This document shows, one piece after another, positions 1-64,000 of a DNA stretch of 64,000 nucleotides. Within the stretch, counting starts at the first letter, position 1. Every line of letters starts with the position of its first letter. Origin of the DNA: Geobacter sp. FeAm09 (lineage in GTDB: Bacteria > Desulfobacterota > Desulfuromonadia > Geobacterales > Pseudopelobacteraceae); NCBI RefSeq assembly GCF_008330225.1, contig NZ_CP042466.1, positions 3,404,001 through 3,468,000 of the forward strand. Direction: 5' to 3'. A program made the position numbers and the translations under genes. The notes beneath the pieces were generated by a model. The model was not told where the DNA came from. It made no database searches and worked only from the letters and a program-made list of their open reading frames with translations.

Positions 1-1
1 C

Positions 2-1378
2 GCCGCCGTCATCGCCCTGCTCCTGTTCATCTTCCAGTTCAAGGGGACCGACAAGGTGGCCAAGGCCTTCGGGCCGATCATGCTGGTCTGGTTCGCCTCC
101 CTCACCCTTTCCGGCATGATCTCCCTGGCCTCGTTTCCCGGCATCATCGCCGCCATAAGCCCCCACTACGCCATCGAGTTTCTGGCCAAGAACGGCCTGG
201 CCGGCTTCTTCGTCCTGTCGGAGGTCATCCTCTGCGCCACCGGGGGCGAGGCGCTCTACGCCGACATGGGGCACCTGGGGCGCAAACCGGTCAAGCGGGC
301 CTGGCATTACGTCTTCGCCGCCCTGGTGATCAACTACCTGGGGCAAGGGGCCTTCGTGCTCCAGCATCCCCACACCAAGAACACCCTGTTCGGCATGGTC
401 CAGTCCCAAGCCCCCATGCTCTACATCCCCTTCCTGATCCTGACCATCATGGCCACGGTGATCGCCTCCCAGGCCCTGATCAGCGGGGTGTTTTCCATCG
501 TCTACCAGGGGATAACCACCCGCATCCTCCCCCTGCTCAAGGTGGATTACACCTCCCACCACTTGAAGTCGCAGATCTACATCGGCGCCGTCAACTGGCT
601 CCTTTTGGCCCTGGTGATCATGATCATGCTGATCTTCAGGAAGTCCGACAACCTGGCGGCGGCCTACGGCCTGGCGGTGACCGGCACCATGACCATCACC
701 GGCATCATGATGGTCATGATTTTCTCCCGCACCAAGAAGAAGTGGAAGGTGCCGGTGGCCCTGTTCGTGGTCCTGATCGACGCCGCCTTCCTGCTGTCCA
801 ATCTCCACAAGCTCCCGGCCGGCGGCTACTGGTCGCTGGTCCTGGCATCCATCCCCCTGGCGGCCATCCTGATCTGGACCAAGGGACAGCGGGCCCTGTA
901 CCGCGCCCTGAAGCCGCTGGACCTGGAAACCTACCTGATGAGCTACGAACAGATCTACCGCAAGGGGCACATCGCCGGAACCGGCCTGTTCTTCGTCAAG
1001 GAGTACATCACCATCCCCCCGTACCTGGTGCACTGCACCATCCGCAGCAACATCATCTACGAGCGCAACGTGCTCATCTCCATCATCCGCACGGATGAGC
1101 CCTATGGCCTGGAGAGCACCCTGACCGCCGGCCTGGGGACCGGCCTGGACGCCTTCGAGGTCATCGCCGGCTACATGGAGATGTTCGATATCGAGCAGTT
1201 GCTCAAGGAGAAGGGGATCCAGGAAAAGGTCATCTTCTACGGCATCGAGGACATCGCCACGGCCAACCCGGTCTGGAAGATCTTCTCCGCCATCAAGAAG
1301 CTGACTCCCAACTTCGTGCAGTTCAACAAACTTCCCGCAGCCAAGCTGCAGGGGGTCATTACCCGCGTCGAGATGTGA
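2..1378 (+). CDS. kup: Kup-family low-affinity K+ transporter, 5' end cut by window
   Basis: C-terminal part (about 458 residues) of a Kup/HAK/KUP potassium:proton symporter of the inner membrane; the reading frame is open from base 2, so the start lies upstream. Many hydrophobic segments run through the first 300 residues, including the family-like stretch KAFGPIMLVWF near the window start, followed by a soluble C-terminal domain ending TRVEM. Kup proteins are usually 620-660 residues, so about a quarter is missing. The next gene begins 59 bases downstream on the same strand. Family assignment is firm; the transport role is inferred from the family. Confidence 0.9.
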   Translation, partial: AAVIALLLFIFQFKGTDKVAKAFGPIMLVWFASLTLSGMISLASFPGIIAAISPHYAIEFLAKNGLAGFFVLSEVILCATGGEALYADMGHLGRKPVKRAWHYVFAALVINYLGQGAFVLQHPHTKNTLFGMVQSQAPMLYIPFLILTIMATVIASQALISGVFSIVYQGITTRILPLLKVDYTSHHLKSQIYIGAVNWLLLALVIMIMLIFRKSDNLAAAYGLAVTGTMTITGIMMVMIFSRTKKKWKVPVALFVVLIDAAFLLSNLHKLPAGGYWSLVLASIPLAAILIWTKGQRALYRALKPLDLETYLMSYEQIYRKGHIAGTGLFFVKEYITIPPYLVHCTIRSNIIYERNVLISIIRTDEPYGLESTLTAGLGTGLDAFEVIAGYMEMFDIEQLLKEKGIQEKVIFYGIEDIATANPVWKIFSAIKKLTPNFVQFNKLPAAKLQGVITRVEM

Positions 1379-1437
1379 GCGGATGAAAGCCCGGCTTTCG
1401 CCGCCCCGCTCCAACGCAGAAAGAACGTCATCCGATC

Positions 1438-2451
1438 ATGATCAACTGGTTACTGCTGCTGGTCGCCCTGGGCATCATCCTCCTGGGGGCGACCGTTTTT
1501 ACGAACGGCCTGGAGTGGTTCGGCAAGAAGATGAACCTGTCGGACGGCGCCGTGGGGAGCATCTTCGCCGCCATCGGCACGGCCCTGCCCGAAACCCTGG
1601 TGCCGATCATCGCCATCCTCTTCGGTTCCAAGGGCTCCGGCCACGAGATCGGCGTAGGGGCCATCATCGGCGCCCCCTTCATGCTGGGCACCCTGGCTTT
1701 CTGCATCAGCGGGATCGCGGTCATGGCCAACCGCAAGAAACGGGACGACTACCCGGTCATGCGCATGGACACCAGCGTCATGCGCCGCGACATGGAATAT
1801 TTCCTCACGCTCTACGCCCTGGCCATCGCCGCCTCGTTTTTGGGCGGGCACCCGGTGATCAAGACCTTCATAGCCCTGGCCCTGTTCCTGGTCTACGGCG
1901 GCTACGTGCTCAAGACCCTGCGGGGGGGGAACGGCACCAACCACGAGGTGGAGGAGGCCGACCTGGACCCGTGCTATTTCGCGCCCAGATCCCATGACCC
2001 CCACATGAGCATCATCGCGTTCCAGGTGCTCGGCTCCCTGCTCCTGATCGTGTGGGGTTCGTACATCTTCGTGGGAGAGGTCCAGGTCATCTCGGCCCGG
2101 ATGGGCATCTCGGCGTTCGTGCTGGCCATGATCATCGCCCCGATCGCCACCGAACTGCCCGAGAAATTCAACAGCGTCATCTGGATCAACAAGGGGAAGG
2201 ACACCCTGGCCATCGGCAACATCACCGGCGCCATGGTCTTTCAGGGGGCGGTCATCACGGCCATCGGCATCCTGATGACCGAATGGCGGTTGGACGCCAC
2301 GGCCCTGACCACCGTGGGCATCACCTTCGCCTCGGTGGGCGTGGCCTACTGCCAGATCCGCTGGAAACGGCACCTGACGCCCGGAACGCTCTTGGTGGGG
2401 GGGATTTTCTACCTGGCGTTCATCGCCTGCATCGTGATGAGGGGCATCTGA
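1438..2451 (+). CDS. Sodium/calcium exchanger (CaCA) family membrane protein
   Basis: 337-residue polytopic inner-membrane protein with the two inverted alpha repeats of the CaCA superfamily. Repeat 1 is near residues 35-65 (GSIFAAIGTALPETLVP) and repeat 2 near 220-250 (APIATELPEKFNSVIW). Each carries the acidic residue that coordinates the cation in NCX/YrbG-type exchangers. About ten hydrophobic segments fit the family. The ATG lies 59 bases after kup, so the two could be co-transcribed. Ion specificity (Ca2+, Na+ or another divalent) cannot be read from the sequence. It contains an intact run of eight G at 1922-1929, useful when judging the broken homopolymer genes elsewhere in the window. 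Confidence 0.85.
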   Translation: MINWLLLLVALGIILLGATVFTNGLEWFGKKMNLSDGAVGSIFAAIGTALPETLVPIIAILFGSKGSGHEIGVGAIIGAPFMLGTLAFCISGIAVMANRKKRDDYPVMRMDTSVMRRDMEYFLTLYALAIAASFLGGHPVIKTFIALALFLVYGGYVLKTLRGGNGTNHEVEEADLDPCYFAPRSHDPHMSIIAFQVLGSLLLIVWGSYIFVGEVQVISARMGISAFVLAMIIAPIATELPEKFNSVIWINKGKDTLAIGNITGAMVFQGAVITAIGILMTEWRLDATALTTVGITFASVGVAYCQIRWKRHLTPGTLLVGGIFYLAFIACIVMRGI

Positions 2452-2609
2452 AACCGTGACGCCGGAATGCCGCAGCGCCCGGAAGAGCCGGGGGCCGCAC
2501 GCCGCCATGCTGTAACATCTCACTAATCCGGCCGGTACCCCGGCTGATTGTCGCAAACGCTTCAAACGCAAAGGCAGAGGCCTTCCGGACCAGCGAAGAC
2601 CTGGAGGCG

Positions 2610-3536
2610 TCACGGATTCAGGGAGAATCTGATCCCCTGCCGGCTGGTGCGCCGCGCCAACTCGGCGTCGATCAGGTTGAGCACCTCGAACTTGTTCAGC
2701 GACCAGAGCGGCGCCACCAGGTGGTCCCGGCCGCCGTCGCCGGTCAGGCGGTGGATCAGGATCGCCGGGTCCAGCAGCTCCAGGAAATCGCACACCAGCC
2801 CCCCATAGCCGTCCCGGTCCATGAGCTCCACCTTGCCCCGCCCGTACATCTCCGCCAGGCGGGTCCCCTTCATCACATGCAGCAGGTGCAGTTTGACGCC
2901 GTCCACGCCGAGGCGGTTCAACTCCCCCGCCATGGCCAGCATCTCCTCCCGCGATTCGCCGGGCAGCCCCAGGATGACGTGGGCGCAGACCCGTATCCCA
3001 CGGGCCTTGGCCCGCTGCACGGCAGCCACGGAACAGGCGTGGTCGTGACGGCGGTTGATGAACGCCAGGCTCTTGTCGTGGATGGATTGCAGCCCCAGTT
3101 CCAGCCAGAGATAGGTTTCTTCACCAACGTGGGCCAGACAGTCGAGCACCGGGTCCGGCAGGCAGTCGGGGCGGGTGGCGACGATGATGCCGACCACGCC
3201 GGGGACCGCGAGTGCCTCGCCGAACAGCGCCCGCAGCTGTTCCACCGGTGCGTAGGTATTGGAATAGGCCTGGAAATAGGCGATGAACTTCTGAGCCCGG
3301 TACTTGCGGCGCATGACCTCCTTGCCGTCCTCCACCTGGGCGGCCACGGAGAGTTCGGGGCGGATGCTGTAAGCGCCCGAGCCGGACCCGCCGCAGAAGA
3401 TGCACCCCCCGGTATCCAGACTCCCGTCCCGGTTGGGACAGGTAAAGCCGGCATCAACGGAGATGCGCTGCACCTTGCAGCCGAAGAGCCGTTTCAATTC
3501 GTCGGAAAAGGCATTGTAGCGTTTGGGTTGGGACAC
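2610..3536 (-). CDS. TIGR01212/YhcC-family radical SAM protein
   Basis: 308 residues. The iron-sulfur cysteines have the spacing of this subfamily (FTCPNRDGSLDTGGCIFCGG near residues 26-45) rather than plain CxxxCxxC. Further family segments are VATRPDCLPD, WLELGLQSIHD and HVILGLPGESREEM. I chose the GTG at 3536-3534: it overlaps the upstream stop in the arrangement TAGTG, and residues beyond it look like out-of-frame readthrough. This implies translational coupling to the 168-residue protein upstream. The family resembles Elp3-type radical SAM enzymes and its substrate is not settled. Confidence 0.88.
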   Translation of the reverse strand: MSQPKRYNAFSDELKRLFGCKVQRISVDAGFTCPNRDGSLDTGGCIFCGGSGSGAYSIRPELSVAAQVEDGKEVMRRKYRAQKFIAYFQAYSNTYAPVEQLRALFGEALAVPGVVGIIVATRPDCLPDPVLDCLAHVGEETYLWLELGLQSIHDKSLAFINRRHDHACSVAAVQRAKARGIRVCAHVILGLPGESREEMLAMAGELNRLGVDGVKLHLLHVMKGTRLAEMYGRGKVELMDRDGYGGLVCDFLELLDPAILIHRLTGDGGRDHLVAPLWSLNKFEVLNLIDAELARRTSRQGIRFSLNP

Positions 3537-4042
3537 TAGTGCTTCTTCTCCACCCGCTCCACCCAGCACTGTTCCACGGCCAGGGACTTGAGGAACTCTC
3601 CGGCGAAGAGGAACTTGCCCAGGGGGACCGGCACGCTGATGAAATCCTTGCCGCGCCCTACCGTGAGCGCATAGCCGCTCTTGCCGCCCCGCTCCCATTT
3701 TTCCACGGCCAGGGTGGTCACCGTCTCCGCCGCCTGCTCGTGGCCCGGGAACTTGTGGGGGGCGAGCTTCTCCTTGCACGGGGCCGTGGAGGCCGCCACC
3801 TGCCCGATCATGAGCGCCAGGCCGAAGGCCTCGTCCGGTTCGCAGATGAAGCGGATCTGGGTCACCTCGTCCGGCGCGGTCCTGGGGGTCAGCTTGAAGA
3901 AGCGCAGTTGCACCCTGCCGGTCCGCTCCGTGACCAGCCCCCCCTCCTCGTGGGCCTTGAACGCCTCCCGGATCTCCACCCCGGTAGACTGGGAAAAGAT
4001 CTCGTAACAGCGGTACCGCTTCAGGTCGTTGGTCTGTGGCAT
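3536..4042 (-). CDS. Conserved hypothetical protein, 168 aa
   Basis: I do not recognise this family. The protein is soluble, has no signal peptide or membrane segment, and is rich in short beta-like segments (for example RTGRVQLRFFKLTP and RFICEPDEAFGLAL). It has three cysteines without a metal-site pattern. The ATG at 4042 sits seven bases after a good ribosome binding site (GGGAGG). Its stop codon overlaps the start of the radical SAM gene by one base (TAGTG), so the two are probably translated together and may work together. Function unknown. Confidence 0.75.
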   Translation of the reverse strand: MPQTNDLKRYRCYEIFSQSTGVEIREAFKAHEEGGLVTERTGRVQLRFFKLTPRTAPDEVTQIRFICEPDEAFGLALMIGQVAASTAPCKEKLAPHKFPGHEQAAETVTTLAVEKWERGGKSGYALTVGRGKDFISVPVPLGKFLFAGEFLKSLAVEQCWVERVEKKH

Positions 4043-4090
4043 GGCATCCTCCCGTAGGCTATGACAGGGATGTCGCGGGGCACGGCGCCC

Positions 4091-4507
4091 CTATTCCCCG
4101 ATGATCTTCACCAGCACCCGCTTCTTGCGCATGCCGTCGAACTCGCCGTAGAAGATCTGCTCCCACGGCCCCAGGTCCAACGCACCCTCGGTCACCGCCA
4201 CCACCACCTCCCGCCCCATGATGGTCCGCTTGAGGTGGGCGTCGCCGTTGTCCTCGTAACCGTTATGACGGTAGCGGGAGTGCGGCTTTTCCGGCGCCAG
4301 CCCCTCCAGCCACTCCTCGAAATCCTGGTGCAGGCCGGACTCGTCGTCGTTGATGAACACGCTGGCGGTGATGTGCATGGCGTTGCACAATAGAAGCCCC
4401 TCCCGGATGCCGCTCTCCCGGAGACATTCCTCGACCCGGGGGGTGATGTTGATCAACTCCCGGCGGCTCTTGGTCTCGAACCACAACTCCTTGCGATAAC
4501 TCTTCAT
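4091..4507 (-). CDS. YjbQ/UPF0047 family protein
   Basis: 138 residues, the normal length for the YjbQ (secondary thiamine-phosphate synthase-like, UPF0047) family. Diagnostic segments are [13 protein letters not shown] near residue 45, [15 protein letters not shown] near 80 (His and Asp residues of the metal pocket) and [14 protein letters not shown] near 112. Members trimerise. The E. coli protein has weak thiamine-phosphate synthase activity, but the physiological role is uncertain. It lies 11 bases downstream of the nitroreductase in the same operon, with a GGCGGAAGAG ribosome binding site. Confidence 0.9.
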
Positions 4508-4518
4508 CTCTTCCGCCC

Positions 4519-5049
4519 TCAGGAATACCGGTTGCGCTTCACTTTATCGTACTGCAGCTTATCGGCCGGCACCGGTTTTTTCTCCTCGGCCGGCCGGCCG
4601 ATGCCGACGATGCACTCCACCGCGAACTGCTCCGGCAGGCCGAGGAGCTTGCGGATATACTCCTCGGCGGAGCTGTCGGCGTCATGTCTGCGTTTGCGCA
4701 TCTGAGCCCAGCAACTCCCCAGCCCCAGGGAAAGGGCCGCCATCTGCACCAGGATGGCCGCGATGGAACAATCCTCCACCCACACGTCCGACTGGGCGGT
4801 GTCGGCGCAGACCACGATGGCCAGGGGGGCGTTTTTGATGAATTGGGAGCCATGCTCCTTGGCGCGGGAGAGCTGCTCCAGCAGCTCCCGGTCATCCACC
4901 ACCACGAATTCCCACGGGTTCTTCCCACGGGACGAGGGGGCCCGAAGCAGCGCCTCCACCAGCAGATCCACGGTTTCCGGGACCACCGGTTCCGGGGTAA
5001 AGGCGCGGATGCTGCGACGTTTCCTCAACAGTTCCATCATATCGCTCAT
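4519..5049 (-). CDS. Nitroreductase-family FMN oxidoreductase
   Basis: 176 residues. Nitroreductase hallmarks are [12 protein letters not shown] near the N-terminus (FMN-phosphate-binding arginines), [16 protein letters not shown] and the C-terminal [13 protein letters not shown]. The ATG at 5049 follows a clear AAGGAGA site. The longer reading frame upstream runs back toward fxsA and is not needed. It probably reduces small organic electrophiles with NAD(P)H; the substrate cannot be inferred. It belongs to the minus-strand run fxsA-nitroreductase-yjbQ-unknown-radical SAM. Confidence 0.87.
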
Positions 5050-5101
5050 AGGGTCTCCTTCTGATAGCGTGGTAGCGTTATTCTTGTTTTTACGGGATAT
5101 T

Positions 5102-5494
5102 TCAGAAGCGGCGGACCACGAAGCTCCCCTGGCGCAGCCGCCGTTCAAGCCAGATCCCCAGCCACCGCTTCAGGAGCGTGCGGGTGGCGGGGATGAGGAA
5201 GAACAGGCCGATGAAGTCGGTGAAGAAACCGGGGGTCAAGAGGAGCATCCCTCCCGTCAGGATGAGGGCACCGTCCAGGATATGGGCCCCCGGCATGCGC
5301 CCCGCCACCAGTTCGTCCCGGATGGCGGCGACGACCCGGAACCCCTGGGACCGGGCCAGCCACGCCCCGGCCAGGGAGACGGCCAGCAGGACGGCCACGG
5401 TGGGAAGCGCGCCGATGACCCGGCCGATTCGGATCAGCAGCCAGACCTCGATGACCGGCACAATGGTAAATACGAGAAAAAGGCGCAGGAGCAT
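5102..5494 (-). CDS. fxsA: FxsA family membrane protein
   Basis: 130-residue inner-membrane protein. FxsA-family features are the N-terminal helix MLLRLFLVFTIVPVIEVW, then LLAVSLAGAWLARSQG, and DGALILTGGMLLLTPGFFTD containing the conserved Pro-Gly-Phe-x-Thr-Asp. In E. coli, FxsA (YjeG) over-expression blocks phage T7 F-exclusion; its normal role is unknown. It is probably the first gene of the minus-strand operon that continues into the nitroreductase 52 bases on. Confidence 0.88.
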   Translation of the reverse strand: MLLRLFLVFTIVPVIEVWLLIRIGRVIGALPTVAVLLAVSLAGAWLARSQGFRVVAAIRDELVAGRMPGAHILDGALILTGGMLLLTPGFFTDFIGLFFLIPATRTLLKRWLGIWLERRLRQGSFVVRRF

Positions 5495-5609
5495 GGGTCA
5501 CTCCCTGCCCGGCGCGCGGCTGGTGTGCTTTGGTACGGGAGAGATAACGCGGTGGAGTTGTCGCGCGGCGGATATCATGGCGTAGTGAACCACGGGAATG
5601 CGCCCGCTG

Positions 5610-5855
5610 TCAAGAGCGGCACGGAACGATGTTGCAACTTTCCGACGCGGCGTCGAACACCACCTGCGCCGTCCCCTCGCGCAACTGCCCCAGCACCTGT
5701 TCGATCTTCTGGTCCAGGGTATAGCTGACCTCCCCCTCCTCCCACTCCCGGGTCACGAACTCACCGATCAGGTTGCGCAGGGTGTCCGGGTTGATCTGTT
5801 CATAGGGGACTTCCACCCCCTCTTCATGGTGATCGGTCAGCTTCCCTGTCGTCAT
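5610..5855 (-). CDS. YheU-family small protein
   Basis: 81 residues. The core VPYEQINPDTLRNLIGEFVT followed by REWEEGEV matches the YheU (UPF0270) family of small acidic proteins of unknown function. The ATG at 5855 overlaps the stop of the upstream methyltransferase as ATGA, which fixes the start and implies coupling. The C-terminal tail (FDAASESCNIVPCRS) is longer than usual. Confidence 0.8.
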   Translation of the reverse strand: MTTGKLTDHHEEGVEVPYEQINPDTLRNLIGEFVTREWEEGEVSYTLDQKIEQVLGQLREGTAQVVFDAASESCNIVPCRS

Positions 5856-6541
5856 ATTCCTTGTCCCTCTTCCGGCTCTGCCAGCAGCAGCCGGTTCTTG
5901 GGAGTGATATCCCCCGATATGCGCTGGGTGACCACCCGATACCCCTGGGAGCGCAGCCGGGCCACCCGTGTTACGTCCATGGCCAGCGGGCCGTCCAGCC
6001 ATCCCTCCAGGCCGCCCAGGTCGGCCCCCTTCAGGTCGTGGCAACAGGGCAATACCACCACCCGCGCCCGCGCCGCCACCGCCCGCTCCAGGACCAGATC
6101 CGTCAGCCCGCCGCAGGCGTGGGCCGACACCACCACATCGTCGCCGTGCAGCTCCACCTCCTCCAGGTCGGCCTCCACAAAGCGGGTGCGCCCGTGCAGG
6201 CGCGGCCAGGCCGCGTTCATGGCCGCCGCCAGGGTTGCGGCGCTCTTGGGTATCCGGCGGTCAACGGCCAGGGCCAGGGGCGAGGTGTCGTCCAGCAACA
6301 AGAGGAGTTGGGCCACGAGCCCATGGCCGCAGGCCAGGTCCACGATCCGCCCGCCCCGGAAGCGGCGGCGCACCCGGCGGGCCACCTCCCACGCCTCGTA
6401 CAGCTCCTTGCGCGGCAGGCAGCCGGCCGCGCACACCGCCCGGCCCACGGCGTCGAACAGGGTGTCGCCGTTGAACTGGGGGAGGAGTTTTTCCGTAAGC
6501 CGATTGTGGGAGGAGCGGTCCATGGTATCAGCGGTACACAT
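5852..6541 (-). CDS. Class I SAM-dependent methyltransferase
   Basis: 229 residues with a Rossmann SAM-binding core: motif I IVDLACGHGLVAQLLL near 66-81, an acidic motif II ending LALAVDRR, and a later VVVSAHACGGLTD. The segments HACGG and VLPCCHDLK resemble the Methyltransf_32/TRM13-like group, which suggests an RNA substrate, but this is tentative. The frame overlaps the toxin gene by 14 bases if the first ATG (6541) is used; the ATG at 6523 would leave a 4-base gap. Neither has a strong ribosome binding site, so translation may be coupled to the toxin gene. Confidence 0.75.
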   Translation of the reverse strand: MCTADTMDRSSHNRLTEKLLPQFNGDTLFDAVGRAVCAAGCLPRKELYEAWEVARRVRRRFRGGRIVDLACGHGLVAQLLLLLDDTSPLALAVDRRIPKSAATLAAAMNAAWPRLHGRTRFVEADLEEVELHGDDVVVSAHACGGLTDLVLERAVAARARVVVLPCCHDLKGADLGGLEGWLDGPLAMDVTRVARLRSQGYRVVTQRISGDITPKNRLLLAEPEEGQGI

Positions 6542-6803
6542 CGTCGTGACTGCCGATGTCCAACAGGATGATCTCTGTTTCGCTCATCAGCAGGGTCAGG
6601 GTGATCCGATAGCTGTAGGTGAGGCGCACGGCGTGGCAACCGGCGAGCTTACCCCCCAAGGGGTGCAGGGCAAGGCCCGGCTGGAACGGATCTTCTTGCA
6701 GGTCGGCCAGAACCTGGGCGAAGCGGGGCCGCAGGTCGGGATGTTTTTTGAAAAACCTGCGGGCCTGGCGCAAAAACCGCTCGGACGTGGCAATGGTGTA
6801 CAT
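6528..6803 (-). CDS. Type II toxin, RelE/ParE superfamily (YafQ-like)
   Basis: 91 residues, typical of RelE/YafQ mRNA-interferase toxins. Family features are the opening SERFLRQARRFFKKHPDL, the central HPLGGKLAGCHAVRLTYSYRI and the ending IILLDIGSHDDVYR, where the His-Asp-x-Val-Tyr tail carries the catalytic-type residues. Its ATG overlaps the antitoxin stop as TAATG, the standard antitoxin-first arrangement. The inferred role is ribosome-dependent mRNA cleavage when the antitoxin is lost. Confidence 0.88.
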   Translation of the reverse strand: MYTIATSERFLRQARRFFKKHPDLRPRFAQVLADLQEDPFQPGLALHPLGGKLAGCHAVRLTYSYRITLTLLMSETEIILLDIGSHDDVYR

Positions 6804-7075
6804 TACGCCGGTTCTTCCGGGTCAAGCGCCCGCATCAGTTCGTCGACGCCGGCGAACCGCCTGACCCGTCCGGCCTTCACGTCCTCCAGCGAGGCACGGA
6901 CCCGCGCCAGATACGCCTCGTTGGCCTCGGCCACCAATTCCTGATAGCGTTCCTCGGAAAGCACCACATACTGCGGCTGGTTATTCCTGATCACGTGGAC
7001 GTCGCCCTTGACGATCAGGTCGTCCACCGCCGCTATGCCGCGCCGCTTGATCTCCTGGGCTGGTACGGTATTCAT
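6803..7075 (-). CDS. Type II antitoxin, Phd/YefM-like
   Basis: 90 residues. The N-terminal half (VPAQEIKRRGIAAVDDLI then VHVIRNNQPQYVVLSEERY) matches the DNA-binding Phd/YefM fold. The acidic C-terminus (AGVDELMRALDPEEPA) is the part expected to wrap the toxin. It is the first gene of the pair, preceded by AGAGGT and by a palindrome and promoter described separately. It is expected to neutralise the toxin and repress the operon. Confidence 0.85.
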   Translation of the reverse strand: MNTVPAQEIKRRGIAAVDDLIVKGDVHVIRNNQPQYVVLSEERYQELVAEANEAYLARVRASLEDVKAGRVRRFAGVDELMRALDPEEPA

Positions 7076-7081
7076 GACTCA

Positions 7082-7095
7082 TACCTCTTTAGGTA
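7082..7095. promoter_or_regulatory. Palindrome, possible antitoxin operator
   Basis: Inverted repeat TACCT-cttt-AGGTA between the predicted promoter and the antitoxin start. Its place and symmetry fit an autoregulatory operator; binding is inferred, not shown. Confidence 0.45.
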
Positions 7096-7112
7096 CTGTT
7101 TTAGATACCCAA

Positions 7113-7141
7113 ATCATACCATGGGGGGAGCGGGAATTCAA
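7113..7141 (-). promoter_or_regulatory. Sigma-70-like promoter of the toxin-antitoxin operon
   Basis: On the minus strand TTGAAT (7141-7136) and TATGAT (7118-7113) are separated by 17 bases, upstream of the antitoxin start and the TACCT/AGGTA palindrome. Confidence 0.6.
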
Positions 7142-7170
7142 TCGGCGTGTGCAACCGAGCGCAAAAGGAC

Positions 7171-7506
7171 TTACACCCGGCTCGCCTCGTTCTTGTGGTA
7201 GACCGTGAAGAAGATCACGCTGTTGTCCCCCACCTCGCGGCAGAAGCCGCATTTCTGTTCCAGGGTCTTGGCCTGCTTGCGGCAGATCTCGCACCAGTTG
7301 TAGATGAGGCGGTAGTCGTTGCGGCCCACGTACTTCTTGAGGCGGCCGTGGTGGTCGCCGTGCATCCAGCCGTCGGCGTCGCCGGGATTGTCCAGGATGC
7401 GGTCGATCACCCCCAGGATGCGGGCATGGCCCGGCGGGTCGTGTTTCTCGATCTTGGCCAGCTTGGCGGCGAAATCCGGGGTGGGGAAATAGGTGAAAGA
7501 GGACAT
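7171..7506 (-). CDS. RelE/ParE-like small protein with two CxxC pairs
   Basis: 111 residues. The middle and end (GRLKKYVGRNDYRLIYNW, then VIFFTVYHKNEASRV) have the beta-strand pattern and closing His-Lys-x-Glu of RelE/ParE/HigB toxins. Between these strands lies an insert with CEIC and CGFC, which would suit a zinc knuckle. No antitoxin-like gene is adjacent: the gene downstream is the toxin-antitoxin pair and the gene upstream is a HIT protein. It could be a solitary toxin, a zinc-stabilised RNase or a domesticated relative. The fold call is moderate; the function is unknown. Confidence 0.65.
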   Translation of the reverse strand: MSSFTYFPTPDFAAKLAKIEKHDPPGHARILGVIDRILDNPGDADGWMHGDHHGRLKKYVGRNDYRLIYNWCEICRKQAKTLEQKCGFCREVGDNSVIFFTVYHKNEASRV

Positions 7507-7587
7507 GGTTCACTCCTGGCCGGCACGGACCGGCGTGAGGGTCAAACACCAAGGATCGCTATTGAATACGGTATGTCTCCGGTCTTG

Positions 7588-7932
7588 TCAATAGGGGCGC
7601 AACTGGGCGCCGCAGCCGATGTGCCAGTGCAGGTGCTTGGAGGACTGGTAGTCGCCCAGATTGGTGTACACCCGGCAGGCCCCGAAGCGCGCCATGAAGT
7701 CGCGGGCGATGGTTTTCGCCGTGCGCATAAGTTCCAGGAGCAGCTCGTTGTCCGCCTCCTCCAGGGTGATGAGGGACTCCACGTGCCGCTTGGGGAGCAG
7801 CACCACATGGTTCTCCCACAGGGGGTTGGTGTGGTGAAAGGCAAAGACGTGTTCGTTCTCGAAGTACACCGGCACGTCGATGAGGCCTTTCAGGACCTTG
7901 TCGCAGTAGAAGTCGCAGGCGGGTTGGGTCAT
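7588..7932 (-). CDS. HIT-family nucleotide hydrolase/transferase
   Basis: 114 residues from the ATG at 7932; a GTG at 7959 would add nine residues. The histidine-triad motif SSKHLHWHIGCG lies near the C-terminus. WENHVVLLPKRHVESL and VYTNLGDYQSS are the usual flanking strands. HIT proteins cleave or transfer nucleoside monophosphates from dinucleotides or adenylated substrates. The first 30 codons and about 12 bases upstream recur near 8931-9022, ahead of the TMEM175-like gene. Confidence 0.88.
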   Translation of the reverse strand: MTQPACDFYCDKVLKGLIDVPVYFENEHVFAFHHTNPLWENHVVLLPKRHVESLITLEEADNELLLELMRTAKTIARDFMARFGACRVYTNLGDYQSSKHLHWHIGCGAQLRPY

Positions 7933-7990
7933 GGTAGCTCGCTGCCTCTTTTTGCTCACGTTTCAGTTCGTTTTACGGTATAGTAACAGC

Positions 7991-8179
7991 ATGAAAAAGT
8001 CACTGCTTGAAACCAACCCCTACCTGAAAAATCCCGAACAGCGCAAACGTTTGCTGCGGCGTTCGCTGGTGTCGTCGTTTGCCGTCGAGGGGATCTACCT
8101 GCAAGAAGAGACCGGCGGCGCCGTCAAGGAAGATGCGCCTGTCTTTACTGTCCGCACGCGCTCAACGTCCGCTCGATAA
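7991..8179 (+). CDS. Small hypothetical protein, 62 aa
   Basis: Short plus-strand frame divergent from the HIT gene. It begins MKKSLLETNPYLKNPEQRKR followed by LLRRSLVSSFAVEGIYLQEE. The well-formed amphipathic N-terminus and Ser-Ser-x-x-Val-Glu-Gly stretch look like real protein rather than noise. I recall similar short proteins beside small toxin-like genes but cannot name the family. A possible -10 (TATAGT) lies just upstream, and no clear ribosome binding site is seen. The C-terminal third is low-complexity and may be frayed. Confidence 0.45.
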   Translation: MKKSLLETNPYLKNPEQRKRLLRRSLVSSFAVEGIYLQEETGGAVKEDAPVFTVRTRSTSAR

Positions 8180-8304
8180 TCCCATTTTCGATGTGTCGTA
8201 GCGATCTGCCTTTTTCATGAAGCCGCTCCACCCGAAAAAGCCTGTTGCAGGACCACATGGTATTTACCAGAGAGGGTTGGCGTGGGAAAGACAAACCCGA
8301 ACCC

Positions 8305-8889
8305 TTACCCCTCCGCCGCCCCCAATGCCCGTTCGATGCGGCGGTCGGGCACCAGCCACATCAGCGCCACGACCACGTAGATGGCGTTGGCGATCCGGGG
8401 TTCGTAAAACGACGCCGGGATGGCGGCGGCATACAGGAGGGGCGACACCTTCCCCTTCACGTCCCGGCCCACGGCCTTTTTCAGGATCGAACCGGCCCCC
8501 TGGCTGGCGATGATCGTCTGTTGCAGGATAAAGTAGGCAACGGACGCCAGGAGGAGCACCGCTCCGTAAAGCGCCAGGGGAGCGGAGGAGAAATGGTTGG
8601 CACCGATCCAGCCGGTGGCAAAGGGAAACAGGGACAGCCAGAAGAGCAGGTGCAGGTTGGCCCAAAGGATGCCGCCGGTTACGCGGCGGACGGTGTGCAG
8701 CATGTGGTGGTGGTTGTTCCAGTAGATGCCGATGTACACGAAACTGAGGACATAGCTGAGGAATACCGGCAGGACCGGCAGCAGGTCCGGGAGGTTGGAA
8801 CCGTGGGGCACCTTCATCTCCAGGACCATGATGGTGATGATGATGGCGATCACGCCGTCGCTAAAGGCTTCCAGCCGGTTTTTTTCCAT
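8305..8889 (-). CDS. TMEM175-family (DUF1211) membrane protein, possible K+ channel
   Basis: 194 residues from the ATG at 8889. The opening EKNRLEAFSDGVIAIIITIM carries the FSDGVxAIxxT signature of the first helix of TMEM175-like potassium channels. YIGIYWNNHHHMLH and LHLLFWLSLFPFATGW are family helices 3-4, and about six membrane segments are present. No ribosome binding site precedes this ATG. The frame stays open to an ATG at 9012, adding 41 residues that match the start of the upstream HIT protein rather than TMEM175. The protein may therefore be made as a chimera (8305-9012, 235 residues). Confidence 0.82.
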   Translation of the reverse strand: MEKNRLEAFSDGVIAIIITIMVLEMKVPHGSNLPDLLPVLPVFLSYVLSFVYIGIYWNNHHHMLHTVRRVTGGILWANLHLLFWLSLFPFATGWIGANHFSSAPLALYGAVLLLASVAYFILQQTIIASQGAGSILKKAVGRDVKGKVSPLLYAAAIPASFYEPRIANAIYVVVALMWLVPDRRIERALGAAEG

Positions 8890-8930
8890 GGGGCGGCACC
8901 GTTGTTTCTGGATGTGTCTCTGCTTCCCCT

Positions 8931-9022
8931 GTTCGTTCCCGAAGTGCACCGGCATGTCCGGAAGGTGTTTCGGGAGTTTGTCGCAATAGAAGTCACGGGT
9001 TGACGAGGGCATGGTGACTCGC
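8931..9022 (-). repeat. Diverged duplicate of the HIT gene 5' end
   Basis: This stretch aligns without gaps to 7851-7942, the start of the HIT gene plus a few bases upstream; by hand I count about 57 matches in the 80 bases from 7861 and 8941. Both copies encode DFYCDK...VPV(Y/H)F-NE. The duplicate includes the start codon region and reads in frame into the TMEM175-like gene. Confidence 0.75.
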
Positions 9023-9068
9023 TTCGTGATCTTTCAGAGTGTACGGCCATGCCGTTTCAGCGTTTCGA

Positions 9069-10118
9069 TTATTCCTCTCGCCTCTGGCGCTTCCCAGGTT
9101 TCGGTAATGCCCGTCCTGCCTCTTCTAGCCGTTTGAACGCCTCATCATCGGCCAGCGCCTCCGTCACGGCCTCGTCATGCAGACGAGCGGCATTGAAGGC
9201 ATCGTACCGTTCCAAGGCCAGCCGGTCGGCCATATCTTTGGCGACCTTGCCCGCGTCATCCAGAATATCACGTTCGTTAAAACTCAAGAAGGCATCCAAC
9301 TTCGCCCGCCAATCGCGCATGAATACCTGGCGGTGGCGTTTGGCCTGGTCCTCGGCATAGTCGAGATACATGGCAACGATCCGGTTGAGCTGTTCCAATT
9401 CTTCCTGAGTGAGGTAGTTCTTGGCGATGGTCACGTCGCCGCGCCGCACTTTCGTCCCTTTCCATGATGTCAATCCCATGTTGGGCTGTGTGGCATCGGC
9501 TCGCTGGGCAATCAGTTCGGCGGCGGTCCTGCCGGAGATGGCAAAGTGCAGCTTATTCTGAACGATGCGGAAAAATTCCAGTGTCTCTTCCGCCTTTGGA
9601 TCGTAATCCACGGCCAGCTTGTAAATATCTCGAATCTTTTGGTAAAAACGCTTTTCGCTGGAGCGGATATCCCGAATCCGCTCCAGGAGTTCATCGAAGT
9701 AGTCAGAACCGAGATTACCGGCCTCTTTCAAGCGCTGGTCATCCATGGTGAAACCCTTGACCAGATATTCGTTCAGTCGCTCCGTGGCCCAGCGCCGGAA
9801 CTGGGTACCGCGATGGGAGCGGACCCGGTAGCCAACAGCGATAATCATATCAAGACTGTAGAACTTTACCAGATAGCTTTTGCCATCGGCGGCAGCTGTC
9901 AAGTATTCCTTGACAACTGCTCCCTCAAACAGTTCTCCCTCGGCAAGTATGTTGCGGATATGCAGGCTAATGTTTTGTTTGGTCGTCTGAAACAGCTCGA
10001 CCAATTGGGCTTGCGATAGCCAAACGGTTCCATTCTCAAGTCTGACCTGAATGCGACTGTTGCCGTCCTCGGTCTGGTACAGAACAATCTGCGGGCTTTC
10101 CGGTTTTGGCTTGGCCAT
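9069..10118 (-). CDS. RhuM family protein
   Basis: 349 residues. The N-terminal module (RLENGTVWLSQAQLVELF, then TTKQNISLHIRNILAEGEL) is the helix-turn-helix-like signature of the RhuM family, named after a Salmonella pathogenicity-island gene. FYSLDMIIAVGYRVRSHRGT and FRRWATERLNEYLVKGF follow. The C-terminal half is helical and charged. The start at 10118 follows AAGGAG; the longer frame to 10181 lacks a site. RhuM genes move with islands and prophages and are often linked to toxin-like loci; the biochemical function is not established. Its base composition looks less GC-rich than its neighbours, consistent with transfer. Confidence 0.88.
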   Translation of the reverse strand: MAKPKPESPQIVLYQTEDGNSRIQVRLENGTVWLSQAQLVELFQTTKQNISLHIRNILAEGELFEGAVVKEYLTAAADGKSYLVKFYSLDMIIAVGYRVRSHRGTQFRRWATERLNEYLVKGFTMDDQRLKEAGNLGSDYFDELLERIRDIRSSEKRFYQKIRDIYKLAVDYDPKAEETLEFFRIVQNKLHFAISGRTAAELIAQRADATQPNMGLTSWKGTKVRRGDVTIAKNYLTQEELEQLNRIVAMYLDYAEDQAKRHRQVFMRDWRAKLDAFLSFNERDILDDAGKVAKDMADRLALERYDAFNAARLHDEAVTEALADDEAFKRLEEAGRALPKPGKRQRREE

Positions 10119-10135
10119 TTTTACTCCTTGGGCGG

Positions 10136-10297
10136 TCAGATCGACAACTGAGAGGCTTCTTTCACTCCTCCGTAAATACAACCCGTTTCAGCGTCATAGG
10201 ACGATTGAGTAGAACCTATTATCCCCAAAGCCGATACCGCCTCTTCTGGTTTACACTCGTACCGTTCGCGGACCAGTATTTTGGCCTGTTCTTTCAT
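10136..10297 (-). CDS. Possible small protein upstream of rhuM, 53 aa
   Basis: Frame beginning MKEQAKILVRERYECKPEEA and ending VKEASQLSI, 17 bases ahead of the rhuM start on the same strand. The composition is protein-like and the spacing suits an operon, but the ribosome binding site is poorly placed (GGAGG about 17 bases upstream). I do not recognise it and regard it as uncertain. Confidence 0.35.
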   Translation of the reverse strand: MKEQAKILVRERYECKPEEAVSALGIIGSTQSSYDAETGCIYGGVKEASQLSI

Positions 10298-10808
10298 GAA
10301 AAACCATACCTTACCCTCCCGGCACCTACCTGTCAACGCCGCAACTCCCCCGCCGCTCCTCCACCGCAAACCCGCCGCAACTCAGCCCACCCCTCATCCA
10401 GAGCCGGCACCTCCAACCTCCCGACAAAGGAAAAGCCCACCAGGCGATTCGGTGGGCTTCTGTAATTTTTTTGTTCTTTGTTCCTTTTGCAAGGACGTAT
10501 CCGATTCAATCTGCCATCGGATTATGACTACCGGCTATGGCTTCGTTATCCTGTCGGGTGGAGTGTCTTCCATAAATGAGTAAAACCTCCTCGCTACAGT
10601 TTGTACCTCTTTTCTACGATTTCACTATACCACCGGACCGGATAATTTACAGTCTGTTAAAAAAAATATCTTCCGGGTATACTCGTCAATTGTGGATAAA
10701 CTGCCACCACCGGCCCGCCCCAACGGTCTCCTCATCCCTGCCCGCTGTACCAGGCGATTTCTGCAGCCTTCATACCCTTTTTCTCTCATCACCCGGCACC
10801 GGCGCTCC
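10298..10808. other. Gene-free, comparatively AT-rich stretch
   Basis: About 510 bases between the rhuM locus and the transglutaminase gene. Apart from the hairpin at 10433-10459 I see no convincing gene on either strand; short frames here have no recognisable protein pattern. It marks the edge of the accessory patch. Confidence 0.6.
10433..10459. terminator. Possible bidirectional intrinsic terminator
   Basis: Perfect 9-bp arms AAGCCCACC and GGTGGGCTT around a 9-base loop. A T-rich tract ending in seven T follows on the + strand, and TTTTCC follows on the minus strand. It could end transcripts arriving from the transglutaminase side. Confidence 0.6.
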
Positions 10809-11837
10809 CTAGCGGGCCGTATAGATGATGGAATATTTGAAGGTGGCCGGGTCGAGGGAATCGATGATCTTGCCCCCAACCCGGGCAAAGGGGTACATGA
10901 GGTAGTTGACCGGCCCGCCCGGCTGGGGCGGGTTGAGGGTCAGATCCCGGCCGGCGGAGAGCTTGACCCGGTAGGGATCGATGCCGCCCCAGAAGTAGGT
11001 GCGATACTCCCTGGTCTTGGCGTCATCCAGCTTGAGGTTCTCCACCAGCATGGCCTTGCGCACATCGGCCGGGTCAACCGGCACCCAGCCGTAGCCCGGG
11101 AGGTAGAACTCGGCCCAGCAATGCTGCCAGGTGGACACGTCTTCGGTCGCCTTCTTCCCCATGCGGATGCCGAAGGTCTCCCGGGCAGGGACGCCGGCCG
11201 CCCGGGCCAGGGCGACGAACACCGAATGGATGTCGGCGCACTTGCCCCCCGGCTGTTTGAGCAGGGCGCACACGTCGCCGGCGCCGCACCCCCGGGTCTT
11301 GGGATCGCGGTAGGTGTTCTCGCAGGTCCAGTCGTAGATCGCCCTGGCCTTTTCCAGCACCGTAGTCTTGCCGGCGGTGATGGTCCTGGCCAGTTTGCCC
11401 ACTTCGCCATCCAGGGGTCCCAGGCTGGTGGCGGCCAGGTACGGGGCGAAGTCGGCCCGGTTCCAGGCTCCCTCAACGGCGGGGAAGTCCCGGCGGATCA
11501 CCTCGCTGCGCTCGGCCCTGAACGAGAAGGTCAGCTTGCGGCTCGTGGCCCCCTTGTTCCAGCGGGCGTAGAGCATGGGGGTGCTGAAGGCGGCGTCGGC
11601 GTACACGGCCGAGGCGGCGAAGTCGCCGCTGACCTTCACGTCGGTGATCGCCTGGTCCCGGTCCGAGACCGGATAGGGGAGCCACAGCTCCGCTTCGCCG
11701 GCCGGGTCATAGGCGGACAGGTCCACGGTGGTGGTGATGGTGCCGGAATGTTTCCCGGGGGCCGCCCACGAGGCCGGGACAAGGGCAAGAGCCGCGAGCA
11801 GCACCGCTGCCGTGGCCGGAAATCTGCTGGTTTTCAT
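10809..11837 (-). CDS. Exported transglutaminase-like domain protein
   Basis: 342 residues with a Sec signal peptide (residues 1-25, ending PASWA-AP). Transglutaminase-like (papain-fold) core: Cys200 in GGKCADIHSVFVALARAAG, His239 in TWQHCWAEFYLPGYGW and Asp255 in VPVDPAD form the expected Cys-His-Asp triad. The N-terminal 130 residues form a beta-rich region typical of bacterial transglutaminase-like proteins. It is probably a periplasmic protease, amidase or cross-linking enzyme of unknown substrate, and appears to be transcribed alone. Confidence 0.88.
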   Translation of the reverse strand: MKTSRFPATAAVLLAALALVPASWAAPGKHSGTITTTVDLSAYDPAGEAELWLPYPVSDRDQAITDVKVSGDFAASAVYADAAFSTPMLYARWNKGATSRKLTFSFRAERSEVIRRDFPAVEGAWNRADFAPYLAATSLGPLDGEVGKLARTITAGKTTVLEKARAIYDWTCENTYRDPKTRGCGAGDVCALLKQPGGKCADIHSVFVALARAAGVPARETFGIRMGKKATEDVSTWQHCWAEFYLPGYGWVPVDPADVRKAMLVENLKLDDAKTREYRTYFWGGIDPYRVKLSAGRDLTLNPPQPGGPVNYLMYPFARVGGKIIDSLDPATFKYSIIYTAR

Positions 11838-12183
11838 GTACTTCTCCTTTGTGGTGCTCTCAAAAAAACGGCCACACTTATAACGCGACGCCCCGGCCAG
11901 GTCAAATTGGTAGTTTCAATCAAATCAACACTGTGCAATTACAAAACCGATACCATACCCGGCCACGACGGACATAACTGCCGGAGGTGCCGTAAGGAGG
12001 CCTGCTCCCGGCCTTGCAGAGCGGCAGGTCCGGGGAAATCACTTTCAAGAGGCGCTCAATTGTGTTAATGAGGGAATGACATATCGGGCACCGCGCGGTG
12101 CCCGTCCCAGCCCTTACCCTTGCCCCGGCACATTGTGGCGACCCGCCACCGTTGCTCTCCCCCATATTTCAATCGAGGTAATC
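11838..12183. other. Divergent intergenic region with a small hairpin
   Basis: About 346 bases between the divergently transcribed transglutaminase and nitroreductase genes, so promoters for both should lie here. A perfect hairpin GGGCACC-gcgc-GGTGCCC is at 12086-12103, without a T tract. No gene is seen. Confidence 0.55.
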
Positions 12184-12813
12184 ATGCACCCAGAAGAAAC
12201 GAGCTTTTCCGCAAACGAGACACTGAAAACCATAAAGGAACGGCGGAGCATCAGGGCCTTTGCCAAGGAGGAAGAGGTCTCCGACGAGCAGGTCCGCACC
12301 CTCCTTCAGGCGGCAAACGAGGCCCCCTCCGCCCACAACCAGCAGTCATGGCGTTTTATCGTCCTCAGGGGGCAGAAGAAACACGAGCTTGCCGAACTGG
12401 TGTCCGAGGGTGCCTCCCGCTTCTCCCGGCCGGCCCAGGCGCTCCTGCGCATGTCGGCCCGGAGCATCGCCAGCGCGCCGGTCGTGATCGCCGTGGCTAA
12501 CACCGGGGATCTGATCGATCACGGCACGGAACTCTTCAAGGTGGAGAAGGAGATGGCCTACGACTTCTTCAGAACCATGGAGATCCAGAGTTCCGCGGCA
12601 GCGGTCGAGAACATGCTGCTTGCGGCCACGTCCCTGGGGCTGGCCTCGGTCTGGCTCGGCATCATGTTCCTGATGAAGGACGAGGTGCTGTCGTTTTTGG
12701 GAGAACCGGAGGGAGAGTTCATGGCGGTGGTTCCCGTGGGCTATGCCTCCCGGGAGGGGGGGAACGGCCCCAAGAAGGAACCGTTCGAGATGAAGGTGAA
12801 ATACCTGGATTGA
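12184..12813 (+). CDS. Nitroreductase-family FMN oxidoreductase
   Basis: 209 residues, starting at the ATG after TCGAGG. Family features are IKERRSIRAFAKEEEV near residues 18-33 (FMN contacts), NEAPSAHNQQSWRFIVL near 53-69, and AATSLGLASVWLGIMFLM near 148-165. It is a second nitroreductase in the window, distinct from the one at 4.5-5.0 kb. Standing just before the formate dehydrogenase operon it may be independent, since a long inverted repeat and over 400 bases separate them. Confidence 0.87.
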   Translation: MHPEETSFSANETLKTIKERRSIRAFAKEEEVSDEQVRTLLQAANEAPSAHNQQSWRFIVLRGQKKHELAELVSEGASRFSRPAQALLRMSARSIASAPVVIAVANTGDLIDHGTELFKVEKEMAYDFFRTMEIQSSAAAVENMLLAATSLGLASVWLGIMFLMKDEVLSFLGEPEGEFMAVVPVGYASREGGNGPKKEPFEMKVKYLD

Positions 12814-12827
12814 CCCGCCAGCGACAG

Positions 12828-12895
12828 GTGCGAGCCGGGAGAGAGAACGGTACGGATTGAAAGTCTGCCGTCCTCTTTCCCCTCCCGGCTCGCAC
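12828..12895. terminator. Long imperfect hairpin after the nitroreductase
   Basis: Outer arms GTGCGAGCCGGGAG (12828-12841) and CTCCCGGCTCGCAC (12882-12895) are perfect complements. Inner bases (GAGAACGG with CCGTCCTC) can extend the stem. There is no T tract, so it could be a weak terminator or an mRNA-stabilising structure. Confidence 0.5.
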
Positions 12896-13236
12896 TCCCG
12901 CAAAAGCCGCATTTCCGGCCACACCATCGCCAGCCTGATGTGACAGTTCACCCGCCCCCCTGTCGAACCGCCCTGCCCGCATCGGACTCTTTTTATCCCA
13001 TTGACAAAAGGGTGCACCCCCTGGTCAAAAGGGATCACCTCACCCCACCGTTCCCGCCATGCGTGCTTCGGGGCCGTATACAAAATATCAAGCAATTGCA
13101 GCATGTTGTCAAATACAATAGCCATTTCTCCCATTGGGCACACCAATTGCTGTATACGCGTGACCTCAAAGGCGCCGGGCACCCCACCTCTCCTCTGCTG
13201 CCCGGACAATTATTCATAGTGAAGGGAGTTAGCTGT
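12896..13236 (+). promoter_or_regulatory. Upstream region of the formate dehydrogenase operon
   Basis: About 340 bases without a gene. It contains two imperfect direct repeats, GACAAAAGGGTGCACC (13003-13018) and GTCAAAAGGGATCACC (13024-13039), spaced 21 bp (two helical turns), and outer palindromic GTATAC halves near 13076 and 13152. No convincing -35/-10 pair was found. Regulator binding is inferred from spacing only. Confidence 0.4.
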
Positions 13237-16200
13237 ATGGGAATGTCACGAAGAGACTTCCTGCGGGGAGGAGCGCTGGCGGCAGCCGGCGTGGCCCTTA
13301 CCGGCAGGCAGGGCGAGGCGAACGCCGATGCCCCGCAGATGAGGACCAAGGGGCTTAAGAGCTCCACCACCATCTGCCCCTATTGTGCGGTCGGCTGCGG
13401 CCTGATCGTCCACACCAAGGACGGCAAGATCGTCAACATCGAGGGCGACCCCCAGCATCCGATCAACCAGGGCTCGCTCTGCTCCAAGGGAAGCTCGCTC
13501 TTCCAGGTGGCGGTCAACGAAAACCGGTTGCAGAAAGTCATGTACCGGGCACCGGGGTCGGACAAGTTCGAGGAGAAATCCTGGGACTGGGCCATGGACC
13601 GCATCGCCCTGCGCATGAAGGAGACCCGCGACAAGACCTTCAAGGCAAAAGAGGTCAACAAGAAGGACAACAAGGAATACGTGGTGAACCGCACCGAAGG
13701 TATGGCGTTCTTCGGCGGGGCCGGACTGGACAACGAGGAGTGCTACCTCTGGTCCAAGTTCTCCCGCGCCATGGGCGTCGGGATGCTGGAACACCAGGCC
13801 CGACTTTGACACTCCGCTACAGTCGCCGGTCTGGCGGCTTCATTCGGTCGTGGTGCCATGACCAACCATTGGATTGACCTGAAAAACAGCGACGCCATCT
13901 TCATCATCGGCTGCAACCCGGCCGAGAATCACCCGATCTCCTTCAAGTGGATCGAAAAGGCCATGGACGATGGCGGCAAACTGATCGTCGTCGATCCCCG
14001 CTACACCAGGAGCGCCTCCAAGGCGGACATCTACGCCCAGCTCCGTCCGGGGACCGATATCGCCTTCCTGGGGGGCATGATCAACTACGCCCTGCAGAAC
14101 AACATGATCCACGAAGAGTATGTTCGGGAATACACGAACGCCGCCTTCATCATCAACGAGAAGTTCAATTTCCAGGACGGCCTGTTCTGCTCCTTCGACG
14201 ACCAGGAGAAGAGCTACGACCTGAAATCCTGGGCCTACGAGAACGATGCGGCCGGCAACCCCAAGCGGGATCCGTCCATGAAGGATCCGCGCAGCGTTTA
14301 CCAGTTGCTCAAAAAACACTACAGCCGTTACAACGTGGACATGGTCTGCTCCATCACCGGCACCAGCAAAGAGGACTTCCTCAAGGTAGCCAAGACCTTC
14401 TGCGCCACGGGTCGCGCCGACAAGGCCGGTACGATCCTCTACGCCATGGGCATCACCCAATCCACCCACGGCACCCAGAACGTGCGCGCCGTCGCCATGC
14501 TCCAGATGCTGCTGGGCAACATCGGCGTCGCCGGCGGCGGGGTCAACGCCCTGCGCGGGGAGTCCAACGTCCAGGGCTCCACCGACTACGGTCTGCTGTT
14601 CAACAGCCTGACCGGCTACCTCAAATCGCCCGAGTTCGACAACACCGACCTGAAGGCCTACAACGAGAAGTACACCCCCAAGACCAAGGACGCCAAAAGC
14701 GCCAACTGGTGGGGCAACACCCCCAAATACATCACCAGCCTGCTCAAGGCGTGGTACGGCGACAACGCCACGCCGGAGAACGACTTCTGCTACGACTACC
14801 TGCCCAAACGGAGCGGCAACTACTCCTACTCCAAGATCATCGAGCGCATGGGCAAGGGCGAAGTGGAAGGCCTGGTCTGCATGGGCATGAATCCGGCCAT
14901 GGGCGGTCCCGATTCCAACAGCGCCCGGGATGCCCTGGGCAAACTGAAGTGGCTGGTGACGGTGGACCTGTGGCAGACCGAGACCTCCATCTTCTGGAAA
15001 CGCCCCGGCGTCAACCCGAAGGATATCCATACCGAGGTGTTCATGCTGCCGGCCGCCTCGTCCGTGGAGAAGGAGGGCTCCATCTCCAACTCGGGACGCT
15101 GGGCCCAGTGGCGTTACAAGGCGGTGGAACCGGTGGGCGAATCCAAGAGCGACCTGTGGATCATCAACCAGTTCTTCAGCCGCGTACGCGCGCTCTACAC
15201 CAAGGACAAGGGGACATTCCCCGAGCCGCTCACCAAGCTTGCCTGGAACTACGGCGAGGGGCACGAGCCCGACGTCCACCTGGTGGCCAAGGAGATCAAC
15301 GGCTCCTTCACCAAGGACACGACCATCGTGGACAAGGACAAGACCCTGGAGTTCAAGAAGGGAGACCAGGTCCCGATGTTCAAGTACCTGCAGGCCGACG
15401 GCTCCACCACCAGCGGCTGCTGGATCTATTGCGGCTCCTACACCAAGGAGGGGAACCAGATGGCGCGGCGCGACGCGGCCGACCCCACCGGCCTGGGGCT
15501 GTTCCCCAAATGGTCCTGGTGCTGGCCGGTCAACCGCCGCATCATCTACAACCGCGCATCGGTCACACCGGACGGCGCGCCGTTCAACCCCAAGCGGCCG
15601 GTCATCGCCTGGGACGCCACCGAGAAGAAGTGGAAGGGCGATGTGCCGGACGGCCCCTGGCCTCCCATGAAGGATGCAAAAGAGGGCAAGTATCCCTTCA
15701 TCATGCTGGCCGAGGGACATGGCCGGCTGTACGCCCTGGATATGAAGGACGGTCCTTTCCCCGAGCACTATGAACCGATGGAGAGCCCGGCCCGGAATCA
15801 GCTCTCCAAGGTGCAGAACAACCCGCTGGTGAAGGTCCCGGCCAACATCAGCAGCGACCTCGCCAAGTTCCCGCTCATCGGCACCACCTACCGCATGACC
15901 GAGCACTGGCAGACCGGCGGCATGACCAGAAGCCTCCCCTGGCTCGTGGAGCTGGTGCCGGACATGTTCGTGGAGATCAGCGAATCCCTGGCGAAGCAGA
16001 AGGGGATCAAAAAAGGAGACAAGGTTAAGGTGACCACAGAACGCGGCTCCATCGAGGCGGTGGCCCTGGTCACCTCCCGTCTGAAACCTCTCAACGTCAA
16101 CGGCAAGCCGGTGGAACAGGTCGGCATGCCGTGGCACTTCGGCTACTCCGGCCTGGCCAAGGGAGACAGCGCCAATCTGCTGACCCCGACCGTGGGCTGC

Positions 16201-16269
16201 GCCAACACCAATATCCCCGAGTTCAAGGCGTTTCTCTGCAATATCGAGAAAGGGGGTACCAAGGCATGA
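13237..16269 (+). CDS. fdnG: Selenocysteine formate dehydrogenase catalytic subunit (FdnG-like)
   Basis: 1010 residues when the in-frame TGA at 13807-13809 is read as selenocysteine (Sec191). The match to FdnG is clear around it: EHQARL-U-HSATVAG then FGRGAMTNHW. The N-terminus has a twin-arginine signal (SRRDFLRGG), so the enzyme is exported folded. A [4Fe-4S] site is formed by Cys47, Cys50, Cys54 and Cys82, followed by the molybdopterin/tungstopterin bis-guanine-dinucleotide oxidoreductase fold. It oxidises formate to CO2 in the periplasm. Its stop overlaps the next start as ATGA. Conventional gene callers would split it at the TGA. The nearby tungstate importer raises the possibility of tungsten at the active site. 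Confidence 0.95.
13807..13850 (+). promoter_or_regulatory. SECIS element directing selenocysteine insertion
   Basis: Immediately after the UGA, 13822-13827 (GUCGCC) pairs with 13833-13838 (GGCGGC) to close the pentaloop GGUCU. This has the same apical loop and about the same distance from the UGA as the E. coli fdhF SECIS bound by SelB. It lies in the coding region, as bacterial SECIS elements do. Confidence 0.88.
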
Positions 16270-17114
16270 GCAGCGGACATATCGATTTCGACAAAACCAA
16301 AACGTTCCTGATCGACACCACCAAGTGCACCGGTTGCCGCGGCTGCCAGGTGGCCTGCAAGCAGTGGAACCAGCTCAAGGCGGAAAAAACCGTATTTTTC
16401 AGCGGCGAGGGGTATCAGAATCCCCCCGCCATGTCCGAGTACACCTTTACCCGGATCAAGTTCCGGGACTACCAGAAGAACGGACAGAACGAGTTCGCCT
16501 TTTACAAAGAGATGTGCATGCACTGCAACGAGCCGGCCTGCGCCTCGGTCTGCCCGGTAGGGGCCTTCAAAAAGACCGCCGAAGGTCCGGTGGTCTATGA
16601 CGAAAAACGCTGCATCGGCTGCCGTTTCTGCATGGTGGCCTGCCCCTTCGGCATCCCCAAGTACGAATGGAGCAAGGCCTTCCCCCTGGTGCGCAAGTGC
16701 ACCGGCTGCTACAGCCGGGTCAAGGAAGGGCTGCAGCCGGCCTGCGCCACCGCCTGCCCCACGGCCATCACCTATGGCAGCCGGGCAGACATGCTGAAAG
16801 AGGCGGAACAGCGCCTCAAAAGCAAACCCGACCGTTATTTCCAGGCGATCTACGGCAAGGAGGAGGCCGGCGGCACCAGCGTCCTCTACCTGACCCACCA
16901 GCCCTTGGACGAATTGGGCTTCAAGCCGGTAACCAAGCGTCCCCTCCCCTCCTACACCTGGCAGGCCCTGCGCCTGGTGCCGGGCATCTTCCTGGGAGTC
17001 GGCGGCACCCTCTCGGCCATTACCTGGTTCCAGCACCGCAAGGAACGTATCCGCCGTGAGGAAGAGTTCAAAAATTCCCGTGTGAACCCGGAGCAGAAGG
17101 AGGAGAACCAATGA
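16266..17114 (+). CDS. fdnH: Formate dehydrogenase iron-sulfur (beta) subunit
   Basis: 282 residues. Four ferredoxin-type cysteine clusters are visible: DTTKCTGCRGCQVACKQWN, CMHCNEPACASVCPVG, CIGCRFCMVACPFGIP and CTGCYSRVKEGLQPACATAC, giving four [4Fe-4S] clusters. A C-terminal hydrophobic helix (residues about 240-258, LVPGIFLGVGGTLSAITW) anchors it, as in FdnH. It passes electrons from the catalytic subunit to the membrane partner. Both ends overlap neighbours by ATGA, so the three subunits are translationally coupled. Confidence 0.93.
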   Translation: MSSGHIDFDKTKTFLIDTTKCTGCRGCQVACKQWNQLKAEKTVFFSGEGYQNPPAMSEYTFTRIKFRDYQKNGQNEFAFYKEMCMHCNEPACASVCPVGAFKKTAEGPVVYDEKRCIGCRFCMVACPFGIPKYEWSKAFPLVRKCTGCYSRVKEGLQPACATACPTAITYGSRADMLKEAEQRLKSKPDRYFQAIYGKEEAGGTSVLYLTHQPLDELGFKPVTKRPLPSYTWQALRLVPGIFLGVGGTLSAITWFQHRKERIRREEEFKNSRVNPEQKEENQ

Positions 17115-18322
17115 CCGCCGCCAAGCTGGTTATCAATGAAATCAAGGGCTATCACAACTTCATCAAGCTGATGATCGTCCTGACCGGAGTTGGCGCCCTG
17201 GCTTCCCTGGTTCGCTTCATCTTCGGCCTGGGGGCCACCACCAACCTGAACGACACCTACCCCTGGGGGCTGTGGATCTCCTTCGACGTCGTCACCTCGG
17301 TGCCCCTGGCGGCCGGGGCGTTCACCATCGGCGTCGTGGCCCACGTCTTCCACATCAAGAAGCTCGAACCCCTGGTCAGGCCGGCCATCGTGACCGGCTT
17401 TCTGGGGTACTCCCTGGTCTGCATCGGCCTGCTGCTCGACCTGGGGCAGCCCCAGCGGGGCATCAACGTCCTGTTGTACTGGAACGTCCACTCCCCCATG
17501 TTCGAGGTTTCCATGTGCGTCATGGCCTATACCACGGTCCTGACGCTGGAATTCCTCCATCCGGTGGCCGAGCGCTTCGGCTGGCATCTGCCGTTGCGCC
17601 TGCTGCGCACCCTGGAGCTGCCGTTCGCCATCCTGGCGGCCATGATCTCCACTCTGCACCAGTCCACCCTGGGGACCTTCTTCCTCATCGCCGTGGACAA
17701 GCTGCACAACCTCTGGTACAACCCGCTCCTGCCGCTCCAGTTCTGGCTTTCGGCCATTTTCACCGGCCTCTCCATCGTCATCTTCGAGGCCAGCCTGGTG
17801 CATAAGTTCATGGGGCAGCCGGACGAGTCGGACCTTTTGGCAACCCTGACCAAGATCATCCCCTGGGTGATGGGGCTCTATATCATCGTCAAGGCCTATG
17901 CCCTGGCCTTCCTCACCCACGGCCCGCTCTTCGACCGGCCGGTGCTCCTGGCACTCTTCCTGGCGGAGGTGGTCTTAGGCGTCTTCGTTCCCTTCTGCAT
18001 GTTCCTGACCAAGAAGATCCGCAGCGACAAGAAACTGCAGCTGCGGGCCGCCAGCCTGGTCATGTTCGGGCTGATCCTGAACCGCTTCAACGTCTCCATG
18101 TTCGGCATGGAGCAACCGGGGCAGCAGATTTACGTTCCGTCCGTTCTGGAATCCTTGGTGACCATGGGCATCATCTCCGCCCATATCCTCTTTTTCGTCC
18201 TGATCGCCAAGTATTTCCCGATCTTTGAACATCATCCCGAGGCCACCGATTACACCATCCCCGACCATTTCCGTAAAATCGAAAAGGGTCACGATGGGCT
18301 CAAGGCGGCACACGAGGCGTAG
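17111..18322 (+). CDS. NrfD/HybB-type membrane subunit of formate dehydrogenase
   Basis: 403 residues with about ten membrane helices. It matches the NrfD/PsrC/HybB family (for example NLNDTYPWGLWISFDVVTSV near residues 45-64, and LLLDLGQPQRGINVLLYWN) rather than the four-helix cytochrome b of E. coli FdnI; the paired haem-binding histidines of FdnI are not expected in this family. It should therefore pass electrons directly from the beta-subunit clusters to menaquinone. The family is known from hydrogenase-2, polysulfide and nitrite reductases. It is the last gene before a strong hairpin. Confidence 0.88.
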   Translation: MTAAKLVINEIKGYHNFIKLMIVLTGVGALASLVRFIFGLGATTNLNDTYPWGLWISFDVVTSVPLAAGAFTIGVVAHVFHIKKLEPLVRPAIVTGFLGYSLVCIGLLLDLGQPQRGINVLLYWNVHSPMFEVSMCVMAYTTVLTLEFLHPVAERFGWHLPLRLLRTLELPFAILAAMISTLHQSTLGTFFLIAVDKLHNLWYNPLLPLQFWLSAIFTGLSIVIFEASLVHKFMGQPDESDLLATLTKIIPWVMGLYIIVKAYALAFLTHGPLFDRPVLLALFLAEVVLGVFVPFCMFLTKKIRSDKKLQLRAASLVMFGLILNRFNVSMFGMEQPGQQIYVPSVLESLVTMGIISAHILFFVLIAKYFPIFEHHPEATDYTIPDHFRKIEKGHDGLKAAHEA

Positions 18323-18334
18323 TTCATCTGTCCA

Positions 18335-18366
18335 GGGGAGCCGCACCGTTCGCGGTGCGGCTCCCC
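18335..18366 (+). terminator. Terminator of the formate dehydrogenase operon
   Basis: Perfect 14-bp stem GGGGAGCCGCACCG / CGGTGCGGCTCCCC with a TTCG tetraloop, 12 bases after the stop codon. The downstream T tract is weak. Confidence 0.75.
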
Positions 18367-18399
18367 TTCAATCTCAAACAGCAACCCCGGAAAAGCATG

Positions 18400-18526
18400 T
18401 GCCACGGAGACACAGGGTCAACATTTCAGAGAGCGATACAAGTCTTTCGTTTCAGCTTCTCTTCACCCGCCCCAGATGCGGGAATATGTGAAAAACCTCT
18501 GTGATGTCCCCTGTGCCTCTGTGGCA
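18400..18526. repeat. Dispersed repeat with CACGGAGACACAG-type inverted ends
   Basis: The 18-base ends 18400-18417 and 18509-18526 are inverted copies with two mismatches (TGCCACGGAGACACAGGG and CCCTGTGCCTCTGTGGCA). A related element lies at 20206-20370. The motif resembles a repeat I recall from geobacter genomes. No protein is encoded. Confidence 0.55.
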
Positions 18527-18559
18527 GAAATACTATTTTGGGTAATGGGTTCATAACGT

Positions 18560-19975
18560 ATGAAATCAATCCATGTGTACCATCAGGGCAGGCTTGAACA
18601 GGAACAGGGCGATACCGTCAAGGAGTTTCCGGTCGTGCTCCATGTCAACGGCCGGGAGATAGCCACCCTCATCGCCTCTCCCCACGACCTCCGGTCGCTG
18701 GTGGCCGGCTTTCTCCGCCTGCAGGGGTTCGTGACCTCTGTCGCCGATTTCCACATGCTGGCGGTGTGCGAGGATTTCGGCACCGCCAACGTCCGCATCA
18801 AGGGCGAACTGCCGGAACGGCTCAAACCGGTCCTCACCTCCGGCTGCGGCACCGGCATCACCTTCAATCTCCCCAGCGCCGAAGCGCGCACGGTCCCGGC
18901 CGCATCCGCACGGGTGGCGGCGGATACGATCTTCCGCCTGATGGACGAGCTGAACCGCCGCTCCGAACAGTACCGCTGCCACGGCGGCATCCATTCGGCA
19001 GCGGTGGGCGACGGGCAGGGCATCATCCTCGCCGCCGAGGATATCGGCAGGCACAACACCCTGGACCGCATCGCCGGCGAAGCACTCTTAAAGAACATCG
19101 ACCTGGCCGGCAAGCTGCTGGTCACGTCGGGCCGGATCTCCACCGAGATGGCGGCCAAGGCGGCCCTCCTGGGCATCACCCTCATCGCCTCCCGCACCTC
19201 GCCCACCGACATGGCCATCACCATGTGCGAACAGGCCGGCATCACCCTCATCGGCTACGTGCGCGGCGGCAAGTTCACCGTGTACAGCCATCCCGAGGCC
19301 ATTGCCGTCGAGGCGGGCCGGCACGCCTCCTCCACCGGCAGGACGATCCCGGGCGTCACGGGCGTCATCCTGGCCGGGGGCAAATCCAGCCGCATGCGGA
19401 GCAACAAGGCGCTCCTCCCCTACAAGGGGGGACGCTTCATCGAGGCCATCTACCGGCAGATGTCGGAACTCTTCGACGAGGTCATTCTCGTCACCAACAC
19501 CCCGGACGAATACGCCTTCCTGCCGTGCCGCAAGGTGCCCGACCTGCACCCCGGCATGGGAGCGCTGGCCGGGCTGCACTCGGGCCTGCATCACAGCGAC
19601 ACCCCCCATATCTTTGCCGTGGCCTGCGACATGCCCTATCTGAACAGCGCCCTGATCAAGAGGCTTGCCGCCCTGAGAACCAAGGCCGACGTGATCATCC
19701 CCGAAGGGGAAAAGGGATTGGAACCGCTGCACGCCTTCTACGGCAAACAGTGCCGCAACGCCATGGAAAAGGCGCTCCAATCGGGCAGCAGAAGGATCGT
19801 CTCCTTCTTTCCCGAGGCCAGGGTCAGCGTCTTTTCCCGTGACGAGGTCACGACCTTCGACCCCTCGCTCGACTCCTTCAGGAACATCAATACCCCGGCC
19901 GACTACTTCGAGCTGCGTGACGGCGAGCGGGTAAAGAACCATCCCGAAGCCTCCCTAGCCGCCCACAGCGGCTAG
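18560..19975 (+). CDS. fdhD-mobA: FdhD-MobA fusion: FDH sulfurtransferase and MGD synthase
   Basis: 471 residues with two domains. Residues 1-255 are FdhD, which transfers sulfur from IscS to the Mo/W cofactor before insertion in formate dehydrogenase. The catalytic loop is SGCGTG with Cys96, so the CxxC pair seen in E. coli is reduced to one cysteine. HGGIHSAAV and EDIGRHNTLDRIAGEAL are FdhD signatures. Residues about 266-455 are MobA (GTP:molybdenum cofactor guanylyltransferase) with VILAGGKSSRMRSNKALL and DMPYLNSALI. The fusion links guanylylation and sulfuration of the cofactor for the dehydrogenase encoded just upstream. No strong ribosome binding site precedes the ATG. Confidence 0.92.
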   Translation: MKSIHVYHQGRLEQEQGDTVKEFPVVLHVNGREIATLIASPHDLRSLVAGFLRLQGFVTSVADFHMLAVCEDFGTANVRIKGELPERLKPVLTSGCGTGITFNLPSAEARTVPAASARVAADTIFRLMDELNRRSEQYRCHGGIHSAAVGDGQGIILAAEDIGRHNTLDRIAGEALLKNIDLAGKLLVTSGRISTEMAAKAALLGITLIASRTSPTDMAITMCEQAGITLIGYVRGGKFTVYSHPEAIAVEAGRHASSTGRTIPGVTGVILAGGKSSRMRSNKALLPYKGGRFIEAIYRQMSELFDEVILVTNTPDEYAFLPCRKVPDLHPGMGALAGLHSGLHHSDTPHIFAVACDMPYLNSALIKRLAALRTKADVIIPEGEKGLEPLHAFYGKQCRNAMEKALQSGSRRIVSFFPEARVSVFSRDEVTTFDPSLDSFRNINTPADYFELRDGERVKNHPEASLAAHSG

Positions 19976-19993
19976 GGGGCGTCGCCAAGAGAA

Positions 19994-20022
19994 TTGACTC
20001 GGTTCTCCTGAGCAGGTAATAT
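19994..20022 (+). promoter_or_regulatory. Sigma-70 promoter of the tup operon leader
   Basis: TTGACT (19994-19999), a 17-base spacer and TAATAT (20017-20022), placing the transcript start near 20029, about ten bases before the riboswitch. Confidence 0.75.
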
Positions 20023-20038
20023 AGTTAAGGTATACACA

Positions 20039-20137
20039 TCTCCGAGCCGTTCCGCCTGCCGGGTCAACCCGTGGCGGCCGGTCAATGGGCACTGCGGGAA
20101 ACTGCGGTACCTCCCTTTTGGAAAGGAGACCCACGCG
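20039..20137 (+). ncRNA. Moco/Tuco riboswitch (Moco RNA motif) upstream of tupABC
   Basis: The leader contains the conserved pieces of the molybdenum/tungsten cofactor RNA motif in order: CTCCGAGCC; a helix CCGCC/GGCGG (20052-20056 with 20073-20077) capped by CGGG-TCAA-CCCG; GGTCAATGGGC; a GCGG-GAAA-CTGC GNRA hairpin; and GGTACCTCC...GGAGACCCAC. It sits between a good promoter and an intrinsic terminator and precedes tungstate transporter genes, which are known targets of this class. Ligand choice (molybdenum or tungsten cofactor) cannot be told from sequence. Confidence 0.82.
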
Positions 20138-20162
20138 ACATGCCCAGCCGCATGTTCCAGGG

Positions 20163-20190
20163 GCCCTTTCCGAACGGAAGGGGCTTTTTT
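20163..20190 (+). terminator. Intrinsic terminator after the riboswitch (attenuator)
   Basis: Arms GCCCTTTCCG (20163-20172) and CGGAAGGGGC (20175-20184), followed by six T. It lies 26 bases after the aptamer and 217 bases before tupA, so it is the likely expression platform: cofactor binding would favour termination and shut off tungstate uptake. Confidence 0.82.
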
Positions 20191-20205
20191 ACTTCAGAAA
20201 CGATT

Positions 20206-20370
20206 CTGCGCGGAGACGCGGAGACTCAGAGGACGGCACGGAGAACGGCAAAGGCAATTCTCAGTTATCTGGAATGAACAGGATACAGCAGAAACCCGTT
20301 ACGGGCCGGAGCACAAGGCTTTTAATCATAGTCGTCCTTGAACTGAGATTTTCTCTGTGGCTCTGTGGCA
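20206..20370. repeat. Second copy of the CGGAGAC/CTCTGTGG-type repeat
   Basis: Left part with repeated GCGGAGAC motifs near 20209-20230 and right part CTCTGTGGCTCTGTGGCA (20353-20370), in inverted arrangement like the element at 18400-18526 but more degraded. It separates the riboswitch terminator from tupA. Confidence 0.45.
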
Positions 20371-20406
20371 AACCGTTACCTAAATTACGATTCCAGGAGG
20401 AACACC

Positions 20407-21225
20407 ATGAAGATGTTTTCGAGACTCTGCCTGACCCTGGCCCTGATCGCGGGCTTGTGCAGCGCAGCCAGTGCCGGCGAGCGCCTGCGCATGTCCACCA
20501 CCACCTCCACCGAAAATTCGGGACTGCTCAAGGTGCTCCTGCCCCCTTTTGAAAAGAAGTACAACTGCACGGTTGACGTCATCTCCGTCGGCACCGGCAA
20601 GGCCCTGAAACTGGGGGAGACCGGCGATGTGGATGTGGTGCTGGTGCACGCCCGCGCCCTTGAGGACGCCTTTGTGGCCGCCGGTTTCGGGGTCAACCGC
20701 CGGGACGTCATGTATAACGACTTTATCATCATCGGCCCCGCCAACGATCCGGCCGGGGTCAAGAGCGCCAAAACCGCCGCCGATGCCTTCAAGCACATCG
20801 CCGCCGCCCGGGCCCCCTTCATCTCCCGCGGCGACGAGTCCGGCACCCACCAGAAGGAGAAGGAGATCTGGAAGGCTGCGGGCATGAAACCTGCCGGCAC
20901 ATGGTACGTGGAGTCGGGCCAGGGCATGGGCGAGGTCATCACCATGGCCACCGAGCGGCGGGCCTACACCCTGGCCGACCGGGGCACCTACAACGCCTAC
21001 CGCTCCGGCAAGACCGACCTGAAGACCGTCTTCGAGGGGGAGAAGGGACTTTTCAACCCCTACGGCGTCATCGCCGTCAACCCCAAGCGTTTCCCCCATG
21101 TCAAGAACGCCCTGGCCATGAAGTTCATCGACTACATCACCGGTCCCGAGGGACAGAAGGTCATTGCGACCTTCCGGGTCCACGGGGACCCGGTCTTCTT
21201 CACCTACGGCACGAAGGGGCGCTGA
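20407..21225 (+). CDS. tupA: Tungstate ABC transporter substrate-binding protein
   Basis: 272 residues with a Sec signal peptide (residues 1-23, ending AASA-GE). The oxyanion-binding segment MSTTTSTENSGLLKVLLPPF is the TupA signature (TTTST), as are GETGDVDVVLVHA, ISRGDESGTHQKE and GQGMGEVITMA. It binds tungstate in the periplasm for import by TupBC. The ATG at 20407 follows CAGGAGG. Its position behind a cofactor riboswitch and beside a formate dehydrogenase supports tungstate rather than sulfate or molybdate. Confidence 0.92.
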   Translation: MKMFSRLCLTLALIAGLCSAASAGERLRMSTTTSTENSGLLKVLLPPFEKKYNCTVDVISVGTGKALKLGETGDVDVVLVHARALEDAFVAAGFGVNRRDVMYNDFIIIGPANDPAGVKSAKTAADAFKHIAAARAPFISRGDESGTHQKEKEIWKAAGMKPAGTWYVESGQGMGEVITMATERRAYTLADRGTYNAYRSGKTDLKTVFEGEKGLFNPYGVIAVNPKRFPHVKNALAMKFIDYITGPEGQKVIATFRVHGDPVFFTYGTKGR

Positions 21226-21912
21226 GTGGGCTTCATCGCCGAATCCCTGCATACCTCGGTCGCGCTGATCGCCTCCTTCGACCCGGAGGTCTTTGCGACG
21301 GTTACGACCTCCCTGGCGGTTTCCGGCGGCGCCATCGTCCTGGCGGCGGCGGTCGGGATCCCGGCCGGGGTTGCGGTGGGACTGCACGAGTTTCCCCTGA
21401 AACGGGCCGCCATAACGCTCTTGAATACGCTCATGGCCATGCCGACCGTCGTGGTGGGCCTCCTGCTCTACGGGATACTGAGCCGCCAGGGACCGCTGGG
21501 GGCCATGGGGCTTCTGTTCACGCCGTCGGCCATGGTCATCGGCCAGACCCTCCTGGCGGTGCCCATCGTGGCCAACTATACGGTCAGCGTCATCCAGGGG
21601 GCCGACCCGCGCATCATGCCCACGGCCCTGACCCTGGGGGCCAGCCCGCTCCAGGCGGTGTTCCAGCTGATGCGCCAGGTGCGTTTCGGCATCATCGCCG
21701 CCCTGATCGCCGGCTTCGGGCGGATCATCGCCGAGGTGGGGGTGGCCATGATGCTCGGCGGCAACATCCGCGGCTATACCCGGACCATGACCACGGCCAT
21801 CGCCCTGGAGACGAGCAAGGGAGAGTTCGCCTTCGGCCTGGCCCTGGGCATGATCCTGATGACCGTGGCCCTGGTGATCAACCTGTTTCTCAATACGCTT
21901 CAGCAAAGGTAG
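21226..21912 (+). CDS. tupB: Tungstate ABC transporter permease
   Basis: 228 residues, about five membrane helices. The cytoplasmic EAA loop is LTLGASPLQAVFQLMRQVRF (near 140-160), the contact site for the ATPase. The GTG start directly follows the tupA stop (TGAGTG). It matches the TupB permease family in length and in MAMPTVVVGLLLYGILSRQG. Confidence 0.9.
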   Translation: MGFIAESLHTSVALIASFDPEVFATVTTSLAVSGGAIVLAAAVGIPAGVAVGLHEFPLKRAAITLLNTLMAMPTVVVGLLLYGILSRQGPLGAMGLLFTPSAMVIGQTLLAVPIVANYTVSVIQGADPRIMPTALTLGASPLQAVFQLMRQVRFGIIAALIAGFGRIIAEVGVAMMLGGNIRGYTRTMTTAIALETSKGEFAFGLALGMILMTVALVINLFLNTLQQR

Positions 21913-21915
21913 CCC

Positions 21916-22652
21916 GTGAACAGCATCTACAGCATACATGAGCTTACAATGGTCTTCGGCAGTCGCCGGGTGCTCGACGTGAACCGTCTGGCCATCGGGG
22001 GGAGCCGCCTCCACATCCTGACCGGCGCCAACGGAGCGGGCAAGAGCACCCTCCTCAACGTTCTGGCATTCCTTACCCCCCCACGTCGGGCGAGGTCGTC
22101 TTTGAGGGCACCCCGGTCCCCTGGGGGAGCCCCTCCCTGTTCAGACTGCGGCGCAACGTCACCCTCATGCAGCAGTTTCCCTACCTCTTCGCCGGCAGCG
22201 TCTTTGATAACGTCGCCTACGGCCTGGGGCTACGGGGGATCGGCGCGGCGGAACAGCGGCAGCGGGTTGACGAAGCCTTGGCATTGACCAACCTGACCGG
22301 CTTCGAGCGGCGCAATGCGCTGCACCTTTCCGGCGGGGAGATCCGCCGGGTGGCCATGGCCCGGGCGCTGGCCCTCAAGCCGCAGGTGCTCCTGCTGGAT
22401 GAGCCGCTGGCCAATGTGGACCACGAAACCGCCCGGTTGCTGGAATCCATCATCATCTCCCTGCCCCGGCAAGGGGTATGCACCATCATGACGACCCACG
22501 AACCGAACCATGCGGACCGGCTCGGCGGCAGGACCATTCACCTGGTTGCCGGAGGTATCGAGCAGCAGGCGGAGATCATGGCGGAGCGACCCATCCCGGC
22601 CGCCATCGGAGTTCCCGTTCACCAGATCGCGGCGTCGGCCGCGACGTTTTAA
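21916..22652 (+). pseudogene. tupC: Tungstate ABC transporter ATP-binding protein, frameshifted
   Basis: The Walker A part (GANGAGKSTLLNVLAFLTPP) is in one frame. The rest, LMQQFPYLFAGSVFDNVAYG, the signature LSGGEIRRVAMARALAL and Walker B VLLLDEPLANVD, is in another. The frames meet at a run of seven C (22076-22082). One more C would give ...TPPTSGEVVFEGTP and an intact protein of about 245 residues, normal for TupC. All catalytic motifs survive, so an indel in the assembly or slippage in a live gene is more likely than decay. The start is GTG 21916, three bases after tupB. Confidence 0.88.
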
Positions 22653-22683
22653 CCCCACAACCATATCATATCCGGAGGCGCCC

Positions 22684-23196
22684 ATGACCGCACATGCCAT
22701 TTCATTCGTCGCAAAATCGGGGACCGGCAAGACCACCCTGCTGGAGAAGGTGATTGCCGAACTCAAGAGCCGGGGCTACCGCATCGGCGTCATCAAGCAT
22801 GATGCCCACCAGTTCGACATCGACCATCCGGGCAAGGACAGCCACCGCCTCACCCAGGCCGGCGCCGACACCATGCTGATCACCTCCCCGGAGAAGCTGG
22901 CCATGATCAAGAAGCACGAGGCGTCGCCCCCCATCGAAGAGTTGATCGCCGCCTACTTCGGCGATGTGGATCTGGTCCTGACCGAAGGTTTCAAGAAGAG
23001 CAGCCTCCCCAAGATCGAGGTCCATCGCCGGGAGCGGAGCGCAACCCTGCTCTGCCGGGGCGAGGAGCATGACCCCACCCTGCTGGCGGTGGCCAGTGAC
23101 GAACCCCTGCAGGTGGACGTGCCGGTGCTGGATCTCAACAACCCGTCCCAGATAGCCGATTTCGTGGCAGAACGGATCATCCATGCAACTGACTGA
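22684..23196 (+). CDS. mobB: Molybdopterin-guanine dinucleotide biosynthesis protein B
   Basis: 170 residues. P-loop near the N-terminus (FVAKSGTGKTTLLEKVI), then GVIKHDAHQFDIDHPGKDSH and the acidic TEGFKKSSLPKIEVHR, the standard MobB pattern. MobB is a GTP-binding accessory to MobA, whose domain lies in the FdhD-MobA fusion upstream. The end overlaps moaA by 14 bases. Ribosome binding site CGGAGG. Confidence 0.92.
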   Translation: MTAHAISFVAKSGTGKTTLLEKVIAELKSRGYRIGVIKHDAHQFDIDHPGKDSHRLTQAGADTMLITSPEKLAMIKKHEASPPIEELIAAYFGDVDLVLTEGFKKSSLPKIEVHRRERSATLLCRGEEHDPTLLAVASDEPLQVDVPVLDLNNPSQIADFVAERIIHATD

Positions 23197-24163
23197 CTCC
23201 CTCGGGAGAACCATAAACTATCTGCGTCTTTCGGTGACCGACCGCTGCAACATGCGTTGTTCCTACTGCATGCCGGCCGAAGGTGTCGCCCGGAAGTGCC
23301 ATGACGACGTCCTGCGCTACGAGGAGTTGCACCTGATCGCCGAAACCGCGGTGGGCCTGGGGATCGAGAAGATCCGCATCACCGGCGGTGAGCCGCTGGT
23401 GCGTGCCGGCATCGTGGAATTCCTCTCCCGCCTCTCGAACATCGACGGCCTGCGGCACCTGGCGCTGACCACCAACGGGCTGCTGCTGGACAAGATGGCC
23501 GCAGATCTGTATGAGGCGGGGGTGCAGCGTCTGAACGTCAGCCTGGACTCTCTGAAGAGCGAGACCTTTGCCGCCATCACGCGGGGCGGTGACCTGGACC
23601 GGGTCCTGGCCGGGCTGGATGCGGCGGAGAAGGCCGGTTTCCCGCCGCCCAAGATCAACATGGTGGTCATGCGCGGGGTGAACGACGGGGAGATCCTGGA
23701 CTTCGCCGAACTGACCCGGAGCCGCGGCAACTCGGTGCGTTTCATCGAATACATGCCGGTGATCAAGGAAGAGGGATGGCAGCGCTACTGCATCTCCGGC
23801 GAGGAGATCCTGGAGCGCATCGCGGCCCGGCATACGCTGGAACATGTGTGCAAGGGTGCCTTTGCGGGTCCGTCGCGGGACTTCCGCATCCAGGGAGCCC
23901 GGGGCACGCTGGGGATCATCACCGCCGTTTCGGGTCACTTCTGCGGTGAGTGCAACCGCATCCGGGTGACCTCCACCGGCCAGGCCAAGGGCTGCCTGTT
24001 CTCCGACGAGACCACCGATTTGGCGCCGCATCTTCGGCCGCCGAACCCCACCGCCCTGGCGGAGGTCATGAAGCGCATCGTCGCGGGCAAGCCGCAGGGG
24101 CACCACATCACCAACAACGGGTATGAGCACCGGAATTTCACGATGGCACAGATTGGAGGATAG
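23183..24163 (+). CDS. moaA: GTP 3',8-cyclase MoaA
   Basis: 326 residues, full length. The N-terminal radical SAM cluster CNMRCSYC and the C-terminal cluster in GHFCGECNRIRVTSTGQAKG are present, together with ITGGEPLVRAGI and LTTNGLLL. It starts molybdopterin synthesis by cyclising GTP to 3',8-cyclo-GTP, with MoaC encoded elsewhere. It overlaps mobB, so it belongs to the tup-mob operon under the riboswitch. The C-terminal double glycine (QIGG), needed for activity in MoaA, is present. Confidence 0.94.
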   Translation: MQLTDSLGRTINYLRLSVTDRCNMRCSYCMPAEGVARKCHDDVLRYEELHLIAETAVGLGIEKIRITGGEPLVRAGIVEFLSRLSNIDGLRHLALTTNGLLLDKMAADLYEAGVQRLNVSLDSLKSETFAAITRGGDLDRVLAGLDAAEKAGFPPPKINMVVMRGVNDGEILDFAELTRSRGNSVRFIEYMPVIKEEGWQRYCISGEEILERIAARHTLEHVCKGAFAGPSRDFRIQGARGTLGIITAVSGHFCGECNRIRVTSTGQAKGCLFSDETTDLAPHLRPPNPTALAEVMKRIVAGKPQGHHITNNGYEHRNFTMAQIGG

Positions 24164-24164
24164 G

Positions 24165-24596
24165 ATGGCACAGGTTGTCGCCGTCTGCATCAGCGAGAAG
24201 AAAGGCGAACGCAAGACGCCGGTGGCAGAGGTCACCGTGAAGGAGAACCACGGCATCGTGGGGGACGCCCATGCCGGCGACTGGCACCGCCAGGTGAGCC
24301 TTCTGGCCGAGGAGAGCATCGACAAGATGCGGGCCCTGGGGCTGAACGTCACTGCGGGGGATTTCGCGGAGAACATCACCACCAGCGGCATCGAACTGGT
24401 GACGTTGCCCATCGGGACCCGGCTGCGGGTGGGGGAGACCCTGCTGGAGGTGACCCAGATCGGCAAGGAATGCCACACCCGCTGCGCCATCTACTACCAG
24501 GCCGGCGACTGCGTCATGCCCAAGGAGGGGATCTTCGCCAAGGTCATTACCGGCGGGGCCATTCGGCCGGGGGACCAGGTGCAGCGTCTCGATTGA
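24165..24596 (+). CDS. MOSC domain protein
   Basis: 143 residues. The MOSC core includes GIVGDAHAGDWHRQVSLLAEE, GDFAENITTSGIEL and IGKECHTRCAIYYQAGDC; the cysteine in GKECH is the conserved MOSC residue. Stand-alone MOSC proteins are thought to handle the sulfur of molybdenum or tungsten cofactors. The ATG at 24165 follows GGAGGATAGG, one base after the moaA stop. Last gene of the cofactor operon. Confidence 0.9.
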   Translation: MAQVVAVCISEKKGERKTPVAEVTVKENHGIVGDAHAGDWHRQVSLLAEESIDKMRALGLNVTAGDFAENITTSGIELVTLPIGTRLRVGETLLEVTQIGKECHTRCAIYYQAGDCVMPKEGIFAKVITGGAIRPGDQVQRLD

Positions 24597-24677
24597 TTCA
24601 AAGTCGCCCCACCTCATGGGACATGGAATACTTGGAGGACCTGTACCGTAAGCCTTGGCAGTCCCACTGCCTCCCCC

Positions 24678-26651
24678 TCAGGGTATGGTGACCCGAAAGG
24701 TGGTTCCCTCCCCTTCCACGCTCGACACCTTGATATCCCCGCCGTGATCCTTGATGATGCCGTAGGAGATGGAGAGCCCCAGGCCGCTGCCGGCGTCCTT
24801 GGTGGTGAAGAAGGGGGTGAAGATCTTTTTCAGGTGCTCGGGCCTGATCCCGGGGCCGGTGTCGGAGATGGCGACCTCGCAACCGCCCAGAGGGGACAGC
24901 CCCGTGGTCTTCAGGGTCAGGACCCCCTTGTTCCCCATGGCCTGGACCGCATTCAAGATAAGGTTGGTGAAAACCTGCCGGAGTTGGTCCCCGTCCCCCC
25001 GGATCGTGGCCAGGTCCGGGGTGTACTCCCGCACCACGGTGACGGCGTCCATGGGGACCTGGTGACCGATCTGGCCGAGGATGCCGTCCAGAAGGTCATG
25101 GATGGCGACCTGTTCCTGGTGCAGCGTCTTCTGCCGGGCGAAGACCAGCAGATTGCCTACGATCTTCGCGATCCGCTCCACCTGCTCGCTGATGATCCCC
25201 ACCTCTTCCCGATTGGCGTGATCGGGCGGCAGGCACATCTCCAAAAACTCGATGTTGCCCCGGATCACAGCCAGGGGATTGTTGATCTCGTGGGCCACGC
25301 CGGCGGCGATGATGCCCAGGTCCGCCAGCTTTTCCGCCTTGGCGAGATCCGCCTGGGCCTCCAGAAGCAGCGCATTCTTCTCTTCGAGCTGCGCCGTCCG
25401 CTTCAGGACCTTCTGTTCCAGGCTGCGATTCAGCATGGTAATCTCGGACTCGCGCTGGGCCAGGGCATGGGTCATCTGGTTGAACTCCCCGGCAAGATCA
25501 CCCAGCTCATCGGCGGAGCGGACATTTATGTGCAGGTCCCGCTCGCCGCGGGCCACCCGCCGGGTGAGTTGCTCCAGCTCCTTGATCGGATCGGCCAGGC
25601 GGGTGCCGATAACGCCGGAAACCGCCAGGCCGATCAGAGAGCTGATGAAGAGGACAACGGCCAGAATGGAATTGACGTTGTTCTTCAAGACGCTGTACTG
25701 TTTTTCCAGCATCCCCACGTACAGGGAGCCGATGACCTCGCCCCGCAGGTCCACGATCGGCTCGTAGGCGGTCAGGTACCAATCGTTCACCACAAACGCC
25801 CGTCCCACCCATTTTTTGTTTTCCAAGATGACCTTGTTGTAGACCTCCTCGGAGAGTTGCGTGCCGATGGCCCTTTTCCCGTCCGATGCGTGCACGTTGG
25901 TGGCGATGCGGGTGTCGCCGAGAAAGACGGTGGCGGTGCCCACATCCTGTCCCTTGAACTTCACCCCTTCGTAGACGGTATCCTTGATCTTGTCCACCAG
26001 GTCATTGTTGTTGTTGAGCAGTTCCGCGCCGTACAACGCGCCGATGATCCTGCCGGCGCTGTCGAGGACCGGCGCCGCCGCGATCATGACCATGCCCGAC
26101 CGCTCCACGGAGCTCTGGCGTGGCCGGGAGTGGGGCGTGGTTACCACATCGATGCGCGCCTGGGCCGTCAGTTCGTCGTTTTCGGCAGCCAGTTGCCCGG
26201 GAGAGAGGACCGTGGTGCCGGCAACCGTTTTTCCCTTCAGGGCCTGATCGATGAAATAGGCGCCGGCCAGTTTGTCGCCGAAGCGGGCCGGGTTATGGGC
26301 CCGAAACAGGACCCGCCCCTCCCGGTCCACGGCCGTGAGGATGTCCAGGCGCTTCTTGTGCAGGAGGGGGGTGAGGAGCGAGGAGATGGCCGAGCGGTTG
26401 CCGGAGGCGATGGACATGGCGGCAAAGGGGTTGCCGGCGGTCAGTTCCAGTGGTTCGTCGATATGGCGCAGCTCGTTGCGGTACGCTTCCCGGGCCGAGT
26501 TCAGGTCGGTCCTGACCTTTTCCTGGGCCTGGCTGGTAATCTTGGCGTCGATGATATAGAGCCCGGTGAGGGAGCAGATGAAAAAGGCGACGAACAGCGG
26601 TGCCAGTGCCCCAACGGTCAGTTTGGCCCTGATGGGAAAACGCCGCGGCAT
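24678..26651 (-). CDS. Membrane sensor histidine kinase (cache-HAMP-HisKA)
   Basis: 657 residues. First membrane helix near 14-32, a periplasmic cache-type sensor domain to about 330, second helix near 332-352, HAMP near 353-405, coiled coil, then HisKA with phosphoacceptor His in IAAGVAHEINNPLAVIRGN. The ATPase domain has NLILNAVQAMGNKG (N box), DTGPGI (G1) and GSGLGLSI (G2). Its ATG overlaps the stop of the upstream response regulator (TGATG), so the two form a two-component pair. The signal is unknown. Confidence 0.9.
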   Translation of the reverse strand: MPRRFPIRAKLTVGALAPLFVAFFICSLTGLYIIDAKITSQAQEKVRTDLNSAREAYRNELRHIDEPLELTAGNPFAAMSIASGNRSAISSLLTPLLHKKRLDILTAVDREGRVLFRAHNPARFGDKLAGAYFIDQALKGKTVAGTTVLSPGQLAAENDELTAQARIDVVTTPHSRPRQSSVERSGMVMIAAAPVLDSAGRIIGALYGAELLNNNNDLVDKIKDTVYEGVKFKGQDVGTATVFLGDTRIATNVHASDGKRAIGTQLSEEVYNKVILENKKWVGRAFVVNDWYLTAYEPIVDLRGEVIGSLYVGMLEKQYSVLKNNVNSILAVVLFISSLIGLAVSGVIGTRLADPIKELEQLTRRVARGERDLHINVRSADELGDLAGEFNQMTHALAQRESEITMLNRSLEQKVLKRTAQLEEKNALLLEAQADLAKAEKLADLGIIAAGVAHEINNPLAVIRGNIEFLEMCLPPDHANREEVGIISEQVERIAKIVGNLLVFARQKTLHQEQVAIHDLLDGILGQIGHQVPMDAVTVVREYTPDLATIRGDGDQLRQVFTNLILNAVQAMGNKGVLTLKTTGLSPLGGCEVAISDTGPGIRPEHLKKIFTPFFTTKDAGSGLGLSISYGIIKDHGGDIKVSSVEGEGTTFRVTIP

Positions 26652-28111
26652 CAGGCATCGTCCTCCGTATCCACCGCACTGCCCCTGTCCAGCATGCCAT
26701 ACTCTTCCAGTTTCCGGTCAAGGGTCCGGCGGGCGATATTGAGGATCTTGGCCGTCCGGCTCTTGTTGCAGCCGGTTTTCTGGAATACATGGAGGATATG
26801 CTCCCGCTCCACCACGTCCAGGGGAAGGAGCTGTTCCTCCCCCCGCTGGTCGATGGCGGGAGGGGGGCTTTTCCAGACCGGCAGGTTTTCGGCCGAGATC
26901 ACCGTACCCCGCGCCAGGATGGCCGCCCGCTCGATGGCGTTTTCCAACTCCCTGATGTTGCCCGGCCAGGAGTAGGATTGCATGAGCAGCAGCGCCTCCG
27001 GGGTGAAGTTGACGAACTCTTTCTTCATCCGCTGGGAGATCCTGTGCAAAAAGTACCGGGCCAGGGGTTCGATGTCCTCGGCACGTTCACGCAGGGGGGG
27101 GAGGTGGATGGAGATGACGTTCAACCGGAAGAACAGGTCCTCGCGGAACCGCTTCTGGCGCACCTCTTCCTCCAGGTCCTTGTTGGTGGCCGCCAGAAAA
27201 CGGATATCCACGGACCGTGCCTTGGTTTCACCCACGGGGATGTAGTCCCCCTCCTGCAGGACCCGCAACAGCTTTGCCTGGATGGCGGGGCTCATGTCGC
27301 CCACCTCGTCGAGGAACAGGGTGCCGTTGTTGGCCTCCTCCAGGAGGCCCTTCTGGTGGGTCACCGCGCCGGTGAAGGCGCCGCGCACATGGCCGAACAG
27401 CTGGCTTTCCAGAAGCGTATCCGAGAGGGTGGCGCAGTTGATGGAGAGAAAGCGCTGTTCTTTCCGGGGACTCACACTGTGGATCAGGCCGGCGATCAAC
27501 TCCTTGCCGGTCCCCGACTCTCCCAGGATGACCACGTTGGCATCGCTCTGGGCCACCTGGACGGCCATTTCGTGGACCTTGCGGAACGCGTCGCTGGTAT
27601 AGACCAGATAGCCCGACGGCGCGGACTTGCCCAACTCGTCCTTCAGGGCGGAGTTTTCCTTGAGCAGTTCCTTGCGTTCCAGCACCTTGTCCAGTATCCC
27701 GAAGATCTTCTCCTTGGGAAACGGCTTGGTGACATAGTCGTACGCCCCGAGCTTCATGGCCTCGATGGCCGAGTTGATGGAGGCGAAAGCGGTCATCATG
27801 ACGACCGGAATCTCCAGCTTGAGTTCCCTGATCCGTCGGAGGATCTCGATGCCGTCCACATCGGGCATCTTCACATCCAGCAGCAAGAGGTCGCTTTCCT
27901 CCAGCGCGCGATGCTCCAGGGTGCGCAGCAGGGCCTCGCCGGAGGTGAAGATCTCCACTTCGAGTCCCTGGGCGGTCAGGATCTTGTTCAGATAGCGTAC
28001 GATTTCCACCTCGTCGTCGCAGATGACGACCCGCGCATCGTACTTTTCCGGCGCCCGCTGCGGCTTGCCGTTGGCACCAGCGGCAACACTATTATCCATT
28101 TCTAATATCAT
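26651..28111 (-). CDS. Sigma-54-dependent response regulator (NtrC family)
   Basis: 486 residues from the ATG at 28111 (a TTG at 28147 is possible; neither has a strong ribosome binding site). Receiver domain with phospho-Asp in LLLLDVKMPDVDG. AAA+ domain with Walker A GESGTGKE, the sigma-54 contact loop GAFTGA and Walker B GGTLFLDEVGDM-like NNGTLFLDEVGDM. C-terminal Fis-type helix-turn-helix CNKSRTAKILNIARRTLDRK. It should activate sigma-54 promoters in response to the kinase encoded next; targets are not evident here. It contains an intact run of eight G. Confidence 0.92.
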   Translation of the reverse strand: MILEMDNSVAAGANGKPQRAPEKYDARVVICDDEVEIVRYLNKILTAQGLEVEIFTSGEALLRTLEHRALEESDLLLLDVKMPDVDGIEILRRIRELKLEIPVVMMTAFASINSAIEAMKLGAYDYVTKPFPKEKIFGILDKVLERKELLKENSALKDELGKSAPSGYLVYTSDAFRKVHEMAVQVAQSDANVVILGESGTGKELIAGLIHSVSPRKEQRFLSINCATLSDTLLESQLFGHVRGAFTGAVTHQKGLLEEANNGTLFLDEVGDMSPAIQAKLLRVLQEGDYIPVGETKARSVDIRFLAATNKDLEEEVRQKRFREDLFFRLNVISIHLPPLRERAEDIEPLARYFLHRISQRMKKEFVNFTPEALLLMQSYSWPGNIRELENAIERAAILARGTVISAENLPVWKSPPPAIDQRGEEQLLPLDVVEREHILHVFQKTGCNKSRTAKILNIARRTLDRKLEEYGMLDRGSAVDTEDDA

Positions 28112-28256
28112 AGGTTCAATAGTACACTGCTCCGGGGTAATGGACAACTGTTAGAAATACGGCGGCCCAAATTATTCATGCCGAAAGGGCGGCGGCACCC
28201 TTATTAACCACGCGCCGGGCCGGCAGGTGCGGGCAGCGGACGATAGCGAAGCCGTA

Positions 28257-28286
28257 CAAAAAAAGAGCGGCATTGCTGCCGCTCTT
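28257..28286 (-). terminator. Intrinsic terminator of the atp operon
   Basis: On the minus strand, arms AAGAGCGGCA and TGCCGCTCTT around GCAA are followed by a run of T, 25 bases beyond the atpC stop codon. Confidence 0.9.
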
Positions 28287-28311
28287 CGGAAATGAATATC
28301 TCAAGAAAAAC

Positions 28312-28728
28312 CTATTTGCGAACCGCCTTGCCCGCAACCTGCATGCGGATCAGGGCGCGTTCCAGGGCCGCTTCGTAGACCTTGAACTGCTTGTCTTCCG
28401 CGGTCAGGTGCTTGAGCTTTTCCTCGGCGCGCCCCAGGGCGGCCTTGGCCCGCTCCACGTCGATATCCTCGGCTGCCTCGGCGGTTTCCACCAGGACGAT
28501 GATTTTGTCGTCCTTGATCTCGAAGTAGCCCCAGTTGAGGGCCATGTGCTCGACCTTGCCATCATACTTGTAGGCAAGTTCGCCGATCCTGAGGGAGGTC
28601 AGGAACGGGGCATGGCCCGGCAGGACGCCGAACTCGCCCAGCTTGCCGGTGGCGGTAACCTCTTCGACTTCTGCGTCAACCACCTTTTTGTAAGGGGTGA
28701 CGATTTCCAGTTTCATCTTTTCAGCCAT
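28312..28728 (-). CDS. atpC: F1F0 ATP synthase epsilon subunit
   Basis: 138 residues. N-terminal beta-sandwich (VEEVTATGKLGEFGVLPGHA) and C-terminal helical hairpin (DVERAKAALGRAEEKLKHL), the standard epsilon architecture. It is part of the F1 central stalk and can inhibit ATP hydrolysis. Last gene of the operon, 40 bases after atpD. Confidence 0.95.
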   Translation of the reverse strand: MAEKMKLEIVTPYKKVVDAEVEEVTATGKLGEFGVLPGHAPFLTSLRIGELAYKYDGKVEHMALNWGYFEIKDDKIIVLVETAEAAEDIDVERAKAALGRAEEKLKHLTAEDKQFKVYEAALERALIRMQVAGKAVRK

Positions 28729-28768
28729 ATATCAGTCCTTGAAAGGGGGATGCCCCCGTAAGGTTAGT

Positions 28769-30214
<1,446 letters not shown>

Positions 30215-30238
30215 TCATATAGTGATTCGGTTCTCTTG

Positions 30239-31105
30239 TTATCCTTTGATCGATTCGGCGCCGGAGATGATCTCCGTCAGCTCGGTGGTGATGGCGGCCT
30301 GACGGGCCCGGTTGTACTGGAGGGTCAGCTTGCCGATCATCTCGTTGGCGTTTTTGGACGCGCTGTCCATGGCGGTCATGCGGGCGCCGTGTTCGGCAGC
30401 CACCGACTCCAGCATGGCCTTGAAGATCTGCACCTCGATGTTCTTGGGCAGGATCTCGGCCAGAAGCTCGGCCACCGACGGCTCGTAGATGTACTCCACC
30501 GGAGTCTCGTCGGCCAGGGTCTTCTCCTCCGGTTCCACCGGCAGGAGCTGCTGGAAGGTGATGTCCTGGGACATGACCGTGCGGAAGGCGTTGAAGAGCA
30601 GGATGACCTGGTCGTACTCCTCGGCCAGGTAGCCGTCGATCACTTCGTGGGCCAGCATGGCCGCGGTCTGGTAGCTCGGCTTGGCCAGCACGTTCGGGTA
30701 GTTCTTGGTCACGGCATGGCGGTTTTTGAGCATCTCGTACCCTTTGCGCCCAACCGTCATGAGCGAAATCTGCTCGAACGCTCCCTGTTTTTCCTTGATG
30801 AAATGCTCGGCGGCCTTGCACAGGTTGCCGTTGAAACCGCCGCACAGGCCGCGGTCGGAGGTGACCACGATCAAGAGCAGCTTCTTGGCGTCGCGCTTCT
30901 CCAGAAGCGGATGCAGATCCCCTTCCAGGTTGCCGGCCAGGGACTGGAGCACTTCGGCCAGCTTGCGGGCGTAGGGGCGCGCCGCAACGACGCTTTCCTG
31001 GGCGCGGCGCAGCTTGGCGGCCGAGACCATTTTCATGGCCTTGGTGATCTGGCGCGTATTCTTTACGGATGCAATCCGTTTTTTTATGCTTTTAAGGCTT
31101 GCCAT
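30239..31105 (-). CDS. atpG: F1F0 ATP synthase gamma subunit
   Basis: 288 residues. N-terminal coiled helix ([20 protein letters not shown]) and C-terminal helix ([13 protein letters not shown]-like [20 protein letters not shown]) form the rotor shaft; the middle has [12 protein letters not shown], the family signature. Complete. Confidence 0.95.
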
Positions 31106-31123
31106 GTCTCAAACCGTCCTTGT

Positions 31124-32632
<1,509 letters not shown>

Positions 32633-32640
32633 GGAAGCAT

Positions 32641-33183
32641 TTACCCCTTCTGTAGTATATCTTGAATCCGTTTAAGCTGAGTTTTCACGCTGCTGTCGAA
32701 GGCCGTATCGCCGATCTGGGTCACTACGCCGCCCAGAAGGGTCTGATCAACCGTCACCTGCGGGACGACCTTCTTCCCGGTCTTCTTCTCCAGGGCTCCC
32801 TGAATGGCGGCCACCTGGGCGTCGTCCAGCGGGAAGGCGGTCCTGATGAAGGGACGAATGACGCCGGAGTGCTCATCGGCCAGTTTTTTGTAGGTCTGAA
32901 CGATCTGGTCGAGAAAGGCCACGCGGTTTTTGTCCACCAGGAGGAGCAGGAAGTTGCCCACCAGTTCGGAGCAGCCAGCCTTGGCCACCAACTCCTTCAT
33001 GATCTCTTTCTTCTGCTCGGCGGTGAAGGCGGGATTGCCGAAAGCGGCCCGCAGTTCGCCATTGGCGGCGAAGAGGCGATCAACCCCGGCCAGTTCCTCG
33101 CTGAAGCGGTCGATCAGACCGGCCTCTGAGCCAAGCTGCACCAGCGCCTTGGCGTATCGTCTCGCAATCGTATTGTTGATCAC
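32641..33183 (-). CDS. atpH: F1F0 ATP synthase delta subunit
   Basis: 180 residues. [20 protein letters not shown] at the N-terminus and [20 protein letters not shown] near the C-terminus are delta/OSCP signatures. It couples the peripheral stalk to F1. The GTG start at 33183 overlaps the atpF stop as GTGA. Confidence 0.95.
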
Positions 33184-33794
33184 TGGATCTGTACCACCTT
33201 GTCAAGATATTCGCCGACAAACCGGTCGTGGTCGGCCTTCTGGATGGCGCCGGTCAGCTTGCCGGCGGCAAGTTCCACCGCCAGCCGGGCGGCCTCGGCA
33301 CGCAACTCGGCACGGGCCTTGAGGGTCTCCTGCTCGGCCGACTGGGCGGCCTGGTCTGCGATCTTCCGGGCGGCGACCTGTGCCTCGGCGATAATGCGCT
33401 CTTTCTCCTGCTCTCCCTCACGGATGATGGCGGCATGGAGTTCGTCGATCTCCCGGGAAGCCTGGTCGAGCTTGGCGCTGTACTCGACCAGCTTTGCCTC
33501 GGCGGCGGCTTTCCCTGCCTGGGCCTCTTTCAGGTCCTTTTCGATCTGGGCCTGACGGGCGGCCAGCGTGCCTTTGACATTGGCCTTTTTCAGGGCCCAC
33601 ACGAGGATGCCGACCAGCACGGCAAAGTTGAGCACGCGCCACCCCAGGTCCTTCATCTGGGCGGCGGCGTGATCGGCGTGCTGCGCGCCTTCGCCCCCTT
33701 CGTTGGCGAAACCGGCGGAGGCGGCCAGCACGATGACGGCGATACCGGCCAGGGAGAAGACGATTTTTTTCGTACGCTTGGATACCATCAACAT
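33180..33794 (-). CDS. atpF: F1F0 ATP synthase b subunit with N-terminal extension
   Basis: 204 residues, longer than the usual 156-170. A signal-like hydrophobic stretch near 10-28 precedes a linker (GEGAQHADHAA), then the membrane helix (WRVLNFAVLVGILVWALKKA) and a long charged coiled coil. The start at 33794 follows GGAGGAG. The b subunits with such extensions are common in Geobacter relatives, where the leader may be cleaved. It dimerises with b'. Confidence 0.9.
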   Translation of the reverse strand: MLMVSKRTKKIVFSLAGIAVIVLAASAGFANEGGEGAQHADHAAAQMKDLGWRVLNFAVLVGILVWALKKANVKGTLAARQAQIEKDLKEAQAGKAAAEAKLVEYSAKLDQASREIDELHAAIIREGEQEKERIIAEAQVAARKIADQAAQSAEQETLKARAELRAEAARLAVELAAGKLTGAIQKADHDRFVGEYLDKVVQIQ

Positions 33795-33795
33795 G

Positions 33796-34221
33796 TTACA
33801 GGCTCCTCCCCAGGATTTTCTCGCAGATGTCGCCGGACAGGGCCTCGGCCTGCTGTTTCAGCAACGCGCGGGCATCGGCGGCTTCCTTGGCCACCTTGCC
33901 GCGGATGGCTTCCAAAGAGGCGGCGGCCTCCTTGCGTGCCTTCTCCAGCACTGCCGTCTCTTCAGCCTGGGCCTCTTTGAGGGCCTCGGCCCTGCGGCCG
34001 GCGGCTTCGGTCTTGGCGTCGCGCAGACGGGCCTCGTAGCGGGCCATCTTTTCCTGGACCTCCTGATCGACGGAAGCGGCCTTTTCGCGGGCAGAGTCGA
34101 TTACCTGGCGGCGATCGGCCAGAACCTTGCGGATCGGCTTGTAGAGGAAAACGTTGAGAACGAGGACGAGAATTCCGAAGTTGATTACCTGGACAACGAA
34201 TGCCAAATTTAATTCAATCAC
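33796..34221 (-). CDS. atpF': F1F0 ATP synthase b' subunit
   Basis: 141 residues. N-terminal membrane helix (LAFVVQVINFGILVLVLNVF), then LYKPIRKVLADRRQVI and an alanine/glutamate-rich coiled coil, the b/b' pattern. First gene of the operon. Subunits a and c (atpB, atpE) are absent from the window and must be encoded elsewhere, an arrangement known in Geobacter. Confidence 0.92.
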   Translation of the reverse strand: MIELNLAFVVQVINFGILVLVLNVFLYKPIRKVLADRRQVIDSAREKAASVDQEVQEKMARYEARLRDAKTEAAGRRAEALKEAQAEETAVLEKARKEAAASLEAIRGKVAKEAADARALLKQQAEALSGDICEKILGRSL

Positions 34222-34410
34222 GACCTACCCCTTGCAGGCATGCATTAAGTGTATACTTGTATACTGTATCCACATATCGGACCTAGCTATCATATATTTC
34301 CGCATAATGTCAAGATGTATTGCAAACAAACCTGTAGGATTCTGGCGGACAGCGGTGGCGGGCACAGACCAGCGGGACGGGACCGGGTGGCTCCGGCCCC
34401 GCAGTTTTTC

Positions 34411-35265
34411 TTACAGTTCAAGCAGATCGATGATGCGGGTCAATTCGTCGGGGTCGCTGAAATGGATCTCCAGCCTCCCCCCCTTGTTTCCGACCCTGCG
34501 GATGGCGACCCGCGCCTGGAAGCGCTTCTGCAACTGCTCTTCCAGGGCGCCCATGAGCAGGTCGGGCTGCTGCGGGCGTTTGTGCGGCGCCGGGTGGGGG
34601 TTCATCTTCAGCCGCCGCACCAGATTTTCCGCCTCGCGGACACTCAGCTGGCGCTGCAGGATTTCATGGCGGGCCTTGAGGATCGACTCGGGGGCCTCCA
34701 GGGCCAGGAGGGTGCGGGCATGCCCCATGCTCATGCGCTCTTCCACGATGTCCTGCTGAACCTCGGCGGGCAGCTTGAGCAGGCGCATGGAGTTGGTGAC
34801 GCTGGTGCGGTTCTTGCCGACCCGCTTGGCCACATCCTCGTGGGAGATGCCGAAATGCTCCACCAGCGAACGGTAGGCCTGGGCCTCCTCGATGGCGTTC
34901 AGATCCTGGCGCTGGATGTTCTCGATCAGGGCCAGTTCCAGCACCGTGTCTTCGCTGGCCTCGCGGATGACCACCGGCACTTCCCTGACGCCCGCTTTCT
35001 GGGCGGCGCGCCAGCGGCGCTCGCCGGCAACGATCTCGTAGAAGTCTGCCTTTTTGGTCACCACCAGCGGCTGGATGACCCCCTGCTCGCGGATGGAAGC
35101 GGCCAGTTCATCCAGCTTGTCCGCGGCAAAATGCTTGCGGGGCTGGTTGCGGTTGGGGCGGATCTTTTCGATCGGGCAGATGAAATAATCGGAGCGCCCC
35201 TCGGGTATCTCCGCAACCTGCAGCAGCGCCGCCATCCCTCTCCCGAGGCCGCCTTTCTTAACCAT
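34411..35265 (-). CDS. parB: Chromosome partitioning protein ParB
   Basis: 284 residues. N-terminal LGRGMAALL, IRPNRNQPRKHFA, the ParB/Noc CTP-binding patch GERRWRAAQKAG, and the segment ENIQRQDLNAIEEAQAY. Central helix-turn-helix ISHEDVAKRVGKNRTSVTNS binds parS. The C-terminus is a dimerisation domain. No convincing parS palindrome (TGTTNCACGTGAAACA type) was found in the window. It starts within the last bases of parA (8-base overlap). Confidence 0.95.
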   Translation of the reverse strand: MVKKGGLGRGMAALLQVAEIPEGRSDYFICPIEKIRPNRNQPRKHFAADKLDELAASIREQGVIQPLVVTKKADFYEIVAGERRWRAAQKAGVREVPVVIREASEDTVLELALIENIQRQDLNAIEEAQAYRSLVEHFGISHEDVAKRVGKNRTSVTNSMRLLKLPAEVQQDIVEERMSMGHARTLLALEAPESILKARHEILQRQLSVREAENLVRRLKMNPHPAPHKRPQQPDLLMGALEEQLQKRFQARVAIRRVGNKGGRLEIHFSDPDELTRIIDLLEL

Positions 35266-36031
35266 TGGCTGTCTCCCTCTGGATTATTTCCCGGGCCAAC
35301 TGCAGATAACTGGCGGCACCGCGTGATGATATGTCGTAATGGATGACCGGCTTGCCGTGGCTGGGAGCTTCGGCCAGACGCACGTTGCGCGGGATGACCG
35401 CATCGAAGACCTGATCGGAAAAATGGGCCCTGATCTCCGCCATGACCTCTTTGCCCAGGTTGCCGCGGGAATCGAACATGGTGAGCAGGATGCCCTCGAT
35501 CTTCAGCAGCGGGTTCAGCCCCCTCTGGATGAGGCGGATGGTATGCAGGATCTGGGAAAGCCCCTCCATGGCGTAGAACTCGCACTGGAGCGGGATCAGC
35601 ACGGAATCGGCCAGGGTCATGGCGTTGACGGTCAAAAGGTTCAGCGATGGGGGGCAGTCGATGATGATGTAGCGGTACTGGTCCACCAGCGAGGCGAGGG
35701 CGAACTTGAGTTTCAGTTCCCGGCCGATCTCGGAGGCCAGTTCCAGTTCCGCGCCGGCAAGGTCGGAGTTGGCCGGTATGACGTGCAGGAAAGGCTGCCC
35801 GATGTCCACGATCAGGTTCTGGGCGTCGGTTTCGTTGACGAGGGCGTCGTAGATGGTCTGTTGCAGCTGGGACTTGTCGATCCCCACCCCGCTGGTCGCG
35901 TTGCCCTGCGGGTCGATATCAACCAGCAGCGTCGGCTTCTCGGCCGCCGCCAGGGAGGCGGCCAGATTGACGGCGGTGGTGGTCTTGCCGACCCCCCCCT
36001 TCTGATTGGCGATGCAGATTATCTTGGACAT
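35258..36031 (-). CDS. parA: Chromosome partitioning ATPase ParA (Soj)
   Basis: 257 residues. Deviant Walker A KGGVGKTTTAVNLAASLA at the N-terminus, Walker A' LVDIDPQGNAT and Walker B-like YIIIDCPPSLNLLTVNAM. Lengths and motifs fit chromosomal Soj rather than plasmid ParA. It works with ParB to segregate origins. The gene contains an intact run of eight G/C at the K-G-G-V codons, useful as a control for the broken homopolymer genes. Confidence 0.95.
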   Translation of the reverse strand: MSKIICIANQKGGVGKTTTAVNLAASLAAAEKPTLLVDIDPQGNATSGVGIDKSQLQQTIYDALVNETDAQNLIVDIGQPFLHVIPANSDLAGAELELASEIGRELKLKFALASLVDQYRYIIIDCPPSLNLLTVNAMTLADSVLIPLQCEFYAMEGLSQILHTIRLIQRGLNPLLKIEGILLTMFDSRGNLGKEVMAEIRAHFSDQVFDAVIPRNVRLAEAPSHGKPVIHYDISSRGAASYLQLAREIIQRETANG

Positions 36032-36228
36032 GACAGCATGGGCCTTGCCTGATGCGGATTGCGATTTATGGAGCCGAAGAGCGAAAAATTACCATAAAGT
36101 TCCCACGGTGCAAAGCATATTTTTCCGAAACGCCGTGCATGGTTTATTGACAACGGTCAAGGTTTTTCCGTCGGGCGTCCGCTAGAGTCAGGTTGATGGG
36201 ATCATGCAAGAAGCGAGGTTACCGCCAC

Positions 36229-36510
36229 ATGCAAAAAACGCTCATGCCGTTCTTTACCCTGGCAATCGGCCTGGCCGCGGCAACGGCTGCCGCGGCTTTC
36301 GAATGCAAAGTCTGCCACAGCAAGAACCCCCGCATGGTGGCCATGCACACGGCCCTTCGGGGAGAAAACTGTTTCGGTTGCCACAAGGTGGGAGACAGGC
36401 TGATGGGCAAGAGGGAGCCCAAGGACACGGAGAGCCTGCTGCGACGGAGGGTTTCCGACGCGGAATGCGTGCGCTGCCACGGGAAGAAACAGCGGGAACC
36501 GGGCCTCTAG
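36229..36510 (+). CDS. Small periplasmic c-type cytochrome, three haems
   Basis: 93 residues. Signal peptide (residues 1-22, MQKTLMPFFTLAIGLAAATA then AAA), followed by three CxxCH motifs: CKVCH, CFGCH and CVRCH. The mature protein is about 70 residues. An upstream ATG at 36193 would add 12 residues before the signal and is less likely. It lacks sequence features that would place it in the PpcA family with confidence; it is probably a periplasmic electron carrier. A repeat element begins immediately after its stop codon. Confidence 0.85.
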   Translation: MQKTLMPFFTLAIGLAAATAAAAFECKVCHSKNPRMVAMHTALRGENCFGCHKVGDRLMGKREPKDTESLLRRRVSDAECVRCHGKKQREPGL

Positions 36511-36640
36511 CGGGTTGTTGAAAAACGCCCGGGGAAGGCCGGATGCCGGACGTCCGGAACGGAGCGGCCGAGGCACGACGGCTGGTTAGCCGAGGCCGCG
36601 AGTACCGGCAACGCCGTGGACGGATTTTTCAGCAACCTGC
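36511..36640. repeat. Repeat element with GTTGnTGAAAAA inverted ends
   Basis: The left end (CGGGTTGTTGAAAAACG) and right end (GGATTTTTCAGCAACCTGC) form terminal inverted repeats around a GC-rich interior with internal palindromes. It starts at the base after the cytochrome stop and supplies the last codons and the stop of the response regulator on the minus strand. Its ends resemble those of the elements at 50.6 and 52.3 kb. Confidence 0.65.
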
Positions 36641-37272
36641 TCGACGTTCCGGAGGGCGTAGCGCCGCAGGGCCTTCATCCCGTCGAGATGGAGCTTCTCC
36701 ATGATCCGGGCGTAGTAGGTTTCCACGGTGCGGGTGCTGACGGCAAGGGTCGTGGCGATGTCCACGGTGGCGTCGCCCTGGCTGATCAGGGACAGCACCT
36801 GGCGCTCCCGTTCGCTCAGACATTCGTCCTGCACCCCGGCCGGGTCGGATACCAGCTTCCTTGCCAGACTCTGGGCGGCCCGCGGGCTGATGTGCCGCCG
36901 CCCGTCCAGGACATCCCGGACCGCCCGGATCAGATCGCTCGCCAGGTCCCGCTTGGTAACGTAGCCGTTCACGCCGGCGGCGAACGCCCGCTCGATGCTG
37001 CCCGTGTCCTCGTGCATGGAATAGATCACTACCGCTATGCCCCGCCTTTTCATATCGCCCACCAGGTCGAGGCCGCTCTCGTCCCCCAGGGAGAGATCCA
37101 CCAGGGCGACATCCGCCCGGCACCCGTCGAGCACCTCCAGGGTCCCGGCCCTGTTTTCCGCCTCGCAGCAGACGGCAACCCCCTCCTGCGCAAGCAGCAG
37201 CGCAACCCCCTGGCGCACTGCCGGGTGGTCGTCAACCAGAATGATTCGCGGGTTCGTTTTCTCGTGGCGCAT
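36586..37272 (-). CDS. LuxR/NarL-family response regulator, C-terminus altered by repeat
   Basis: 228 residues from the ATG after GAAGGA. Receiver domain with DDHPAVRQGVALLL and phospho-Asp in ADVALVDLSLGDESG, then a LuxR helix-turn-helix (LSERERQVLSLISQGDATVD, and AVSTRTVETYYARIMEKLHL). It is closely similar to the regulator at 37652-38290. Its partner ends at ...RRHAIQHYQ, but here about 17 extra residues (VAEKSVHGVAGTRGLG) are encoded by the adjoining repeat element. Likely partner is the 7TMR kinase. Confidence 0.88.
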   Translation of the reverse strand: MRHEKTNPRIILVDDHPAVRQGVALLLAQEGVAVCCEAENRAGTLEVLDGCRADVALVDLSLGDESGLDLVGDMKRRGIAVVIYSMHEDTGSIERAFAAGVNGYVTKRDLASDLIRAVRDVLDGRRHISPRAAQSLARKLVSDPAGVQDECLSERERQVLSLISQGDATVDIATTLAVSTRTVETYYARIMEKLHLDGMKALRRYALRNVEQVAEKSVHGVAGTRGLG

Positions 37273-37426
37273 GGGATAATCCTTCGGGGATGCCGGCAGG
37301 GGTGGCGCTGTGTGCCACGCCCGCGGTTTTGGGAGTATCGCCGGCGCGGTCGAACCGGATGATTTTCCGGATAACGATGAGCAGGAACAGCGCCAGCACC
37401 TGAAGGACGATGTATCGTGTCTGCAT
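37232..37426 (-). CDS. Possible small single-span membrane protein, 64 aa
   Basis: A frame between the two response regulators, overlapping the start of one by 41 bases. One hydrophobic helix (YIVLQVLALFLLIVIRKII) is followed by a polar tail. The ribosome binding site is weak. It could be a real small membrane protein or a chance frame. Confidence 0.35.
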   Translation of the reverse strand: MQTRYIVLQVLALFLLIVIRKIIRFDRAGDTPKTAGVAHSATPAGIPEGLSHAPRENEPANHSG

Positions 37427-37651
37427 GAATGATTTTCCCGTTTTCGATGACAAACAGAGCCGAAGCGGCCGGGCCGGCACATCCGTTCAGCCGGGCGCAC
37501 GGCCGCGTATCTCTCACTATAGCCCAAAGGGGTTCACTTGTATGTGGGGGGAATTACGGTTTTTGTGTCGGGGTTTTTACGGACAGAAGCCCGCAACGGG
37601 GGGAAACGGCCGTCACCGGCCGGGAACCGGGGCTCCCGGCCGCCGGACCGG

Positions 37652-38290
37652 TTACTGGTAATGCTGGATGGCGTGGCGCCTCAGGGCCTTCATCCCATCG
37701 AGATCGAGTTTTTCCATGATCCGCGCATAATAGGTCTCCACGGTGCGGACGCTGATGGCAAGGCTTGTGGCGATGTCGGTGCTGGTGTCGCCCAGGCCGA
37801 TCATGGTCATGATCTGGCGTTCCCGTTCGCTGAGCAGGCCTTCCCGGTGGCAGGCCGGGGTGGCAAGCACCCTGTTGGCGAGACTTTGGGCCGCATTGGG
37901 GCTGACGTGGCGCCGCCCGGCAAGCACGTCGCCCACCGCTTCCAGCAGGACGTCCGAGACCTCCCGTTTGGTGACGTAGCCATCGGCTCCGGCAGTGAAT
38001 GCCCGCTCGATGGTCTCGGCGTCCTCGTGCATGGAGTAGATCAGGACCGCGACGCCTCGGGCGTGCAGGTCGCCGACCAGGTCGAGTCCGCTCTCCTCCC
38101 CCAGGGAAAGGTCCACCAGCGCCATGTCCGCGGGGGAGCCGTCGAGCATTTCCAGAGCCTCGGCCCGGCTGCCCGCCTCGCCGCAGACGGCATAATCCTT
38201 CTGGCCGAGAAGCAGCGCCAAACCCTGGCGCACCGCCGGATGATCGTCTATCAGAAAGACCCTGGTGCCGTTTCCCGTTTCGTCAGCCAT
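37652..38290 (-). CDS. LuxR/NarL-family response regulator
   Basis: 212 residues. Receiver with DDHPAVRQGLALLLGQ and phospho-Asp in ADMALVDLSLGEESG, switch Ser/Thr region YSMHED, Lys in TKREVSD, and a C-terminal LuxR helix-turn-helix (LSERERQIMTMIGLGDTSTD then RTVETYYARIMEKLDL). It overlaps the 3' end of the kinase gene by 8 bases, so it is the direct partner of that kinase. The second regulator downstream looks like a tandem duplicate. Confidence 0.92.
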   Translation of the reverse strand: MADETGNGTRVFLIDDHPAVRQGLALLLGQKDYAVCGEAGSRAEALEMLDGSPADMALVDLSLGEESGLDLVGDLHARGVAVLIYSMHEDAETIERAFTAGADGYVTKREVSDVLLEAVGDVLAGRRHVSPNAAQSLANRVLATPACHREGLLSERERQIMTMIGLGDTSTDIATSLAISVRTVETYYARIMEKLDLDGMKALRRHAIQHYQ

Positions 38291-40235
38291 CCTGTGCCCC
38301 CTCTCCTGCGGCGGTTTCGCACGGGACCGTGCAGGTCACCACGGTCCCGCCCCCCACGGCGTCCCCGATGTGCAGGGAACCGCCGATCATCTTGGCGCGA
38401 TGCGACATGATCCCCAGCCCCAGCCCCCCCTTCGACCGGGCCGCCTGGCCCCTGCCGATGCCGTTGTCGCTGACGGCAAGGGTGATGACCCCTCCGTTCA
38501 GGCAGTTGAACGCCACCGTAATCCGGCTGGGCCGGGCATGCTTCACCGCATTGGTGATCGCCTCCTGGGCGATGCGGTACAGGTGGGTGACCTGCTCGTT
38601 GGCGCAGGAGACGCAGGCCCGCTCCTGCCGGAATTCTATGGCGATGCCGGTGGATTCGGCGAAACGCCGCGTCAGTTCTTCCAGGGAAGGGCTCATGCCG
38701 CGCGGGTCATGCTCCACCGGCCAGAGCCCGCGGGAGAGATCGTAGGCATGGTCCACCGATTCCTCCAAGAGGGAAGAGAGTTGCCGCAGTTCCGCCGTAT
38801 CCTCTCCGGCCGCCGCCAGCTTGCGTTCCAGCACCGAACAGCGCAGCCTGGCACCGGTCAACTGCTGGCAGAGCCCGTCGTGCAGATTGTGGCTGATGCT
38901 CCGGCGCTCCTCTTCGCTGATCATGACGATCTTCCGCTCCAGGCGGATCCGCTCGGCCATCTCCTCTTCCAGGGAGCTGTTTTTCCCCTCCAGTTCGCCC
39001 GACAGGCGTTCAACGGCCGAAAAGGCACGGGAAAACCGCAGCGACAGGGCAAATGCCTGAAACAGGATAAAAACGAACATCCCCACCGGTATCAGGAACA
39101 GGGATCTGATCAGGTGGAGATCATAGAGCATGTCGTTGAGCCCCACAAGCCCCAGAATGAGGAACCCGACCAGGATAAAGGTCGCCCCCTCCCGCCTGCT
39201 CAGTTTTGCCCGGGCGAGCATGGCCAGGCTGTAGGGAATGAGCAGGGCGGTGCCGGCGTAGTAGAGCGGTACCAGCTTGCTCAGCGCCAGGGGGGGAAGG
39301 AGCAGGACCCCTGCCGAAAACAGCGCCGCCATGATCTGGGAAAAGCGCAGGCCGAGCACGGAAAACTCCCGGGGGTAGAGGGAGCGGAAAAAGCTGTAGC
39401 CGACCGGCACGGACAGGAAGAAACAGATCAGGTCAACCCTGATGAGAAACGGCGCCGGAATCTCGGGGAAAAAGAGCCGGATGCTCCAGTCCGCCGTATT
39501 TGAGGCCAAAAACGTCCCCGTCCACAACAGGCAGTAGCATCCGAAATAGAGTGGCGCCACGTTCTTGCGGCGGAAAAAATACAGCACCAGATGGTAGACC
39601 CCCATGACCATGAGGCTGCCGATGAAGAATAAGGCCATGGCCCAGCGCCGGATCTGGCCCGCCTCGATTACCGAGGCATCACCGAGGAGGATGGAGGAGG
39701 CGACCCCGCCATCCCGGTAGTGGTAGTTGGACACCTGAAGGACCAGCTCCAGGGGCTCTCCCGTGCTGGGGAAGCGGGCGATGCACACCGAGGGGGCGGG
39801 CACCTCTGTGGCCGCGCCGGTTCCCACGCGGCCGCTTGCGGCGAGCGGCCGGCCGTTGAGCCACAGGCGGTAGGCCGAGGCGACATCGAAGAGGCGCAGG
39901 GCCAGTTCGCGCCTGCCCGGTCCCGCCAGTATCCGCAGGCGCAGGGTGGCGCACCCCGATGCGCCGAGCCTCGCGCCGTTGAGCCGAAAATCGTTCCAGG
40001 TGGCCGGCAGGGTGAGATAGCCGGTTTTTTCCGGGGGGCGGGGGGTGTGAAAATCCTCCGGCGCCAACAGCCGCCCCCAGTAGAACTCCCATTCGCCGTC
40101 AAGGCGCACCGGCACGGTCCAGTCCCGGCTGCGGCCGGCGAGATCCAGCTCCCCCTGCCGGGCAAACGGCTCGGCGGCAAAGGTTGGGGAATGGAGCGCC
40201 GCAACCAGCATGAGAGAGAGCAGGAGCCGCAGCAT
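38283..40235 (-). CDS. 7TMR-DISM sensor histidine kinase, NarX/DesK type
   Basis: 650 residues from the ATG at 40235. Signal peptide (LLLSLMLVAALHSPTFA), a periplasmic beta-rich 7TMR-DISM domain to about 185 (LDGEWEFYWGRLLAPEDF), seven membrane helices to about 410, coiled coil, HisKA_3 with His in EERRSISHNLHDGLCQQL, and an ATPase domain (AQEAITNAVKHARPS, DNGIGRG). Ligand unknown; such sensors often bind carbohydrate-like molecules. The start overlaps the preceding stop as TGATG. Confidence 0.92.
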   Translation of the reverse strand: MLRLLLSLMLVAALHSPTFAAEPFARQGELDLAGRSRDWTVPVRLDGEWEFYWGRLLAPEDFHTPRPPEKTGYLTLPATWNDFRLNGARLGASGCATLRLRILAGPGRRELALRLFDVASAYRLWLNGRPLAASGRVGTGAATEVPAPSVCIARFPSTGEPLELVLQVSNYHYRDGGVASSILLGDASVIEAGQIRRWAMALFFIGSLMVMGVYHLVLYFFRRKNVAPLYFGCYCLLWTGTFLASNTADWSIRLFFPEIPAPFLIRVDLICFFLSVPVGYSFFRSLYPREFSVLGLRFSQIMAALFSAGVLLLPPLALSKLVPLYYAGTALLIPYSLAMLARAKLSRREGATFILVGFLILGLVGLNDMLYDLHLIRSLFLIPVGMFVFILFQAFALSLRFSRAFSAVERLSGELEGKNSSLEEEMAERIRLERKIVMISEEERRSISHNLHDGLCQQLTGARLRCSVLERKLAAAGEDTAELRQLSSLLEESVDHAYDLSRGLWPVEHDPRGMSPSLEELTRRFAESTGIAIEFRQERACVSCANEQVTHLYRIAQEAITNAVKHARPSRITVAFNCLNGGVITLAVSDNGIGRGQAARSKGGLGLGIMSHRAKMIGGSLHIGDAVGGGTVVTCTVPCETAAGEGAQDG

Positions 40236-41113
40236 CAGGGTATTCCGCACTGCCGCAGACAGGCCTCGAACGCCCGGTCCAGCGGGGCTTCGAGACGAAT
40301 CTCCACCCCCTTTTCGTTTTTGAAGGAGAGGCGGGCGCAATGCAGCATCATGCGCTCCGCCGGTGCGCCGCCATAGGTGGCGTCCCCGACGATGGGCAAC
40401 CCCGACGCCTCCAGGTGGACGCGGATCTGGTGGGTGCGCCCGGTCAGGGGGTGCGCCTCTATCAGCGCCCCCCCGGCGGCGGCAGCCGCCACGCGGAATT
40501 CGGTCAGGGCCGGCTTGCCCCCCGCCATGATGCCGTAGCGCGATGTGCCCAGCTTGCCGATGGGGCCGTCCATTGCCCAGGCCTCCTGCCGGGGCTGCCC
40601 GCTCACCAGGGCCAGGTAACGCTTGTCCGCCAGCCCGTCGTGAAAGCGGGCCGAAAGCCAGGCGGCCGCCCGCTTCTGCTTCGGAAACACCATCACCCCC
40701 GAGGTGCCCCGGTCGAGACGGTGGATCACCCGGGCCGGCTCGTTGATCCCCTGCCGGCGGAAGTATTCGGCGACCCAGAATTCCAGGGTCCCCTTAAGCT
40801 GATAGGGGGTGCGCTGGGTATTGGCCCCGGCCGGCTTGTTGACCGCGATCAGGTCGTCGTCCTCGTACAGGAGCGCCTCGGGGGGGAGGACAAGTTCCCG
40901 GAACCGCCCCGGTTCCATCACGCCGACCTCTACCGTATCCCCCTGCCGGACGATGCGCGACGCCACCCGAACCATGGCGCTGTTGACGCTGCACCCGCCC
41001 CGGTCGATGATCCGCCGCGCCTCGGACTTGCTGAGGCCGTCGAACAAGAGCGCCACGGCGTCGTCCAGCCGGCGCCCCCCCTGCTGTTCATCCACTGTTT
41101 TCTTGCATATCAT
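40235..41113 (-). CDS. RluA-family pseudouridine synthase
   Basis: 292 residues from the ATG at 41113. S4 RNA-binding domain (residues 10-75, including LSKSEARRIIDRGGCSVN), then the catalytic core with the active-site Asp in RVIHRLDRGTSGVMVF. LTGRTHQIRVHLEASGLPIVGD and YGG follow. It isomerises uridine in rRNA or tRNA; the exact target cannot be assigned. It is the first gene of the run leading into the 7TMR kinase, by TGATG overlap. Confidence 0.92.
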   Translation of the reverse strand: MICKKTVDEQQGGRRLDDAVALLFDGLSKSEARRIIDRGGCSVNSAMVRVASRIVRQGDTVEVGVMEPGRFRELVLPPEALLYEDDDLIAVNKPAGANTQRTPYQLKGTLEFWVAEYFRRQGINEPARVIHRLDRGTSGVMVFPKQKRAAAWLSARFHDGLADKRYLALVSGQPRQEAWAMDGPIGKLGTSRYGIMAGGKPALTEFRVAAAAAGGALIEAHPLTGRTHQIRVHLEASGLPIVGDATYGGAPAERMMLHCARLSFKNEKGVEIRLEAPLDRAFEACLRQCGIP

Positions 41114-41259
41114 GATCTCGTTACTACCCCGATTCCCTGCTGCAATGCAAATAGTTTCACCCGAAAATTCCAGATGGCGATTATTTGGCCGTTTACGAAT
41201 GAAAACCAATCAAAATTCCCTGTGGAAAAAGGGATACGACTCTGGTACCCTCTGCCGCC

Positions 41260-41850
41260 ATGAGTCTTGAACCGCTTCACGACATCACCCGGCTGCGCGG
41301 CCCCGTACCGCTGGTGCACCTGCTGCTGCGGCACTTCGTCCGCTCCGGCGGCCGGGCCGTCGACGCCACCTGCGGCAACGGCAACGACACGCTTCTGCTG
41401 GCGGAGCTGGTGGGGCCCACCGGCCGGGTCTGGGGCTTCGACATCCAGCAGGAGGCCGTGGACGGCACCGCCCGCAAACTGGCGGCACACGGGCTTGGGG
41501 AGCGGGTGACGCTGGTGGCCGCGGGGCACGAGACCATGGCCGGGCGGCTCGAAGCCGGCCTGAGCGCCGTGGTTTTCAACCTGGGCTACCTGCCGGGGGG
41601 CGACCGCAGCATCATCACCCGCCCGGCAACCACCGCGGCGGCCCTGGAACAGGCCCAAAGCCTCCTGGCCCCGGGCGGCATCGTGGCCCTGACCGTCTAC
41701 CCCGGCCACAAGGGGGGCGACGCCGAGCGGCATATGGTGGAAGAATGGGCGGCGCGCCTCCAGGCGCCCCTGTTCCACGTCTGGCGCATGGGGCAGACCA
41801 ATGCCACGGCCGATGCGCCCTACGTCGTCATCGCCCAGAAGGGGGTGTGA
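41260..41850 (+). CDS. YtqB/MnmM-like class I methyltransferase
   Basis: 196 residues. SAM motif I in RAVDATCGNGNDTLLLAELVG, motif II GRVWGFDIQQEA and NLGYLPGGDRSIITRP match the YtqB family, whose Bacillus member methylates the wobble uridine of some tRNAs (MnmM). HKGGDAERHMVEEW is also family-like. It starts a plus-strand pair with the glycosyltransferase one base after its stop. Confidence 0.87.
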   Translation: MSLEPLHDITRLRGPVPLVHLLLRHFVRSGGRAVDATCGNGNDTLLLAELVGPTGRVWGFDIQQEAVDGTARKLAAHGLGERVTLVAAGHETMAGRLEAGLSAVVFNLGYLPGGDRSIITRPATTAAALEQAQSLLAPGGIVALTVYPGHKGGDAERHMVEEWAARLQAPLFHVWRMGQTNATADAPYVVIAQKGV

Positions 41851-41851
41851 C

Positions 41852-42991
41852 GTGCTGCGGCCCCTGCTCCCCTTCATCGTCATCCTGCCGTCCCTGGCCT
41901 ACAGCCTGATTGCGTTTGCCTGCGCCCGGCGCTTCTTCTCCGTGCCGCCGCCCCGCTCGCCGGAGGCCCCGGCCGTGACCATCCTGAAACCGGTCAAGGG
42001 GATGGACGCCGGCAGTTACGAGAATTTCGCCTCCTTCTGCCGCCAGGAGTACGCAGGCCCGGTGCAGATGCTGTTTGCCGCCGCATCGGCCGACGATCCG
42101 GTCATCCCGGTCATCCGCCGGCTCATGGAGGAGTTCGGCGGCGACCGCATCTCCCTGGTGATCAACCCGGCCCTCCACGGGCCCAACTACAAGGTGTCCA
42201 ACCTGATCAACGCTTTCCCCCAGGCCCGTCACGACATCATCATCGTCTGCGACAGCGACATCCGTGTGCCCCCGGACTACCTGAAAAGCGTAACCGCCCG
42301 TTTCAGCGATCCCCGGGTCGGGCTGGTCACCTCGCTCTACCGCACCTCCAGCGTTCCCACCATCGCCGCGGCCATCGAGGCGACCGGCTTTACCGCCGAG
42401 ATGATCCCCAACGTCCTGGTGGCGCTCCACCTGGAGGGGCTCTCCTTCGCTCTGGGCGCCTCCATGGCCGTACGGCGCGAGGCCCTGGCGTCGATCGGCG
42501 GTTTCGAGGCCCTGGCCGACTATCTGGCCGACGACTACCAACTGGGGAACAAGGTCCACCGCGCCGGGTGGCACATCGCCCTGGACGGCACCTTCGTGGA
42601 AAGCATGCTCAGGGCGGAAGAGCTGCTGCCGGTGCTCGCGCGCCAACTGCGCTGGGCCCGCACCATGCGGGCCAGCAGGCCGGGGGGCTACCTGGCGTCC
42701 GGCATGACCCTCCCCTTTCCCGGGGCGCTCCTGGCGGCATTCGTCGCCCCGTCGTTCCCCCTGGCCCTGGCCGCCATTGCCCTGCTCTACGGCGTGCGCC
42801 TGGCCGTCACCACCGCCTTCAGCCGCTGCTTCGTCCGCGACGGCCTCCTCCCCGCCTGGCTCTGGCTGATCCCGCTCCGGGACATGCTGGCCTTCTTCAC
42901 CTGGGCGCTCTCCTTTCTGGGCAATCGCGTCGAATGGCGCGGCAGCCGCTTTCGCCTCAGGCCGGGCGGCAAGATCGAGGAGTTGGCCTGA
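41852..42991 (+). CDS. HpnI-like/ceramide glucosyltransferase-type glycosyltransferase
   Basis: 379 residues from the GTG one base after the methyltransferase stop. N-terminal membrane anchor (residues 5-25), GT21-type domain with VTILKPVKGMD, VCDSDIRVPPDYL (metal-binding DxD region), DDYQLGNKV (catalytic Asp-Asp) and RQLRWARTMRASRPGGY (the QxxRW motif). Three or so C-terminal membrane helices follow. This is the architecture of HpnI, which adds N-acetylglucosamine to bacteriohopanetetrol, and of ceramide glucosyltransferases. No other hopanoid gene is in the window, so the acceptor lipid is uncertain. Confidence 0.82.
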   Translation: MLRPLLPFIVILPSLAYSLIAFACARRFFSVPPPRSPEAPAVTILKPVKGMDAGSYENFASFCRQEYAGPVQMLFAAASADDPVIPVIRRLMEEFGGDRISLVINPALHGPNYKVSNLINAFPQARHDIIIVCDSDIRVPPDYLKSVTARFSDPRVGLVTSLYRTSSVPTIAAAIEATGFTAEMIPNVLVALHLEGLSFALGASMAVRREALASIGGFEALADYLADDYQLGNKVHRAGWHIALDGTFVESMLRAEELLPVLARQLRWARTMRASRPGGYLASGMTLPFPGALLAAFVAPSFPLALAAIALLYGVRLAVTTAFSRCFVRDGLLPAWLWLIPLRDMLAFFTWALSFLGNRVEWRGSRFRLRPGGKIEELA

Positions 42992-43101
42992 CCACGCCGA
43001 TGTCCCGCCGTACTCATACCCAATGCGGGATAGCCACGCAGCACGGCGAGCAGGCGATTCCCGCAGCCCCCCGTTTGACCGCCGTCTTTGCCGCTGCATG
43101 A

Positions 43102-43118
43102 TTCCCCTGATTGGGGAA
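43102..43118. terminator. Short hairpin after the glycosyltransferase
   Basis: TTCCCC-tgatt-GGGGAA, with only AATTGC following. It lies just upstream of the mla promoter; a weak terminator or regulatory palindrome. Confidence 0.35.
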
Positions 43119-43132
43119 ATTGCATGAAGTGC

Positions 43133-43161
43133 TTGACAAATGGCCGTGTGACCACTATAAA
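43133..43161 (+). promoter_or_regulatory. Strong sigma-70 promoter of the mla operon
   Basis: Consensus TTGACA (43133-43138), a 17-base spacer and TATAAA (43156-43161). This is the best promoter match in the window. Confidence 0.85.
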
Positions 43162-43163
43162 TA

Positions 43164-43181
43164 TGAATGACTGTTCATTCA
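43164..43181. promoter_or_regulatory. TetR-type operator overlapping the mla transcript start
   Basis: Perfect palindrome TGAATGA-CTGT-TCATTCA, beginning two bases after the -10. The half-sites are those of the Bacillus FadR (TetR-family, acyl-CoA-responsive) box. A repressor here would block initiation. No TetR gene is in the window. Confidence 0.7.
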
Positions 43182-43256
43182 ACAATGGTACCTGCTTTAC
43201 AGGTCCCGGCAACAGTCGTATAAAGTACCGTTTATTCATTTCAAAGGATGTGCGGC

Positions 43257-44027
43257 GTGTTCACTCCGGTCCAGGCCTTAGGCCATCTGACAATAACATA
43301 CGTGCGGGACCTGGGGAGGATGGGGTGGTTCATCCTCTACTCCCTCTACATGATCGCCCGCCGGCCGGGACGACCCCGCTACATACTCAAACAGATGCGC
43401 TTCATCGGCACCAAGTCGCTGTTCGTCATCGTGCTGACCGCCGCTTTCACCGGCATGGTTCTGGGCCTGCAAGGCTATTACACCCTGGCCAAATTCGGCT
43501 CCGAGGGGATGCTGGGAACCGCCGTGGCCCTCTCCCTGATCCGCGAACTGGGGCCGGTACTGTCGGCCCTGATGGTGACCGGCCGGGCCGGCAGCGCCAT
43601 TACCGCCGAGATCGGCATCATGCGCATCAGCGAGCAGATCGACGCCATGGAGACCATGGCGCTGGACCCCTTCAAGTACCTGATCACCCCGAAGTTCATC
43701 GCCGCCATGATCTCGCTGCCGCTGTTGTGCGCCCTCTTCGATGTGGTCGGCATCTACGGGGGCTGGCTGGTGGGGGTCAAATTGCTGGGAGTCAATCCCG
43801 GCGCCTATTTCTACGAGATGGAGAAATCGGTGGAGTGGCGCGATATCTCTTCCGGCATCGTCAAATCATTCTCTTTCGGAGTCATCATCGCCTGGATCGG
43901 CTGCTACAAGGGCTATTTCAGCGGCCATGGCGCCGAAGGCGTATCGCGGGCCACAACGGAATCGGTCGTACTGACCTCCGTCATCATCCTGGTGTGGGAC
44001 TATTTCCTGACCTCTATACTCTTATGA
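43257..44027 (+). CDS. mlaE: MlaE-type lipid ABC transporter permease
   Basis: 256 residues from the GTG at 43257; the ATG nine bases earlier has AAAGGA directly against it, while the GTG has the right 8-base spacing. MlaE/YrbE hallmarks are LGPVLSALMVTGRAGSAITAE and MRISEQIDAMETMALDP, with about five membrane helices. It forms the inner-membrane core of the MCE lipid transporter. The stop overlaps mlaF as ATGA. Confidence 0.9.
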   Translation: MFTPVQALGHLTITYVRDLGRMGWFILYSLYMIARRPGRPRYILKQMRFIGTKSLFVIVLTAAFTGMVLGLQGYYTLAKFGSEGMLGTAVALSLIRELGPVLSALMVTGRAGSAITAEIGIMRISEQIDAMETMALDPFKYLITPKFIAAMISLPLLCALFDVVGIYGGWLVGVKLLGVNPGAYFYEMEKSVEWRDISSGIVKSFSFGVIIAWIGCYKGYFSGHGAEGVSRATTESVVLTSVIILVWDYFLTSILL

Positions 44028-44770
44028 TCAAACTGACCGACGTACATAAATCCTTTGGCGCTCAGAAGGTTCTCGACGGCCTCGACCTGGAGATCCCCGC
44101 GGGAATGATCACGGCCATCATCGGCCCCAGCGGCGAGGGGAAGAGCGTCCTGCTCAAGCACATCATCGGTCTCCTGCAGCCGGACAGCGGCACCATCGAG
44201 GTGGACGGCGAGAACATCCAGGGCCTGCGACGCTCCCAGCTGAACCGCATCCGGGAGAAGTTCGGCATGCTGTTCCAGAACGCGGCCCTGTTCGACTCCA
44301 TGAGCGTGTTCGAGAATGTGGCCTTCCCGCTCCAGGAGAAGACGAAACTGTCCGGGGAGGAGATCCGCCGGCGGGTGCTTTCGGCCCTGGAGGACGTGGG
44401 GCTCAAGAACGTGGAAAACAAGTTCCCGGACGAGCTCTCCGGCGGCATGAAGAAACGGGTGGGACTGGCGCGGGCGGTGGTGCTCAATCCCAAGATCATC
44501 CTCTTCGACGAGCCGACCACCGGACTCGATCCGGTCATCAAGCGGGCCATTCATCACCTGATCCGGGAGACCCATGCCAAATTCGGCTTTACGGCGGTGA
44601 TCGTTTCCCACGAGATACCGGAGATTTTCGATATCGCCCAGAACGTGGCCATGCTCTACCAGGGAAAGATCCTCCAGCACGGGACGCCGGACGAGATCCG
44701 GGATTCAACCCACCCGGTCGTCAGCCAATTCATCAGTGGAAGCCTGGACGGCCCCATACATATGGTGTAA
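44024..44770 (+). CDS. mlaF: MlaF-type lipid ABC transporter ATPase
   Basis: 248 residues. Walker A GPSGEGKSVLLKHIIG, Q-loop FGMLFQNAALFDSMSVFENV, signature LSGGMKKRVGLARAVVLNP, Walker B ILFDEPTTGLDP and switch VIVSHEIP. The Gly-Glu-Gly-Lys-Ser P-loop and LSGGMKKR are typical of the MCE subfamily. It powers lipid transport between the membranes. Confidence 0.93.
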   Translation: MIKLTDVHKSFGAQKVLDGLDLEIPAGMITAIIGPSGEGKSVLLKHIIGLLQPDSGTIEVDGENIQGLRRSQLNRIREKFGMLFQNAALFDSMSVFENVAFPLQEKTKLSGEEIRRRVLSALEDVGLKNVENKFPDELSGGMKKRVGLARAVVLNPKIILFDEPTTGLDPVIKRAIHHLIRETHAKFGFTAVIVSHEIPEIFDIAQNVAMLYQGKILQHGTPDEIRDSTHPVVSQFISGSLDGPIHMV

Positions 44771-44794
44771 AACTAGAGTAAGGAAGCAGGAACC

Positions 44795-45244
44795 ATGAAC
44801 ATGGCAAAATTGGAAATGATGGTCGGCGCATTCATGATCATCGGCATACTCTGCCTGGGCTACCTTTCGGTCAAGCTCGGCAAGATGGAGCTGGTTGGGG
44901 GCGACTACTACACGGTTTCGGCCAAATTCGACTCGGTTTCGGGACTGAAGCCGGGGGCGCGGGTGGAGATCGCCGGCGTGGAGATCGGCAAGGTGGACCG
45001 CATTGAACTCGATCCCAAAGGGTGGGATCAGGCCCGGACCTACCTCAAGATCAAAAGCGGCACCAGGATCGGCGACGACGTCATCGCCTCCGTCCGCACC
45101 AGCGGCATCATCGGCGACAAGTTCATCAAGCTCAAGCCGGGCGGCTCCGACCATTTTCTCAAGAACAACGACACGATCCGTGAGACCGAATCCGCCATCG
45201 ACATCGAAGAACTGGTCAGTAAATTCATCCACGGCAAGGTCTGA
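44795..45244 (+). CDS. mlaD: MlaD-type MCE domain protein
   Basis: 149 residues. One N-terminal membrane helix (MMVGAFMIIGILCLGYLSVK), then an MCE domain (AKFDSVSGLKPGARVEIAGV and TSGIIGDKFIKLKPGG). It is shorter than E. coli MlaD (183) and ends soon after the MCE domain. The expected product is a hexameric ring anchored in the inner membrane that channels lipid. Confidence 0.9.
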   Translation: MNMAKLEMMVGAFMIIGILCLGYLSVKLGKMELVGGDYYTVSAKFDSVSGLKPGARVEIAGVEIGKVDRIELDPKGWDQARTYLKIKSGTRIGDDVIASVRTSGIIGDKFIKLKPGGSDHFLKNNDTIRETESAIDIEELVSKFIHGKV

Positions 45245-45259
45245 CCCAGGGGAAGCGCC

Positions 45260-46642
45260 ATGAAATCGCTCTTCACATCGCTTTTGATCGCAGGTGCGCT
45301 CGTTGCCCCCCTTCCCAGCAGCCACGCCGCAGAGGATGGCGCGCAGGGCAAGCTGGTGCTGGGGCTGAACGACTGCATCCGCATGGCCCTGAAAGCAGCG
45401 CCGGAACTGGGCGAGGCCCAGGCCGACATCGAGCAGACCGCCAGCAAACTGGACGAAGCGAAATCCTACCGCTATCCCCAGGTCGAGGTTCTGAGCCTGC
45501 TGGGCCCGGCGCCCCAGGCCCGGGCCCAGGATATTACCCCCACGATCGCCACCGACAGAAGCACCAGGCTCGGCAAGCTCACCTGGTTTTCCAGCGCCGA
45601 CGCCACGCTGATCCAGCCGCTCTACACCTTCGGCAAGATCTCGGAAAATATGAAGGCCGCCAGCCACGGCATCGAGGTGGACCGTTCCCGCAAGGAGCAG
45701 CGCGCCAACGAGATCACCCTCAAGGTGCGGGAGTACTATTACGGCCTGATGCTGGCCCGGGAACTGAAAGAGGTGGTGCTCGAGGTCCAGGAGAGCCTGG
45801 CCACGGCACGCAAGAAGGCGCAGAAACTCCTCGACGAAGGTTCCGAATCGGTGGATCAGATCGATATCTACAAACTGGACGCCTTCTCCGGCGAGGTAGC
45901 CAAACTGCTGGAAGAGGCCCAGAAGGGGGAAAAGCTGGCCCTGGCGGCACTCAGGACGCGCCTCGGGCTTCCCGCCGCCACCCCGTTGGACATCGGCAGC
46001 GAGCGACTGACCATGGACGAGGAGACGGTCCCCGCCTATGACGTTTTTGTCGACAGGGCCCGCTCGCGACGCCCCGAATTCCGCCAGATTTCGGAGGGTC
46101 TCAAGGCCCGGGCCGCCCTGGTGGAGGCGGCAAAGGCCAACTATTACCCCGACGTCTTCCTGGGCGGCCTGGTCTCCTGGGCCTACTCCGCCGGCCGCGA
46201 CCACATCAACAACCCCTATATCACCGACCAGTACCAGCATTTTTACGGCGGTGCGGCCCTGGGGCTGCGCTGGAAACTGGACTTCGGCATCACCGGCGCC
46301 AAGGTGGCGGGGGAGCGGGCCCAGTACAACCGGCTGCTCAGCACCAAGGAATTTGCCGACGCCAACATTCCGTTGCAGATCAAAAAGTTCTACCTGGACC
46401 TGAAGGAGGCCGAACAGAGCGTCACGGCGACCCAGTCGGCCTACTCCAGCGGGAAAAAGTGGGCGGTGGCGGCCCTGGCCAACTTCGATTTCGGCGTCGG
46501 CCCCGCCAAGGAGATATTCGACGCCCTGCAGTCCTACGCCCGCATGCGCGCCGCCTATTTCCAGTCCATCTACAACTACAAGATTGCCAGGGCCAACCTG
46601 GATTACGCCGTCGGCGAAACGCCCCTGGACGGCACCAAATAA
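45260..46642 (+). CDS. TolC-family outer-membrane efflux protein
   Basis: 460 residues with signal peptide (residues 1-24, ending SSHA-AED). The two homologous TolC-like helical repeats are visible (LNDCIRMALKAAPELGEAQA near 30-50; EGLKARAALVEAAKANYYPD near 275-294). LTWFSSADATLIQPLYTFGK marks a beta-barrel strand region, and FDFGVGPAKEIFDALQSYA is family-typical near the end. Its place between mlaD and mlaC suggests it serves the lipid system rather than a drug pump. Confidence 0.9.
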   Translation: MKSLFTSLLIAGALVAPLPSSHAAEDGAQGKLVLGLNDCIRMALKAAPELGEAQADIEQTASKLDEAKSYRYPQVEVLSLLGPAPQARAQDITPTIATDRSTRLGKLTWFSSADATLIQPLYTFGKISENMKAASHGIEVDRSRKEQRANEITLKVREYYYGLMLARELKEVVLEVQESLATARKKAQKLLDEGSESVDQIDIYKLDAFSGEVAKLLEEAQKGEKLALAALRTRLGLPAATPLDIGSERLTMDEETVPAYDVFVDRARSRRPEFRQISEGLKARAALVEAAKANYYPDVFLGGLVSWAYSAGRDHINNPYITDQYQHFYGGAALGLRWKLDFGITGAKVAGERAQYNRLLSTKEFADANIPLQIKKFYLDLKEAEQSVTATQSAYSSGKKWAVAALANFDFGVGPAKEIFDALQSYARMRAAYFQSIYNYKIARANLDYAVGETPLDGTK

Positions 46643-46655
46643 GCGGGAGGAAGCA

Positions 46656-47246
46656 ATGCTGAAACGTTACGCAGTGGCTATCATCACCGGGATCTTCCTG
46701 GCAGGCACCGCCTTTGCCGGGGTTACCGACGATGTGAAAAAGACCGTGGACGAGGTGGTCCGCGTGGTCTCCGACAAAAACCTGAAGAAGCATGACCGGG
46801 AGCGGCGCCAGGCCCTCAAGAGGACCATCAGTGTCATCTTCGACTATTCCGAAATGGCCAAGCGCTCCCTCGGCAAGCACTGGAACCAGCGCAGCCCGGC
46901 AGAGCGCAGGCAGTTTACCGACCTCTTCGCCTCGCTCCTGGAAAACTCCTATGCGGGCAAGATCGAGTCCTACAACAACGAAAAGATCGCGTACCTGAAG
47001 GAGACCGTCGATGGCGACCATGCCGAGGTCAGGTCCAAGGTGATCACCCCGAAACGCGACGAATATTCCCTAGACTACCGCCTGATCAAGGAAAACGGCA
47101 AATGGATGGTGTACGACGTGGTCATCGAAGGGGTCAGCCTGGTTTCCAACTACCGCACCCAGTTCAACAAGATCATCACCACCAACGGCTATAATGAACT
47201 GGTGAAAAAACTCCAGACGAAAACCGACGAACTGAAGGCCCCGTAA
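46656..47246 (+). CDS. mlaC: MlaC-type periplasmic phospholipid-binding protein
   Basis: 196 residues with signal peptide (residues 1-20, GIFLAGTAFA). MlaC/Ttg2D features are FDYSEMAKRSLGKHWNQRSP, RRQFTDLFASLLENSYAGKI and WMVYDVVIEGVSLVSNYRTQ. It shuttles phospholipid across the periplasm. The ATG at 46656 follows GGGAGGAA. Last gene of the operon. Confidence 0.92.
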   Translation: MLKRYAVAIITGIFLAGTAFAGVTDDVKKTVDEVVRVVSDKNLKKHDRERRQALKRTISVIFDYSEMAKRSLGKHWNQRSPAERRQFTDLFASLLENSYAGKIESYNNEKIAYLKETVDGDHAEVRSKVITPKRDEYSLDYRLIKENGKWMVYDVVIEGVSLVSNYRTQFNKIITTNGYNELVKKLQTKTDELKAP

Positions 47247-47283
47247 CAGCGTAACAAGGCACGAATTTTATCGTTAAAAGTAC

Positions 47284-47311
47284 TTGACACGCGCTTTAGG
47301 TCTATGATAAA
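47284..47311 (+). promoter_or_regulatory. Promoter of cspA
   Basis: TTGACA (47284-47289), a 16-base spacer and GATAAA (47306-47311). It implies a leader of roughly 145 bases before cspA, typical of cold-shock genes; the leader can fold locally (AAGTTTCGG with CCGGAAACTT). Confidence 0.6.
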
Positions 47312-47462
47312 CGACACGGGCAGCAAGTTTCGGAAGTTTTTGCAGAACGTTGCAGTATCAAGTTTTACCAAGCTTGGCGGTTTTCCTGCATCAAGACTCC
47401 GGAAACTTAAGCGGTAACCCATCTGTTCCGGCGAAGGACCGGAGAAAAAAGGAGGTAGGAAA

Positions 47463-47666
47463 ATGGCACAGGGCAAGGTTAAGTGGTTTAACGACACCAA
47501 AGGTTTCGGCTTTATCGAGCAGGAAGGTGGCGAGGACGTATTCGTACATTTCTCCGCCATCGCAGGCGAAGGCTTCAAATCCCTCGCCGAAGGCGACGCG
47601 GTCACCTTCGACATCACCCAGGGTCCCAAGGGGCTCCAGGCTTCCAACGTCAACAAAATCAAGTAA
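47463..47666 (+). CDS. cspA: Cold-shock protein CspA family
   Basis: 67 residues. RNP1 KGFGFIEQE and RNP2 DVFVHFSAI are intact in one cold-shock domain. It binds single-stranded nucleic acid and melts mRNA structure. It is monocistronic, preceded by GGAGG and followed by a strong terminator. Confidence 0.95.
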
Positions 47667-47690
47667 TTTCGGCACCCCATGCAACCCGAA

Positions 47691-47720
47691 AACCCGCTGA
47701 CACCTCAGCGGGTTTTTTTT
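47691..47720. terminator. Shared terminator of cspA and ygiQ
   Basis: AACCCGCTGA-cacc-TCAGCGGGTT followed by a T run on the + strand. The minus-strand gene ygiQ ends inside it: its TGA is at 47707-47705. It can serve both convergent genes. Confidence 0.88.
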
Positions 47721-49531
47721 GTCCTCGGCTTCGGGGCAGGCGGCCCGCCCGGCATCCTGCCCGCCACCCCCAGCAGCGCCGCCGCATCCTCGCGCCCCAT
47801 CTCCCTGAGCGCTTCCAGCACCTTGCCCCTCTCCCCCGGCTGATGCCAGAGCAGGAGCGCCTTCTGCTGCCCCTTCTCCCGGTCGCTGGCCGGAACATGC
47901 ACCCGCTTGCCGTTTTCCGGGTCGATGCCGGTGTAGTACATGCAGGTGGAGAGCGTTCCCGGCGTGGGGGTGAAATCCTGAACCTGTTCGACGGCCAGCC
48001 CCAGTTTTTTGAGCGCCAGGGCCAGGTCCAGCATGTCCGCCACGGTACACCCGGGATGGCCCGAAATCAGGTAGGGTATGAGGTGCTGCCGTTTGCCGAG
48101 GCGGATGCTTTCCTCGCGGAAACGGGCCAGGAAGCGTTCGAAGGCCTTTCGCCCCGGCTTGCGCATCAGCGCCGTGACATGCTCCGCAAGATGCTCGGGG
48201 GCGATCTTGAGCAGCCCGCTCACATGATGCCCCACCAGTTCCCGGAAATAGCCCGGCTGCCGTTCCAGCAGATCGTAGCGCACCCCCGACGAGACCGCCA
48301 CGTGTTTGACCCCCTGGTGGCTCCGCACCCGCTGCAGGAGGGCGACGGCGCGCTTGTCGGCGGTATCCAGATGGGCGCAGACGGCGGGATAGATGCAGCT
48401 CTCCCGGCGGCAGGCCCGCATGGCCGCTGGGTTTTTGCAGGCGAGGCCGTACATGTTGGCGGTCGGCCCGCCCACGTCGCTGATGCTGCCCCGGAACCAT
48501 CCCTGGCGGACCATGGCATCCACCTCGGCGACGATCGAGGCTTCGCTGCGGGACTGGATCACCTTCCCCTGGTGCAGGGCGATGGCGCAGAAGGCACAGC
48601 CGCCGAAACAGCCCCGGTGGCTGGTGATGGATGTCTTGATCTGCTCCCAGGCCGGTATCGGTTCGCGGTAGGAGGGATGGGGCGACTTTTCGAAGGGGAG
48701 CGCATAGACCCGGTCCAGCTCCGCCTGGTTCAGGGGGAAGGCCGGGGGATTACACACCAGCAGGCGGTCGCCGTGGGGCTGGACGACCGTCCGGGCGGAG
48801 AAGGGGTTCTGCTCCCGGTAGACCAGGCGGAACGCCTCGGCGAACTTCCTCTTGTCGACGGCTACCTCGTCGTAGGAGGGGATGACAAGACGTTCCCCGT
48901 CCGCCGGGACGTCACCCCCCTTCCCCACGACATGGCAGGTGCCGCGCAGGTTGCGGATCTCTCCGAACGGTTCGCCGCCGGCCATGCGCCTGGCCAGTTC
49001 CAAAAGGGGGGATTCCCCCATACCGTAGATCAAAAGGTCGGCCTTGGCGTCCAGGAGCAGCGACCGGCGCACCTTGTTCTCCCAAAAGTCGTAGTGGGCA
49101 AAACGGCGCAGGGACGCCTCGATGCCGCCGATGACCACCGGCACATCCTTATAGGCTTCCTTCAGGCGCGAGGTGTAGATGATGGTGGCGCGGTTGGGGC
49201 GGGCCCCGTGGCGGTTGCCCGGGGTATAGGCGTCATCGTGGCGCAGCTTGCGGGCCGGGGTGTAGTGGGCCACCATGGAGTCCATGGCCCCGGCGCCCAC
49301 GGCAAAGAACAGCCGCGGGCGCCCCAGCGCCATGAACGGCTCCTTGGAGCGCCAGTCCGGCTGGGGGATGATCCCCACCCGGAAGCCGTGGGCCTCCAGC
49401 CAGCGGGCCAAGAGCGGGATGCCGAAGGCCGGGTGGTCGATGTAGGCGTCGCCGCAGACAAAGACCACGTCCAGTTCGTTCCATCCCCTGGCCCGCGCTT
49501 CGGCCAGATCCATGGGCAGGTGCCGGGTCAC
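47705..49531 (-). CDS. YgiQ family radical SAM protein
   Basis: 608 residues. N-terminal domain with [20 protein letters not shown] and YIDHPAFG, family signatures; the radical SAM cluster [19 protein letters not shown] near 316; and a conserved C-terminal region with TGIDPENG. YgiQ proteins are widespread and of unknown function. The first codon (GTG 49531) overlaps the argC stop as GTGA; an ATG six codons later is an alternative. Confidence 0.92.
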
Positions 49532-50568
49532 GGGAAGAGCGCCAGCCCTTCCAGCCCCAGGGTCTCCGGGAAGCCGCAGGCGAGGTTCATATTCTGCACC
49601 GCCTGGCCCGAGGCCCCCTTGACCAGATTGTCGATGGCCGAAACCACGATGATCCGGCCGGTGCGGCCGTCCACCAGGGGGGCGATGTCGCAGAAGTTGG
49701 AGCCCCGCACGAAAGCGGTGGAGGGGAGGCTCCCCGGGGGAAGCACCCGCACGAAGGGTTCGCCGCTGTAGAACTCCCGGTAGAGGGCGGCCAGTTTCTC
49801 GGTTGTCGCCTCCTTCACCGGGGTCGCGTACATGGTGGAGAGTATCCCCCGATCCATGGGAACCAGGTGCGGGGTAAAGGTGATCTTGAGCTCCGTCCCG
49901 GCCAAAAGCGACAGTTCCTGCTCGATCTCCGGCGTATGCCGGTGGGCGCCGCCGACGCCGTAGGCCTTGAAGCCTTCATTGACCTCGCAGTACAGGCTGT
50001 CCACCTTGGCCGACCTGCCAGCGCCGCTCGTGCCCGAGGCGGAATCGGCGATGATGCTGTCCGGGTCGATCAGCCCCTTTTTCAAGAGCGGCGCCAGGCC
50101 GAGGATGATGCTGGTGGGGTAACAGCCCGGGTTGGCCACCAGGCGAGCCCCCCTGACCTTGGCCCGCCTGATCTCCGGCAGACCGTAGACCGCTTTCTTC
50201 AGGTTGACCGGGTTGAGGTGCTTTTCGTACCACGCCCCGTAGACATCCGGGTCGGAGAGCCGGTAGTCGGCCGACAGGTCGATCACCGTTTTGCCCAGCT
50301 TCAGGAAGGTGGGCACCACCTCCATGGCCGCCTTGTGGGGCAGGGCCGTGAAGACGACGTCGGCCTTCTCCGCAACCCGCACCGGCTCAAGGTTCTCCAG
50401 CGCCAGGTCGCAGCGGCCCCGCAAGGTGGGGAAAACCTCGGAGATCCGCTTGCCGGCGCTCTGCTCGGAGGTGAGGCAGGTCACGGCGACTTCGGGATGG
50501 CAGTACAGGATGCGGATCAGTTCCAGGCCGGTGTAGCCGCTGGCTCCGACAATGGCGACGTTCAACAT
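49528..50568 (-). CDS. argC: N-acetyl-gamma-glutamyl-phosphate reductase
   Basis: 346 residues from the ATG after AGGAGG. NAD(P)-binding [18 protein letters not shown] at the N-terminus, catalytic Cys in [15 protein letters not shown], and the [10 protein letters not shown] segment. Third enzyme of arginine synthesis. A repeat element lies 20 bases upstream of the start, so its promoter must lie in or beyond that element or in the rplM-rpsI transcript. Confidence 0.95.
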
Positions 50569-50587
50569 GGCAAGCCTCCTTCTTGGG

Positions 50588-50724
50588 GGTTGTTGAAAAA
50601 CAGCCATCTCGCCGCCGTCCTCGAAAGCCTCCTTGTGCGGCGTAGCGCTGCTACGCCTCCGCGGGTCTTTCTGCGGGCGCGACGATCTGACTATTTTTGA
50701 ACAACCTGAGTTTTTCAAAAGTCA
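50588..50724. repeat. Repeat element, copy A
   Basis: It runs from GGTTGTTGAAAAACAGCC to CTATTTTTGAACAACCTGAG and the end GTTTTTCAAAAGTC. It is the reverse of copy B at 52206-52384, sharing AACAGCCATC, CTCGAA, GTGCGGCGTAGCGC, GCTACGCCTCC, TTTCTGCGGG and GACGATCTGACTATTTTT. It lacks about 40 internal bases present in copy B. Non-coding. Confidence 0.8.
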
Positions 50725-50744
50725 ACGAGTGCTCTTCGATCCTG

Positions 50745-50781
50745 AAAAAACGAAAGGGGAAACCCTTGCGGATTTCCCCTT
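50745..50781 (-). terminator. Terminator of rplM-rpsI
   Basis: Minus-strand arms AAGGGGAAA and TTTCCCCTT, followed by a tract ending in six T, about 30 bases beyond the rpsI stop. Confidence 0.82.
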
Positions 50782-50811
50782 CTACCATACCAGTGCGGTG
50801 TAATCCAGCGA

Positions 50812-51204
50812 TTAACGCTTGGAGAACTGGAACCGTGCGCGGGCTGCGGCTTTGCCGTATTTCTTGCGCTCTTTCACGCGGGAATCGCGGGTAATGAAGC
50901 CGGCCTTCTTGAGCACGCCGCGCAGTTCGGCGTCGGTCTCCAGCAGGGCTTTCGTGATGCCGTGCTTGATGGCGCCGGCCTGGCCGGAGTCGCCCCCGCC
51001 CTGTACCGTCACATAGATATCGTACACGCCGACCTTCTCCACCAGTTCCAGCGGCTGACGCACGACCATCTTGGAGGTCTCGCGGCCGAAGTACTCGTCC
51101 AGGGTCTTGTCGTTGACGGTGATCTTGCCGGCGCCCGGCTTGAGCCATACGCGGGCTATCGAGCTTTTGCGCTTTCCTGTGCCATAATAGCTGACTGCTG
51201 CCAT
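50812..51204 (-). CDS. rpsI: 30S ribosomal protein S9
   Basis: 130 residues. [19 protein letters not shown] at the N-terminus, [20 protein letters not shown] in the middle and the basic tail [17 protein letters not shown] that reaches the P-site tRNA. Paired with rplM as in most bacteria. Confidence 0.97.
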
Positions 51205-51225
51205 ATCGTATATCTCCTCAGAGTA

Positions 51226-51654
51226 TTAAAATGCCAGGTTCTTGGGCTGCTGGGCGTCGTGGGGATGGCTGGCGCCCGCGTAGACCTTGAGCTTCTTGAG
51301 CATGTGCCGGGCAAGTTTATTCTTGGGGAGCATGCCCTTGACAGCCTTGCGGATGATGTCTTCCGGTTTTTTCTCCAGCAGCTTGCCGGCGGTGATCTCT
51401 TTCAGGCCGCCCGGAAAACCGGTATGGCTGTAGTAGACCTTGTCGTCCAGCTTGCGGCCGGTCAGCGCGATCTTCTCGGCGTTCACCACGATGACGAAAT
51501 CGCCGGTGTCCACGCTGGGGGTGAAAATGGCCTTGTTCTTGCCGCGCAGCACATTGGCGATCTGGGTGGCAAGGCGCCCCAATACGGCGTCCTGTGCGTC
51601 CACCACATACCAGTCACGTTTTACGTTTTCCGCTTTTGCAACTTCGGTTTTCAT
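51226..51654 (-). CDS. rplM: 50S ribosomal protein L13
   Basis: 142 residues from the ATG at 51654. [51 protein letters not shown] and [18 protein letters not shown] are the L13 signatures. A 5' leader of about 50 bases separates it from its promoter. Confidence 0.97.
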
Positions 51655-51714
51655 AGCTTCCTCACATACTGCACGATCTGCCAAGAGCAGACCATGGTTT
51701 TTTCGAAGAGATGT

Positions 51715-51743
51715 AACTTACTGAAAGAATGGTTACGTGTCAA
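51715..51743 (-). promoter_or_regulatory. Promoter of rplM-rpsI
   Basis: Minus strand TTGACA (51743-51738), 17-base spacer, TAAGTT (51720-51715). Good -35, weaker -10. Confidence 0.45.
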
Positions 51744-51772
51744 TAAAAAAATCTGCCGGGTTGAATTTAAAT

Positions 51773-52192
51773 TCAAGACCGTGGATTTTCGCAACCTGGC
51801 TGGCACAGCTCCGTCAGGACGCCGTTGCTGCTTTTGGGATGCACGAAGGCGATCCGCGTCCCATGGGCGCCGTTTCTCGGCCGCTCGTCGATCATCCGCG
51901 CGCCGTCGGCCAGCAGTCGGGCGATGGCGGCCTCGATGTCCTCCACCTCGTATGCCAGATGATGGATGCCGGGGCCGTTCTTTTCCAGGAACTTCGCCAC
52001 CGGGCTCTCCTCGCTGGTCGGCTCCAGGAGCTCGATCTTGGATTCGCCCACCTGCAACATGGCGACCCGCACCTTCTGTTCGACGACCTCTTCGATACCC
52101 GCAAAGGCCATCCCCAGGTTGTCCCGGTAGAACGGCAGGGTCTCATCGAGGGACCGCACGGCAATGCCGATATGGTTGATCTTAGTAAGCAT
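51773..52192 (-). CDS. mce: Methylmalonyl-CoA epimerase
   Basis: 139 residues, VOC fold. Metal-site residues are His in INHIGIAV, Glu in SKIELLEP, His in GIHHLAYEV and Glu in VLTELCQP; GPGIHHLAYEVEDIEAA is the family core. It interconverts (R)- and (S)-methylmalonyl-CoA between the carboxylase and mutase encoded nearby. A repeat element now lies between it and the mutase. Confidence 0.94.
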   Translation of the reverse strand: MLTKINHIGIAVRSLDETLPFYRDNLGMAFAGIEEVVEQKVRVAMLQVGESKIELLEPTSEESPVAKFLEKNGPGIHHLAYEVEDIEAAIARLLADGARMIDERPRNGAHGTRIAFVHPKSSNGVLTELCQPGCENPRS

Positions 52193-52205
52193 AATGCGCT
52201 CCTAG

Positions 52206-52384
52206 CAGGCTGTTGTAAAAACCCAGGTTGTTCAAAAATAGTCAGATCGTCGCACCCGCAGAAAGCTACGAGGAGGCGTAGCAGGCCTACTCCGCCGAAG
52301 CAGCGTTGGCTGCGAAGGCCGGGCGCTACGCCGCACGAAAGGGCGTTCGAGGAAGAAGGCCTGATGGCTGTTTTTCAACAGCCT
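52206..52384. repeat. Repeat element, copy B, with terminal inverted repeats
   Basis: Ends AGGCTGTTGTAAAAAC and GTTTTTCAACAGCCT are near-perfect inverted repeats. The body (52225-52383) is the inverted counterpart of copy A plus an internal segment rich in GC palindromes. It ends one base before the mutase stop codon and has no coding capacity, so a MITE-like element is the likely class. Confidence 0.82.
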
Positions 52385-52385
52385 C

Positions 52386-54040
<1,655 letters not shown>

Positions 54041-54205
54041 GAGATGATCTCCTCACCCAAAATGATTGAACTATCCACCGTGCGTTCGATTAATCCGTTC
54101 TTATTTTTACATGCAAAGGGGGGCGATGGCGCTATACTAAAGATATACCTCACCTACCCCCTTATCGCCACGGTCCGCAATATGTACGGCGGAAAGGAGC
54201 AGACC

Positions 54206-54421
54206 ATGAAATGCCCCGCATGCAGCAGCTACGACTACAGCGCCATGGACCTGCAGACCGACGGGTTTGCCGAGCAGATCATGGAGTGCCGCGCCTGCGG
54301 AACCGTCTGGTCGGTCAATCACGGTGCCGTCGAGATCGTCAGGGACCCCAACCGGAAATCGTTCCTGCAGGCACAATCGGAGTGCGTGGAAGGGGACGAC
54401 TACAACTCCTCCGGGTCCTAG
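54206..54421 (+). CDS. Small zinc-ribbon protein, 71 aa
   Basis: A zinc-ribbon is formed by MKCPAC near the N-terminus and ECRACG near residue 28. A polar tail follows, ending EGDDYNSSGS. The ATG at 54206 follows AAGGAG; an in-frame ATG at 54182 is possible. It is divergent from the mutase gene and stands alone. Similar tiny zinc-ribbon proteins occur in related genomes; function unknown. Confidence 0.7.
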   Translation: MKCPACSSYDYSAMDLQTDGFAEQIMECRACGTVWSVNHGAVEIVRDPNRKSFLQAQSECVEGDDYNSSGS

Positions 54422-54432
54422 CGCCCACGAAA

Positions 54433-54467
54433 TCAGCGGACCCCGCCTTTCTGGCGGGGTCCGCTGA
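54433..54467 (+). terminator. Terminator after the zinc-ribbon gene
   Basis: Perfect 15-bp stem TCAGCGGACCCCGCC / GGCGGGGTCCGCTGA with loop TTTCT, 11 bases after the stop. No strong T run; it may act in both directions. Confidence 0.7.
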
Positions 54468-54537
54468 TACCTCGGGGGAATCCGCGACCGGTTCCGGTCC
54501 CTGATGCCGTTCTTTGCCCGAAAACCGGCTTGGCCGG

Positions 54538-57435
54538 TCAGATGACCGCTTTCAGATACTCGGCCGTCCGTTCCCGCCTCTCCCGCTCCAGGACCTTGGG
54601 GTCCACCTCGACGAATTTCTCGTCCGGGGTGATCTTGAAGAGCGGCTGCCCCTTCTGCACGATCGTCCCGTCGCCGCCGTCCATGATGATCTTGTCGATG
54701 GTCCCGGAGAACTGCGCCTTGACCGTATTGAACATCTTCATGACCTCGATGATGTAGAGCGGCTGATCCTTCTCGAAATGCATCCCCTCATGCACGAATG
54801 CGGGGAGTCCCGGCGCTTCCTGTCCATAGTACATCCCGCCGCAGGCAGCGACGATCTCATCGGCCTTGGTCGCGGGCGGCGGCACCAGGACCTTCTTCAT
54901 CCGCGCCTGCAGGTCCGGATCGGTCAGATAATCGGGGATGACGATCTCCAGGTCGTCCTGGACGCGCATGTCCCAGAACCGGGTGTTGCCCCCCACCAGG
55001 AACAGCATGCCGAGCAGTTCCAGCCCGGCCTCGTAGCCGAAGTGGGCCGACCGGATCTGATCCCACTGTTCGGCGTCGAAACCGCCCTGGGGCAGGTCCT
55101 TTTTCAGCAGCTCGTTGAGCTGGAAGTATTCGTCGCGCGCCAGCCCCAGCTTCTCGCGCAGGGTGCGGTAGAAATGCAGGGACTGCTGGAGCAGTTCGTT
55201 GTCGTGGCCCCAGATGATCTCGGCCGCCGGCTTGTGCGGGCGATGGGACATGTGCAGGTACTCGTAGGTCTCGTTCAAGACGCCGAGGGGATTGCGCAGC
55301 CAGATGACGCGCCCCTTCTCGATGCGGAAGTTGATCGTGTTCATGCTGAGCCAGCCGGACAACAGGTGCGGGTCTTCCAGGAGGCGCTCCATGGGACGGG
55401 TGATCAGGGTGCCCTTGCGGTCCAGGAGGGCCGACATGTGCTTGCGCTCCCTGGCGCACACCTCGGGCTGGTCGGCGTACTGTTCGCAGACGAGCTTGTC
55501 GTAGTGCTTCTTCATCTGCAGGAAGGCGTACACCGGGTCCAGCTTGTTGGCCTCCTCCTTCAGGGTCCCGACCAGGGTCAGGTAGGGGACCACGAAGCGG
55601 GTGGTCGGCTTGGCCATGACGTTCCTGCCCAGGAACCAGTTCACGAGGCCGTAATGGAACTCCAGGTTGGTCGCCAGGGAACTGCCCCGCAGGGTGGTGC
55701 TGCGCAGGACCTCGGACAGGTGCTCGTAGCTGGCGCTGCGGTCCTCCCCCTTGGTCAGGAGGAGGGCGATGTTGGAGTCATAGGCCCCGGCCACCTTGTA
55801 CTTCATGAAGACGGCGGTATCCGGGTTCAGCATGCTGATCCCCTGGTCGTCGCGGATCTCTCCCTCGATCGGCTTCGACCAGTAGCGGATCATGCCGCCG
55901 GCGTGGGGGGAAAGGGAGGCATCGGTGGCGTTCAGGCGGGCTTCCACGGCCGCATTGCAGCGCACGATCCGCTCCGGCTTGGGGAGGCGTTTCTTGTGCC
56001 GCGCCAGCAGCGCCATGGCCTCCACCAGGGATTCGACGACAAAGAAGTCGTTTTTGTTCTTGGGATTGACGAACTTTAAGCTGTAGCAGAGCTCCGTGAC
56101 CCGGTGCTCCACCTGGATGCGGGTGTTCACCTCCATGAAGTAGTGACGGTCCCGATCCACGATGCACTCGAAGGTCGAGGCGGAATCCAGGCCGACCGCC
56201 TGGCCGAACCGGGCCGATTCCTCCTCCATCCGCTGGAGCACCTTCAGGTCGCTCTCCAGGGCCGTGACCTCCGCCTTCCTGCCCGCGCTCTTGGCCCGGG
56301 CGATGGCCGCGGCCAGGCTTTCCTGGGTGACGGACACCTCCAGCAGCTTCTGCTCGTGCATCTGCAGGGAGCAATCGCGCCCGCCGAGAGCGATGCACCA
56401 CTCGCCGTTGCCCAGGAGCTGGATTTCGTTGTGGCGGGTCTGCTCGATGTTGAGCTCGATCAGGATATTCTTGTTGTCGCCGACGCCGTTGGCCTTGACC
56501 TCGTTGAGGATCTCCCGGACCATGGCCGGAGCCTCGGCGGCCGCCTTGGCGATCATTTTTTCATCGGCATTCTTCGCCGCCAAAAGCGCGGCGCCGACGA
56601 TGCGCTGCCCCTTGCCGCCGCCGCCGATGGCCTTCAGGCGGAAACGGTTGCGGGGGTAGTTGCGGAACAGTTCGGCAACCTCGCTCTGGACCTGGGCGCA
56701 CAACTCCTCGATGGTAAAGAGGTCGATCCCCTTGGCGTAGGAGGCGGTCAGGACATGGTCGGCCAACTCTTCGAGCGATACCTTGGCATCCTTGAGCACC
56801 TTGGCGTCGCAGGCGAGCCCCTCGGCCTTGACCAGCGCCAGGAGCTTCTCCCGGGTGGGATGTTTCTTGAGCAGGGTCAGGGCCGTTACGTTGTTGACGC
56901 CGGGGGTGACGCTGACGTTCACCGTCAGGGCGGTCCGCTTGGCCTCGTCCTTCTTGCCGGCGCGGGCCTGGGTGTTGGCGCAGGGGCCGATGAACGTGAG
57001 GCCGGCCTTCTCGATCTCGGCGACGAACTCCTCGTCCTCGGCCATGAAGCCGTAACCGGCGAAGATCGAGTCGTAACCGTTGTCAAGGGCGATCTCGATG
57101 ATCTGGTGGATGCGCTCCACCCGTTCTTCCTTGCTGGCGCCGGTATAGTCGGGCACCCGGTGCACCCGGTTGGAATCGGTCAACTGCCGCAGTTCGGGGG
57201 CCAGGGCATTGGGGTAGACGATGGAATCCTTTTCGGAGAGCAGGATGCCGTAGTGGGTGATGCCCATCTCCTGGTACACGTCCATCGCCTCTTTCCGGAT
57301 CGGGCCACGGCAGACGATGAGCGGTTTCAGGTCCTCGCAGGAAAAGGAGCGCACCCACTCGGAAGCGGCACTGTTCAGGCGGCGGTCCCGGTGGATCAGG
57401 GGGTTGCTCAGGTAGTAATCGGAAGCATGTGACAT
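54538..57435 (-). CDS. Biotin-dependent acyl-CoA carboxylase, fused BC-BCCP subunit (965 aa)
   Basis: Biotin carboxylase domain in the first half (IFAGYGFMAEDEEFVAEIEK, the ATP-grasp loop RLKAIGGGGKGQRIV, MEVNTRIQVEHRVTE). A region of roughly 300 residues without a motif I can name follows. The C-terminal biotinyl domain has the attachment lysine in YIIEVMKMFNTVKAQ near residue 905; VMKM replaces the usual AMKM. With 965 residues it is far longer than ordinary propionyl-CoA carboxylase alpha (about 660). Beside a carboxyltransferase and the methylmalonyl genes, propionyl-CoA carboxylation is the likely reaction, by context. Confidence 0.85.
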   Translation of the reverse strand: MSHASDYYLSNPLIHRDRRLNSAASEWVRSFSCEDLKPLIVCRGPIRKEAMDVYQEMGITHYGILLSEKDSIVYPNALAPELRQLTDSNRVHRVPDYTGASKEERVERIHQIIEIALDNGYDSIFAGYGFMAEDEEFVAEIEKAGLTFIGPCANTQARAGKKDEAKRTALTVNVSVTPGVNNVTALTLLKKHPTREKLLALVKAEGLACDAKVLKDAKVSLEELADHVLTASYAKGIDLFTIEELCAQVQSEVAELFRNYPRNRFRLKAIGGGGKGQRIVGAALLAAKNADEKMIAKAAAEAPAMVREILNEVKANGVGDNKNILIELNIEQTRHNEIQLLGNGEWCIALGGRDCSLQMHEQKLLEVSVTQESLAAAIARAKSAGRKAEVTALESDLKVLQRMEEESARFGQAVGLDSASTFECIVDRDRHYFMEVNTRIQVEHRVTELCYSLKFVNPKNKNDFFVVESLVEAMALLARHKKRLPKPERIVRCNAAVEARLNATDASLSPHAGGMIRYWSKPIEGEIRDDQGISMLNPDTAVFMKYKVAGAYDSNIALLLTKGEDRSASYEHLSEVLRSTTLRGSSLATNLEFHYGLVNWFLGRNVMAKPTTRFVVPYLTLVGTLKEEANKLDPVYAFLQMKKHYDKLVCEQYADQPEVCARERKHMSALLDRKGTLITRPMERLLEDPHLLSGWLSMNTINFRIEKGRVIWLRNPLGVLNETYEYLHMSHRPHKPAAEIIWGHDNELLQQSLHFYRTLREKLGLARDEYFQLNELLKKDLPQGGFDAEQWDQIRSAHFGYEAGLELLGMLFLVGGNTRFWDMRVQDDLEIVIPDYLTDPDLQARMKKVLVPPPATKADEIVAACGGMYYGQEAPGLPAFVHEGMHFEKDQPLYIIEVMKMFNTVKAQFSGTIDKIIMDGGDGTIVQKGQPLFKITPDEKFVEVDPKVLERERRERTAEYLKAVI

Positions 57436-57468
57436 GGGTCTTTATCTCCAATCTCGACGTAAAGTAGA

Positions 57469-59193
57469 TTAGTGGAACTCGCGCTGCACCGCCTGCATGG
57501 GCGAAGGCTTGTAATGGCGAAGGAAGAAATTCAGATTCTCGCCAAGCACCTTGCGCAGGTCCGTGGGCATCACGAGTGAGGAGATGGAGCCCAGACTGAG
57601 CGCTTCCTTGGGGTTCATCAGCTCCTTTTCATAGCGGAGGTTGAGTTCGGCCTCCCGCGCCTTCAGCCACTCGGTCGCGTCCTTTTCGGCCTCCTTTTTG
57701 GCCTCGCCCGGGTCCATGCCGGCGGCGGTCCGCTCCTGGGTCCCCTGTTTCACCTGCTCGGCAACCGCGGTGCGCACCTTGCGGAGCTCGTCTTTGTAGA
57801 CGAACTCCTTGCCGGCCGGCCCCATGACCGCCAGGCGGGTGGTCGGCAGGGCCAGCACCAGGTCGGCGCCGGTGGGGTAGTTGTTGTAGGAGGCATAGGC
57901 CCCGCCGTAGGCGTTGCGGATGATCAGGAGGATGCGCGGCGTCCTGATGTCGACGATGGAGTCCAGCATGGCGCGGCCGGCCTGGACGATGCCGCGGGCC
58001 TCCTGTTCGCGCCCCGGCAGAAAGCCGGTGGTGTCTTCCATGAAGATCAGCGGGATGTTGTAGATGTTGCAGAAACGGTTGAAACGGGCGATCTTGTAGG
58101 CCGCGTCCACGTCGATCTGGCCGGAGGCCACGGCGCTGTTGTTGGCCACGAAGCCGACCACGTTGCCCCCCAGGCGGCCGAAGGCGGTGACGGCGTTACG
58201 CGCCCGGTCCCGCTGCATCTCGAAATAGTCGCCGTGGTCGCAGATCTGCTGGATCATGATCGACACGTCGAAGGGGGTATTGAAACCGGTGGGGGAGTTG
58301 AACGCCTTTTTCAGGAGCGTGTTGATCTCCCAGGTCTTGCGGTCGAGGGGGTCGCTCGTCTGCTGGAAGGGGGCCATGACCCCGTTGTTGTCCGGCAGGT
58401 AGTTGAGCAGTTGGAGCGCGCTCCTCAGCGCCCCCACCTCGTCCTCCACGGTGAGGTCGGCAACGCCCGACAGCCCGTGCACCTTGGGTCCGCCAAGCTC
58501 CTCCGGGGTGACGTCCTCCCCCAGGACCGACTTGACCACCCCGGGGCCGGTCAGGCCGAAGAACGTGTCTTCGGGCTGGATCACGAAACTCCCCTGGCGG
58601 GGGAGGTAGCTGCCGCCGCCGGCATTGAAGCCGAACATGCACATGATGCTGGGGACCACGCCGCTGATCTTCCTGAGCGCCGTAAAGGCCTCGGCATAGC
58701 CGTCAAGGCCGCCGACCCCCGCCGGCACGTAGGCGCCGGCGCTGTCGTTCATGCCGATCAGCGGGATGCCTTTTTCCCCGGCCATCTGGAACAGGCGGGC
58801 CAGCTTGTTGCCGTTGGTGGCGTCCATGGAGCCGGCCCGGACCGTGAAGTCGTGGCCGTACACGGCCACGTCCCGGCCGCGGATATTGAGGATGCCGGTG
58901 ACCAGGGAGGCGCCGTCGAGATTCTTGCCCCAGTTCTGGAACAGGATGTTCGGCTCGTTTTCGGTAAGGACGCGAATCCTCTCCCAGACGGTCATCCGCT
59001 TCTTGAAGTGCTGCTTTTCGATCTGGTCGATCTTGACCGAGCGGATGGGGCGGTGAATCAGGTCGTGGCCTTCCTTCATGACCTCTTCATAGCCGCCGGT
59101 CTTGCCGGGGATCTCTCCGGGAATCGTGAATTTGACAACCTCGGGCGGGGCAAAGGGGTTTTGCAGTGACGGTTTAATCGCTTTCTTGGACAT
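57469..59193 (-). CDS. Acyl-CoA (propionyl-CoA) carboxylase carboxyltransferase subunit
   Basis: 574 residues. Crotonase-like carboxyltransferase halves with [60 protein letters not shown] and [20 protein letters not shown]. It transfers CO2 from carboxybiotin of the subunit encoded next (33 bases on) to the acyl-CoA. With mce and the mutase it completes propionyl-CoA to succinyl-CoA conversion. Confidence 0.9.
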
Positions 59194-59331
59194 CTCCGCT
59201 ATCCTTCCGATACAGGGGATTTTTCAACAGCGTCAGGTTCTATTCAGCAAACACGTCGTGTCATTGCGTATGAAGTTGCCATGAAAACAGAAGGACGGCA
59301 GGGGCGGCCCGGCCGTGTCCCGGAGGGAAAA

Positions 59332-59894
59332 CTATCTCGTCACGACGGCCAGCACCTTCACCTCTTCACCGTCCTTGGAAAGCAGGCGGTGCTTCAGGGC
59401 GGAATCGAAGTAGACGCAATCTCCCTCGTTGAGGGTGATCCTGCGGTCGTCCAGCAGCAGGTCGGCCGTCCCCTTCATGACGAAAAGAAACTCCTCCCCG
59501 TCATGGCTGTAGGTATTTTCCTCAAGCGCCTTCTCCGCCACGGTAAGCAGAAAAGGCTCCATCTTCTTGCTCTGCTTGCGGAAGGAAAGCGATTCGTAGG
59601 AGTAGCCCTGGCTGGTGCCGGCGCGGGAGATCACCCGCGGGATGACCTTGCGCTCGTGGGAGCGGACGACCTCGAAGCGGCACTCCTCCTCGTCTTCCGC
59701 AAAGAACATCCCGATCTTGACATCAAAGAACTTGGCAATCTTGGACAACGTGGCAATGGGGGGGAGACGTTGTTATTCTCGATCTGCGAAATGAGAGCGG
59801 GAGAAAACCCCGTTTCCCTGGCCACCGCCTGAAGGGTCATTTTTTTGGCGAGGCGCAATTTTTTGATTTTTGCCCCAATATTGAAGTCGCTCAT
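59332..59894 (-). pseudogene. XRE-family regulator with cupin sensor domain, frameshifted
   Basis: N-terminal XRE helix-turn-helix in one frame (IGAKIKKLRLAKKMTLQAVA, ETGFSPALISQIENNNVSPP). The second frame continues KIAKFFDVKIGMFFAEDEEE and a C-terminal cupin (HDGEEFLFVMKGTADLLLDD). They meet at seven G (59758-59764) where eight give QIENNNVSPPIATLSKIAKF and a 187-residue protein. XRE-cupin proteins sense small ligands. Lying just upstream of the carboxylase genes on the same strand, it is the likely regulator of that operon. The break looks like a homopolymer indel in an otherwise intact gene. Confidence 0.87.
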
Positions 59895-60034
59895 TCATAC
59901 CCTACCAGAAATAGAACCCATTTTTATGCCGGGCTTTGTATACAATTTGCATTGTTATGTCAATAAAAATTATTTATCAAGAGCAAAGAATATAAGCGGT
60001 GATAAAAAACATTTAGCAACAATAAAAAGACGTA

Positions 60035-61312
60035 TCAAAGTTTCAGGTGACGGGCCAGAAGTTGCAGCGTATGCACCACCGGAACGCGGGAGCCGTGCTG
60101 CTTCAAACCATCGGAAAGCTGCATCATGCAGCCGGGGCAGCCGGTGGCCACGGCCTGGGCGGCGGTGGCGATGATGGCGCGGCTCTTGGCGTCGTTGATG
60201 CTCATGGACGAACCGTAGTGGTAGACGTTGAACGTGCCGCCCAGGCCGCAGCAGCGGTCGGCCCCTTCCATCTCGGTCAGTTCGATGCCGGGCGTTTCCC
60301 GCAGCAGTTCCCGGGGCTGTTTGGTCAGGCCGCGGGTGCGCAGGTGGCAGGGGTCGTGGTAGGTCACGCGCAGCGCGTCGCCCTCGCCGGTCTCGGCGGG
60401 GCGAAGCCCCAGTTGGTGCAGCAGTTGGGAAGCATCCACGGTCTTTGCCGCCAGGGCATCCAGCCGCGCCCGCAGCTCGGGATTGCGCTTGCCCACCACC
60501 AGCGGGTAGAAGCGGTGCAGGGCGCCGCTGCAGGTGGCGCAGGCGCTCATGACATAGTCGGCTTCGTACCGTTCCAGCTCCGCCAGGTTCTTTTCGGCCA
60601 GCCCGCGCACGGTGGCGACGTCGCCGCCGGACATGGCCGGCAGGCCGCAGCACTGCTGCCCCTTGGGGATGATCACCGTGCAGCCCAGGTGGCGGAAGAG
60701 CGCCAGGGCCGCTTCACCGATCTCGGTATAGACGAAGTTGGTCATGCAGCCGACGAAGAAGACGATCCGCGGCTTGCCCGGTTCGCCGGGGATCACCTCG
60801 GGATGCCGGTCCAGAAACGGTTTTTTGGCGATGGCCGGGATGTGGCGTTTGCTGCCGATGAACGGCACCGGAAAGCGCAGCCGCAGCCCCGATGTTTCAG
60901 GGACCTTCCTGAAAAAGAGCGGGCCCAGAAGGCCGGCCATCTTGGCACCCATCTTCATCAGGGTGCGGTTTTTGATCACCTGGCCGACCGCCGCGTGGAA
61001 GGTGGTCAGGCCGCGACGCTGCGCCAGGGCCTCCCGGGCGGCCACCACGATCTCGTCGGTCGGCACCTCGTTGGGGCACTTCTCCACGCAACTGCCGCAC
61101 AAAAGGCACTTGGACATGGCCACATAGGTCTGGTCGTCCAGCCCGATGTCGTTTTTGAGAATATGCTGGGCCAGGGCCACCTTGCCCCGGGCAACGGCCG
61201 GCTCGCGCTGGAACGCGGTGAAGGCGGGGCAGTTTGCCCGGCAGGCGCCGCATTTCACACACTTCTTCAGGTCCTTTTCAACTCGCTTGAGGGGGTCTTG
61301 GGGGTGTTCCAC
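60035..61312 (-). CDS. GlcF/LutA-like (Fe-S)-binding oxidoreductase subunit
   Basis: 425 residues from the GTG after AAGGA. Two ferredoxin motifs (CVKCGACRANCPAF and CLLCGSCVEKCPNEVP) and two CCG-type cysteine-rich domains (FFVGCMTNF with GQQCCGLPAMSGGD; TYHDPCHLRTRG with GADRCCGLGGTFN). This is the layout of the Fe-S subunit of glycolate or D-lactate dehydrogenases. The FAD subunit (GlcD type) that usually accompanies it is not adjacent: the next genes are the XRE-cupin regulator and gltD. Confidence 0.88.
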   Translation of the reverse strand: MEHPQDPLKRVEKDLKKCVKCGACRANCPAFTAFQREPAVARGKVALAQHILKNDIGLDDQTYVAMSKCLLCGSCVEKCPNEVPTDEIVVAAREALAQRRGLTTFHAAVGQVIKNRTLMKMGAKMAGLLGPLFFRKVPETSGLRLRFPVPFIGSKRHIPAIAKKPFLDRHPEVIPGEPGKPRIVFFVGCMTNFVYTEIGEAALALFRHLGCTVIIPKGQQCCGLPAMSGGDVATVRGLAEKNLAELERYEADYVMSACATCSGALHRFYPLVVGKRNPELRARLDALAAKTVDASQLLHQLGLRPAETGEGDALRVTYHDPCHLRTRGLTKQPRELLRETPGIELTEMEGADRCCGLGGTFNVYHYGSSMSINDAKSRAIIATAAQAVATGCPGCMMQLSDGLKQHGSRVPVVHTLQLLARHLKL

Positions 61313-61739
61313 AGATACGTTCCTTTTCCTTTGTGCTGCAAAATGTGCCCCTATGCCCGCCCCAGGAAACAGGGGCGCCATACGGAATTTTTAATAATAC
61401 CACAAAAATACAATCAGATACTAGACTAGTACTGCACGGGGCGGCTGTCAAACGATTAATCCGGTCTTTTTACCGGTGTATGGCGCGGCGAAGCACGGCG
61501 GCAGGACGGCGTGGCCGTGGCGCCGCCCCGGCTGCGGCATGGGGAAAGCCATCCACAGCGGTCAAGAAAGGGGACGGGGACACTCGGGCGCGTGCCGTCG
61601 GAAGGAGGATGGGGGGGCGCCCCACGGGGGGGGCATGAAAAAACGCCGGCAGAGGTGCATGAAGCTTCCTCTGCCGGCGCATGGTTGGTGCAGTCAAGGG
61701 TGTGGCAGACTCCCGCTTCGGGGCCGCCACGGGCCAGCT
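61313..61739. other. Intergenic region between the Fe-S gene and gltD
   Basis: About 430 bases. The first part is AT-rich and probably holds the promoter of the Fe-S gene. The middle (61480-61640) is very GC-rich with homopolymers of seven and eight G but no recognisable gene. The gltD terminator occupies the end. Confidence 0.55.
61638..61679 (-). terminator. Intrinsic terminator of gltBD
   Basis: Perfect 12-bp stem CGCCGGCAGAGG / CCTCTGCCGGCG, followed on the minus strand by six T, about 60 bases beyond the gltD stop. Confidence 0.9.
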
Positions 61740-63221
61740 TTACGGCAGTTCCGTGGAGCCCATGAGGTAACGGTCGCACTCCCGCGCCGCGCCGCGCCCC
61801 TCGTTGAAGGCCCAGACCACCAGGCTCTGGCCGCGGCGGCAGTCGCCGGCGGCAAAGACCCCCGGCAGGCTGGTGGCGAATCGCCCATGGTCGGCCCTGA
61901 CGTTGCCGCGCGGGTCGCGCTCCACGCCCAGGGCGTCGAGCAGCGCCTGCTCCGGCCCGAGGAAGCCCATGGCCAGCAGCACCAGCCCCGCGGGGCGCAC
62001 CTGTTCGGTGCCCGGCACCGGCGTGGGCGTGAACTGCCCCCGGTCGTTCCTTTCCCAGGCGACCTCGACGGTGCGGACCGCCGTGACCTTGCCGTCCCCG
62101 TCCCCCTCGAACCCCGTGGCGGTGGTCAGGTAGGTCCGCGGGTCGGCGCCGAACCTGGCCGCAGCCTCCTCCTGGCCGTAGTCCACCTTGTGCACCTTGG
62201 GCCATTCGGGCCAGGGGTTGTCCGCGGCGCGTTCCTCGGGCGAGCGGGGCATGATCTCCAGCTGGGTGACGGAGCGGCAGCCGTGGCGCAGCGAGGTGCC
62301 GACGCAGTCGGTGCCGGTGTCGCCGCCGCCGATGATGATCACGTCCTGGTCCCGGGCCGAGATGACGTCGGCGTCCCGGTTGAGCAGCGCCTTGGTGTTG
62401 GCGGTCAGGAAATCCATGGCAAAGTGGACCCCCTTCAGGCCGCGCCCCTCGACGGGAAGGTCGCGCGGCACCGTGGCGCCGACGGCCAGCACCACGGCGT
62501 CGAACTCGCTGCGCAGCCGTTCCGCCGGGAAGGTCGCGCCGCCGATCTCGGTATTGCACACAAAGGCGATACCCTCCGCCTCCATCAGCTTGATGCGGCG
62601 CTGGACCACCTGGCGCTTGTCCAGTTTCATGTTGGGGATGCCGTAGGTCAGAAGCCCGCCGGGCAGATCCTCCCGCTCGAAGACCGTGACGCTGTGGCCC
62701 GCCCGGTTGAGCTGCGCCGCCGCCGAAAGGCCGGCCGGCCCCGATCCCACCACGGCCACCCGCTTGCCGGTGCGGAGCCGCGGCAGCACCGGCACGATCC
62801 ACCCCTCCTCGAAGCCCCGCTCCACAATGCTGACCTCGATGTTCTTGATGGTGACGGGAGGGTCGCTGATGCCGAGCGTGCAGGAACCTTCACAGGGGGC
62901 CGGGCAGACGCGCCCGGTGAACTCGGGAAAGTTGTTGGTCTTGTGCAGCCGGTCGAGCGCCTGCCGCCAGAGATTGCGGTAGACCAGGTCGTTCCACTCC
63001 GGGATCAGGTTGTTGATCGGACAGCCGCTGGCCATGCCGCTGATGAGCTTCCCGGTATGACAGAACGGAATGCCGCAATCCATGCAGCGGGCCCCCTGGG
63101 TGCGCAGGGCCTCGTCCTCCATATGCAGGTGGAACTCGTTCCACCCCTTGATCCGCTCCAACGGCTCCCGGTCGGCCGGCACTTCCCGCTGGTATTCCAA
63201 AAATCCGGTTCTTTTTCCCAT
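61740..63221 (-). CDS. gltD: Glutamate synthase (NADPH) small subunit
   Basis: 493 residues. N-terminal cysteine motifs for [4Fe-4S] clusters ([37 protein letters not shown]), FAD site [20 protein letters not shown] and NADPH site [20 protein letters not shown], and [17 protein letters not shown] near the end. It transfers electrons from NADPH to GltB for glutamate synthesis from glutamine and 2-oxoglutarate. Confidence 0.95.
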
Positions 63222-63281
63222 GTCGTTTTCCTATATCCGTGTGCTTGAATTCGAACAGATTCCGCCTGACGCCCAGACCGC

Positions 63282-64000
63282 CTAATGGGCACCGAGCCGG
63301 GCGTTTTCCTCGAAAGCGGCGGCCAGTGCCTCATCGCCGCTCAGGCCGGCGGCGTGCGCCCTTTCAAGGGCCTGCACGACCCGCTTGTAGTCCTTGGGCA
63401 TGACCTTGACAAACCGGGGCAGGAACCGGTCCCAATCCGCCAATACGGCGGCTGCACGCTCACTCCCGGTCAGTTCCCCATGGCGGCCGATCATGTTTTT
63501 GAGGGTGGCCGCATCCCGGTCGTCGAGCTCCTCGAGGCCCACCATCTGGGTATTGCAGCGGCCGGCGAAATCGCCCGCTTCGTCGAGCACATAGGCCACG
63601 CCCCCGCTCATGCCGGCCGCGAAGTTGCGGCCCGTCGGGCCGAGGACCACCACCGTGCCGCCGGTCATGTACTCGCAGCCGTGGTCGCCCACCGCCTCGA
63701 CCACCGCGTTGACGCCTGAGTTGCGCACGCAGAAGCGTTCGCCCGCCATGCCGCGGATGAAGGCCTCGCCGCTGGTGGCGCCGTACAAGGCCACGTTGCC
63801 GGCGATGATGTTCTCTTCCGCCTTGAAGGGCGACCCCGCGGGGGGGTAGACCAGGATCGTGCCGCCGCTCAACCCTTTGCCCAGGTAGTCGTTGGCGTCG
63901 CCGCACAGCCCCAGGGTGACCCCCCGGGGCACGAAGGCGCCGAAACTCTGGCCGGCCGAGCCGTTGAACCGCAGGTTGACGGTCCCGTCCGGGAGCCCCT
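63282..64000 (-). CDS. gltB: Glutamate synthase large subunit, C-terminal part
   Basis: Only the GXGXG (alpha) domain is in the window; the frame is open at base 64000. [40 protein letters not shown] and [20 protein letters not shown] are the repeating glycine-rich turns of the beta-helix. The gene precedes gltD by 60 bases and would extend about 3.8 kb beyond the window. Confidence 0.93.

Follow-up and report, generated by a model that had tools for sequence, protein, structure and literature searches.

The window analysed here, a 64-kb stretch of DNA, carries a regulatory leader followed by the closely spaced genes tupA-tupB-tupC-mobB-moaA-MOSC, all downstream of the leader and on its strand. 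Upstream of it are genes for formate dehydrogenase, together with an fdhD-mobA fusion gene. The features are as follows.

18560–19975, + strand: fdhD-mobA fusion gene, outside the switch, its end 18 nt upstream of the -35 box
19994–20022, + strand: sigma-70-type promoter (predicted), -35 TTGACT at 19994–19999, 17-nt spacer, -10 TAATAT at 20017–20022
20028–20144, + strand: P3-less Moco/Tuco aptamer, RF01055, by covariance-model match
20039–20043, + strand: P1 5′ strand UCUCC, pairing with GGAGA at 20125–20129
20046–20082, + strand: P2 with an off-consensus tetraloop receptor (CCUGCC / CGUGG), from alignment and fold
20087–20112, + strand: P4 with a GAAA tetraloop (20098–20101; GNRA type), from alignment and fold
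20120–20132, + strand: GGAAAGGAGACCC, aptamer 3′ strand doubling as putative antiterminator strand, from duplex energy and fold
20137–20156, + strand: accessory hairpin in the aptamer-terminator interval, from the leader fold
20162–20190, + strand: intrinsic terminator (predicted), arms 20162–20171 and 20176–20185, loop GAAC, six T at 20185–20190
20191–20406, + strand: long spacer up to tupA, partly common to congener G052 and much shorter in congeners G049 and G050
20407–21225, + strand: tupA, tungstate-binding protein with a TTTS motif, closest solved structure 3lr1
21226–21912, + strand: tupB, permease
21916–22652, + strand: tupC, ATPase, frame broken near a C7 run at 22076–22082
22684–23196, + strand: mobB
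23183–24163, + strand: moaA
24165–24596, + strand: MOSC-domain gene

The genes of the tupABC-mobB-moaA operon proposed in an earlier note are all there, but a MOSC gene follows them and tupC is frame-shifted. MoaA and MobB score above the curated NCBIfam cut-offs. Tungstate families are the best or second-best match of TupA and TupB, with scores below the curated cut-offs for TupA (239 against 400), TupB (206 against 320) and the N-terminal piece of TupC (43.6 against 400). The closest solved structure to TupA, 3lr1 (393 bits), was deposited as a periplasmic tungstate-binding protein, and the nearest named TupA, from a Geobacter sp. metagenome genome, is 78% identical, so that the host may be called Geobacter-like. 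TupA retains its TTTS motif as well as the selectivity-site arginine, on which, according to the part of the published work considered, discrimination between tungstate and molybdate by the Desulfovibrio protein depends. The tupC gene occupies two frames in the host assembly and a single open frame in G049, G050 and G052; the break at the C7 run may be either a sequencing error or a real mutation.

Upstream, the reading frame of the formate dehydrogenase alpha gene is broken by a single TGA in frame (13807–13809), presumably at the position typically occupied by selenocysteine in formate dehydrogenases. A perfect 10-bp inverted repeat without a T run, CCCTAGCCGC/GCGGCTAGGG (19953–19977), spans the fdhD-mobA stop codon; G049 and G050 retain only part of it. 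Because fdhD-mobA ends so close to the -35 box, read-through from upstream would also cross the attenuator.

The Rfam covariance-model search named in the earlier note returned a match to RF01055 (Moco RNA motif) at 20028–20144 on the + strand, with 54 bits against a gathering score of 36, an E value of 3.7e-10 and coverage of the full model (1–135). This match, the sole one at Rfam gathering thresholds in the window, is far beyond chance. The conserved core CUCCGA, P2, P4 with its GAAA loop, CCUCCC and GGAAAGGAG are all present in the alignment; the P1, P2 and P4 helices and the conserved junction are formed, 32 model pairs being standard pairs, and the outer part of P1 is weak. A complete Moco aptamer including P3 is ruled out, since the P3 positions of the model are deleted and the linker between P2 and P4 is 7 nt long. 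The aptamer had been described as having all main conserved pieces and the riboswitch as complete; the core, P2, P4/GAAA, CCUCCC and the attenuator architecture bear this out, but the form is P3-less and the P2 receptor is off-consensus. The receptor halves read CCUGCC / CGUGG, against CCUAAG / UAUGG in what we take, from the Rfam line and general knowledge, to be the consensus of the 11-nt tetraloop receptor. The A to G change in the 3′ half occurs in 4 of 135 family members examined, and the CGUGG half is common to the host genome, G049 and G050. According to the sections of PMC2408646 considered here, a tetraloop receptor in P2 is present in all but two GAAA-loop members of the 2008 set.

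The promoter (TTGACT-17-TAATAT) and the terminator of the earlier note are both present. The terminator hairpin has 10 pairs, two of them G-U, and the first of its six T (20185) is also the last paired base. By scan alone neither element stands out clearly from chance: the promoter consensus scan found one site where shuffles gave a mean of 1.2, which is not significant, and the terminator scan gave 10 terminator-like sites against an expectation of 4.5. Across the leaders of four congeneric genomes (host, G049, G050 and G052) TTGACT is identical, and the -10 boxes, at the same spacing, read TAATAT, TAGTAT, TAGTAT and TATTAT. Promoter, aptamer and terminator occur in the same order in three of five congeners searched (G049, G050 and G052); the other two, 83% and 88% complete, have no RF01055 match among the matches listed. 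The weight of the promoter thus rests on conservation, and that of the terminator on conservation together with complementarity to the aptamer. A chance origin of both elements would be compatible with the consensus scans, and conservation in congeners argues against it. Transcription would start near 20029.

Near the end of the long spacer stands CTCTGTGGCTCTGTGGC, and the genome holds one full copy of the spacer. A multicopy repeat at 20196–20385 was considered and rejected, there being one full copy and one partial match (about 40 nt, 83%).

Family membership, the parts of the sequence, conservation in congeners and complementarity were computed directly, and together with the gene matches, the covariance match and the fold and duplex tests they uphold the proposed Moco/Tuco-class attenuator in front of tupABC-mobB-moaA. 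From these sequence and folding data we consider it very probable that the leader is a P3-less Moco/Tuco-class riboswitch acting as a transcription-attenuation OFF switch, with the tungsten cofactor as its most likely ligand. In this scheme, in which the transcription of the leader, its ligand, the switch direction and operon co-transcription are what we infer, the leader would be transcribed from the promoter at 19994–20022. Without ligand, GGAAAGGAGACCC would form a duplex with 20161–20171 on the terminator's 5′ side, and polymerase would read on into tupABC-mobB-moaA-MOSC. Once the ligand, most likely the tungsten cofactor, is bound, this strand would be held in the aptamer, in P1 and the P5 region, so that the terminator could form and transcription would stop near 20190.

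The predicted antiterminator joins GGAAAGG (20120–20126) to CCUUUCC (20165–20171) and CCC (20130–20132) to GGG (20161–20163). The duplex of GGAAAGGAGACCC with the 5′ arm of its own terminator has an energy of -16.2 kcal/mol and is beaten by only 1 of 74 other arms. The unconstrained optimum of the leader fold (-70.8 kcal/mol) contains the antiterminator; the terminator-forced fold (-68.9 kcal/mol) is 1.9 kcal/mol worse and keeps P1, P2 and P4, and leader prefixes alternate between the two folds. As far as folding and duplex comparison can tell, antiterminator and terminator are a mutually exclusive and finely balanced pair. The aptamer requires this same antiterminator strand for itself, so that binding of the cofactor should leave the terminator free to form, which would make this an OFF switch.

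The same relationship was examined across the host's bacterial family, where at least 139 matches lie above the cut-off and 135 were analysed. Left out were G020:C193 (a near copy of G020:C192), G055:C49, G009:C66 and G011:C13:23399; the core motif searched for is absent from one of the 135 sequences. Terminator-like sites numbered 77, of which 75 were used after removal of two that lay further than 40 nt past the aptamer. Native duplexes between aptamer strand and terminator arm average -12.8 kcal/mol, against -10.9 kcal/mol when permuted, and none of 20000 permutations was as good (n=75). For aptamers below 80% identity (n=29) the values are -11.9 and -10.1 kcal/mol (1/20000), and the test is weak below 70% (n=12; 749/20000) and below 65% (n=10; 3111/20000). 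The motif CCCCTTTTC occurs in the terminators of 30 of 38 AAAGGGG aptamers and 0 of 35 AAAGGAG aptamers, which gives two sub-classes with matching arms. A swap matrix of whole-hairpin duplexes among eight leaders counts against specificity, native pairs being not clearly better than swapped ones, and in the 45 matches examined outside the family the degree of complementarity varies from match to match (-4.1 to -19.0 kcal/mol).

The host genome contains four RF01055 matches, three of them above the cut-off, including the 54-bit leader. A 64.5-bit match lies about 3.4 kb before an aldehyde:ferredoxin oxidoreductase (aor) gene, with other genes between, and a 50.9-bit match, also P3-less, precedes moeA. 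A sub-threshold match of 30.9 bits (L036, G000:C1:2291076-2291200) is followed by a terminator-like hairpin and stands before a small HTH gene, which by our own reading resembles ModE and which carries the Pfam label HTH_1. Three MoaA genes score above the cut-off in this genome, alongside one ModA and one TupA match, itself below the cut-off. Going by sequence, the switch would govern one of the three moaA genes and the only TupA candidate. The suggestion that one switch governs tungstate uptake and cofactor synthesis together therefore holds in part: tup genes and moaA do stand behind it, but other loci hold two more full moaA genes and a modA, so that the switch does not govern all cofactor synthesis, and its role as sole control of that synthesis is ruled out.

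The tungsten cofactor is the probable ligand, a judgement held less firmly than that on the switch as a whole. According to the parts of PMC2408646 considered, 58 of 176 Moco RNAs lack P3 and are tied to tungsten-cofactor organisms, the Moco/Tuco split by P3 rests on correlation, and direct ligand binding could not be shown in that 2008 study because the cofactor is unstable. The host leader shares the traits of the P3-less Tuco variant, namely a missing P3 stem and linked tungsten genes (the TupA family match and 3lr1). P3 is, moreover, absent from all 135 family matches examined, with a P2-P4 linker of 7 nt in 129 and 6 nt in six. As the copy before moeA is among those that have lost it, P3 loss alone cannot show tungsten over molybdenum, and the correlation with tungsten cannot be told from descent here. 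Of 45 phylum matches examined among the matches listed, nine are at least 130 nt long, all from genomes of one other family, and in three of these nine the downstream genes include a TupA-like one, identified by similarity only, which argues against a strict rule linking P3 to tungsten.

The same attenuator could thus respond to the molybdenum cofactor or to both cofactors, a possibility to be entertained but an unlikely one. It would fit the family-wide loss of P3, the moeA copy included, as well as the downstream presence of mobB and moaA, which serve both metals. Against it stand the tup genes downstream, the tungstate-site residues of TupA, the aor genes behind many family members and the correlation between P3 loss and Tuco in the part of PMC2408646 considered.

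The OFF direction here agrees with E. coli moaA, described as an OFF switch in the sections of PMC2408646 considered. An ON switch, in which the ligand-bound aptamer would prevent termination, is very improbable: the antiterminator strand belongs to the conserved 3′ strand of the aptamer, so that aptamer and antiterminator exclude each other, and E. coli moaA is OFF. Some riboswitches do act as ON switches, with nothing in this specific to the present leader. Least credible of all is a decayed or idle leader in a strain losing the system, as might be read from the tupC frame break, the off-consensus P2 receptor, the long spacer before tupA and a score of 54 bits against 64.5 for the copy upstream of the aor gene, given that the promoter, the aptamer and the terminator are all intact as well as conserved, that the CGUGG half occurs also in G049 and G050, where tupC is intact, and that a sequencing error could account for a one-base difference within a run of C.

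The preferred reading, a P3-less OFF attenuator, has close precedents. The leader resembles RF01055 and the RNAs of Regulski 2008 (PMC2408646, in the parts considered) in its core CUCCGA, P4 with GAAA, CCUCCC and GGAAAGGAG, and in its position before Moco/Tuco genes; that work also describes terminator platforms. It differs in the absence of P3 and in the off-consensus P2 receptor, and is a terminator platform, whereas occlusion of the ribosome site was proposed for E. coli moaA. From the P3-less "Tuco" variant of the same sections, which likewise lacks P3 and accompanies tungstate-transport genes, nothing essential differs. Tandem copies are named there for Geobacter metallireducens and Syntrophomonas wolfei, in contrast to the single copy of the host leader. 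Tandem aptamer copies also occur in relatives (L045, L047, L055, L067 and L105), with divergent ones as well in G046.

In the parts of PMC2700814 considered, Geobacter clusters combine tup genes with moeA, moaCB, mobA-mobB and mosC, and in those of PMC3543383 Pelobacter carbinolicus has aor-linked "molybdenum cofactor" riboswitches. These systems share the same kinds of genes in related bacteria and riboswitches before tungstoenzyme genes; an attenuator before tupABC-mobB-moaA is not described in the examined parts of either source. That gene order also lies behind one aptamer in G049, G050, G052 and G015, among the matches listed, and outside the family tup genes with moaA or moeA lie behind one aptamer in 5 of 45 matches examined. 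As the class, the P3-less variant, the tup/moa neighbourhood and tandem copies are already in print, the host leader is a clear but ordinary addition.

More speculative, and in our view doubtful, is the idea that a single aptamer class has opposite wiring on two sets of genes in the host's family, with suppliers turned OFF and tungstoenzyme users turned ON. Supply genes (tup, mob/moa and moe) with a terminator would be turned OFF by the cofactor. Genes for aldehyde:ferredoxin oxidoreductase, and perhaps formate dehydrogenase, would lack a terminator, begin some 30 nt past the aptamer and be turned ON in translation, the folded aptamer taking up CUCC/CCUCC stretches that would otherwise cover the ribosome-binding site.

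When leaders are grouped by the first gene to carry a label, a terminator near the aptamer is missing from 51 of the 52 aor/fdh leaders and from 9 of the 83 others, the labels being similarity clusters and the sequences related. A ribosome site and both P1 strands could be assigned, as required, in 45 of the 51. In the 33 aor leaders among these, the ribosome site had a predicted accessibility of 0.39, which rose to 0.76 when P1 was forced; in 264 controls, in which these aptamers were joined to foreign ribosome sites, it rose from 0.35 to 0.46, so that part of the modelled effect appears generic. For the fdh leaders the change is small (0.36 to 0.45; n=10). Outside the family, tup or moaA genes follow 9 of 45 matches examined without a terminator, and the split between suppliers and users would therefore be at best a family trait. 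Opposite wiring is not stated in the examined parts of the literature, and we do not claim that it is absent from print.

With its compact P3-less aptamer, its clear promoter, antiterminator and terminator and its place before tup genes, the host leader is a good test object for the P3-based Moco/Tuco split. The difference between terminator-type supply leaders and terminator-free tungstoenzyme leaders offers a concrete, testable prediction for the family. If it is true, the same molecule would lower the supply of the tungsten cofactor and raise its use.
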